Below, piece after piece: positions 1 through 36,349 of a stretch of 36,349 nt of DNA. Source of the DNA: Polyangium aurulentum (GTDB lineage: Bacteria > Myxococcota_A > Polyangia > Polyangiales > Polyangiaceae); assembly GCA_945875545.1 (NCBI GenBank), contig CAMCKZ010000027.1, positions 1-36,349 on the forward strand, in the 5' to 3' direction. The notes below the pieces were generated by a model. The model worked only from the letters and a program-made list of their open reading frames with translations. It had not been told where the DNA came from and did no database searches. Each line of letters opens with the position of its first letter. Positions within the stretch are counted from its first letter, which is position 1. A program made the position numbers and the translations under genes.

Positions 1-280
1 CTGCTACTGGCGCCACGGTCGCCGCGGGGACCGGGTAGACGGAAACCTTCTTCTTGATCTTCGTCTTCCACTCGTAGGTCACGACGCCGTCGATGAGCGA
101 AAACAGCGTGAAATCGCTGCCCGTTCCGACGTTGTGGCCCGCGTGGATCGTGGAGCCGACCTGGCGGATGATGATGTTTCCGGCGCGCACTATTTGCCCG
201 CCGTAGACCTTAACGCCCCGGCGCTGCGAGCTGGAGGTACGACCGTTGCGCGTGGATCCTGCGCCTTTTTTGTGAGCCAT
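1..280 (-). CDS. rpmA: 50S ribosomal protein L27 (partial, runs off left edge)
   Basis: Component of the large ribosomal subunit near the peptidyl-transferase centre. The minus-strand reading frame opens with [14 protein letters not shown], the family signature, and continues through [19 protein letters not shown] and [17 protein letters not shown], all typical of L27. Bacterial L27 is usually about 85 residues. Here 93 codons are open without a stop, and the last visible part (after [20 protein letters not shown]) is a Pro/Ala/Val-rich extension, so the protein is longer than usual and its true C-terminus lies outside the window. It lies 33 bp downstream of rplU in the common rplU-rpmA order, presumably one transcript. 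Identity is certain; only the C-terminus is unknown. Confidence 0.95.
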
Positions 281-313
281 GGCTATCTCCTCAAGTAATC
301 AGTTGACCAAGCC

Positions 314-628
314 CTAGGCCTGGATGGTCTCGATGCGAACAGCCGTATACGACTGACGGTGACCGCTCTTGCGGCGGTAGTTCTTGCGGCGCTTGAACTT
401 GAAGATGGTGATTTTGGGGCCGCGCTCTTGGGCGACAACCTTGCCGACAACCTTCGCGCCTGCGAGGGTGGGCAGGCCAATTTTGGTCTCGACGCCTTCG
501 CCGGCAACGAGCAGCACTTCGGTGAACTCGACGGCGCCGCCGGTTTCGATCAAAAGCTTTTCGACGCGGAGCGTTTCGCCCTGCGTAACCCGGTATTGCT
601 TTCCGCCAGTTTTGATGATCGCGAACAT
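314..628 (-). CDS. rplU: 50S ribosomal protein L21
   Basis: Large-subunit ribosomal protein that binds 23S rRNA. The 104-residue product begins MFAIIKTGGKQYRVTQGE, the standard L21 N-terminus, and carries KITIFKFKRRKNYRRKSGHRQ near its end, the typical basic L21 tail. The frame is open further upstream (to 772) but the family start is the ATG at 628, which has an AGAGGGA Shine-Dalgarno sequence just before it. It is the first gene of rplU-rpmA. The 203-bp region upstream is shared with the divergent dapA gene and should hold promoters for both; I could not pick out a convincing pair of boxes there. Confidence 0.97.
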   Translation of the reverse strand: MFAIIKTGGKQYRVTQGETLRVEKLLIETGGAVEFTEVLLVAGEGVETKIGLPTLAGAKVVGKVVAQERGPKITIFKFKRRKNYRRKSGHRQSYTAVRIETIQA

Positions 629-831
629 CAGTCCCTCTTTCGTGGTCTCCGCGAACGATGCCCTGCGAGTAAAAAAGATACTTGCGCGAGGCTCGGGCAC
701 GGGGGGTGCGGAAAAAAACCGCCGACCGACGCGCTTAGTCCACATGGACGAAGGGTCAAGAAAAACCGGCACATGGGCCGCGCAAAAGCTGTGCTGGTCG
801 ACGGCACGCGGGTTCGCTATCGCTCTGCGTC

Positions 832-1740
832 ATGACGAATTTCCGCGCTCGCGGGGCTTACACGGCACTCGTTACCCCGTTTCTCGCCGCTGGCGACCAA
901 GCCGTCGACTGGCCAGCCTTCGAGAGACTTATCGAAGCCCAGGTTTTCGCCGGCGTTGCGGGGGTTGTTCCCTGCGGAACCACGGGCGAAAGTCCGACCC
1001 TCAGCGACGACGAACAGGCGGAGGTCGTGGCGCGCACCGTGAAACTCGCGCGGGGCCGGGTCGAGGTCGTGGCCGGTTGCGGAGGGTCGAGCACCGCGAA
1101 AGCCGCAGGCCTCGCGCGCAAAGCCGAGGCCGCCGGTGCCAGCGCCGTGATGGTCGTTGTGCCGTATTACAACCGCCCAACGCAAGAAGGACTCGTGCGC
1201 CATTACGTGCATATTGCACAGAGTATTTCGTTGCCTCTGGTCGTCTACAACATCCCCGGGCGCAGCGCCGTCGACCTAAGCCTCGATAGTCTGGCGCGCA
1301 TCGCGGACGCGTGCAGCAATGTCGTGGCGGTCAAAGAGGCGACGGGAAATGTGCTTCGTGGGCAGGAAATAAGCAGGCGTTTCGGAGATAGGCTTCACGT
1401 GCTTTCCGGCGACGACGCCCTCACGCTGGCCATGCTTTCCGTTGGTGCCACGGGCGTTATCAGCGTGGCGTCGAATGTCCGACCGCGGGCTGTCGCGCGC
1501 GTGATCGAACTTTGGAACGAGGGGCGATGTGGCGAGGCGCTGCTCCTCCATCGACGACTTCTTCCCGTGTACGAAGCCATGTTCTGCGAGGCGAACCCAG
1601 GGCCAGCCAAATATGTTCTCGCGTCGGAGGGCATGATGGGCAACGAATTGCGCCTTCCAATGACCCCGGTGATGGAGGCGTCTGGAGCGCGAATATCAGG
1701 AATTATGCAGGCGTTTGATGCAGCTGGGGCCTTGCCGTGA
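832..1740 (+). CDS. dapA: 4-hydroxy-tetrahydrodipicolinate synthase (DapA)
   Basis: Cytoplasmic enzyme that condenses pyruvate with aspartate semialdehyde, the first committed step to diaminopimelate (peptidoglycan) and lysine. The 302-residue protein matches the family length of about 290-300. Visible landmarks are CGTTGESPTL (residues 48-57, with the Thr pair of the active site), PYYNRPTQEG (111-120), the catalytic Tyr139 and Arg144 in VVYNIPGRS, and the Schiff-base Lys168 in VKEATGN. No clear Shine-Dalgarno sequence precedes the ATG at 832. Its stop overlaps the start of dapB (GTGA), so the two are translationally coupled consecutive steps of one pathway. Confidence 0.96.
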   Translation: MTNFRARGAYTALVTPFLAAGDQAVDWPAFERLIEAQVFAGVAGVVPCGTTGESPTLSDDEQAEVVARTVKLARGRVEVVAGCGGSSTAKAAGLARKAEAAGASAVMVVVPYYNRPTQEGLVRHYVHIAQSISLPLVVYNIPGRSAVDLSLDSLARIADACSNVVAVKEATGNVLRGQEISRRFGDRLHVLSGDDALTLAMLSVGATGVISVASNVRPRAVARVIELWNEGRCGEALLLHRRLLPVYEAMFCEANPGPAKYVLASEGMMGNELRLPMTPVMEASGARISGIMQAFDAAGALP

Positions 1741-2525
1741 CGACGCGCATCGCCGTGTGGGGCGCCTCGGGCCGAATGGGCCGCGTTCTTCAAGGATTGA
1801 TCGATGAAGATGCATCATGCACGCTTTCTGCCGCCATCGCGCACGAGGTCGCGCCGACTGTTTTGAGCGCGCGTAACTCCCTCGGGGTCACCTCGCTGAC
1901 GCTGGCTGCGGGCACCGAATTCGACGCGCTCATCGACTTTTCGCGCCCCGACGCTTTTCAATCGGCGCTCGCGGCCGCCGTTCTCGCGAAGGCCGCATTT
2001 GTGAGCGGCACCACGGGTCTTGACGCCGATGGTTTTCGCGCCTTGGATGCCGCTGCTACGGAGATTCCCGTGCTTTGGGAGCCCAACATGTCGGTCGGGG
2101 TGCTCGTGCTGGCGCGCCTCGTGGAGCAGGCCGTGCGCGCGCTCGGCGAAGAATTTGATGTCGAAATTGTAGAAGCTCACCATCGGCGAAAGGTCGATGC
2201 ACCGAGCGGCACCGCGCTTCGTTTGGGTGAGGCCGCGTGCCGCGCGAGGCCCGAACTTGGAGCCGCGACGGCCCACGGGCGCGAGGGGCAAGGGGGTGAA
2301 CGCCCTGTTTCCGAGCACACTTCTAGGGCCGAAATCGGGTACCATGCCGTTCGCGGAGGCGACGTCGTGGGCGATCACACGGTTCACCTCCTGGGCCTAG
2401 GCGAGCGGCTTGAACTCACCCACCGTGCTACGGATCGCAGCGTATTTGCTCGCGGCGCGCTGCGGGCGGCCAAGGCGCTGCGCGGCAAGGCACCGGGGCG
2501 CTACACCCTCGCCGACCTCATCTGA
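1737..2525 (+). CDS. dapB: 4-hydroxy-tetrahydrodipicolinate reductase (DapB)
   Basis: NAD(P)H-dependent reductase that follows DapA in diaminopimelate/lysine synthesis. It uses a GTG start inside the dapA stop (GTGA overlap). The 262-residue product opens with a Rossmann nucleotide-binding loop VWGASGRMG (residues 7-15) and contains the substrate-binding and catalytic signature EAHHRRKVDAPSGTAL, virtually the canonical DapB motif. Length is normal for the family. It ends 19 bp before the end of malG, which runs towards it on the other strand. Confidence 0.96.
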   Translation: MTTRIAVWGASGRMGRVLQGLIDEDASCTLSAAIAHEVAPTVLSARNSLGVTSLTLAAGTEFDALIDFSRPDAFQSALAAAVLAKAAFVSGTTGLDADGFRALDAAATEIPVLWEPNMSVGVLVLARLVEQAVRALGEEFDVEIVEAHHRRKVDAPSGTALRLGEAACRARPELGAATAHGREGQGGERPVSEHTSRAEIGYHAVRGGDVVGDHTVHLLGLGERLELTHRATDRSVFARGALRAAKALRGKAPGRYTLADLI

Positions 2526-2548
2526 CGAAGATGCTGGCCACGCGTCAG
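2522..2548. terminator. Small inverted repeat between converging dapB and malG
   Basis: CTGACG (2522-2527) is repeated inverted as CGTCAG (2543-2548) across the 19-bp gap where dapB and malG converge, overlapping both stop regions. The stem is only six base pairs and there is no T-run on either side, so a role as a bidirectional terminator is a weak guess from position. Confidence 0.2.
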
Positions 2549-3372
2549 CCCTTGACGCCGCCCGCGGTCAGGCCCGCGACGAGACTTTTTTGGGCCACGT
2601 AAAAAAGCGCGATGACCGGAATGGAGACGACGAGGGCGCCCGCGGCGAAGACTCCCCAGCGGGCCGCGTGCTCGCCCACGAGGCGCTGAAGAACGACGGG
2701 CATCGTGAAGGCGCTTTCGCGCGAGAGCAGGGTTGCGGCGAGAATAAATTCGTTCCACGCGCTCATGAACGCGAAGAGAAATGTGACAGCAATTGCAGGG
2801 CGCGCCGCAGGAAGTACGACGGTGATGAATGCGCGAAGGCGGGATGCGCCATCGACCCACGCGGCCTCTTCGAGCTCCACGGGGATGGTCTCGAAGGCGC
2901 CCTTGAGCTGGAGTACCGCGAAGGGAATGGCCGTTGTGGCGTAGACGAGCACGAGGCCCAAACGTGAGTCGAGGAGGCCGAGGGTTTGCAGAATCGCGTA
3001 GAGAGGCACCGCACTTGCGACCCCGGGAAACATCTGCGTCCACAGCATGGTGCGAAGCCCGGCCTTGGCCCCAAGAAACGAAAACCGCGCCAATGCATAC
3101 GACGCAGGGAGGGCCAGCACGATGGCGACGGTCGCTGTTGCGAAGGAAATAACCAGGGAATTACCTAGTTGCGTCCAAAAGTGCGGGTTGCCCTCGACGA
3201 GCGCCCGCGCATTCGCGAGGGACGGACTCGATGAGAGAGGCCACATGCGCGCATCGCTCGAAAGGCCCGTGGGGGAAAGCGCCAGACCGAAGACCCAAAA
3301 AAGCGGGTAGAGTGCAAAGACCGTTGCGGCGATGGCGAGGGCGTGGGCCGCAATGGCTTCAAGGTGCTTCAC
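2545..3372 (-). CDS. malG: Maltose-type ABC transporter permease (MalG-like)
   Basis: Inner-membrane permease half of a carbohydrate ABC importer. The 275-residue product starts with a GTG that overlaps the stop of the upstream malE-malF fusion gene (GTGA), so translation is coupled. It has about six hydrophobic spans, the first at residues 8-31, and the EAA loop that docks onto the ATPase, IPVELEEAAWVDGASRLRAF (163-182) followed by VLPAARP. The open frame reaches further upstream, but that part only mirrors the fused gene in another frame. Family length is 275-300. Sugar specificity cannot be read from sequence; maltose/maltodextrin is suggested by the binding domain next door. Confidence 0.88.
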   Translation of the reverse strand: MKHLEAIAAHALAIAATVFALYPLFWVFGLALSPTGLSSDARMWPLSSSPSLANARALVEGNPHFWTQLGNSLVISFATATVAIVLALPASYALARFSFLGAKAGLRTMLWTQMFPGVASAVPLYAILQTLGLLDSRLGLVLVYATTAIPFAVLQLKGAFETIPVELEEAAWVDGASRLRAFITVVLPAARPAIAVTFLFAFMSAWNEFILAATLLSRESAFTMPVVLQRLVGEHAARWGVFAAGALVVSIPVIALFYVAQKSLVAGLTAGGVKG

Positions 3373-5612
3373 GACGTGGCCTTCTTTCCGATGGCGTCGA
3401 GGGCGCGGGTGCCGAGCACGAGAAGCAAAAATATGAGCACCGCGTAAGCCGCGCCGTAACCCACTTGGGCGTCCCGCGTGAAGGCCCAGTGGTAGGCCTC
3501 GGACACGAGAATATCCGTGGATCCATCGGGTTCGCCGCCGGAGACGAGGCACACGACGTTGAACTGATTGAAGGTCCACACGGTGCCCAAAAGCACGCTC
3601 GGCAAGAGGGCCGGTACGAGGAGGGGAAACGTCACGTAACGAAACCGTTGCCACCGCGTGGCGCCGTCGATGGAGGCCGCTTCGAGCACCTCTTGGGGCA
3701 GGCCCGTGATGGCCCCAATCGTGACGACCATGAAGAACGGAAACCCCAGCCACACGTTCGTGGCGACGTTCGCCGCGAAGGCCGTCGAGAAGCGCGCAAA
3801 CCACGAAATGGGCTCGACGCCAAAATGCATGAGGAGTGCATTGATTGCTCCAAATTGCCTGTGAAACATGCCCTTCCATGCGAGAGCACTTACGTAAGAA
3901 GGCACCGCCCAAGGCAGCACGAGGAGCACACGGTAAAAGGTTTTCAGCCGCATCAAAGGCCGTGAAAGGGCCAGGCCCAGCGACACGCCGATGGTGACGT
4001 GAAGCGCCACGTTCGCTGCCGTCCAAAGCAGCGTGACGACGAGCGTGCGCCAAAAAGAACCGAGGCCCAAAAGCTCGCCGCCGCGCGCGGTGAGAATGGA
4101 AACGTAATTGGCCGCGCCGACAAAACGAGGCTCGGACCGCGAGCCCGCGTAGAGCGAGGTTGCCGCGCCGACAATGAGCGGAACCCCGACGAGAAGCAGC
4201 AAAAGAAGCGCCGCATGCGTCACCCACGCGTACGCCGGAAGAGAACGCTTGAACGCCGCCCCCCAATCTTGCTCGCGCGAGCGGCGGTAAAAAATGGCCG
4301 CGCCAAGGAGGCTGAGAGCCCCAAGGGCGAGGGTCCAGGGTGTGGGGCTTGTGGGCAGTGGCAAGGGCCGCGTAACGTCCAAGAAACGGCGTTCAGCCAT
4401 CGCCGCGGCGCTCTCCGGCGTGAGGTCGCCGCGGAGAACGGCCTTGAGCGCGCCTCCCATGGGCTCCCAGGTGGCCCGCATGGTGACGGTGCTCGGCATG
4501 GGCACCGCGGTCTTTGCCGCGAGGCGAAAGGCCGCGAGGGCAGGAATATTGGCGAGTTCCGCGCGCCCATCGAGGGCCCTTCGGGGCACAACTTGATGAC
4601 CTTCGAGGGAACGCAGCATCGCGCCGTCGTCGAACGCGATGGCGCGCGCCAAATCTTGCACGGGCCCTCGGCCGCTTTTTCCCTTCGCGAAAAACAGGGC
4701 TTCGACCGTGAGGAACGGGCGCAGCGCCGCACCCCCGCGATGCAGCGGCGGAATCGGGAGCACTTCTACATTTGGCCGCGCGAGGGCTTCGCCGAGAGCC
4801 CAGGGGCCGGAAATCATCGCAGCGGCCCGCCCCTCGGAAAAAAGCTGAGAAACCAGCGCCGCGGAGGCCTCGGAAGGCACGCGCCCGGAGGCTGCCAGCA
4901 CTTGAACGGAGCGAAGAGCTTCGACTGCCTCGGCGCCCTTGAAACCGAACGTCCCGTCGTCGCGGAGAAACGAGGAACCTGCACCATGCACAAAGATGGC
5001 AAACGCATACGATGACTCGTTTTCGTAAGCCAACGAATAGGTGCCAGCTTGACGAGGGGGCGGCAAGTCGTCGAGGCTTGCGATGGGGCCGGGGACTTGG
5101 GCGCGGTCGACGAAAAGGGCCAGGCTTTTGACCGCCAATGGAAGGCCAAAAAGGGCATGGTCTTTGAGAAGTGCCCGGCGCGCGGAGGAGTCAAATCCCT
5201 GCGTATTTCCGCCATTTTTGGCATCGCGTAGGCCGTCGTGTGCCGGCGCATCGAGGCCCTCGTCAAGGCCCTCGTCAAGGCCCTCGTCAAGGCCGGTTGG
5301 CACGGGCTCCACGAGATTGTCGCGGAGGTAAGTGCCGAGGCGCTCGTGGGCCTCGATGAAGAGATCGGGCCCGTTGCCGTTGGGAATAGCGGCGGCAAGT
5401 TTCGAACCGTAGGCGTCGAAGGGAACTGCCAGCACCGTGACCCGATGGCCGGTGCGCGCCGCAAAACCGTGCACCACATGTTCGAGCGCCCGGGCCTCGG
5501 CGTCGCGGTAGGCGTGCCACAGGGTGAGCTCGTCGCCTTGCGCGGATGCGGAAAACGCGGAAAATATCAGGAAAAATAAGGCGGAAAGGCCAGGCCACAC
5601 GGAGGCTGTCAT
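3369..5612 (-). CDS. malF: MalE-MalF fusion: maltose-binding domain joined to ABC permease
   Basis: One 747-residue polypeptide carries both the periplasmic substrate-binding domain and a permease. Residues 1-24 form a signal-like hydrophobic start ending SASA. Residues about 26-410 resemble maltose-binding protein: ELTLWHAYRDAEARALEHV, then GPDLFIEAHERLGTY (81-95), FGLPLAVKSLALFVD, and ISGPWALGEAL, each with a recognisable counterpart in MalE. A membrane span follows near 427-443, then about six spans of a MalF-type permease with the EAA loop EVLEAASIDGATRWQRFRYV at 641-660. A run of GLDE repeats (107-121) sits in a surface loop of the binding domain. malG follows with overlap and malK precedes 6 bp away. 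I see no separate binding-protein gene here. I recall fused MalE-MalF proteins being described in Bdellovibrio; the frame is uninterrupted, so this is not an assembly artefact visible from the sequence. Confidence 0.9.
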   Translation of the reverse strand: MTASVWPGLSALFFLIFSAFSASAQGDELTLWHAYRDAEARALEHVVHGFAARTGHRVTVLAVPFDAYGSKLAAAIPNGNGPDLFIEAHERLGTYLRDNLVEPVPTGLDEGLDEGLDEGLDAPAHDGLRDAKNGGNTQGFDSSARRALLKDHALFGLPLAVKSLALFVDRAQVPGPIASLDDLPPPRQAGTYSLAYENESSYAFAIFVHGAGSSFLRDDGTFGFKGAEAVEALRSVQVLAASGRVPSEASAALVSQLFSEGRAAAMISGPWALGEALARPNVEVLPIPPLHRGGAALRPFLTVEALFFAKGKSGRGPVQDLARAIAFDDGAMLRSLEGHQVVPRRALDGRAELANIPALAAFRLAAKTAVPMPSTVTMRATWEPMGGALKAVLRGDLTPESAAAMAERRFLDVTRPLPLPTSPTPWTLALGALSLLGAAIFYRRSREQDWGAAFKRSLPAYAWVTHAALLLLLLVGVPLIVGAATSLYAGSRSEPRFVGAANYVSILTARGGELLGLGSFWRTLVVTLLWTAANVALHVTIGVSLGLALSRPLMRLKTFYRVLLVLPWAVPSYVSALAWKGMFHRQFGAINALLMHFGVEPISWFARFSTAFAANVATNVWLGFPFFMVVTIGAITGLPQEVLEAASIDGATRWQRFRYVTFPLLVPALLPSVLLGTVWTFNQFNVVCLVSGGEPDGSTDILVSEAYHWAFTRDAQVGYGAAYAVLIFLLLVLGTRALDAIGKKATS
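5253..5294. repeat. 12-bp tandem repeat inside malE-malF
   Basis: The unit AAGGCCCTCGTC is repeated about three and a half times. On the coding (minus) strand it encodes GLDE three times followed by GLD, residues 107-121 of the fusion protein. Because the unit is a multiple of three, gain or loss of copies would lengthen or shorten the loop without breaking the frame. Confidence 0.9.
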
Positions 5613-5618
5613 GACCGG

Positions 5619-6797
5619 TTACTTCGACTCCAAGCGAAGACCCGAGGCGGCGTCGAAAAAATGAAGGCGTTCCGGATCGATCGCGACCTCCATCGCGTCT
5701 CCCACGACGGCCTTGCGCATGGCGTCGCCTTCAAGCCGGATCACCATGTTGGCGCCGCTCGCGCGTGCCCAACCATGCGCCAATAGTTCGCCGCCGAGGC
5801 GCTCGAAGGCGTCGAAGTGGAGCGTGCCGAGCGCACGTTCACTGGCGCCGCAAGGGTGCAAATCATGCGGTCTTAGGCCCACCACCACTTCTTGGCCCTC
5901 GGGCAATCCGGAGGGTGCAGGCACCGAGAGTCCCTCGGCCTCGATGCGCGATTCGTTCCCGATTCGGCGCACGCGCCCGGTCACGAGGTTCATCGCCGGC
6001 GAGCCCACGAAGCGCGCGACAAAGAGGGAACGCGGGTGGTCGTAGACCTCGGATGGCGGCCCCGATTGCTCCACCCGGCCGGCGTTGAATACCCACAGCC
6101 TGTCGGCGAGGGTCATGGCCTCGACCTGATCGTGCGTGACGTAAATCGATGTGGCGCCGATGCGGTCGTGAAGCTTGCGAATTTCCAGGCGAACGGACGA
6201 TCGAAGGGCGGCGTCGAGGTTCGAAAGCGGCTCGTCGTAGAGGTAGGCTTGCGCCCGCCGCGTGAGTGCGCGACCCATCGCCACGCGCTGCCGCTGACCG
6301 CCGCTCAGCGCCTTGGGCTTGCGTTCCAAATAGGGGTCGAGGCCGAGCATCTGACTGACCTCTTGAACGCGTGCCGCGATCTCGCGCTCGGGCGTTTTTC
6401 GCATGCGCAAACCGAAGGCCAAATTCCCGCGCACGGTGAGGTGCGGGTAGAGCGCGTAACTCTGAAACACCATCGCGATGTCGCGTTCTTGGGGCGGCAA
6501 CAAAGTGACGTCTCGACCGCCAATTCGCACGCTTCCATCGTCGATGGACTCAAGCCCCGCGATGGCCCGCAGCGTCGTCGATTTGCCGCAACCCGATGGG
6601 CCCACGAGCACCGCAAACTCGCCCTCGCGCACGTCGAAATCGATGCCCTTGAGAATGGCCGTGGTGCCAAAACTCTTCTTCACGTTTTGCATCGCGCAGC
6701 GTTCGACTCCGACCGCCGCCGACGAACGCACCGAGAGAGGCGTTTGCAAAGCAGGCGCGGAGGCTACGGCGACCGGGGAAGAAGATGCGTGAAGCAT
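5619..6797 (-). CDS. malK: Sugar ABC transporter ATP-binding protein (MalK-like)
   Basis: Cytoplasmic ATPase that powers the importer encoded by the next two genes. With the ATG at 6797 the product has 392 residues. It shows Walker A GPSGCGKST (66-74), the Q-loop VFQSYALYP, the signature LSGGQRQRVAMGRAL (from 164), Walker B YLYDEPLSNLDA (Asp188, Glu189) and the switch YVTHDQVEAMTL (His222), then a C-terminal regulatory part like that of MalK/UgpC. The start is uncertain: the domain proper begins around VERCAMQNVKKSFG, leaving a 25-30 residue Ala/Ser/Pro-rich N-terminal extension. The frame is open up to 6935, and no good Shine-Dalgarno sequence decides between starts. First gene of malK-(malE-malF)-malG. 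Confidence 0.9.
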   Translation of the reverse strand: MLHASSSPVAVASAPALQTPLSVRSSAAVGVERCAMQNVKKSFGTTAILKGIDFDVREGEFAVLVGPSGCGKSTTLRAIAGLESIDDGSVRIGGRDVTLLPPQERDIAMVFQSYALYPHLTVRGNLAFGLRMRKTPEREIAARVQEVSQMLGLDPYLERKPKALSGGQRQRVAMGRALTRRAQAYLYDEPLSNLDAALRSSVRLEIRKLHDRIGATSIYVTHDQVEAMTLADRLWVFNAGRVEQSGPPSEVYDHPRSLFVARFVGSPAMNLVTGRVRRIGNESRIEAEGLSVPAPSGLPEGQEVVVGLRPHDLHPCGASERALGTLHFDAFERLGGELLAHGWARASGANMVIRLEGDAMRKAVVGDAMEVAIDPERLHFFDAASGLRLESK

Positions 6798-6945
6798 GGG
6801 CGCGTGAGGCCGGGCAGGGCGAAAGGCCTCCCCCGGGAACGGGCCACTTTGTCCGAGAACCCGTCGGACGCAAGGCGTAACGCACGTGTGCGTGACGTTT
6901 GTATGCCAGGCGGGAAAAACCCTAGCAGAACCCATTCGCGCGCAC

Positions 6946-7731
6946 CTAGCTGGACGCGTGCCTTAGCCAGAGGGCGGCTGCGGTGAAGAGCGCCGTTGCG
7001 ATGGCGAGCGCCCACTGCGTGGTGCCTTTGCGGTGAAAGGCGATCCAGTTCGCGTGGCCGGGATGCGAGAAGTTTTCTTCGACGTGGCGCGCGAACGCCG
7101 ACGTGATGACGATCGCTATGGTGAGCGATGTGGCCCGGGTGATGAGCCAGATGCCCATGTCTCCGTAGGCCGCGCCCAGAAACAAGGGGGCCGTCAGGGT
7201 TGCCGCGTGCAGCATCGTCGTGGACGGCGGAAAGTTGAGGCTGACAAAATTAAAGTTCCATATCGTATAGGCGATAGCTGCGCACAGGAATGGTGCGGGA
7301 TAAACAAGGTAATACGTCTGCATCCACTCGACGTGAACAAAAGCAGTAAAAAAGAGAACGACCGCGCCGGCACAGCCGTTGGCCCAATGGCGTTTTCGAA
7401 AGTCTTCGACCACCGCTTCGGCGATGTTGATGCGGTAGAAGAAGAGGACGATGTTGGCGGCGAGGGGACCTGGAAACAAGCCCAGAACGGCCAAGGGCAC
7501 CATCGACCGACTAATCAAAAGCGTGGCGAGCTTAAGCCTGGCAAAGCCCTGCACCCGGCCCGTGACGAGGACCCACGCCGGTGCCAGCACGCACAAGGGA
7601 ACGCCCGCGGCGATGGGAAAGCGCACGGCCAGCGCGGCGGCTGTCATGAGAAAGATGAACGCGCCAAGAACTCGAAAGGTCAGCGTCAGGGTTTCATCGT
7701 GGTACGCACGTGGGGTTGCGGAATCCGCCAT
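6946..7731 (-). CDS. Multi-span integral membrane protein, unknown function
   Basis: I do not recognise this 261-residue protein. From the ATG at 7731 (MADSATPRAYHDETLTL) it contains about seven hydrophobic stretches separated by short loops, for example VLGAFIFLMTAAALAVRF, FFYRINIAEAVVEDFRKRHW with polar and charged residues, and ATALFTAAALWLRHASS at the end. Several His, Trp and Tyr residues (HVEWMQTYYL, YTIWNFNFVSLNF) lie in or near the spans, which could indicate an enzyme or a cofactor-binding membrane protein, but no motif is decisive. It ends about 150 bp before malK in the same direction and follows the glycosyltransferase gene by 94 bp. A part in membrane-lipid metabolism would fit the neighbour but is only inferred. 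Confidence 0.7.
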   Translation of the reverse strand: MADSATPRAYHDETLTLTFRVLGAFIFLMTAAALAVRFPIAAGVPLCVLAPAWVLVTGRVQGFARLKLATLLISRSMVPLAVLGLFPGPLAANIVLFFYRINIAEAVVEDFRKRHWANGCAGAVVLFFTAFVHVEWMQTYYLVYPAPFLCAAIAYTIWNFNFVSLNFPPSTTMLHAATLTAPLFLGAAYGDMGIWLITRATSLTIAIVITSAFARHVEENFSHPGHANWIAFHRKGTTQWALAIATALFTAAALWLRHASS

Positions 7732-7825
7732 GGGCTTATCGTCGCACGGCTTGGTCGGCCTCGCGAGTTTCCGGTGGAAAAAAGGGTGATTTGTCCAAGG
7801 AGCGGTAACGCGAAAACGATGCGGT

Positions 7826-8950
7826 CTAAGCCGCAGATCCATCGGCGGAACGCTCAACTGGACGCGCCGTGATGCGGTCGACGATGGACGTCGCGGCCCT
7901 CCCATGACTGGCCCTGCGGCCGTTCGATCCGAGTCGCCCGAGGGCATCCGCCGCGAGCAACTCGGCGAAGAGGGGCCCGACGTCGCTGGCGCGCGCCGCA
8001 TGCCCCGCATGGGCCTGAAAGAGGGCCCGTTCGTTCGCCAATTCCGCCGCGGTCGTCGCGTTCACCGAAATCATCGGGCGACCCGCGGCCATCGCTTCAT
8101 GGGTTGCGGGACCGTCCGCATGGGCGACGAACACATGTGCCCGCGCGATTTCGTCGGCCCGAGAAGCCACGTATCCCAGTGCGTCGCCACGCACCAAAGC
8201 GCGCTCAAGTTCTTGGTCCGCGAAGGTGCGAAGGTCGTCGTCGAGGCCGCAAAGAACGTCTACGTGAACGTGAACGCATCTGGCAAAAGAACGAATGATA
8301 TCACGTAGTTCACTCGCACCGAGGCTTGACGCGTTTACGAGAACCCGATGGGGCTCGCCGGCGCCGGGCGAGCGGAGTTCGGAGACATTGTAGAATGCAC
8401 GTGAAACGGGAAAACCATCGATGCGGACGCGCCCGGACTCAATGCCGCCCTTCATCAAATCGAAGAGGGCCTCGGTGCCCGGGACGCAGTACGCATCGAC
8501 GCCGGGCTGCGCCCATGCTGCGTGCGCGCGACGTTGGGTCACGACCCCGAACAGTTCGCAATCGACGTCGCCGCGCACGCGCGCCGGCCCGAGGACCGTC
8601 ATGGGCAAGGGGTGTGTCGCGACGATGGCCCGAGGAGAAAGTTCTCGAACCCGCTGAAGAAAATGACGAAATACGCTGCGATTCGCGAGGTTCCGCAAGC
8701 GCACGTAGGCCTCGGCGTCGACCCCCTTTACGGCCACCGCGCGCCCGTAAAGACGCGGAAGTCTTGCGCGGCCCGTTGCGTGAAACTGCGCGTACAGAAA
8801 CCCGAGACTGCGCGGTGCGTCTTCGAAGAGCTCGAGGGTTTCGACGTTCAGCCCCCGGGCACGGGCCTCCTCGGCGACGGCGATCGTGGGAGAGTTTGGA
8901 CCGGTGCTCGCGGGGCCGGCGGTGTGAACGATGAGAAGATCCGTGGCCAT
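7826..8950 (-). CDS. GT-B glycosyltransferase of the MurG / MGDG-synthase type
   Basis: Likely transfers a sugar from a nucleotide donor to a lipid acceptor at the cytoplasmic membrane. The 374-residue product starts MATDLLIVHTAGPASTGPNS, which resembles the glycine-rich N-terminal loop of processive diacylglycerol glycosyltransferases, followed by an amphipathic segment (FLYAQFHATGRARLPRLYG) of the kind used for membrane attachment. IVATHPLPMTVLG matches the THP-type motif of that group. The C-terminal half has the UDP-sugar site pattern with HADGPATHEAMAAGRPMISV, close to the G-GT-EA--AG-P motif of MurG-like enzymes. Donor and acceptor cannot be named. It precedes the multi-span membrane protein gene by 94 bp in the same direction. 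Confidence 0.72.
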   Translation of the reverse strand: MATDLLIVHTAGPASTGPNSPTIAVAEEARARGLNVETLELFEDAPRSLGFLYAQFHATGRARLPRLYGRAVAVKGVDAEAYVRLRNLANRSVFRHFLQRVRELSPRAIVATHPLPMTVLGPARVRGDVDCELFGVVTQRRAHAAWAQPGVDAYCVPGTEALFDLMKGGIESGRVRIDGFPVSRAFYNVSELRSPGAGEPHRVLVNASSLGASELRDIIRSFARCVHVHVDVLCGLDDDLRTFADQELERALVRGDALGYVASRADEIARAHVFVAHADGPATHEAMAAGRPMISVNATTAAELANERALFQAHAGHAARASDVGPLFAELLAADALGRLGSNGRRASHGRAATSIVDRITARPVERSADGSAA

Positions 8951-9096
8951 GAAGTACGCTCCGTTTTCACGGCGACCATACGCGCGGCGTTCATCAGGGC
9001 CGAGTTTTCGCGGTGATTCTCACGCGGCGACCGCGCGGCGTTCAGCGAACAACGGCGTGTCGGCGAGAAGGCGAGGCGCCGTTTCTCAGCGTCCAC

Positions 9097-10230
9097 CTAC
9101 AACAACGCGCGATCGTAGACCCGGTAGCGCTTGTAGATCTCGGCGCCCATCATGCGAACGCCGGCGTTCACGGGGCCGTTGTCTTCGAGCGTCCACGAAA
9201 GTTCGCCCTCTTCGATGCCCATCGCGCGCCCTTGCTCGCTCATCGCGCCGTAGAGATAAAGCGCGAGCCCAGCATATTTGCGCTGTTTACGAAACTTTCT
9301 CTTGATGCCCAAAAGCGCCAAGCGCGCGCTCTTTGTGCCGTCGACCTTGAGACGCCAGAGCAGCTTGGCCCAGTTCGTCGGAAAAAGTTGGCCGCCAAAA
9401 TCGCCGATGACTTCGTTCACGTTCGGAATTCCGATGGCCATGGCCGCCGCTTCGCCGTCGATGAAGACAAGCTTCGTGAGTTCGGGTTCAAGAATGAGCG
9501 CGAAGTCTTCGGCCATTTTTTTGACCTCGTTGCGCGTGAACGGAACGAAGCCCCAGTTGTCGCACCAGGCGTCGTTGAAGATTTCGACGACCAGTTGAAC
9601 GTCGTCTTCGAGGCGCTTCTTCGACACCGGCCGCACGGTAATTTCCGGCATGGCAAGCACATCGGCCATCGCTTTTTTGACCCGCGAGTTCAGGCCCGTC
9701 ACCGTGTAGTGCCACGCGTAGACGTCTTTGGCTTTCGTGTATTCTGCACCTTCTATAAGTCCGCCTTGGTAAGGCAAGTGGTGCGGCATCATGAGGTACG
9801 GGCGCGTGGTGAAGCCCTCCACGAGGCAACCGAACTCTTCGTTGATCGACAAAGACAGCGGCCCAAGAACGCGTTTCATGCCCTTGGCGCGAAGCCATCG
9901 TTCGCCCTCGCGCAGGAGGGCCGTCGCGACCTCTTGATCGTCGGTGGTGTCTAGAAAGCCGAAAAAACCCGTGTCATCTGCGTAGCGAGCCAGATGCTCC
10001 CGATCAATTTGGGCGGTCATGCGGCCGACGACGCGGCCGTTCTTGCGGGCGAGAAGCATGACCCCTTCGCCGTGCTCGAAGAAAGGATTCTTCTTCGGAT
10101 CGAGGCGCGCCTTCAGATCGAAATCGAGGGGGCGAATGAACTGTGGACAACCTTTGTAGAGGTCGTCCACGAGTTTCAAAAAATCGTTCGCGTTCGAGCC
10201 AAGGGGCGTGACCCGTATATCGACCATCAC
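9097..10230 (-). CDS. GNAT-fold acyltransferase-like protein
   Basis: The 377-residue protein belongs to a widespread family with an N-terminal pattern like FIRPLDFDLKARLDPKKNPF (residues about 32-51) followed by GEGVMLLARKNGRVVGRMTA, which reads as a GNAT beta-strand pair. It also has KKMAEDFALILEPELTKLVF and DGEAAAMAIGIPNVNEV further on, a second GNAT-like half. No biochemical role is certain from the sequence. From general knowledge, proteins of this broad type are annotated as N-acetyltransferases, and a bacterial ceramide synthase also belongs among GNAT-like proteins, so N-acylation of a lipid precursor is conceivable but unproven. The gene follows htrA after an 88-bp gap and precedes the glycosyltransferase by 146 bp, all on the minus strand. 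Confidence 0.72.
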   Translation of the reverse strand: MMVDIRVTPLGSNANDFLKLVDDLYKGCPQFIRPLDFDLKARLDPKKNPFFEHGEGVMLLARKNGRVVGRMTAQIDREHLARYADDTGFFGFLDTTDDQEVATALLREGERWLRAKGMKRVLGPLSLSINEEFGCLVEGFTTRPYLMMPHHLPYQGGLIEGAEYTKAKDVYAWHYTVTGLNSRVKKAMADVLAMPEITVRPVSKKRLEDDVQLVVEIFNDAWCDNWGFVPFTRNEVKKMAEDFALILEPELTKLVFIDGEAAAMAIGIPNVNEVIGDFGGQLFPTNWAKLLWRLKVDGTKSARLALLGIKRKFRKQRKYAGLALYLYGAMSEQGRAMGIEEGELSWTLEDNGPVNAGVRMMGAEIYKRYRVYDRALL

Positions 10231-10275
10231 CCTCGGCTAATCGAGGCGCGCGTTTGCAGCAATGGCCGCGGCGTT

Positions 10276-10322
10276 TTCGTGAAGAAAAAAGCGACAAAAA
10301 TGGCCCAAGGCCCTCGGATTAA
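10276..10322 (-). terminator. Possible weak terminator after htrA
   Basis: Immediately after the htrA stop the transcript would carry GGCC, a three-base loop, GGCC and then ATTTTTG, with a second T-run a little further on. The stem is only four or five base pairs, so this is a marginal intrinsic terminator separating htrA from the acyltransferase gene. Confidence 0.25.
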
Positions 10323-11695
10323 CGGGCCTTCAGGGCCGCGTAGAAGACACCCGTTTTTCGGCGCAGACGCAGCAGCAGTTGGCCGTCGGCGGCGGCGCGA
10401 ACGACCGCTTCACTCGTGGGTTCGGTCTGGCCATCGACCTCCATCACGATGTCGCCGGGCTGCACCGCGGCCTTGTCGGCGGGTGAACCGGGCATAACCG
10501 CGGTGATGACCGCGATGGCTTTGGCGGCCAATCCCAATTGCGCGGCCTCGCGAAAATTGAGATCGCGTAGAGCGAGCCCCATGCTGCCGCCGCCGAGACC
10601 CGTGGAGGGCGCGGGCACGGTCACGATGGGCTCGGGTCTGGCCGCAAGAACGGCCTTCGCGGTTGAACGTTTGCCGCTGCGAAGATAGGCAATTTCCACG
10701 CTTTCGCCGACTTCGTGGGCGATGACTTCGCGCATCAACTCGTGGCTGTCGCGCACGCTTTTTCCGCCCACCTCGACGAGCACATCGCCCGCGCGCAACG
10801 TGGCTTGGGCCGCGGGCGAGCCATCGGCGACGTTCGTGACGAGGGCACCTTGGGGGGGCGAAACGTGAAGCGCCGCGGCGAGATCGGGCGTGAGATCTTG
10901 GATGCCCACGCCGAGATGCGCGCGCTGCACGTAGCCCTGTTTGAGAAGTTGGCCCGCGACTTTTTGCGCGAGGCTTGATGGCACCGCAAAGCCAATACCG
11001 CTCGCGCGCCCAAGGATCATCGTGTTGATTCCGAGGACGTCGCCGTTCAAATTGCAGAGGGGCCCGCCGGAGTTTCCGGGGTTGATGCTTGCGTCGGTTT
11101 GCAGGTAATCTTCTACTAGATTCATTCCGATGCCGCCGCGATCTTTGGCCGACACGACGCCCGTTGTGACGGTGTAACTGAGGCCGAACGGCGCGCCGAT
11201 GGCCACCACCCACTCGCCCACGCGCGACGCCGCGGAGTCGGCAAAGCGCGCCGGTGTGAGATTGGTGGCGTCGACTTTGATGACCGCAAGATCGGTGCCT
11301 GGGTCGCGGCCAATGAGGCGCGCCGGGAGCGAGCGGCCGTCGCGGAAGACCACCGAGATGTCAATCGCGTGCTCGACAACGTGGTTGTTCGTGAGAATTG
11401 CGCCGTCGCTTGTGAAGACCACGCCGGAGCCGTTGCCTCGCTGCACCGGACTCTCTTGCGCCCCCAAAGAGAAGGGAAAACCCTGGGCCGGCGCGTCGCT
11501 CTTGGCGACGACATCGATGCGCACGACGAAGGGTGACGCTTTTTCGGAGACGGCTACGAAGGCGTCGGAGAGCCTTCTCGCCTCTTGTTGCGCGAGGCCC
11601 AAATCGCGGGCGTCGGCGCGCGCGTGGATGCCGTACGCCAAGCCGCCGAGGCCAATGCCGATGGAAAGGAGTCCGAGGAGTGCACGGCGTTTCAT
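10319..11695 (-). CDS. htrA: HtrA/DegP-type serine protease with two PDZ domains
   Basis: Envelope quality-control protease and chaperone. From the ATG at 11695 it has 458 residues: an N-terminal hydrophobic segment (about 5-22, LLGLLSIGIGLGGLAYGI) that exports or anchors it, then a trypsin-like domain with the full triad His105 (TNNHVVEH), Asp135 (GTDLAVIK) and Ser209 (GNSGGPL). Two PDZ domains follow, one starting near AHLGVGIQDLTPDLA and one near REAAQLGLAAKAIAVITAV, each with a carboxylate-binding pattern and GDIV/GDVL turn. The start codon overlaps the truA stop (ATGA), so it is translated from the truA-htrA message. Confidence 0.93.
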   Translation of the reverse strand: MKRRALLGLLSIGIGLGGLAYGIHARADARDLGLAQQEARRLSDAFVAVSEKASPFVVRIDVVAKSDAPAQGFPFSLGAQESPVQRGNGSGVVFTSDGAILTNNHVVEHAIDISVVFRDGRSLPARLIGRDPGTDLAVIKVDATNLTPARFADSAASRVGEWVVAIGAPFGLSYTVTTGVVSAKDRGGIGMNLVEDYLQTDASINPGNSGGPLCNLNGDVLGINTMILGRASGIGFAVPSSLAQKVAGQLLKQGYVQRAHLGVGIQDLTPDLAAALHVSPPQGALVTNVADGSPAAQATLRAGDVLVEVGGKSVRDSHELMREVIAHEVGESVEIAYLRSGKRSTAKAVLAARPEPIVTVPAPSTGLGGGSMGLALRDLNFREAAQLGLAAKAIAVITAVMPGSPADKAAVQPGDIVMEVDGQTEPTSEAVVRAAADGQLLLRLRRKTGVFYAALKAR

Positions 11696-12630
11696 GGGTC
11701 GCTTTCTGGGGCGCGGAGTTTGACCGCACCCTTGGGACAGCCAACGCGCGGGGCGAAGAGTTTCTTCCCGACCTTGCTCCAAGAAGTCGGAAGGTCGTCG
11801 TCGCTAGGCAAAAAAACCCGCTCGAGGCACAGGCCGTGAGGCGGCGCGGTGATGCCCAAATCTCTGCGATTTCCCGACACAATCGCGCGTTCGAGGGCGC
11901 CCTCGCGGCGGCGGCCCGCGCCTACTTCGATGATGGTTCCGACGATGATCCGGACCATGTTGTACATGAAGCCCGTGCCCTCGATCGTGATCTGCAAGAG
12001 AGGTCCGTCGCTCGTCAGGTCGGCGCGCACCATCTGCCTGACGGTTTCGGTGCGCTCGTCGGCGGCTTTGCGAAACGCGCGAAAGTCATGGGTGCCAACG
12101 ATGGCGCTCAGCTCCCGTGCGGCCCGCTCCGCATCGACGGCGAAGGGAAACGTCCACGCTCGACGACGCTCCAGTGGGTCGCGTATAGACATCGGCTTGA
12201 CGAGGTATGTGTAGCGTTTTCCGTGGCTCTCAAACCGGGGAATAAATCCCGCCGGAACTTCGCGCGCCGAGCGAATAACCAGGTCAACGGGCAGACGACG
12301 ATTGAGCTCGGCTTGCCACGCGCGCGCCGGCATCGCACGCCGCGGATCAAAAGCCACGAGCTGACCTCGCGCATGCACGCCCGAATCGGTGCGGCTCGCG
12401 CCCCGCACGTCGACCACGGCCGCATCGAGGGAGCGAACGGCGTCAATAAGTGCACCCTGCACCGTTCGGCCCGTTTTCTGTTTCGCGAAACCGCAGAACG
12501 CTTCGCCGTCGTAAGCGACCTCCATCAGAATCGCGTCGAGGTCGGGGGCCTCGTCGTCATGGGCCTCGTCGTCATCGGCCCGAGTGGCGGGTGGAGCTGG
12601 CGTCGGAGTGGGGGGAGGGGAAGTCGCCAT
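11692..12630 (-). CDS. truA: tRNA pseudouridine(38-40) synthase TruA
   Basis: Modifies uridines 38-40 in the anticodon arm of tRNAs. The 312-residue protein contains the catalytic aspartate Asp82 in GASRTDSGVHARGQ, plus the family blocks FESHGKRYTYLV, GTHDFRAFRKA and GTGFMYNMVRIIVGT. The first 30 or so residues (MATSPPPTPTPAPPATRADD and an acidic stretch) form a low-complexity extension before the conserved domain, which begins near ILMEVAYDGEAFCGFAKQ, so a shorter in-frame start is possible. Its stop overlaps the htrA start (ATGA). Confidence 0.94.
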   Translation of the reverse strand: MATSPPPTPTPAPPATRADDDEAHDDEAPDLDAILMEVAYDGEAFCGFAKQKTGRTVQGALIDAVRSLDAAVVDVRGASRTDSGVHARGQLVAFDPRRAMPARAWQAELNRRLPVDLVIRSAREVPAGFIPRFESHGKRYTYLVKPMSIRDPLERRRAWTFPFAVDAERAARELSAIVGTHDFRAFRKAADERTETVRQMVRADLTSDGPLLQITIEGTGFMYNMVRIIVGTIIEVGAGRRREGALERAIVSGNRRDLGITAPPHGLCLERVFLPSDDDLPTSWSKVGKKLFAPRVGCPKGAVKLRAPESDP

Positions 12631-12712
12631 CGATGCGGAAATGCCGTATAAAATCAGGAAGATAAAGTGCGACAGGCTCCAGGAGAGTCGCGCCCAGCGC
12701 GGCCATCAGCAT

Positions 12713-12739
12713 GTATTCTGCACCATGTGCAGTGTGCAC
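12713..12739. promoter_or_regulatory. Palindrome cluster upstream of truA
   Basis: In the 115-bp gap between the peptidase gene and truA, CTGCAC (12718-12723), a CAT spacer and GTGCAG (12727-12732) make a perfect six-base inverted repeat, and the six-base palindrome GTGCAC follows at 12734-12739. This could be an operator or a small RNA hairpin in the truA leader. There is no T-run. The function is a guess from the symmetry and position. Confidence 0.3.
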
Positions 12740-12745
12740 GAGTCG

Positions 12746-13954
12746 TTAGACCAAGTAGCGGCCCGCGCGCATGATCGGGGCGCCGTCGAGATCGATGTCG
12801 GCGAAGGCCTGGGCGGCCACGACCTGCGCGAGCGAGTCCCACTCGGCACCGGTCTCGGACGCGTGGGTTGTACCGAAACCGAGATGGAGGCCGGGCATGG
12901 TCTGATCGCACACGAGCTCACCGCTGGGCCGAGAAATGCCGATGTTGGTTCCGAAAATAACGTTGCCAACGCGCGTTCCGTAGCGGTCGTCGCGGAGGGC
13001 ATTTTCGACCTCGCTGCGCAGATGGGTGTCGGTGCACGCAACGGACGTCACCAGCGAATTCTCAATGGTAAAGCGAATGGGCGTGCCGTTCAGCGGAAGG
13101 TTCGTCAGAATCCGCGCGCACGCGAGGGCTGCGTCGGCCACGAAGATCCCGTCGACGCGCCCGGGCACTGTGACGAGTTGGCCGGATGGGAGGTTTTCCC
13201 ATCGGCCCGGGCGGATTGCGCCCGTTTGCTCAATCCAGCGGTAACGATCGGAAAAGGTGACGGTCATGTCGGTGCCGCCGGCGGACCGCGCGACGACTTT
13301 TGAGTCGCTCCGAAGCCGCATGCGCATGGCCCGGGTCGCGTCGAGGATTCGCACGGGATCGACGGTAAAACCCTCGAGCATCGCGCGCCTGCTCACGTCG
13401 AGCATGTGCCCGTGGCGAAGCTTTGCCTTCACCACAACCTCGATGAGTTCTCTCCGAAACGATGGGTCGGCGGTATCGACGCCTGCAATATACACGCTTG
13501 CTTGGGCACGCATCAGCAGCTCGCGGATGTCTGGGGGCAGGCTCCGAAGCGGCAGACTCTCGTGGTCGTTGAGATCGTAAACGACGCCGTTGGCATCGAG
13601 GGCCGCGACGACTTGCTCGAAAGCGTAGGCAAGGTCGCGGTGTTTTCGATCGGTAATAATAACGACGACGTCGCCGCGGACCACACTCAGCGATCGCTCG
13701 ACAACGCGGCGTGCGGCATTCGCGAGGTCGATGTCGGCGGGGACGAGGGCAGCGGGCGGCACAGAAAACGGCGCGGGTCGTTGAGACGGCCGCCGGGGCA
13801 TCGCCGAGGGCCGGGTGCTCGGAATGCGCGATGCGCTTCGCAAGCGAAGGCTCGCGAAGGCCGGGGTGTCTTCCTCGATGGGCGGCAGCGGCGGAAGGGA
13901 AGGGCGTTTGGGGTCGTGCACGGCGGCGTCAGCCTTGATCGGGAGGAGCTGCAT
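12746..13954 (-). CDS. M29-type (aminopeptidase T / NicX-like) metalloprotein
   Basis: Probable metal-dependent aminopeptidase or related metalloenzyme. From the ATG at 13954 (MQLLPIKADAAVHDPKRPSL) it has 402 residues. The first 75 or so are Pro/Ser/Arg-rich and look disordered. The conserved part begins near DLANAARRVVERSLSVVRGD and contains PLRSLPPDIRELLMRAQASV, then LPSGQLVTVPGRVDGIFVAD, PIRFTIENSLVTSV, FGTNIGI and TMPGLHLGFGTTHA, the arrangement seen in M29 peptidases and NicX-like proteins, with Glu and His candidates for metal binding. The start overlaps the end of the upstream lipoprotein gene by 26 bp. Substrate is unknown. Confidence 0.75.
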   Translation of the reverse strand: MQLLPIKADAAVHDPKRPSLPPLPPIEEDTPAFASLRLRSASRIPSTRPSAMPRRPSQRPAPFSVPPAALVPADIDLANAARRVVERSLSVVRGDVVVIITDRKHRDLAYAFEQVVAALDANGVVYDLNDHESLPLRSLPPDIRELLMRAQASVYIAGVDTADPSFRRELIEVVVKAKLRHGHMLDVSRRAMLEGFTVDPVRILDATRAMRMRLRSDSKVVARSAGGTDMTVTFSDRYRWIEQTGAIRPGRWENLPSGQLVTVPGRVDGIFVADAALACARILTNLPLNGTPIRFTIENSLVTSVACTDTHLRSEVENALRDDRYGTRVGNVIFGTNIGISRPSGELVCDQTMPGLHLGFGTTHASETGAEWDSLAQVVAAQAFADIDLDGAPIMRAGRYLV

Positions 13955-14294
13955 CCCCTGGCGACGCAGGATTTGCAGGCATTTCCGCGTCGGTGCCCGC
14001 GTCGGTGCCCGCGTCAACGGGCGGCGCGGGCAGCGCACTCACGCCGCCGCTCGACTGCGCGCGAACATCTTCCGGAGGCAAGCGGCAACGGAGACTCGAA
14101 CACTGCCCGACGTTGCAGTCGTCGTTGCGAAGGCACTCGGCACCAAGCGCCCCGGCGGACGATGAGCAGCCCGCTGCGGCGGCTGCCAAGCCTGCGGCCA
14201 GGGCCAAGGCAGCGAAGGTGGCGACCCGCGCAGGCGCGTTGAAACCGTGAGTAATCGGCGGTGCCGGCCGTGGGTTGTATGGCTTCGATGGCAT
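13929..14294 (-). CDS. Cysteine-containing lipoprotein, unknown function
   Basis: A 121-residue protein from the ATG at 14294. Residues about 24-42 are hydrophobic (VATFAALALAAGLAAAAAGC) and end in a plausible lipobox cysteine. The mature part starts CSSSAGALGAECLRNDDCNV and continues GQCSSLRCRLPPED, a Cys-rich pattern common in myxobacterial lipoproteins, then a DAGTDAGTDAE linker encoded by a 12-bp direct repeat (13987-14015) and an Ala/Pro-rich tail. No enzymatic motif is visible. The lipobox is loose because Ala fills most positions. Its end overlaps the M29-type gene by 26 bp, suggesting co-expression. Confidence 0.65.
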   Translation of the reverse strand: MPSKPYNPRPAPPITHGFNAPARVATFAALALAAGLAAAAAGCSSSAGALGAECLRNDDCNVGQCSSLRCRLPPEDVRAQSSGGVSALPAPPVDAGTDAGTDAEMPANPASPGDAAPPDQG

Positions 14295-14367
14295 CAATCG
14301 CGACCTTCTTTTGGGCACTGCATTTTGTAAGAGAAAAAAGGCAAGCACCGGGTCGGTGAAGAACGAC

Positions 14368-14535
14368 TCAGGGACCGGCCTTGGACGCGCCAGCATCGGC
14401 GCCAGGACCGCAGCCCGCCGCCGCATCGCCGGAACAAACCGCGGTCACGCCCTCGCTGCACGCGGAGATGGTTGAAAGAAACGGTGCGAGCAGCGCGAGG
14501 GCAAACGCAAGAGGAAGAGGTCGAAATGGTCTCAT
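14368..14535 (-). CDS. Small putative lipoprotein (55 aa)
   Basis: From the ATG at 14535 the product starts MRPFRPLPLAFALALLAPFL, a short basic start and hydrophobic core, and reaches the lipobox-like ISAC at about residue 25. The remaining 30 residues (CSEGVTAVCSGDAAAGCGPG, then an Ala-rich end) hold two further cysteines and no domain. The Shine-Dalgarno sequence is poor. It sits 73 bp upstream of the next lipoprotein gene in the same direction, and its start lies 18 bp from the inverted-repeat element at 14553-14745. It could be a real small lipoprotein or a shortened remnant of a larger one. Confidence 0.5.
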   Translation of the reverse strand: MRPFRPLPLAFALALLAPFLSTISACSEGVTAVCSGDAAAGCGPGADAGASKAGP

Positions 14536-14552
14536 GAGAACTTGCGGACGAC

Positions 14553-14745
14553 TAGGGCGGTTTTCAATCGCGTCGAAGAAGGTTGGTCGAGGGCGCGCAG
14601 CGGAAAGCGTGGCGGCGGGCGGCATCACGCGCTCCACCCCCCATTCTATCCCATTCTGCTGCACAATGGGGGGGCCATGCCGCATTCTGCGAAGCAGAAT
14701 GAGTAAGCATGGGGTTTGTGGGTCCCCGGGTCGAAAACCGCCCTA
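14553..14745. mobile_element. MITE-like element with 13-bp inverted ends and TA termini
   Basis: TAGGGCGGTTTTC at 14553-14565 is repeated perfectly inverted as GAAAACCGCCCTA at 14733-14745. Both ends carry TA, as expected for a non-autonomous element of the IS630/Tc1-mariner type, which duplicates TA at insertion. Inside are two more structures: CCCCCCATT (14637-14645) against AATGGGGGG (14665-14673), and a long hairpin in which CCATGC (14675-14680) pairs with GCATGG (14707-14712) around CATTCTGC-GAA-GCAGAATG (14683-14701). There is no transposase frame. The right end coincides with the stop codon of the AgmX/PglI-type lipoprotein gene. The alternative is a structured RNA or regulatory region; a second genomic copy is needed to decide. 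Confidence 0.5.
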
Positions 14746-15324
14746 ACGCCCGCCACGGATGAAGTTGCACGGAACCAAGCCCTCAAAGCAACCGGCGGAA
14801 GGAATCGGCACCGTGCCGCGGAAAAGACTTGCAACGCATGCGCCCATGTGCGGGCTGCCGGTTTCGTCGCTTTCGACGGTGGCCGAGCACAGCGCTCCGT
14901 TGGAAGCCACGTGGACACGCACCGAAACGCGCCCCTTAAGGTCGGGGTTGTTCGCCAACTCGGTTTCGTAGCAGCGGCGAGCGAGGCGGCACTTTCCGCC
15001 GAGCGCGCTCTCGAGGTCTTCATTGATGCTGCCGTAACAGGGGCCTTTTCTTTCGCAAACGCCCGCAACGTGCGGAGCCTGGAGGGCGGGACCCGAGGCC
15101 AGACCGGCCGCGGCGGCAGGCGGGCCGGCGTCGACTTCGGCCGGAGGTGGCGGGGGCACCTCGTCTTCGGCGGAACCCTGGGCCGCAAGCTGTTCGACCT
15201 TCGCCGCCGGGGTAGAATCGACGTTGGCTGCCGGCGGTTGCGGTTTCGAACAGCCCGAGACGCCCAGTAACAAAACGAGGCCACCGAGGGAATGTGCGAA
15301 AGACCGCAGGGGACCGTGTTCCAT
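14743..15324 (-). CDS. Lipoprotein with AgmX/PglI-type C-terminal domain
   Basis: A 193-residue predicted lipoprotein. Residues 1-24 form a signal peptide (SLGGLVLLLGVSGC) with the lipid-modified cysteine at 25. A Pro/Ala/Glu-rich linker runs to about residue 85. The C-terminal domain has the TonB-like pattern RRCYETELANNPDLKGRVSV (116-135) followed by RVHVASNGAL, as in the AgmX/PglI C-terminal family known from myxobacterial gliding proteins. That domain holds eight cysteines (90, 96, 112, 118, 146, 163, 179, 186), suggesting disulfides in the periplasm. The role is unknown; the TonB-like fold suggests protein-protein contact across the envelope. Confidence 0.72.
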   Translation of the reverse strand: MEHGPLRSFAHSLGGLVLLLGVSGCSKPQPPAANVDSTPAAKVEQLAAQGSAEDEVPPPPPAEVDAGPPAAAAGLASGPALQAPHVAGVCERKGPCYGSINEDLESALGGKCRLARRCYETELANNPDLKGRVSVRVHVASNGALCSATVESDETGSPHMGACVASLFRGTVPIPSAGCFEGLVPCNFIRGGR

Positions 15325-15443
15325 GCCGACCAGCGTGCCACTTTCGGATGGAAAAAATCCAACGAAATCGGAGCAACCTTAGCCTCATCCATCGCACGCG
15401 CGCCGGAATGATCGCATCCGATGATAGCCGTCGCTCACGGGCG

Positions 15444-15488
15444 AAAAAATAGCGCAGGTGCGGCACGGGTCTTGAAGCCCGGCGCCGC
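15444..15488 (-). terminator. Possible terminator downstream of rsmD
   Basis: Read on the minus strand after the rsmD stop, GCGGC-GC-CGGG and CCCG-T-GCCGC can pair across an eight-base loop (15460-15488), and a run of six T follows about ten bases later (15444-15449). The gap between stem and T-run makes it a non-standard intrinsic terminator. It lies between rsmD and the AgmX/PglI-type lipoprotein gene. Confidence 0.35.
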
Positions 15489-15511
15489 GCGAAGGACGGG
15501 CGCTCGCGCGT

Positions 15512-16138
15512 TCATACCCCGGGCATATCTCTGCAGAATACACATATACCCGTGTCACCCCAGGACCGATCTTCGATAAGCGTGCATCCCCGAGGCAAGG
15601 CCACAGAGTCTTTCGCGCGATGCTCAACGACCAGCAGGGCATCGCTCTCGATGGGCACGGTTTCGTGGAAGGTTTCGAGGAGACGCTGGAACGCTGGTGT
15701 GCCGATTTGCGCGTACGGGGGATCGAAAAATGCCACGCGAACGGCCCTGCGTAGGGTGCCGCGGCCTAGGGTGCGCAGCGCGTCGCCGGGGACGATGGTG
15801 ACCTGATTTTCGACGCCCAAGGACTTCGCATTTTCGGCAATGCTGCGAAGGGCAGCCCGGGATTCTTCGAGCAAAAATGCGTGATCCGCGCCGCGGGAAA
15901 TGGCCTCGAACCCGAGAGCCCCGGAGCCTGCAAAGACATCGACGACCGCCGCACCGGTGAGGTCGATGTGGTGGGCAAGAACAGAGAAGAGGGCCTCGCG
16001 AACCCGATCGCTCGTGGGGCGCGTGAGGCCTCCGGCCGGTGCCTCGAGGCGACGCGAACGAAGGTGGCCGCCGGTGATGCGCAAGGGGCGCGCGTTAGCA
16101 GAGAAATATCGAGCGAGCGTGGCTCTCGGGCGAAACAA
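15512..16138 (-). CDS. rsmD: 16S rRNA (guanine(966)-N2)-methyltransferase RsmD
   Basis: Methylates G966 of 16S rRNA using S-adenosylmethionine. The 208-residue frame has the RsmD signature LTRPTSDRVREALFSVL (38-54), the SAM-binding motif VVDVFAGSGALGFEA (65-79) and the catalytic FFDPPYA (137-143). The start is unsure: the longest form uses a TTG at 16138, only 16 bp from the divergent gene, while the usual family start (RITGG) would correspond to a TTG at 16084, giving 190 residues and room for promoters. Neither has a clear Shine-Dalgarno sequence. I give the longer form and flag the ambiguity. Confidence 0.92.
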   Translation of the reverse strand: MFRPRATLARYFSANARPLRITGGHLRSRRLEAPAGGLTRPTSDRVREALFSVLAHHIDLTGAAVVDVFAGSGALGFEAISRGADHAFLLEESRAALRSIAENAKSLGVENQVTIVPGDALRTLGRGTLRRAVRVAFFDPPYAQIGTPAFQRLLETFHETVPIESDALLVVEHRAKDSVALPRGCTLIEDRSWGDTGICVFCRDMPGV

Positions 16139-16154
16139 TCGCTAGGCTGAACGT

Positions 16155-17372
16155 ATGGCTTCCCGTCGCGAAAGAGGAAAACTCGGGTTGACGAGCGTCT
16201 TGGCGCTGACGCCGATTCTGACTTTGGCCCTCGCCACCGACGCCCGGGCCGCCGCCCTGAGCACGCCCGTGGGGGTCATTGGCATTGAGTCCGACGACGC
16301 GGAGGCCTTGGCCGAGGGACTGACCGCGTCTCTCGAAAGCGGTATTGATCGCCTCCCGGGCTGGCGCAAGGCGCACGTTCGCGAGTCGTTGTCAACCCTT
16401 AGTTTTGCTTTCCAATGCCCCAGTCGGCCAGATCCGGAGTGTCTCGATCGCATGGCCCAGCATTTGGGCCTGGATTCCATCATTTGGGGGTCTCTGCGCC
16501 GCGTCGCCGAAGGTCGTTTTGATGCCTCGGTGCACCTATGGCGTCGGCGTGGCCCCGGGAGCGAATATGTTGCGCGCATTCTGGCCTCGTCCGCGCCAAC
16601 GACGGACCCGGTCGTCGGCGCGCAGGGGTTGGCCTGCGCCAAGAACCTGTTGGCACCGGTGCTGTCCCGGTTGAACGTCCAGTTTGCGGCGCTTGGTGCC
16701 CCAGCGTTTCTTCGCGTCGATGGCGTCAATCGCGGCAATTTCGTTGATGGCGTGGTTCGCCTCGAGCTCGCGCCTGGGCCGCACCGTGTCGAGGCGGTCC
16801 AAGGAATTTTGGTCGTCGCGGGCCGTGAACTCGATCTTCGCGGCGACGAAGACGGGGAGGTCACCCTTGAGGCCCCGGGTGGCTCAGCGGCGGCCGTGGT
16901 CGGGGGTTTCGGCGCGGTCCCAGGCGGCGTGCTGGGTGCCGGGCCGTTGCCTGGTGCGGGCGCGCTTCCTGGCCCCGGGCCCGACGAACGTTCGTGGAAA
17001 TCCTATGCGGCGTACGGCTCTTTGGGGGTCGGCGGAGCCCTGGGCATCGCGGCCATCGTCGAGGCCGTGAAGTTTTCCAGCTCCAAGACAGACCTCGAGG
17101 TGTCGCTGGCAAGGGTTCCGAGTGCCGTAACCGACGTGTGTGCCACCGATTCGGGCCCGAATGCCGTCGATGCCTGCCGTTCGTATCAAAGCGCCCAGAC
17201 GTCGCGTCTCTTGGGTTTTGTCTTTGGCGCGGTCAGTGTGGTGGCAATCGGCGGCGGGGCGGCGCTGTTGTGGCAGGCCACGCACGAGCAAAAGACGGCC
17301 GACCGAAACCGCATCGGCTTCACGCCGCGCACCGGCGGGGGCGAGATGACCTTCACAACCCCCCTCGACTGA
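16155..17372 (+). CDS. PEGA-like exported membrane protein, unknown function
   Basis: A 405-residue envelope protein. Residues 1-32 form a signal peptide ending DARA. The first domain (about 35-180) has a mixed alpha/beta pattern with IESDDAEALAEGLTASLESG and LGLDSIIWGSLRRVAEGRFD, like a periplasmic domain that compares secretin-associated or FlgT-like proteins. Then PAFLRVDGVNRGNFVDGVVR and LELAPGPHRVEAVQG match the beta-strand pattern of a PEGA domain. A Gly/Pro-rich linker follows (PGGVLGAGPLPGAGALPGPG), then two membrane spans near residues 286-306 and 355-378. This layout is frequent in Myxococcota. The molecular function is unknown. Confidence 0.7.
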   Translation: MASRRERGKLGLTSVLALTPILTLALATDARAAALSTPVGVIGIESDDAEALAEGLTASLESGIDRLPGWRKAHVRESLSTLSFAFQCPSRPDPECLDRMAQHLGLDSIIWGSLRRVAEGRFDASVHLWRRRGPGSEYVARILASSAPTTDPVVGAQGLACAKNLLAPVLSRLNVQFAALGAPAFLRVDGVNRGNFVDGVVRLELAPGPHRVEAVQGILVVAGRELDLRGDEDGEVTLEAPGGSAAAVVGGFGAVPGGVLGAGPLPGAGALPGPGPDERSWKSYAAYGSLGVGGALGIAAIVEAVKFSSSKTDLEVSLARVPSAVTDVCATDSGPNAVDACRSYQSAQTSRLLGFVFGAVSVVAIGGGAALLWQATHEQKTADRNRIGFTPRTGGGEMTFTTPLD

Positions 17373-17490
17373 AGATGAGTCATACATTCTGTACCATCAA
17401 CCGTCGTGGCAACCGGCGCCACATGTGTGGCTGCTCAGGCCTCGCGAAGCGGTTCCTTGTTAGCGAAAAGCATTCTAAGGTGGGCTTCCA

Positions 17491-18117
17491 ATGACGCAGC
17501 GTTTCGTTAAGGGGCACATCGCTTTTCGCAACCGCGCGGGCACCGAACAAGAATACCTGCAACGTCTCGCGATCGACGGTCAGCAGCCTATGGCCCTCTA
17601 CATTGGCTGCTCCGACTCCCGGGTGATCCCGGAATTGCTCACGGGTGCGAGTGCGGGTGAGCTATTTGTCGTACGAAATGTAGCCAATTACGTGCCCGCG
17701 CTGGCCAATGCCGATTGCAGCGTTGGGGCAGCCATCGATTACGCGGTCGGCGTATTGGGCGTCCAAGATGTCATCGTGTGTGGTCACACGGGGTGTGGTG
17801 GTATTCGCGCGGCACTTGAGGGGGTGGAGGCCCTGGCACCCCAGCAGTCCTCGCTCCGTCAATGGGTGCAGAACTTGGTGCCTACCGCGGAGAACGCGAG
17901 GGCCAGGGGGTTTGCCGGCGAGGCTCTGGCGCAGCGCACCACGGAAGAAAATGTGCTCGATTCCTTAGACAATCTAACGAGTTACGAGTCTGTAGCCGCG
18001 CGGCTGGGCGAGGGTTCCCTTGGGCTTCACGCGTGGGTCTACAGTCTCGAAAACCTACGTCTACGGGTTTTTCACGCCGACCACGGGGTCTGGGCGGACG
18101 CAGAAGCGGTGCTATAG
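17491..18117 (+). CDS. can: Beta-class carbonic anhydrase
   Basis: Cytoplasmic zinc enzyme that interconverts CO2 and bicarbonate, supplying carboxylation reactions. The 208-residue protein has both halves of the beta-class site: CSDSR (Cys40, Asp42, Arg44) and HTGCGG (His99, Cys102), so all zinc ligands and the Asp-Arg dyad are present. NVANYVPALANADCSVGAAI and VLGVQDVIVCGHTGCGG are typical of the family. A good Shine-Dalgarno sequence, AAGGTGG, lies eight bases before the ATG at 17491. The gene ends about 120 bp before ssrA on the same strand. Confidence 0.94.
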   Translation: MTQRFVKGHIAFRNRAGTEQEYLQRLAIDGQQPMALYIGCSDSRVIPELLTGASAGELFVVRNVANYVPALANADCSVGAAIDYAVGVLGVQDVIVCGHTGCGGIRAALEGVEALAPQQSSLRQWVQNLVPTAENARARGFAGEALAQRTTEENVLDSLDNLTSYESVAARLGEGSLGLHAWVYSLENLRLRVFHADHGVWADAEAVL

Positions 18118-18192
18118 GCGGTGTATGTGGGCGATAGTTTCTGGCATTCGCGAAATAGATAGAGTATTTTCTGAGAGCCATGACGAACGGGG

Positions 18193-18221
18193 TTGCGTCC
18201 GGTCTGTTCGTGGGGTAGACT
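18193..18221 (+). promoter_or_regulatory. Probable sigma-70-type promoter of ssrA
   Basis: TTGCGT (18193-18198) and TAGACT (18216-18221) match three and four of six consensus bases for the -35 and -10 boxes with an ideal 17-bp spacer. Transcription would start about ten bases before the mature tmRNA 5' end at 18238, leaving a short leader for RNase P to remove. This is position-based inference. Confidence 0.55.
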
Positions 18222-18237
18222 CGGTGGCTGCTCCCTT

Positions 18238-18592
18238 GGGGGCGTCACGGTTTCGACGGAGGAAGGACAGAGCTTGCTGCGTGCCGCGGTCGCTAGCCCG
18301 CGTAAAAACTGGCGAACGTCTGATTGCGAACGATAACGCGATCTCGCTCGCGGCCTAAAAAACCGTAAGCCGTTTGCCGTAGGAGTCTGCCTGTACTCCT
18401 ACGACGAGCGTCAACGAACAGGCTGGTCCAAGGTCGGGCTCCCGGGCGGCGGACGAGATTAAACAGGGTGATCGGGGTTCGGCCTGTTCGCGCGAATACA
18501 GGTGGAATCTTTAAATTGAATTGGCGCTACGCACGTAGACGCGGTTTTTCGAATTCTTTCGGACCTGGGTTCGACTCCCAGCGCCTCCACCA
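18238..18592 (+). ncRNA. ssrA: Transfer-messenger RNA (tmRNA)
   Basis: Rescues stalled ribosomes and tags incomplete proteins for proteolysis. The 5' end GGGGGCG (18238-18244) pairs with CGCCTCC (18582-18588), followed by A and CCA (18590-18592), making the tRNA-like acceptor stem. The 5' part also has the conserved CACGGTTTCGACGGAGG, and the T-arm GGTTCGACTCC is at 18568-18578. The tag reading frame starts at GCG 18326 and ends with TAA at 18356-18358, giving ANDNAISLAA, a normal C-terminal LAA degradation signal. The 355-nt length is normal for a one-piece tmRNA. Confidence 0.97.
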
Positions 18593-18599
18593 AGACCTA

Positions 18600-18637
18600 A
18601 AATCCCAGCCTTTATCTTTATCGGCTGGGATTTTTTT
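18600..18637 (+). terminator. Intrinsic terminator of ssrA
   Basis: AAATCCCAGCC (18600-18610) pairs perfectly with GGCTGGGATTT (18623-18633) around a 12-base AT-rich loop, and the 3' arm runs into a stretch of seven T ending at 18637. It begins eight bases after the CCA end of the tmRNA. This is a textbook rho-independent terminator. Confidence 0.93.
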
Positions 18638-19226
18638 GCCCGGAGCGCCAGTGTTGGCGCGATGTTGGGGGCTGCAGATGCAGACATTAAGTATTGCCTC
18701 GGTGTTCCCCTCACAGGGCCGGTTCAAGGCTTGGCGGTCGAGGGTCCCGGAGCAAAAGCGACCGACGCTGGCAACAATTCCCGACTTGCCTGACGAATCA
18801 CCGGCGAAATCCACGGCATCGGCGAAGAGCGACACGGCACCGGACTTCAATCCGCCGCCGATCGCGACGGCGAACATCACGGAACTGACGATCAGCGCCG
18901 CCCACAAGGCCTTTCGGAAACGTGGACTGACCGTGGTTTTCGATCCGCAGTGGAGAGTCGCAACAACCGGTACCCATCATTTCTGCCCCTTAACGGTCAC
19001 TCCGAGGATTGAACACCCGCGTCGTCTCTTTTCGGTCAAGCTCCTGATCGTGGTGCGCACTGGTTTTTCACGGAGCTCGTAGGCGCACCCGCGCCCAATC
19101 CTGTGGCGCTGGAATGCTCCAACGGCGGCGCTCGCGAACATTTAGACGATTCTCCACTGGACGACGAACGGGATATGCGTGCTACACGCGGGGCGTCGTC
19201 CCATGCATGTTGCGCACGAAATAACT
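18638..19226. other. Gene-poor stretch downstream of ssrA
   Basis: About 590 bp with no intact gene. The only recognisable content is the cation-diffusion-facilitator remnant at 18791-18922 on the minus strand. The flanks (18638-18790 and 18923-19226) hold no RNA gene, no repeat of the tmRNA 3' end and no clear promoter that I can see. The last 100 bp must contain the promoter of the outer-membrane-type protein gene that starts at 19227. Confidence 0.6.
18791..18922 (-). pseudogene. Relic of a cation diffusion facilitator (CDF) transporter
   Basis: Read on the minus strand, this stretch encodes SPRFRKALWAALIVSSVMFA, then VAIGGGLKSGAVSLFADAVD and FAGDS, which matches the first membrane helix and the start of the second in CDF (CzcD-like) metal exporters, including the SxxLxADAxDFxGD metal-site motif. 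Only about 44 residues are recognisable: upstream there is no sensible start, and downstream the frame drifts into unrelated residues (SGKSGIVASVGRFCSG). The rest of the usual 200-300 residues is missing, so this is a remnant. The match is by pattern recognition. Confidence 0.6.
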
Positions 19227-20477
19227 ATGAAAAACGCCTCGACCGCCGGTTTCCGGAGCCTCGCTCGCCTTGCTCCTATCGCTTCGTTTGCAGCGCTGGC
19301 CGCCCTCGCCGCGCCGTCTGTAGCTTTTGCGCAGGCTGCGCCCACGCCGTCGACGCCGCCTCCAGCCTCCGCAGCGGCCCTTGCGCCCGCAGCGCCCGTC
19401 GCGCCCGCAGCGCCTGATACCATCGCAACCGCTGCAACGCCTGCGCCCGCGGCCGCTCCTGCCGAAGCCGCTCCGCCCGTGCCTGCGCCCGCGCCCGCGC
19501 CCGCGGAAGCACCGCTTCCATGGGCTGGGTCCAACATGTTTGGGCAGTTTTCCTTTCCGACTTACGGCATTTTGCGTGGCCAACAGCAGTCCCCCGACGA
19601 CGCCGTGAACTTCTGGTTTCGTCTCGCCCCCCGTTGGACGCTGAGCCCCAAGTGGCAGCTCCGCGGCGTTCTTGCGGGCAACGGAGACGTGGGCGAGGGC
19701 ATCAACACGGGCTCGACCTACAAACGTGAATTCTTGTTCGGCGACCCGATCGTTACGCTTTTCTACATGGGCATACCCAAGCTTCCGGGCGGCATCCGCA
19801 TGCTCGCGGGCACCTCGCTGCGCCTTCCACTTTCGAAGGCATCTTGGGCGCAAACGCTCATTGCTGCGCCGGGTATCACTACCCAATTTGCTAAAGGATT
19901 TGAGGCATTTGGTGGCGAAACGCTCGTCCTAGTGTCGGGCAGTTATTCCCACCCGTTTTACCAGAGCGTCAGCCCCCTCACGCCAAACGAGCTACCCTAT
20001 GCGCGTTCCACATTTGTGGGCGCGCAGGCCACGGGTTTCACCGCCGACCAAATCTCCGGCATCGCCAACGCCCGCGACGTATTTTCCATGGTCGCTTTTG
20101 CGGTTCAAACCTGGGGCAAGTGGGCACCGGGCGTCTTCATGCTCGCGAGCACGGCCATTCCATACACGTTCAAAGACCTTGGAATGAACCAGACGAACGT
20201 CGCGACGTATCACTTGCGATCCAGCACGTTTTTTGGCGCATGGCTCGACTACGAAGTGAACGATTGGCTGACGCCTGAAGTGGGGTACCAGATGTCGCGC
20301 AGCCTCCTCGACGGCGACGGAACCTGGGGCAACCCGGTTTTCAGTCGTTACCAAGACACCCAGGTTTACCTCGGTGCGAACATCCAAATCGATGCACTGT
20401 ACAAGGCCCTCAAAGGCGAGTCGGCGGCGGCGGGCGTCGTTCGCGCGACGCGTCGGCCCATCGGTCTTTCGTTCTAA
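19227..20477 (+). CDS. Probable outer-membrane beta-barrel protein
   Basis: A 416-residue exported protein of unknown function. From the ATG at 19227 it has a 36-residue signal peptide (ALAALAAPSVAFAQA), then an Ala/Pro-rich linker to about residue 95 rich in PAPAPAP-type runs. The remaining 320 residues alternate polar and aromatic or aliphatic residues (VNFWFRLAPRWTLSPKWQLR, FGDPIVTLFYMG, EVNDWLTPEVGYQMSR, DTQVYLGANIQIDALY) as in barrel strands, and the chain ends in Phe (PIGLSF), a common outer-membrane insertion mark. An alternative ATG lies in frame further upstream, but the signal peptide supports this start. Ligand or substrate is unknown. Confidence 0.68.
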   Translation: MKNASTAGFRSLARLAPIASFAALAALAAPSVAFAQAAPTPSTPPPASAAALAPAAPVAPAAPDTIATAATPAPAAAPAEAAPPVPAPAPAPAEAPLPWAGSNMFGQFSFPTYGILRGQQQSPDDAVNFWFRLAPRWTLSPKWQLRGVLAGNGDVGEGINTGSTYKREFLFGDPIVTLFYMGIPKLPGGIRMLAGTSLRLPLSKASWAQTLIAAPGITTQFAKGFEAFGGETLVLVSGSYSHPFYQSVSPLTPNELPYARSTFVGAQATGFTADQISGIANARDVFSMVAFAVQTWGKWAPGVFMLASTAIPYTFKDLGMNQTNVATYHLRSSTFFGAWLDYEVNDWLTPEVGYQMSRSLLDGDGTWGNPVFSRYQDTQVYLGANIQIDALYKALKGESAAAGVVRATRRPIGLSF

Positions 20478-20502
20478 ATCAGGTCGGTTGCGATCGCTGC
20501 TT

Positions 20503-20521
20503 GCCCCACGAATGACGGGGC
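20503..20521. terminator. Weak hairpin between two converging genes
   Basis: GCCCC (20503-20507) and GGGGC (20517-20521) can pair around a nine-base loop in the 43-bp gap between the barrel protein gene and the LamG-domain gene. There is no T-run. It may be a weak bidirectional terminator or chance. Confidence 0.2.
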
Positions 20522-21366
20522 TACGGGGCTTCGCCGCGAAACGCTCTTCGAACGTCGTCGCCCGTTAGCGCGCGATTAAACACGCGCACGTCGTCGATGC
20601 GGCCGTCCCATGGCCAGCGCCCGCTGCCGTCGTAGTCGCCCACCACAATGCCGTGCGTCCAGTTGACGAGCCACGGCGGCACGTTCGAATGCACCGGGCC
20701 AAACGCCTCGCCATCGACGAAAAAGCGCACTTCGTGGGCCGCGTTATCCATCGAGACGGCCACGTGATGCCACGCATTGAGGGGCATCTGGTAACCGGAT
20801 TTGACGTGGAAAAACCCAGACCCCGAGGCTAGTCCAAGTTCGAGAAAACGGTCGCTGCCGAAGGGGTCCAAGGTGGTGGTCAGGAGCCACCAGCCGTCGC
20901 TGGGCCACGCGCTTTTCGCCACGATGGTGGGCACGTGCGCGGCGGCGTCCATCCAAACCCACGCGGTCACCCCGGCCGCCTCAGAGGCGAAGCACGGGCC
21001 GTTGGGGCCGATCAGCCACTGGTTGCTACTGAACTGCAGCGAGCCCGCCAAATGCCCCGCCGCGGCCGAAGGATAGGGGAATCTTAGGGCGGCTAGGGGC
21101 GCGAAAGACCGGGCGGCGTGCAGCGTGTGCCCAAGGCCACCTTGGTCGGGGGTTTCGGCATCGTTCAGCGAATCCAGCGGCCACCACGCGACGAGGCCGA
21201 CGCGGGAACACGGGGCCGCATCGAAGGGCATTGTCTCGGGATTTTCCACGCGATAATCCGCGAATTCGCGAAACGTGCGGCGCCACATCACGAGAGCGGC
21301 GCACGCGGCGAGGCCAAGCGCCGCGGTCACTGCGAGCGGGGGCTTCGGGCGCGGGATGCTCGCCAT
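20521..21366 (-). CDS. Membrane-anchored LamG / concanavalin-like domain protein
   Basis: The 281-residue product from the ATG at 21366 starts with a basic stretch and one membrane span (LAVTAALGLAACAALVMW, about 12-29), so the rest faces the periplasm or surface. Residues about 58-275 form a LamG/pentraxin-like lectin fold: GLVAWWPLDSLNDAE, then AWHHVAVSMDNAAHEVRFFV, DGEAFGPV, and GRIDDVRVFNRALTGDDVRR, the classic end of such domains. Its likely role is carbohydrate or protein binding. The gene begins one base after the stop of the upstream phospholipase-D-type gene, so the two are translated together. Confidence 0.8.
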   Translation of the reverse strand: MASIPRPKPPLAVTAALGLAACAALVMWRRTFREFADYRVENPETMPFDAAPCSRVGLVAWWPLDSLNDAETPDQGGLGHTLHAARSFAPLAALRFPYPSAAAGHLAGSLQFSSNQWLIGPNGPCFASEAAGVTAWVWMDAAAHVPTIVAKSAWPSDGWWLLTTTLDPFGSDRFLELGLASGSGFFHVKSGYQMPLNAWHHVAVSMDNAAHEVRFFVDGEAFGPVHSNVPPWLVNWTHGIVVGDYDGSGRWPWDGRIDDVRVFNRALTGDDVRRAFRGEAP

Positions 21367-21367
21367 T

Positions 21368-22471
21368 CTACAGCGCTTTGCCCCGGGCAAAATCGCCAGC
21401 GAAGGTTGCGGCAACGGTGTTCACGGCTTCGAGGTTGCCGATCATCACGCCGAGTTCGCGGTTGTAGCGCAGGGAGTTCGTCGTGAAATTGGCCGAGCCC
21501 ACATAGGCCCGAACCCCATCGACGACGAGAGCTTTTGCATGGTTGTAAGGGCTCGCGGCGGTGCCTCCGCTGGCACTGTCGCCAACGCTTCTGAGCTGGA
21601 TATTCCCAGCCTTCAGGAGGCCAAGCATCGTAGTTTGCGCGCTCGACGGGGTCGAGTCGTTGGCCACAAGAATGCGGACCACGACGCCGCGGGCCTTGGC
21701 CGCCAGGAGCGCATCTGTGACGAAACGATCGCTGAACGCCTCGGCCTGCACATCGACGGTGCGGACCGCCCCGTTGACGAGTTGCATCATCAAGGGCTGC
21801 GCGTTGTTGGGTGCTACGAGAAGCGGCCCAGATGGGGTTATGGGCGTGTTTGCGTAATCTGCAGCAAAGATAGCTTCTGCTTCACTTATGTCTGCGGGCT
21901 CCGAATCGACGACCAAATATTCACGGTTCGTTGACGGGCTCGATGAGGCGAAGTTCATCGTCATAAACCACCCGACGACCCCATCGATCAGCAGGGCTTT
22001 TGCGTGGGTAAACGTAAAACCGGCAGACGCCCAGGCAACTTTTACGCCTCCGCGCTCGAGGGCGGTGAAGAGAGCCGATTGGTCGAAAGCGTTGCCCGGA
22101 AAGGTCTTGTTTAGAACAACCTTTACCTCGACGCCCGCCCGTGCGCGTTCAATGAGCGCGTTCTTCACGTCGTCGTCGGTGAACAGGTACATCGTGAGAT
22201 GCACCGTTCGCTTGGCGCTTTTGATCGCGGCAACAATCTCGGCGCCGTCGTTGCCGTTGGGTTCGACGATGACCCGCACGGCGTGCGACAGGGGAAAACC
22301 GGCGTCAACCGCGGGCCCAGCGTTGCCGGCGTTGCCGGCGTCGGGAGCTCCTGCATCGTGGTCGCCCGGCTCCGTTTCGACGACGGGCCCGGCCGGTGGC
22401 GTGGAGGTTCCGCAGGCCGTCAGAGTGGTGGCCAAAGACAGGAAAAATGCAGTCAGAACAAGTTTCGGCAT
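21368..22471 (-). CDS. Phospholipase D-family lipoprotein
   Basis: A 367-residue lipoprotein from the ATG at 22471 with a signal peptide and lipobox LTAC (Cys20), then a DAG/GNAG-rich linker (to about residue 60). Two HKD motifs are intact: HAKALLID (His156, Lys158, Asp163) and HAKALVVD (His311, Lys313, Asp318), each followed by the usual Asn-containing segment (MTMNFASSS, GSANFTTNS). The two halves together make one active site, so it should hydrolyse or transfer phosphodiester bonds of phospholipids or nucleic acids in the envelope. The substrate is unknown. It is coupled to the LamG-domain gene just downstream. Confidence 0.88.
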   Translation of the reverse strand: MPKLVLTAFFLSLATTLTACGTSTPPAGPVVETEPGDHDAGAPDAGNAGNAGPAVDAGFPLSHAVRVIVEPNGNDGAEIVAAIKSAKRTVHLTMYLFTDDDVKNALIERARAGVEVKVVLNKTFPGNAFDQSALFTALERGGVKVAWASAGFTFTHAKALLIDGVVGWFMTMNFASSSPSTNREYLVVDSEPADISEAEAIFAADYANTPITPSGPLLVAPNNAQPLMMQLVNGAVRTVDVQAEAFSDRFVTDALLAAKARGVVVRILVANDSTPSSAQTTMLGLLKAGNIQLRSVGDSASGGTAASPYNHAKALVVDGVRAYVGSANFTTNSLRYNRELGVMIGNLEAVNTVAATFAGDFARGKAL

Positions 22472-22601
22472 GGCAGTGAGCAAAGGGCGGGCAGACGAAA
22501 GAAACAGGGGCAAGCGGGGCTATCGGACATCTTCACTTAGCAGACCCGAACGACGTTGCATGGGGGTCTCAGAACGCGGCCAAAGCGAAGGCGGCGGACT
22601 C

Positions 22602-22964
22602 TTAGCGGCGCTCCTTTTCCTCTTGGGCGAAAGCCTTCCAGCGACTCTCGGCCATGCCGACCGCGGCTTGGCTTCCGCTGCGCACGATGGGCGTTCGCAG
22701 CAGGAGCGCGTCGTCAAGAAGAATCGTGAGGAGGCGCTCGTCGGTGAGGCTGAGAAGATGCAACCCCTTGTCTTTCGCGCGAGCGCCGTCTTTATCGAAG
22801 AGCGAAGAAAGCCCGCCGTTTGCCTTGGCCACTGCCTGCAATTCGCCCTTCGCCATGGGCTTGACCTTGAGATCCACGCGGTGAATTTTGACGCCACGTT
22901 CGGCGAAAAAACGTTCAGCGGCGCGCGTTCCACCGCACTTGGCGGTGCCAAAGAGCTGAATCAT
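22602..22964 (-). CDS. ArsC/Spx-fold protein (thioredoxin-like)
   Basis: A 120-residue cytoplasmic protein of the ArsC family, the size of YffB/Spx-type members. It begins MIQLFGTAKCGGTRAAERFF, where Cys10 sits in the active-site position of arsenate reductases and Spx proteins but the second cysteine of the CxxC form is replaced by Thr. Further on are VDLKVKPMAKGELQAVAK and the conserved loop LLRTPIVRSGSQ, which binds the partner or anion in ArsC. A single-cysteine site supports an ArsC-like reductase or glutathione-dependent thiol protein. It follows acs by 56 bp in the same direction. Confidence 0.82.
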   Translation of the reverse strand: MIQLFGTAKCGGTRAAERFFAERGVKIHRVDLKVKPMAKGELQAVAKANGGLSSLFDKDGARAKDKGLHLLSLTDERLLTILLDDALLLRTPIVRSGSQAAVGMAESRWKAFAQEEKERR

Positions 22965-23020
22965 CGGAACCCGTAGTCGATGCAGAATGCATGTTGATAA
23001 TTGCCATGCCGCGCTTTGAA

Positions 23021-25003
23021 TTACTCTTCGTCTTTGCCGCCGCGAAGGGCTGCGAGCACCGAAAGGTCTTCGAGGGTGGAGGTGTCCCCCTTGGATTCGT
23101 TCCCCGCGGCTACGTCGCGCAAGAGGCGCCGCATGATCTTTCCGGAGCGTGTTTTTGGAAGGGCGTCGGCAAAACGAATGGCGTCAGGCCGAGCGAATTT
23201 CCCTATTTCCTTGTCGATGTGTTCCGTCAGCGCCGCGCGAAGCTCGGGCCCCGCCGTCTGCCCACTCTTGACGGTGACGAAGACCACGAGCGCCTGGCCT
23301 TTGAGTTCGTCGGGGCGACCTACCGCGGCCGCCTCTGCGACGGCCGGGTGACCCACGAGGGCACTCTCAATTTCAGCGGTACCAATACGGTGACCAGCTA
23401 TATTCAATACGTCGTCGATACGACCAATTACCCACGTATAGTTGTCCTGATCGATGCGCGCCCCATCGCCCGTGATGTACTTGCCGGGAACGGCCCTCCA
23501 GTAGGTGTCGAGGTAGCGCTCGTGATCGCCCCAAATGGTGCGGGCCATGGAGGGCCAAGCCGCGTCAATGAGCAGCTTTCCGCCTTCGTTTGCAGCGCAG
23601 GGCTCGCCCGCCTCGGTCACGAGCGAGGGCACAATTCCGAACATCGGAAGGCCCGCACTTCCGGGCTTGCTCATCACCGCGCCGGGCAGCGTCGTCACCA
23701 AGATCGAACCCGTTTCGGTCTGCCACCAGGTGTCAACGATGGGGCATCGATCGCCGCCGATGACGCGCCGGTACCACATCCACGCTTCGGGATTGATGGG
23801 CTCGCCGACAGACCCGAGGAGACGCAGGGACGAAAGATCGTGTTTGACGACGTGCTCGTCGCCCCAGCGGATGAACGCGCGAATGGCCGTGGGAGCCGTG
23901 TACAAAATCGTGATGCCGTGGCGCTCAATCATGCGCCAAAAACGGCTTGGATCCGGGGCATTTGGCGCGCCTTCGTACATGAAACAACTGGCGCCGCAGG
24001 AGAGCGGCCCATACACAATATAGCTGTGTCCCGTGACCCACCCGACGTCTGCGGTGCACCAATAAAGGTCGGTGGGTTTGAGATCGAAAACAAATTTTGC
24101 GGTGACGTGGGCCCCCGCAAGGTAGCCGCCGGAGGTGTGCACGAGCCCCTTCGGTTTGCCCGTCGAGCCACTCGTGTAGAGTACAAAGAGCGGATGTTCC
24201 GCCGAAAAAGCCTCGGGGGTTTTCGCCAGCGACGAGGCCTCCACGGAGCGCGGCGCGGCGAGCAGAGTCGCCCAATCGTGGTCGCGACCTTCGCGCAGAA
24301 CAATCGGGCATTTTGCAGGAGAATCAATGCGCCGAAGGCAAATGACGTGGGCCAAATTCGGGCAGTTTTCGACGGCTTTGTCGGCCATCGCTTTGAGCGG
24401 CACAACGCCTCCTCGTCGCCACGCGCCGTCTTGGGTGAGGAGCACCTTTGCCCCCGAGTCGTTGATGCGATCGCGAAGGGCTTCCGAAGAAAAACCGCCG
24501 AAGACCACCGAGTGCACAGCTCCAATGCGCGCACAGGCCAACATCGCGGCGGCGGCCTCGGGCACCATTCCCATGTAGACTGCAACCCGGTCTCCGGGCT
24601 TCACGCCGAGGTCGAGAAGTGCGGCCGCGAGCCGAACCACCTCCCGGTGCAATTCCCTGTAAGTAAGCACGCGAACCTCGCCCGGTTCTCCCTCCCAAAC
24701 GATGGCGGCTTTGTGCGCGTTCGGGGTTTTCAGGTGGCGGTCCAGGCACGACTCACTGACGTTGAGTTTTCCGTCCGTGAAGAACGTGGACGACCCGCCC
24801 GTGCCCTCCTGGAATACCGTCCAGGGCTGGCGCCACACGAGGGCGTCGGTGGCTTCGCGCCAGAAATTCGCCGGTTCCGCGAGGCTTCGCTCGTAGAGCG
24901 TTGCATAGGCCTCCTTCGAGTTCACGAGGGCGGCCGCACGAAAACTATCGGAGGGCAGAAACTGGCGATCTTCGCGGAGGAGGGAGACAATGGCGTCGGT
25001 CAT
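23021..25003 (-). CDS. acs: Acetyl-CoA synthetase (AMP-forming)
   Basis: Activates acetate with ATP and CoA to acetyl-CoA, feeding acetate into central metabolism. From the ATG at 25003 the product has 660 residues, matching the usual 650. It has the AMP-binding P-loop YTSGSTGKPKGLVHT (276-290), TADVGWVTGHSYIVYGPL, the adenylation motif DTWWQTETGS, the hinge region GRIDDVLNIAGHRIG, and the catalytic lysine at 622 in RSGKIMRRLLR, the site regulated by acetylation in other bacteria. The frame is open to 25135, but those residues do not resemble the family; there is no good Shine-Dalgarno sequence at the chosen start. Confidence 0.95.
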   Translation of the reverse strand: MTDAIVSLLREDRQFLPSDSFRAAALVNSKEAYATLYERSLAEPANFWREATDALVWRQPWTVFQEGTGGSSTFFTDGKLNVSESCLDRHLKTPNAHKAAIVWEGEPGEVRVLTYRELHREVVRLAAALLDLGVKPGDRVAVYMGMVPEAAAAMLACARIGAVHSVVFGGFSSEALRDRINDSGAKVLLTQDGAWRRGGVVPLKAMADKAVENCPNLAHVICLRRIDSPAKCPIVLREGRDHDWATLLAAPRSVEASSLAKTPEAFSAEHPLFVLYTSGSTGKPKGLVHTSGGYLAGAHVTAKFVFDLKPTDLYWCTADVGWVTGHSYIVYGPLSCGASCFMYEGAPNAPDPSRFWRMIERHGITILYTAPTAIRAFIRWGDEHVVKHDLSSLRLLGSVGEPINPEAWMWYRRVIGGDRCPIVDTWWQTETGSILVTTLPGAVMSKPGSAGLPMFGIVPSLVTEAGEPCAANEGGKLLIDAAWPSMARTIWGDHERYLDTYWRAVPGKYITGDGARIDQDNYTWVIGRIDDVLNIAGHRIGTAEIESALVGHPAVAEAAAVGRPDELKGQALVVFVTVKSGQTAGPELRAALTEHIDKEIGKFARPDAIRFADALPKTRSGKIMRRLLRDVAAGNESKGDTSTLEDLSVLAALRGGKDEE

Positions 25004-25178
25004 GGAGGAGGCGCAATGTACCATGAAGCCGCCAAGCGCCCGCACGCGGAGCGGGGGAAACGGCGAGCGGCCGTCGAGGTTGTTTCGCGGCCAGTGCGGC
25101 GCCTGGCGCGCAACATTTGCGGGGCATAAGCCCAATAAAACGGTATACTTAGGGGGCCGGCCGGAGGAGGTATTTTCA

Positions 25179-25208
25179 TTGTGACTATACCTAGAAGTCC
25201 TTTATATA
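25179..25208 (+). promoter_or_regulatory. Candidate promoter of the DUF2505-like gene
   Basis: In an unusually AT-rich pocket, TTGTGA (25179-25184) and TATATA (25203-25208) are separated by 18 bp. Four of six bases of each box agree with the sigma-70 consensus. The start codon at 25233 is 24 bp downstream, so the leader would be short. Inferred from sequence only. Confidence 0.45.
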
Positions 25209-25232
25209 CGTAACGAAATACGAAAACAAGCC

Positions 25233-25745
25233 ATGGCCACACTATCGGTTGCCCACAACTACGATTGCACTGCGCAGACATTTTTCTTCGATGTCATCTT
25301 GAGCCAGGCCTACAACACCGAGCTCTACGCGCACCTCGGGTTTCCTCACTTCTCGTTTCTCGGAGTTGTGCAAGACGGCACGAAGTGGCATCGCAAGATT
25401 CGCGTGACGCCGAACACCGGGAACGTGCCTGCGCTCGTGCAAAAGATCGTGGGCGATGGCATCTCGTACGTCGAAGAGGGCACCCTCGATACCGCGACGA
25501 TGCGCTTTGAATTTCGTGTCTTGCCGACCGTATTCGGCGACAAAGCGGACATCCGCGGCAGCATTTGGTGCACGCCGCGCGAGGGCGGTGTCGTGCGCCA
25601 TGCGCGGTTTGACGCGCACATCAAGGTCTTCGCGGTGGGCTCGATCATCGAAGAAAAAATGCTTGAAAACTACAAGCGATCGTTCGACGAGGCCGCGGTC
25701 TTTACCCGCGGTTACCTTGAGCGGAACAACCTGTTGGCCAAGTAA
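25233..25745 (+). CDS. DUF2505 / SRPBCC-like protein
   Basis: A 170-residue soluble protein without signal peptide. VAHNYDCTAQTFFFDVILSQ near the N-terminus followed by SYVEEGTLDTATMRFEFRVL and IRGSIWCTPREGGVVRHARF resembles proteins of the DUF2505 group, which share the helix-grip (START/SRPBCC) fold with an internal hydrophobic pocket. The C-terminal helix (EEKMLENYKRSFDEAAVFTR) also fits that fold. A ligand cannot be predicted. It stands alone on the plus strand, divergent from acs and convergent with the LysR-type gene. Confidence 0.6.
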   Translation: MATLSVAHNYDCTAQTFFFDVILSQAYNTELYAHLGFPHFSFLGVVQDGTKWHRKIRVTPNTGNVPALVQKIVGDGISYVEEGTLDTATMRFEFRVLPTVFGDKADIRGSIWCTPREGGVVRHARFDAHIKVFAVGSIIEEKMLENYKRSFDEAAVFTRGYLERNNLLAK

Positions 25746-25804
25746 TAGCCACGTAAAATCTGGGCCAGAGGTCGGCGGCCTGCGTGGGCCGGGCGAGGGT
25801 CGAG

Positions 25805-26800
25805 TCAGCTCGCTTTGCTGCTGCTGCGCGCCCCTTGCGAACTCGGTGGGGCGGCGTCGCGCTCTTCGAGAATCTCGAGTTGCGCGACGGACAGGTAGCT
25901 TAGGCGCTGCAAATGCGACCAAAAAGCGTCGAGCGCCTCGGAGTGCATACCCTGGCGATCACGCACCGCGGTGACGTTGGTGTTCAGGCTCGCACCCGCG
26001 ATTGTGGCCATTCGCAAAGTGCCCTGGGTGATGGCAGCGAGGGCCGTAAAGTGCGACATAAACGCAACCCCGGACCCAAGGGCGAGCGCCTCGATAACCG
26101 CGGACGGGCACTCGATCTCCATCGTCGTCACAAGGGCATGCGCATCGATGCGATGCTCCTCGAGGAGGTCGATCAATTGCTCGCGTGCGATCGTTCCGAG
26201 GGGAGGCAGTATCATTGGCAGGGTTTTCAGCTGCTCACGAAGGATCACGCCGCTCACGAGGTGCGGATTCCGGGCGGCGGTCGACTCGACGAGGACCATG
26301 GGATCGCGGAACAGCGTTTGGGCTTCGAACCGGCGCCCGGCGAACCTTGCGGGAGCGAAGTTGAGCACCGCGACGTCGAAGTCGCCGGTGCGAAGGGCCG
26401 ACGCCATGCTCTCGTTTTCCATCACGCGCAGCGAGGGAAGGACGTCGCCGGCGACGCCCAGGAACGAGTGGATGGCGGCGGGAAGAATGCTGGTGCCTGG
26501 CCCAAACGTGGCCCCCACGCGCATGGCGGCGCGCGAGGGTTGATGCAGAACTTTTGACTCCAGTTCGGCGGTGTCGAAGGCACGCACCGCGCGCCGAGCC
26601 GCCTCCCAAAAACGGTCGGCGTGGGCGGTAGGCAAAAGGCCTTTTCTTGCGCGCAAAAAAAGACTGGCGTGCACCTCGGCTTCGAGTTCACGAATACTCT
26701 GACTTACGGCGGGCTGTGTGATGCCGAGGCGGGCGGCGGCGGCGGTCATCGAAGAACACTCGTAGACCGCGAGGAAGACGCGAAGTCGTTCGATGTTCAT
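25805..26800 (-). CDS. LysR-family transcriptional regulator
   Basis: DNA-binding regulator of 331 residues, the normal LysR size. The N-terminal winged helix-turn-helix is clear: MNIERLRVFLAVYECSSMTA followed by LGITQPAVSQSIRELE (recognition helix about 28-42). A periplasmic-binding-protein-like effector domain spans about 90-295 (PAAIHSFLGVAGDVLPSLRV, GDFDVAVLNFA, EALALGSGVAFMSH). The last 20 residues are Ser/Ala-rich. It is divergent from asnB with 216 bp between start codons, so asnB is an obvious candidate target, and LysR proteins usually also repress their own gene. The effector is unknown. Confidence 0.92.
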   Translation of the reverse strand: MNIERLRVFLAVYECSSMTAAAARLGITQPAVSQSIRELEAEVHASLFLRARKGLLPTAHADRFWEAARRAVRAFDTAELESKVLHQPSRAAMRVGATFGPGTSILPAAIHSFLGVAGDVLPSLRVMENESMASALRTGDFDVAVLNFAPARFAGRRFEAQTLFRDPMVLVESTAARNPHLVSGVILREQLKTLPMILPPLGTIAREQLIDLLEEHRIDAHALVTTMEIECPSAVIEALALGSGVAFMSHFTALAAITQGTLRMATIAGASLNTNVTAVRDRQGMHSEALDAFWSHLQRLSYLSVAQLEILEERDAAPPSSQGARSSSKAS

Positions 26801-26816
26801 ACCGATGAAGCATAGA

Positions 26817-26826
26817 GGGTTAACCC
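26817..26826. promoter_or_regulatory. Ten-base palindrome upstream of the LysR-type gene
   Basis: GGGTTAACCC is a perfect palindrome centred about 21 bp upstream of the start codon of the LysR-type gene, in its divergent region with asnB. It lies beside TATGCT (read on the minus strand), a possible -10 box of that gene, so it could be an operator for autoregulation. It lacks the T-N11-A spacing usual for LysR sites, so another regulator, or chance, is possible. Confidence 0.35.
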
Positions 26827-27016
26827 AAAGGCACAGGGCGTATTCGTACCTGGCGACGCGTACTTATTGGTAGTGGGTCCGGGGGCTTGAACGTGATGTC
26901 TTAGGCAACAACCGAAGGCGTTTAGCTTGCGGACGATCAGGCTTTTTGCTCAATTACTGACCAATAGTCGCGTCAGCTCCGACGGCAAAAAATGCGTTCC
27001 GATAGGGGAGGAGACG

Positions 27017-29041
27017 ATGTGCGGAATTGGAGCAGTCCTCATACTTTCGTCGGCAGCTGCGACTGTGCGGCGCGGCGACTTGCTTCGCATGGCGCGGACG
27101 CTTTCGCATCGCGGACCCGACGGCATGGGGCTCTTTCGTTCGAGCCGCGTGGGGCTTGTGCACACGCGGCTTTCCGTCGTCGATATTTCCGGCGGCGCCC
27201 AGCCCATGGCGAACGAAGACGAGACCCTTTGGGTCGTGTTTAACGGAGAGATTTTCAATCACGTCGAGCTGCGCCAAGAGTTGTCGGCGTTGGGCCACCA
27301 TTTTCGCACGCGCTCGGACACCGAGGTCATCGTGCATGCGTGGGAAAGCTGGGGTGAAAACGCCTTTTCGCGGTTCAACGGCCAGTGGGCGATTGTGCTC
27401 TACGACGAGACTAAAAACGAGGTGATTCTCGCCCGGGATCGCGTGGGCGTTCGGCCGCTGCACCTGGCGATGCACGCGGGAAAACTTCTCGTGGCGAGCG
27501 AGGCAAAAGCTCTCTTCGCCGCAGACCCGAGTTTGCCCCGGGAGATAGACCCGACGTCCGTGGCGGAGGCTCTCACGTACTGGGCGCCCCTCGCGCCGCA
27601 CACGATGTTCCGCCACGTGACGGAGCTCTTGCCCGGAACGATTCGCCGGTACCGCCTTCTCGACGGCGGCTTCGAGAGTCGTGAGCACCGGTTCTACCGG
27701 CCCGCATTTCCTCCGTCTATTTCCTCATTTTCTGGCGATATTCGCGAGGCGACCGAGGCTGTGCGCCAAGCCCTCGAACGTGCCGTCGCGCTGCGCGTCA
27801 CCCGTGCCGACGTGCCGGTGGCGAGCTACCTCTCGGGCGGTCTCGACAGCACCCTCGTGTCGGCGCTTGCCCAAGACGCGACGCAGGGCCGCCTGCAAAC
27901 ATTTTCTCTCCGATTCGACTCGCCCGAGTACGACGAAACCGCTTTTCAGGAGGAGGCGGTTCGAGCCCTCGGCACCGACCACCGTTCCATTTCGATCACG
28001 GGCCGCGACGTCGCCGACGCGTTTCCGCAAATGGTGTGGCATGCGGAAAAGACGCTGCTCCGCACGGCCCCCGCGCCGCTTTTTTTGCTGTCTAAACTCG
28101 TGCAACAGAGCGGCATCAAGGTGGTCTTGACGGGCGAAGGTGCCGACGAAATGTTCGCCGGTTACGACATTTTTCGCGAAGGCAAAGTCCGCCGATTTTG
28201 GGCGCGGCAGCCTCAATCCAAGCTGCGTCCGCGTCTCCTTGAACGCCTCTACCCGTACCTCGCCCGGTCGCCGGTGGCGCAACGTTCCGTGGCCCAACTG
28301 TTCTTCGGGCGTGACCTCCACAAGGCCCAAGAGCCCGGGTTCACCCACGGTCTTCGGTGGTCGAGTGCCGCCGCACTTCAGCGACTCCTGACCCCCGAGG
28401 CGCGGGGCGAGTGGGCGACGAGCGAACGCGGCGTTGACGCGGTGATGAGCGCATTGCCAGCAGATTCGCCTACTTGGGAGCATTTGTCGCGGGATCAACT
28501 GGTGGAGATCGAGACTCTCCTGTCGCCGTATCTTTTGTCGTCGCAGGGCGACCGGGTCCTGATGGCCCACTCGGTGGAAGGCCGTTTTCCGTTTCTCGAC
28601 GCGGATGTCATGGAGCTTGCCCACAGCCTTCCCGCCGCTTTCAAACTTCACGTCCTCGACGAAAAACACGTGCTGAAACGCGTGGCAAAAAATCGCATCC
28701 CCGCCTCCATCGTGGGGAGAAAGAAACAGCCCTACCGAGCGCCGAACGCGGAGGCTTTCCTCGGCGGCTACGAGCCCGATTGGGTGCGCGAAGTCACGTC
28801 GCCGAGATCTCTGGAAATGCTGGGAATCTTCGATAAGAACGCGGTCGCTGCGCTCTTTGCAAAGGTCAGGGGTGCGTTGGCCAAGAACGCGCGGGCGACG
28901 CTTTCCAACGCCGACGACATGGCGGTCGTGGCGGTTTTGTCGACCCAACTTTTGGCACGCGTCACGGTGGCCCACGCGCCCACTTCCGAGCCGCCCATCG
29001 TGTGCGACATCGAGCGGGCAGGGGCTGTCCCGGGGCGATGA
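27017..29041 (+). CDS. asnB: Asparagine synthetase (glutamine-hydrolysing)
   Basis: Makes asparagine from aspartate, ATP and glutamine, or a related amide-transfer product. The ATG at 27017 follows a strong GGGGAGGAG Shine-Dalgarno sequence and exposes the catalytic cysteine as residue 2 (MCGIGAV), which rules out the longer open frame. The 674-residue chain has an N-terminal glutaminase domain (LSHRGPDGMGLF, RLSVVDISGGAQPM, FNGEIFNH) and a synthetase domain with the ATP-pyrophosphate loop SGGLDS (273-278) and VVLTGEGADEMFAGYD. Length is above that of E. coli AsnB (about 554) and like the longer AsnB types found in polysaccharide and secondary-metabolite loci. It is divergent from the LysR-type gene. 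Confidence 0.9.
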   Translation: MCGIGAVLILSSAAATVRRGDLLRMARTLSHRGPDGMGLFRSSRVGLVHTRLSVVDISGGAQPMANEDETLWVVFNGEIFNHVELRQELSALGHHFRTRSDTEVIVHAWESWGENAFSRFNGQWAIVLYDETKNEVILARDRVGVRPLHLAMHAGKLLVASEAKALFAADPSLPREIDPTSVAEALTYWAPLAPHTMFRHVTELLPGTIRRYRLLDGGFESREHRFYRPAFPPSISSFSGDIREATEAVRQALERAVALRVTRADVPVASYLSGGLDSTLVSALAQDATQGRLQTFSLRFDSPEYDETAFQEEAVRALGTDHRSISITGRDVADAFPQMVWHAEKTLLRTAPAPLFLLSKLVQQSGIKVVLTGEGADEMFAGYDIFREGKVRRFWARQPQSKLRPRLLERLYPYLARSPVAQRSVAQLFFGRDLHKAQEPGFTHGLRWSSAAALQRLLTPEARGEWATSERGVDAVMSALPADSPTWEHLSRDQLVEIETLLSPYLLSSQGDRVLMAHSVEGRFPFLDADVMELAHSLPAAFKLHVLDEKHVLKRVAKNRIPASIVGRKKQPYRAPNAEAFLGGYEPDWVREVTSPRSLEMLGIFDKNAVAALFAKVRGALAKNARATLSNADDMAVVAVLSTQLLARVTVAHAPTSEPPIVCDIERAGAVPGR

Positions 29042-29150
29042 CGCCGACACGTTCCAGACGACGCAAAAAGATGGAGCGAAGTCGGAATTCGTCGGGCCCC
29101 CGGCGCGTTCAAAGTTGTGACCTGACCGCCGCGTGCTACGCCCCAATGCC

Positions 29151-29606
29151 ATGAACAAGTATGTGTATGGTGCATGCCTCTCGCTGCTCGGCGTTGCCGT
29201 TGCGAGCGGATGCAGCGCCTCGAATCCCTCGGAAATCGTGTCGGATATTGACGGCGGCGCGGTGACGCCCGCGGTGGACAGCGGCGCGGTGACGCCGGTG
29301 GTCGATAGCGGCGCGGTGACGCCCGCGGTGGACAGCGGCGCGGTGACGCCCGCGGTGGACGGCGGCGCGGTGACGCCCGTGTGCACGACCTCGACGTATG
29401 AGAACTTTGCTCAAACTTTTTTCGCGAGGAACTGCAACGGGTGCCATGCCGCTCAGCGGCCAACCCTCGGAACCAAGGCCGCCATTGTTGCCAATCTGGC
29501 CAACGTAACGAGCGCTGTCAGGGCAGATCGAATGCCCAAGTTCGGTCGCCTCTCGCCCGCCGACAAGGCCAAGGTTTTGGAGTGGCTCGACTGCGGTGCG
29601 CCCTAA
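29151..29606 (+). CDS. Repeat-linker lipoprotein with a mini cytochrome c domain
   Basis: A 151-residue predicted lipoprotein. The start at 29151 gives a signal peptide and lipobox (VASGC, Cys21). Residues 34-78 consist of five copies of a nine-residue unit (DSGAVTPAV and variants). The C-terminal part holds a c-type heme site CNGCH (95-99) after FAQTFFARN, a candidate axial methionine (Met128 in ADRMPKFG), and the ending LSPADKAKVLEWLDCGAP typical of small cytochrome c domains. It should be a membrane-tethered electron carrier on the periplasmic or outer face. The tandem repeat acts as a spacer. Its partner is unknown; it is convergent with czcA, 14 bp away. Confidence 0.82.
   Translation: MNKYVYGACLSLLGVAVASGCSASNPSEIVSDIDGGAVTPAVDSGAVTPVVDSGAVTPAVDSGAVTPAVDGGAVTPVCTTSTYENFAQTFFARNCNGCHAAQRPTLGTKAAIVANLANVTSAVRADRMPKFGRLSPADKAKVLEWLDCGAP
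29250..29384. repeat. 27-bp tandem repeat (five copies) in cytochrome lipoprotein gene
   Basis: Five consecutive 27-bp units, starting GACAGCGGCGCGGTGACGCC, encode DGGAVTPAV, DSGAVTPVV, DSGAVTPAV, DSGAVTPAV and DGGAVTPVC. Copies three and four are nearly identical in DNA, suggesting recent duplication. The unit is a multiple of three, so copy-number change keeps the frame. Confidence 0.93.
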
Positions 29607-29620
29607 ACCGGGCCTGAAAC

Positions 29621-32600
29621 CTAGGCGATTTCCAACCCGTTCGCCGCTTTGTCGCCCGTAGTCGCGCGAGGTTGGGCCTTCCTGAGCCCAAAGAGGGCGA
29701 ATGCGGGTGCCAGTACCAGTGTTAGCAAAGTCGCCGTCACGAGCCCGCCAATGACCACCGTTGCCAGGGGGCGCTGAACCTCGGCGCCCGCACCGGACGA
29801 AAGCGCCATGGGTAGAAAGCCGAGCGCGGCCACGAAAGCGGTCGTGAGCACGGGCCGAAAGCGATCCCGCGTGCCGTCGCGAACGGCGTCTTCCAGGTCT
29901 TCGCCAACGCGTACGCGATCGAGAATCCCCGACAGCAGCACCACGCCGTTGAGGGTGACCACGCCGAACAGCGCGATGAGACCGATGGCCGCGGAGATCG
30001 AAAGCGGGAGGCCACAAATGGCCAACGCCATGAGGCCTCCGCTTGCCGCCACCGGGAGGTTTGTGAGCACGAGCAGCGTGGGCCGAAGCTCACCGAAGGT
30101 CACGTAGAGAAGCGCAAAGAGAGCAAAGAGCACGAGCGGAATCACGAGGCCGAGACGCTTCGCGGCACTCACCAAGTGGTCGTATTGCCCGCGAAGAGCG
30201 AAGGAGAATGTTTTGGGTTTTTCCAGGCGCGCGAGTCCAAGCTGCAACTCCGCCACAAAGCCTGCGAGGTCCCGATCGCGAACATTGCATTCTACAAGTA
30301 CACGCCTCCGCGACTGTTCACGACCGACGACCGGCGGAACGTCGCTGACATCCAGCGTGGCCACCTCTCCGAGGGGAACGGCTCGGCCCCCATGCACGAT
30401 GAGCATCGAGTTCCGAAAAGACTCCTCGTCCGGCGAGGGCGGCGCGTCGGCGCGAAGCACGACGTCGAAGCGGCGCTCTCCCTCCCGGATGATGCCGACC
30501 GGGCGGCCTTGGCGCAGCAGCTCGACGGCAAACGCCACCTCGTCGGGGGTGACGCCAACGCGCCCGGCCCGCTCCGGATCGATGCGAACCGAGAGTAAAG
30601 ACAGGCCTTCAAGGGCTTCGCCGCGAACATCTTCGGCGCCGGGAGTGGCGTGAAGAAGCTTCACGACCTCGGCCTCAAGGTTGCGCAGGGTGACGAGATC
30701 ATCGCCGACAATCATGATGCCCACGTCGCTTTTCACGCCGCCCAAGAGTTCCGCGGTGCGCATTTCGATGGGCTGCGTGACCCCGAACGTACTGCCGGGC
30801 AGGGCGTCCGTGAGGGCCTTTGAAAACACCTCCGCGAGGGCGTCGAAATCGTGCGCGCTCGTCCACTCGTCGCGGGGCTTCAACAAAACGAACACATCGC
30901 TCTGCTCGATGCCCATGATGTCGGTCGCCACATCGGGCGAACCTGTGCGGCTCACGACGGAACGAACCTCTGGAAAATGCTTGAGCGCAGCCTCTACGTC
31001 GCTGGTTCCGCGCACGGCTTCCGCGAGGGACAAACTGCCGGGGCGCGTGACCGTGACGACCAGGTCGCCCTCGTCAAGACGGGGAATAAATTCGGCCCCG
31101 CGGCGGGCTGCTGCCACGACGCCCAAGACCACGAGGGCGACTGCGGTGGTCGCCGCCAATGCCGGCCGGTGAAGGGCGAACGAGAGCGCTCTGTCGTGGC
31201 CCCGGCGAAGCCACGACACGATGCGGGGCTCTGAATCGCCGTGATGTTTGAGGACCAGCGACGCAATGGCCGGTATCCAGGTGAAGCTCAGAACGAGCGC
31301 GGTTCCGAGGGCAAAAAGTACGGTCAAGGCCATGGGGCGAAAGAGCTTGCCCTCGACGCCTTCCAGCAAAAGTACAGGGATATACACCACCGACAAGACG
31401 ACCATCGCGAGCGCCAACGGGCGACCCTTGGTCACGGCGTACTGTTCGAGGGCCCGGTCCGCGGTGAGCTTTTGCGCGGCCATGGCGGCCAGCGCGCCCT
31501 CCACCATCACCACCGATCCATCCACGACCAAGCCGAAATCGATCGCCCCGAGGCTCATGAGATTTCCGCTCAAACCGGCGACCTTCATGCAACCGAACGC
31601 GCCGAGCATCGCCAGTGGAATGGCGCTCGCCACAACCAAGCCTGCCCGTAGCTCGCCTAGAAAAAGAAAGAGCACCAGGGCCACGACGAGGCCGCCCTCA
31701 AGAAGCGACAGGCGGACGGTAGAAAGCACCCGGTCGACGAAGGCCGTGCGGTCGTATACCGTGGAAATAACCAGACCATCAGGCAGGGTCGCTTGAAGGA
31801 TGGCCATGCGCGCCTTGATGGCGGCCACGACCTCATGGGCATTGCCGCCCGCCACCATTTGGGCCATGGCGTAGACGACTTCACCCTCGCCATCGGCGGT
31901 GGCCGCAGACTGCCGAAAGCGAGAGCCATCGCGCACCGTCGCGACGTCGCGAACGAGAATCGGCGGAGCGTGCTCACGGGTCTTCACGACCTGCGCTCCG
32001 ACATCTTGGATCGATCGGTACGTGCCATCGAGGCGCACCTGCACCTGCTCGTCGCCATGCGGGAGAGCGCCGCCGCCGAGGGTTACGCCGCCCGCGGTCA
32101 GGCAGGCCTCTACGTCTTGGGGCGAGATGTTCAATGCCTGCAAATCCGCTTGCCGCAGGCGTACTTCGACCTCCCGCTTTTCTCCTCCCCAAGCGTTGAC
32201 TTCCACGACGCCAGGCACGAGCTTGAGCGCGATGGCGACGTCCCAGTCGAGCACCGTGCGCACATCGCGCAGGGAGTGACCGGGCCATCGCATCGTGAAG
32301 TGGTAAACTTCGCCGAGGCCTGTTGAAGGGGGCCCCATCTCCGGCGGCGAAGCGAAGCGCGGCACCGACGCCCGTGCGGCCGGAAGGCGTTGGTCGACGA
32401 GTTGGCGCGCGCTATCGAGAGAGACGCCGTCGTGAAAGATGACGGTGACCGCCGCAACGCCCGCGCGCGACAGGGAGCGAATGCCCTCAACCCCTGGAAT
32501 TCCAGCCATCGCAAGCTCCACGGGCCGGGCGATCAGGTTCTCGGTTTCAAGGGGTGCAAGCCCCGGGGCATTCGACAAAATCTGCACCTGCACATTGGTG

Positions 32601-32725
32601 AGATCCGGGACGGCGTCGATGGACAGCGTCTGGTAAGCGCGCGCGCCGAGCAGAGCGCCGATGACCGTGGCGAGAATGACGACCCCGCGCCAGCGAATGG
32701 AAAGGGAGACGAGGGCCGCGATCAT
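29621..32725 (-). CDS. czcA: Heavy-metal efflux RND pump (CzcA/CusA family)
   Basis: Inner-membrane proton-driven pump that moves metal ions through a tripartite complex out of the cell. At 1034 residues it has the family length and twelve expected spans with two large periplasmic loops. It begins MIAALVSLSIRWRGVVILAT and carries the conserved AVPDLTNVQVQILSNAPGLA. The proton-relay triad of CzcA is present with exact spacing: Asp396, Asp402 and Glu409 in AIDFGLVVDGSVVMVEGAL; the asparagine that normally follows the glutamate is glycine here. ATDIMGIEQSDVFVLLKPRD and FGVTQPIEMRTAELLGGVKS resemble CzcA (cobalt/zinc/cadmium) more than CusA. ATGA overlap with czcB. Metal specificity is inferred. 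Confidence 0.92.
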   Translation of the reverse strand: MIAALVSLSIRWRGVVILATVIGALLGARAYQTLSIDAVPDLTNVQVQILSNAPGLAPLETENLIARPVELAMAGIPGVEGIRSLSRAGVAAVTVIFHDGVSLDSARQLVDQRLPAARASVPRFASPPEMGPPSTGLGEVYHFTMRWPGHSLRDVRTVLDWDVAIALKLVPGVVEVNAWGGEKREVEVRLRQADLQALNISPQDVEACLTAGGVTLGGGALPHGDEQVQVRLDGTYRSIQDVGAQVVKTREHAPPILVRDVATVRDGSRFRQSAATADGEGEVVYAMAQMVAGGNAHEVVAAIKARMAILQATLPDGLVISTVYDRTAFVDRVLSTVRLSLLEGGLVVALVLFLFLGELRAGLVVASAIPLAMLGAFGCMKVAGLSGNLMSLGAIDFGLVVDGSVVMVEGALAAMAAQKLTADRALEQYAVTKGRPLALAMVVLSVVYIPVLLLEGVEGKLFRPMALTVLFALGTALVLSFTWIPAIASLVLKHHGDSEPRIVSWLRRGHDRALSFALHRPALAATTAVALVVLGVVAAARRGAEFIPRLDEGDLVVTVTRPGSLSLAEAVRGTSDVEAALKHFPEVRSVVSRTGSPDVATDIMGIEQSDVFVLLKPRDEWTSAHDFDALAEVFSKALTDALPGSTFGVTQPIEMRTAELLGGVKSDVGIMIVGDDLVTLRNLEAEVVKLLHATPGAEDVRGEALEGLSLLSVRIDPERAGRVGVTPDEVAFAVELLRQGRPVGIIREGERRFDVVLRADAPPSPDEESFRNSMLIVHGGRAVPLGEVATLDVSDVPPVVGREQSRRRVLVECNVRDRDLAGFVAELQLGLARLEKPKTFSFALRGQYDHLVSAAKRLGLVIPLVLFALFALLYVTFGELRPTLLVLTNLPVAASGGLMALAICGLPLSISAAIGLIALFGVVTLNGVVLLSGILDRVRVGEDLEDAVRDGTRDRFRPVLTTAFVAALGFLPMALSSGAGAEVQRPLATVVIGGLVTATLLTLVLAPAFALFGLRKAQPRATTGDKAANGLEIA

Positions 32726-33912
32726 TCGATGGGCTCCAAACGAAGCACCTCTCCCTTAAGAAGAACCGTCCCGTGGACGACCACGCGCTCGCCCTCTTTG
32801 AGGCCGTCGTCCACCACCACTTGGTCTCCTATGCGGGACCCGAGACGAAGGCAACGCGTTGAAAAGACTGGTGAATTACCTTCCTGAACGAACACCACCT
32901 GACGCCCACGAATCTCCACCACAGACGCGGCGGGAATAAGCAGTTCGGCCACACCCGCCGCCGCCGCCGCGAGGGGAATGGTGACCGTCAGGGAGCGGCC
33001 CGTTGCATGCAGACTACACGGGTGCGCCAGGCGCAGTCGCACCGTGACCGTGCGCGCCTCATCAACGACCCCCGTCACTCTGTCGACTGTTGCGTCGCAG
33101 GAAATGCCATCTGCCGCGTCGTCGCGCTCGCGAGCCTTGACGCGAACCTGCGACCCCACCGATACCTCGTGAGCCCGGGCTTCTGGAATGTGCACGAGGA
33201 CCGCGTGCGCCTCGGAGGTCACGATGCGAAAGAGTGAATCACCTGGGGAAACACTGCCTCCCAAGACAGCCTTGCGCTCGATGATCACCCCTTCGATGGG
33301 ACTTCTTAGGCGGACGGAACTTGGACTTTCGGCGTCGCCCGCAGCCGCGAGCCCAAGCCCGGCGAGTTGCGTGAGGTAGGCATCGAGATCAGCTTGAGAC
33401 GTCTGAACGTCTGCGTTGGCGTGGTCGATGCTTGCTTGGCTCGTGGCACCCTGGGCCTCGAGATCGCTGAGGCGCGCGAGGACTTGTCGCGCCAGTTTCA
33501 GGCGGGTCTCGGCGCGTTTGGCTTCGGCTCGAAGGAGAGCCACCGCGGGGGACTGGAGGGTGACGAGATGCTGCCCTTTTTGGACGCGATCCCCGATATT
33601 TCCCTTAAGTTCCGCAATCCGGCCGGCCACGAGCGAACCCACGATGCCCTCGTCGCCCTCGGCGGTCTGCACCTCACCGGGCGCCCGCAACTCGCGCTGC
33701 GGAACGCGTCTCTCGACCAGCGTCGTGGCGATGCGGCCGCTCTGGAGCAAAGCCTCCGAGACGGTGATCGTCGACGGCGCGACTTGAGTCCCGGCGACGA
33801 TTTTGTCTGCGGCGGGCACCGCGCGTTTATCGGTGCAGGATGCAAGCAGTACGAGAAGCCCGAGAAGGGCCGCAGCGGGCGCGCCGCGAGAGAGTTGCGA
33901 CGACGTCGTCAT
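32722..33912 (-). CDS. czcB: RND efflux periplasmic adaptor lipoprotein (CzcB-like)
   Basis: Membrane-fusion subunit that links the inner-membrane pump to the outer-membrane channel. The 396-residue protein has a signal peptide with lipobox LASC (Cys26), a lipoyl/barrel-sandwich half (LRAPGEVQTAEGDEGIVGSL, RIAELKGNIGDRVQKGQHLV), a long coiled-coil hairpin (ALLRAEAKRAETRLKLARQV, with QASIDHANADVQTSQADLDA) and the second lipoyl half (LRSPIEGVIIERKAVLGGSV). A beta-barrel and membrane-proximal domain follow. No His- or Met-rich metal-binding extension is seen. It overlaps czcA (ATGA) downstream and czcC (ATGA) upstream. Confidence 0.9.
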   Translation of the reverse strand: MTTSSQLSRGAPAAALLGLLVLLASCTDKRAVPAADKIVAGTQVAPSTITVSEALLQSGRIATTLVERRVPQRELRAPGEVQTAEGDEGIVGSLVAGRIAELKGNIGDRVQKGQHLVTLQSPAVALLRAEAKRAETRLKLARQVLARLSDLEAQGATSQASIDHANADVQTSQADLDAYLTQLAGLGLAAAGDAESPSSVRLRSPIEGVIIERKAVLGGSVSPGDSLFRIVTSEAHAVLVHIPEARAHEVSVGSQVRVKARERDDAADGISCDATVDRVTGVVDEARTVTVRLRLAHPCSLHATGRSLTVTIPLAAAAAGVAELLIPAASVVEIRGRQVVFVQEGNSPVFSTRCLRLGSRIGDQVVVDDGLKEGERVVVHGTVLLKGEVLRLEPIE

Positions 33913-35153
33913 GGTGGGCTGCCCTCCGGGAGCGTGCCTTGAGCGGCGAGAAGACGCACGTTTGCGTGCAAAATACGGACATTTGAGCGAATGGAGCGGG
34001 TCTCGCCGGCGATGAGTCGTTGGCGCGCGAGGGCCGCTACGGAGAGGTCAACGGCGCCTCTGTCGACCAGCGCTCGCGCGATTCGGTAGGCCTCCTGAAG
34101 CGCGCGCAGGGCATTCAGCGATGCCCGCGCACTGTCGCGCGCGTGATCGTATTCGTGGAGGGCGAGGCGGAGAATTCGGTGAAGCTCCTCCTCTTCAAAC
34201 GCCCGCGCCGCCGACGCCTCGTGCAGCGCGGCCTCCGCACGAAGGACCTCGGCTTCGCCCGGCGTCGACCAAGCGAGGGGCAGCGTAACGAGGGCGCCGA
34301 CGAAGATATCGCCCGTACCCTCGCGCGAGGAAACGCCACCAATTCCAACGTTTAAGCCCTGCGACGCCTCAAAGTGTGAGGCGTCCCGGCGCACGCCTTG
34401 TTCGTACGCACGCGCGCGAAGCACCCCGGTGTGCCGGGCTCGCATGTTCTGCAGCGCGGCGTCGTGAGGCACCGGCGCGACGTTCGATGGCGCGTCACTG
34501 GGGTCGATGGCGAGGCTGTCGTCTTCAAGCCCGATGAGTGAACCGAGGGCGATGGTGGCCTCGTGAAGTTCGCCCTCGGCCTCGATGTTTTCCGCCATGG
34601 CGATGGCCTCGTCGGCGAGGGCCAAAGCCGTGTCGTTCGCCGATGCCGTGCCCGCCGCGACGCGGGCGCGGGCGAGCTTCGTAAGCGACTCGGCCTCCGT
34701 AAGGGCGCGGCCACGAAGTGCATGATATTGTTCAGAAAAAAAGACGTCCAGCCACGCGTGGGCAGCGCGTTCCGCGGCGACGGCGCGGGCCTCACTTTGG
34801 CGAGCGAGAGAGAGGGCCTCGGCGGCACTCATGGCCTCGCGGCGCGTGGCACCAACGGGCCGCAGGGGCACGTATTGTTGAAACTGCGCTTGCGTGTCCG
34901 AGCCGAGGGAGGCGTCGGCGGCAAGGCGGCGCGCCGCGCTGTACACCTGAAGCTGGGCCGGTAGAAGGAACAGCGGATTGGAACGCTCGGCGGCGCGGCG
35001 AAGGGTCTTCGCCGATTGCGCCGACCCCAGAGCCAATGGCGCGCGCTCACTCGCCATGCGAAGGGCGGCGCGAAACGACACAGGTTCAGCCGCCGGGGTC
35101 GCGCGAATAACGAGACAAATACCTATGAATAGGCGAATCGAAGCCGGGCCCAT
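33909..35153 (-). CDS. czcC: Outer-membrane efflux channel (CzcC/TolC-like)
   Basis: Outer-membrane exit duct of the metal efflux complex. The 414-residue protein starts with a signal peptide ending TPAA (about residue 22) and is mostly long alpha-helical repeats with Ala/Glu/Arg-rich heptads: SFRAALRMASERAPLALGSA early on, AAERAAHAWLDVFFSEQYHA and HRILRLALHEYDHARDSARA later, with the TolC-type internal duplication. PVSFRAALRMASERAP is the usual start of such proteins. It overlaps czcB (ATGA) and is first in the czcC-czcB-czcA operon. No sensor or regulator gene for metals lies next to it. Confidence 0.86.
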   Translation of the reverse strand: MGPASIRLFIGICLVIRATPAAEPVSFRAALRMASERAPLALGSAQSAKTLRRAAERSNPLFLLPAQLQVYSAARRLAADASLGSDTQAQFQQYVPLRPVGATRREAMSAAEALSLARQSEARAVAAERAAHAWLDVFFSEQYHALRGRALTEAESLTKLARARVAAGTASANDTALALADEAIAMAENIEAEGELHEATIALGSLIGLEDDSLAIDPSDAPSNVAPVPHDAALQNMRARHTGVLRARAYEQGVRRDASHFEASQGLNVGIGGVSSREGTGDIFVGALVTLPLAWSTPGEAEVLRAEAALHEASAARAFEEEELHRILRLALHEYDHARDSARASLNALRALQEAYRIARALVDRGAVDLSVAALARQRLIAGETRSIRSNVRILHANVRLLAAQGTLPEGSPP

Positions 35154-35229
35154 GGGTGCGCCCTACCACAGGGTTCTCCGCGCCGGTTCCTCATCTTAGA
35201 GCCCGGAAAATCGGGCGGTGCTGACAGGC

Positions 35230-35257
35230 ATACGCGGGCTTACGCGGGCATACGCGG
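35230..35257. repeat. 10-bp tandem repeat upstream of czcC
   Basis: The unit ATACGCGGGC occurs nearly three times in a row with one A/T change at the first base (TTACGCGGGC in the middle copy, the last copy truncated). It lies in the 108-bp gap between the GST gene and czcC, about 77 bp upstream of the czcC start, where operon control could reside. A short hairpin GCCCG-GAAAAT-CGGGC (35202-35217) is also there. Confidence 0.6.
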
Positions 35258-35261
35258 CGCA

Positions 35262-35852
35262 CTAGATGGGCGGGCGCGACCCCGCAACACTCAGACGAGC
35301 GTCTTGCGCCAAGAGCCACGCGCGCAAGTTCGGACACGCGATCAGGGCATCCTCTCCGTGGCGAAGGGTCAGGTAGCCGCAACCACTGATGACGGCCGCA
35401 TCACCGACGCCGAATTCGCTCGGCCAAGCGTGCACACTCGCCCGACGCTCAAGCTCGGCCAGGGCCTTGGAAACGCGGGAAAATGCAGACGAAGCCACTT
35501 CGGTGTCGCCACTTTGCAGGGCAAAAAAAGCGACCACGGCCTGCTCCGCCACATGGTCACCCAGTTCATCGAGGGTGCGGTGGAGGAGTCGCTGACGAAC
35601 GCCCAATCCGAACATGGCCGGATGGGGGAAAACGTCTTCCAGGTATTCTGCAACCACCGTCGAATCGAAAATGACCATCTCGCCGTCGACGAGCACCGGA
35701 ACTTTTCCCAAGGGAGAGAGCGCGACAAACTCCGCCGAACGATTATCGAGATCCACCGTGACCTCTTCAAACGTCAGGTTTTTCTCTATGAGAATGATGC
35801 GAAGCTTGCGCCCGAACGGGGAGCGAGCGCTGTTGAAGAGCCGAAGGGCCAT
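35262..35852 (-). CDS. Glutathione S-transferase family protein
   Basis: Likely transfers or reduces with glutathione, in detoxification. From the ATG at 35852 it has 196 residues, the size of bacterial GSTs. The N-terminal thioredoxin-like domain is clear: MALRLFNSARSPFGRKLRII with a catalytic Ser11, then SPLGKVPVLVDG (cis-proline loop) and the glutathione-carboxylate motif FDSTVVAEYLED. The C-terminal helical domain follows (QRLLHRTLDELGDHVAEQAV, RVSKALAELERR). A start further upstream (35888) is less like the family. It lies 108 bp upstream of czcC in the same direction; a link to metal stress is possible but not shown. Confidence 0.86.
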   Translation of the reverse strand: MALRLFNSARSPFGRKLRIILIEKNLTFEEVTVDLDNRSAEFVALSPLGKVPVLVDGEMVIFDSTVVAEYLEDVFPHPAMFGLGVRQRLLHRTLDELGDHVAEQAVVAFFALQSGDTEVASSAFSRVSKALAELERRASVHAWPSEFGVGDAAVISGCGYLTLRHGEDALIACPNLRAWLLAQDARLSVAGSRPPI

Positions 35853-35915
35853 GCAACGAGTGTAGTTTGACTCCCGTGTAGAGTGCAAATAACGCGCGCC
35901 ATTCAGTCAGAGACT

Positions 35916-36349
35916 TCAGTCGAAGAGTTGGGGCGCTCTCACCACGCGCCGCGTCGATGCCCAATCGAGGAGACTCTCGGTCTCGTGGCGCAGGAGGCGC
36001 ACGTGAAGGTCTTTCGGATGGAGCGCAATGCGCGTGGGGGAAAGCGCCGCCAATGGCCTCGCCGCCCTGCAAAAAACCACGGTTGAAACGATTCGCTCCG
36101 CGTTTCGAGACGCGAAGTTAAGCACGAGACTGCGGCGACTGATGCGAGCGACGGGATCGACCACCCGCAGTCGCTCTTCGAGGTACCGGTAACCGCGGCG
36201 CGCCAAAATGGATTCGAGCCCGTCGTGAAGGCCCCACGCGGGCGGCACGAAGCCGTCGATGGAAAGCCCCGCGCTGCGGAGGTGATCTTCCCCGTCGATG
36301 ATGCGGCGCTCCAGCTCCTCGGCGCTCAGAAGGCTGCATTCTGCCTCAT
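35916..36349 (-). CDS. Polysaccharide deacetylase-like protein (partial, runs off right edge)
   Basis: The minus-strand frame is open to the right edge without a start, so the N-terminal part is outside. The 144 visible residues read SLLSAEELERRIIDGEDHLR, then SAGLSIDGFVPPAWGLHDGL and ILARRGYRYLEERLRVVDP, which matches the C-terminal half of DUF2334/polysaccharide-deacetylase-like proteins (a GFVPPAW loop and a repeat of paired helices and strands). RIALHPKDLHVRLLRHETES near the end contains the usual histidine-proline motif. It would deacetylate or bind cell-surface polysaccharide; the catalytic Asp/His pair of the N-terminal part cannot be checked. The stop is at 35916, 63 bp from the GST start. 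Confidence 0.75.
   Translation of the reverse strand, partial: EAECSLLSAEELERRIIDGEDHLRSAGLSIDGFVPPAWGLHDGLESILARRGYRYLEERLRVVDPVARISRRSLVLNFASRNAERIVSTVVFCRAARPLAALSPTRIALHPKDLHVRLLRHETESLLDWASTRRVVRAPQLFD

Follow-up and report, generated by a model that had tools for sequence, protein, structure and literature searches.

A probable IS630-type miniature transposon whose end coincides with the stop codon of a lipoprotein gene

The question raised by this locus is what the 193 bp of DNA between two co-directional lipoprotein genes (both on the minus strand) represent, bounded as they are by exact inverted repeats, and how one end of this DNA comes to coincide with a stop codon. The DNA analysed, referred to as the window, is the whole stretch of 36,349 nucleotides. 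The element is very probably a non-autonomous miniature transposon of IS630 type (Tc1/mariner superfamily). The features on which the argument turns are the following (families A and B and genome G135 are described below).

14553 to 14745, minus strand: the whole insert, with the duplicated TA target counted at both ends; its first base in the minus-strand reading is 14745; perfect 13-bp inverted ends; missing at the same gene pair in both congeners.
14733 to 14745, minus strand: terminal inverted repeat 1, TAGGGCGGTTTTC; 12 of its 13 bases are the same as in the ends of family A, family B and the IS630 copies of G135.
14553 to 14565, plus strand: terminal inverted repeat 2, TAGGGCGGTTTTC.
14743 to 15324, minus strand: upstream lipoprotein gene, 193 aa, with a lipobox-like GVSGC and an AgmX/PglI-like C-terminus; its TAG stop is common with the element end.
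14368 to 14535, minus strand: downstream lipoprotein gene, 55 aa; its ATG (14535-14533) is 17 bp from the element (first annotated as 18 bp).
14636 to 14714, no strand assigned: a pair of REP-like palindromic hairpins inside the element, with 17 further partial matches in the same genome.

The initial annotation had described a 193-bp stretch with exact 13-bp inverted ends, and the ends lie precisely where it placed them; the element measures 193 bp with both TAs, and 191 bp as inserted. A MITE has perfect or near-perfect inverted repeats and a length of ~100-400 bp, and 13 perfect bp at 193 bp agree with both. The element is non-coding and, as annotated, has no room for a transposase: all frames of 80 aa or more that touch it extend into the flanks, and none is confined to it. 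Nowhere else in the window do two perfect 13-mers form an inverted pair with a spacing of 40-300 bp. Such a match had been called very unlikely by chance; for the window alone (36 kb, first-order Markov sequence) this holds for 13-mer pairs starting with TA, of which ~0.017 are expected (1 in 60 simulations), and does not hold for perfect pairs of any kind, of which ~0.5 are expected. The genome-wide count settles the matter: with up to 1 mismatch, the 13-mer end motif has 28 matches in the element's own genome, and the reversed control has 3.

The upstream lipoprotein gene ends in a TAG stop (14743-14745, minus strand) that consists of the TA of terminal repeat 1 and the G that follows it, so that the annotated coincidence of the right end with a stop codon is borne out. 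This gene scores 39.9 bits against the NCBIfam model myxo_SS_tail, for which the cut-off is 40, and its orthologues in the congeners (L073, L074) stop at the corresponding residue. In the congeners a short lipoprotein-like frame begins a few nt past the upstream stop, which provides synteny for the 55-aa gene. (On the minus strand of 14368-14685 the element opens an in-frame extension of the downstream gene, such that a start inside the element, yielding 105 aa, can be read. Use of that start is unlikely, given the lipoprotein signal at the inner ATG.)

Most of the 28 end-motif matches read TAGAGCGGTTTTC, and many of them bound other short elements, which fall into two families. Family A elements are 111-135 bp long, run from TAGAGCGGTTTTCAGTCGCATTGACC to GACCGTAAACCGCTCTA and have 14 matches in the same genome; family B shares the left end of family A and closes with GAAAAGGGCGCTA. 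Copy numbers in this genome are taken from searches. Counting the window copy, at least 20 copies with shared ends are present, that is, the ends are common to 19 other bounded elements that could be read end to end. Between such ends the interior of the window copy is unique, and no clear alignment of it with family A or B was seen inside the 13-bp ends. Of the further copies expected in the initial annotation, other elements with the same ends exist; of the 193 bp as a whole, no second full-length copy exists in the genome, and given this, the window copy may be old or rearranged. Family A extends to the congeners (5 matches in G002 and 2 in G001); at the threshold used it has no match in 27 more distant genomes, and an exact 20-mer of it has none in the named genome collection. 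Searched at the protein level, that collection yielded one named relative, an uncultured delta proteobacterium MAG.

Some of these short elements have a visible internal construction. Family B (L025, L027, L028 and L034, position 1501 to ~1710) is composite: an inner 60-bp unit that has its own CCGCTCTA end is linked to a TAGCGCCCTTTTTCCGAAG unit, which is also found beside a family A copy in L037. In genome G087, position 1501 of L136 and L140 holds a minimal element of 47 bp, TAGAGCGGTTTTC...GAAAACCGCTCTA, whose 13-bp ends are perfect; a 48-bp relative of it, with the same following sequence, is found in L117.

Evidence of insertion comes from sites at which the element is missing. The same gene pair stands without insert in both other genomes of the genus, G001 and G002 (L073, L074), where the spacer between the two genes is about 3 and 24 nt; the empty sites that had been suggested as a check on transposition therefore exist. 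When the element and one TA are removed from its own genome, what is left reads ...RGGR TAG, 15 nt, ATG. The upstream proteins of the congeners end in ...RAGR and ...RGGH, both with a TGA stop, so that the TTAG target of the window copy is reconstructed (and not seen as such in an empty site). TA at both ends of an insert, together with an empty site in relatives, is what is expected of a MITE. Two further empty sites belong to family A: at a sigma-factor gene, the element follows LRRYYRD in L148 and plain sequence stands in the congeners (L149, L150); at a MATCAP gene, the element lies at the gene end in L041 and is not present in G002 (L144). For the 20 copies that were read at both ends, reconstruction of the target gives YTAR; two of them have one degenerate TA (on the left in L042, on the right in L048). 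An IS630 derivative should have a TA (CTAG-like) target, and YTAR is close to the CTAG of IS630.

The same comparisons bear on another reading, in which the space between the two lipoprotein genes holds a conserved structured RNA or an attenuator. In favour of it, folding is strong on both strands (on the minus strand, -87.7 kcal/mol, z -4.65). Yet the same gene pair does without the element in both congeners, the ends are present at many unrelated loci, and Rfam yields no match at gathering score (the best, mir-2820, reaches 26.6 bits against a cut-off of 84, and what it matches is the palindrome). The initial annotation had named a single copy, conserved at its locus in relatives, as the outcome that would point to RNA; the 193 bp are single-copy, but the locus is empty in the relatives. 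On the strength of the empty sites and the Rfam result this reading is rejected as most improbable. A terminator was also considered and rejected, no terminator-like site being called in the element. The window contains no tRNA.

For the preferred reading, that of a miniature transposon, the source of the transposase is the next question. No DDE_3 match was found in the genome's own assembly (G000), which is 97.5% complete and in 188 contigs, and from which IS copies are easily lost; a matching transposase in the same genome would support the assignment of a MITE and does not strictly define it. In G135, a genome of the same taxonomic family, the end motif lies ~0.2 kb from six DDE_3 matches. 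Five copies there, read end to end, are 1141 bp long with ends TAGAGCGGTTTTC / TAGAGCGGTTTCC (end sequences TAGAGCGGTTTTCGCTCGAGTGCGGTACA and TAGAGCGGTTTCCACTCGGGTTCGGTACA) and have YTAR targets. The transposase (DDE_3, 8.6e-25) is represented in L121 by two overlapping frames that match an IS630 transposase model in consecutive parts (NF033545, 7.8e-25 and 6.1e-16, each frame alone below the curated cut-off). The ends of the window element have 12 of 13 bases in common with the left end of this IS630, so that ends matching those of an IS630 with its transposase, the hallmark of an IS630 derivative, are supplied by the G135 elements. The assignment of the TA termini to TA-target transposition of the IS630/Tc1-mariner type is upheld by these ends and by the YTAR targets, and the predicted IS630 with matching ends does exist, in G135 rather than in the element's own assembly. 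When 13-mers were paired around DDE_3 matches at 36 relative loci, a single candidate emerged, L050 in G012, whose ends, TACAGCGG(C/T)TCTC, are weaker.

The two inverted repeats that had been noticed inside the element are real, and belong to a different repeat. All 17 further partial matches to the hairpin pair lie within element positions 77-167, and none reaches the ends. The REP-like unit is also found, near position 1500 of the respective loci, inside elements with other ends, among them those of the GACCCTCGCCG type (L002, L004, L005, L008) and of the GCGTTTCCCAGCG type (L003, L062, L065). (The unit CCCCAT...CCCATTCTGC...CAATGGGG...GGGTCCCCGACG occurs inside at least 3 unrelated classes of longer repeat, some of it in tandem copies on contig C154.) What lies nested in the element is an independent REP-like repeat and not part of the MITE proper, and since the hairpin pair is found elsewhere inside unrelated elements, the window copy is chimeric. 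One could turn this relationship around and take the hairpin for the mobile unit, with the 13-bp ends as incidental or as the outer stem of a terminator-like structure: the unit is clearly repetitive, and, of the whole element, only the interior has DNA matches at other places in the genome (at E 0.001). That arrangement is very unlikely. The REP copies at other loci are without these ends, which in turn bound other elements that have no REPs; the empty site and the terminal TAs agree with the outer ends and not with the REP boundaries; no terminator-like site is called in the element; and a Y1_Tnp (RAYT) gene, by which a REP/RAYT system would be recognised, was not found in the genome.

The coincidence with a stop codon, returning to the miniature transposon reading, is not peculiar to the window copy. 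One end doubles as the stop codon of a supported gene in 14 of the 20 copies, the support being a Pfam match for 13 (including L043, which is below gathering score) and orthologues for the window copy; that ends often fall on stops is an established feature of the element family. A greedy ORF map of the window makes 8 of its 73 YTAR sites gene stops, or 8 of 25 when only sites outside genes are counted. The enrichment of stops has p 4.5e-7 against all YTAR sites and p 0.017 (odds ratio 5) against those outside genes. The latter comparison is the fairer one because selection removes insertions inside genes; the enrichment that it shows is modest, the gene map is crude (it omits the stop of the window's own lipoprotein gene), and the excess had been noticed before it was tested. 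The outcome also depends on how genes are supported: an earlier codon-position composition test placed 8 of 20 copies at stops, an even weaker excess (p 0.04 against all YTAR sites, 0.17 against intergenic ones only), and was replaced by the Pfam and orthologue evidence on account of its insensitivity, having missed the window's own lipoprotein gene.

YTAR gives a stop on either strand, and TAG is restored by the leading G of the element. A further component might be added to this account, namely that transposase or host actively targets gene ends, beyond what YTAR and selection bring about. The excess itself (supported stops for 14 of 20 copies, compared with 8 of the window's 25 non-coding YTAR sites) is in favour of such targeting; on the other hand, a YTAR target by itself makes stops likely landing places, the removal of genic insertions by selection works in the same direction, and the IS630 copies of G135 have no clear preference for stops. 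Active targeting is therefore considered unlikely. Somewhat less doubtful, and put forward tentatively, is a stop-specialised IS630-type MITE family, in which YTAR and the leading G rebuild TAG whichever strand bears the gene and which offers other repeats, REP pairs for example, a place to land. Were this the case, such a family would spread through the gene ends of a dense genome and leave its proteins unchanged.

The history of the window copy may be pictured as follows. A transposase recognising TAGRGCGGTTTTC-type ends would have cut out the element (in a cut-and-paste reaction, with the mobilising enzyme inferred) and inserted it, with duplication of the target, into the TA of a TTAG in which the lipoprotein gene had its TAG stop. 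With the G at the start of the element, TA would again become TAG, and the length of the upstream protein would therefore be kept and the insertion tolerated. The REP-like hairpin pair would have been gained by nested insertion or by rearrangement. With the element in place, the spacer between the co-directional genes has gone from ~15 to ~206 nt, and its sequence is highly structured. The longer spacer and its strong RNA fold might reduce expression of the downstream gene or uncouple it; the element probably has no designed host function.

No description of such elements in this bacterial group was found in the open-access papers searched, and none of a stop-codon preference of IS630-type MITEs in the literature searched. 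The present analysis adds families of miniature transposons at genus level, together with three loci at which the site is empty in relatives and the matching IS630 of a relative; the stop-codon pattern offers a simple and testable account of how a TA-target element settles harmlessly in gene ends. BOX elements of the pneumococcus overlap 36 annotated genes to which they contribute the stop codon (PMC3049150).

The closest described analogue is RUP of Streptococcus pneumoniae (107 bp; proposed mover, IS630-Spn1), which is likewise small and non-coding, with a TA target and ends that match an IS630 (PMC2229807). It differs in sequence and host; here a related genome alone provided the matching IS630, and the window copy carries a REP pair. 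IS630 and ISY100 (Tc1/mariner superfamily) duplicate TA, as is the case here, and ISY100 inserts almost only at TA (PMC2170065); these are autonomous elements, whereas the window element codes for no transposase. The title of Tenzen and Ohtsubo (1991, cited in PMC2170065) gives TA in CTAG as the preferred site of IS630; compared with the preference named in that title, the YTAR target of the present family is wider. The inner hairpin pair resembles REP/BIME palindromes in its opposite orientation and in being scattered through the genome, and is distinguished from them by its occurrence, in a genome in which no RAYT was found, inside several unrelated longer repeats.
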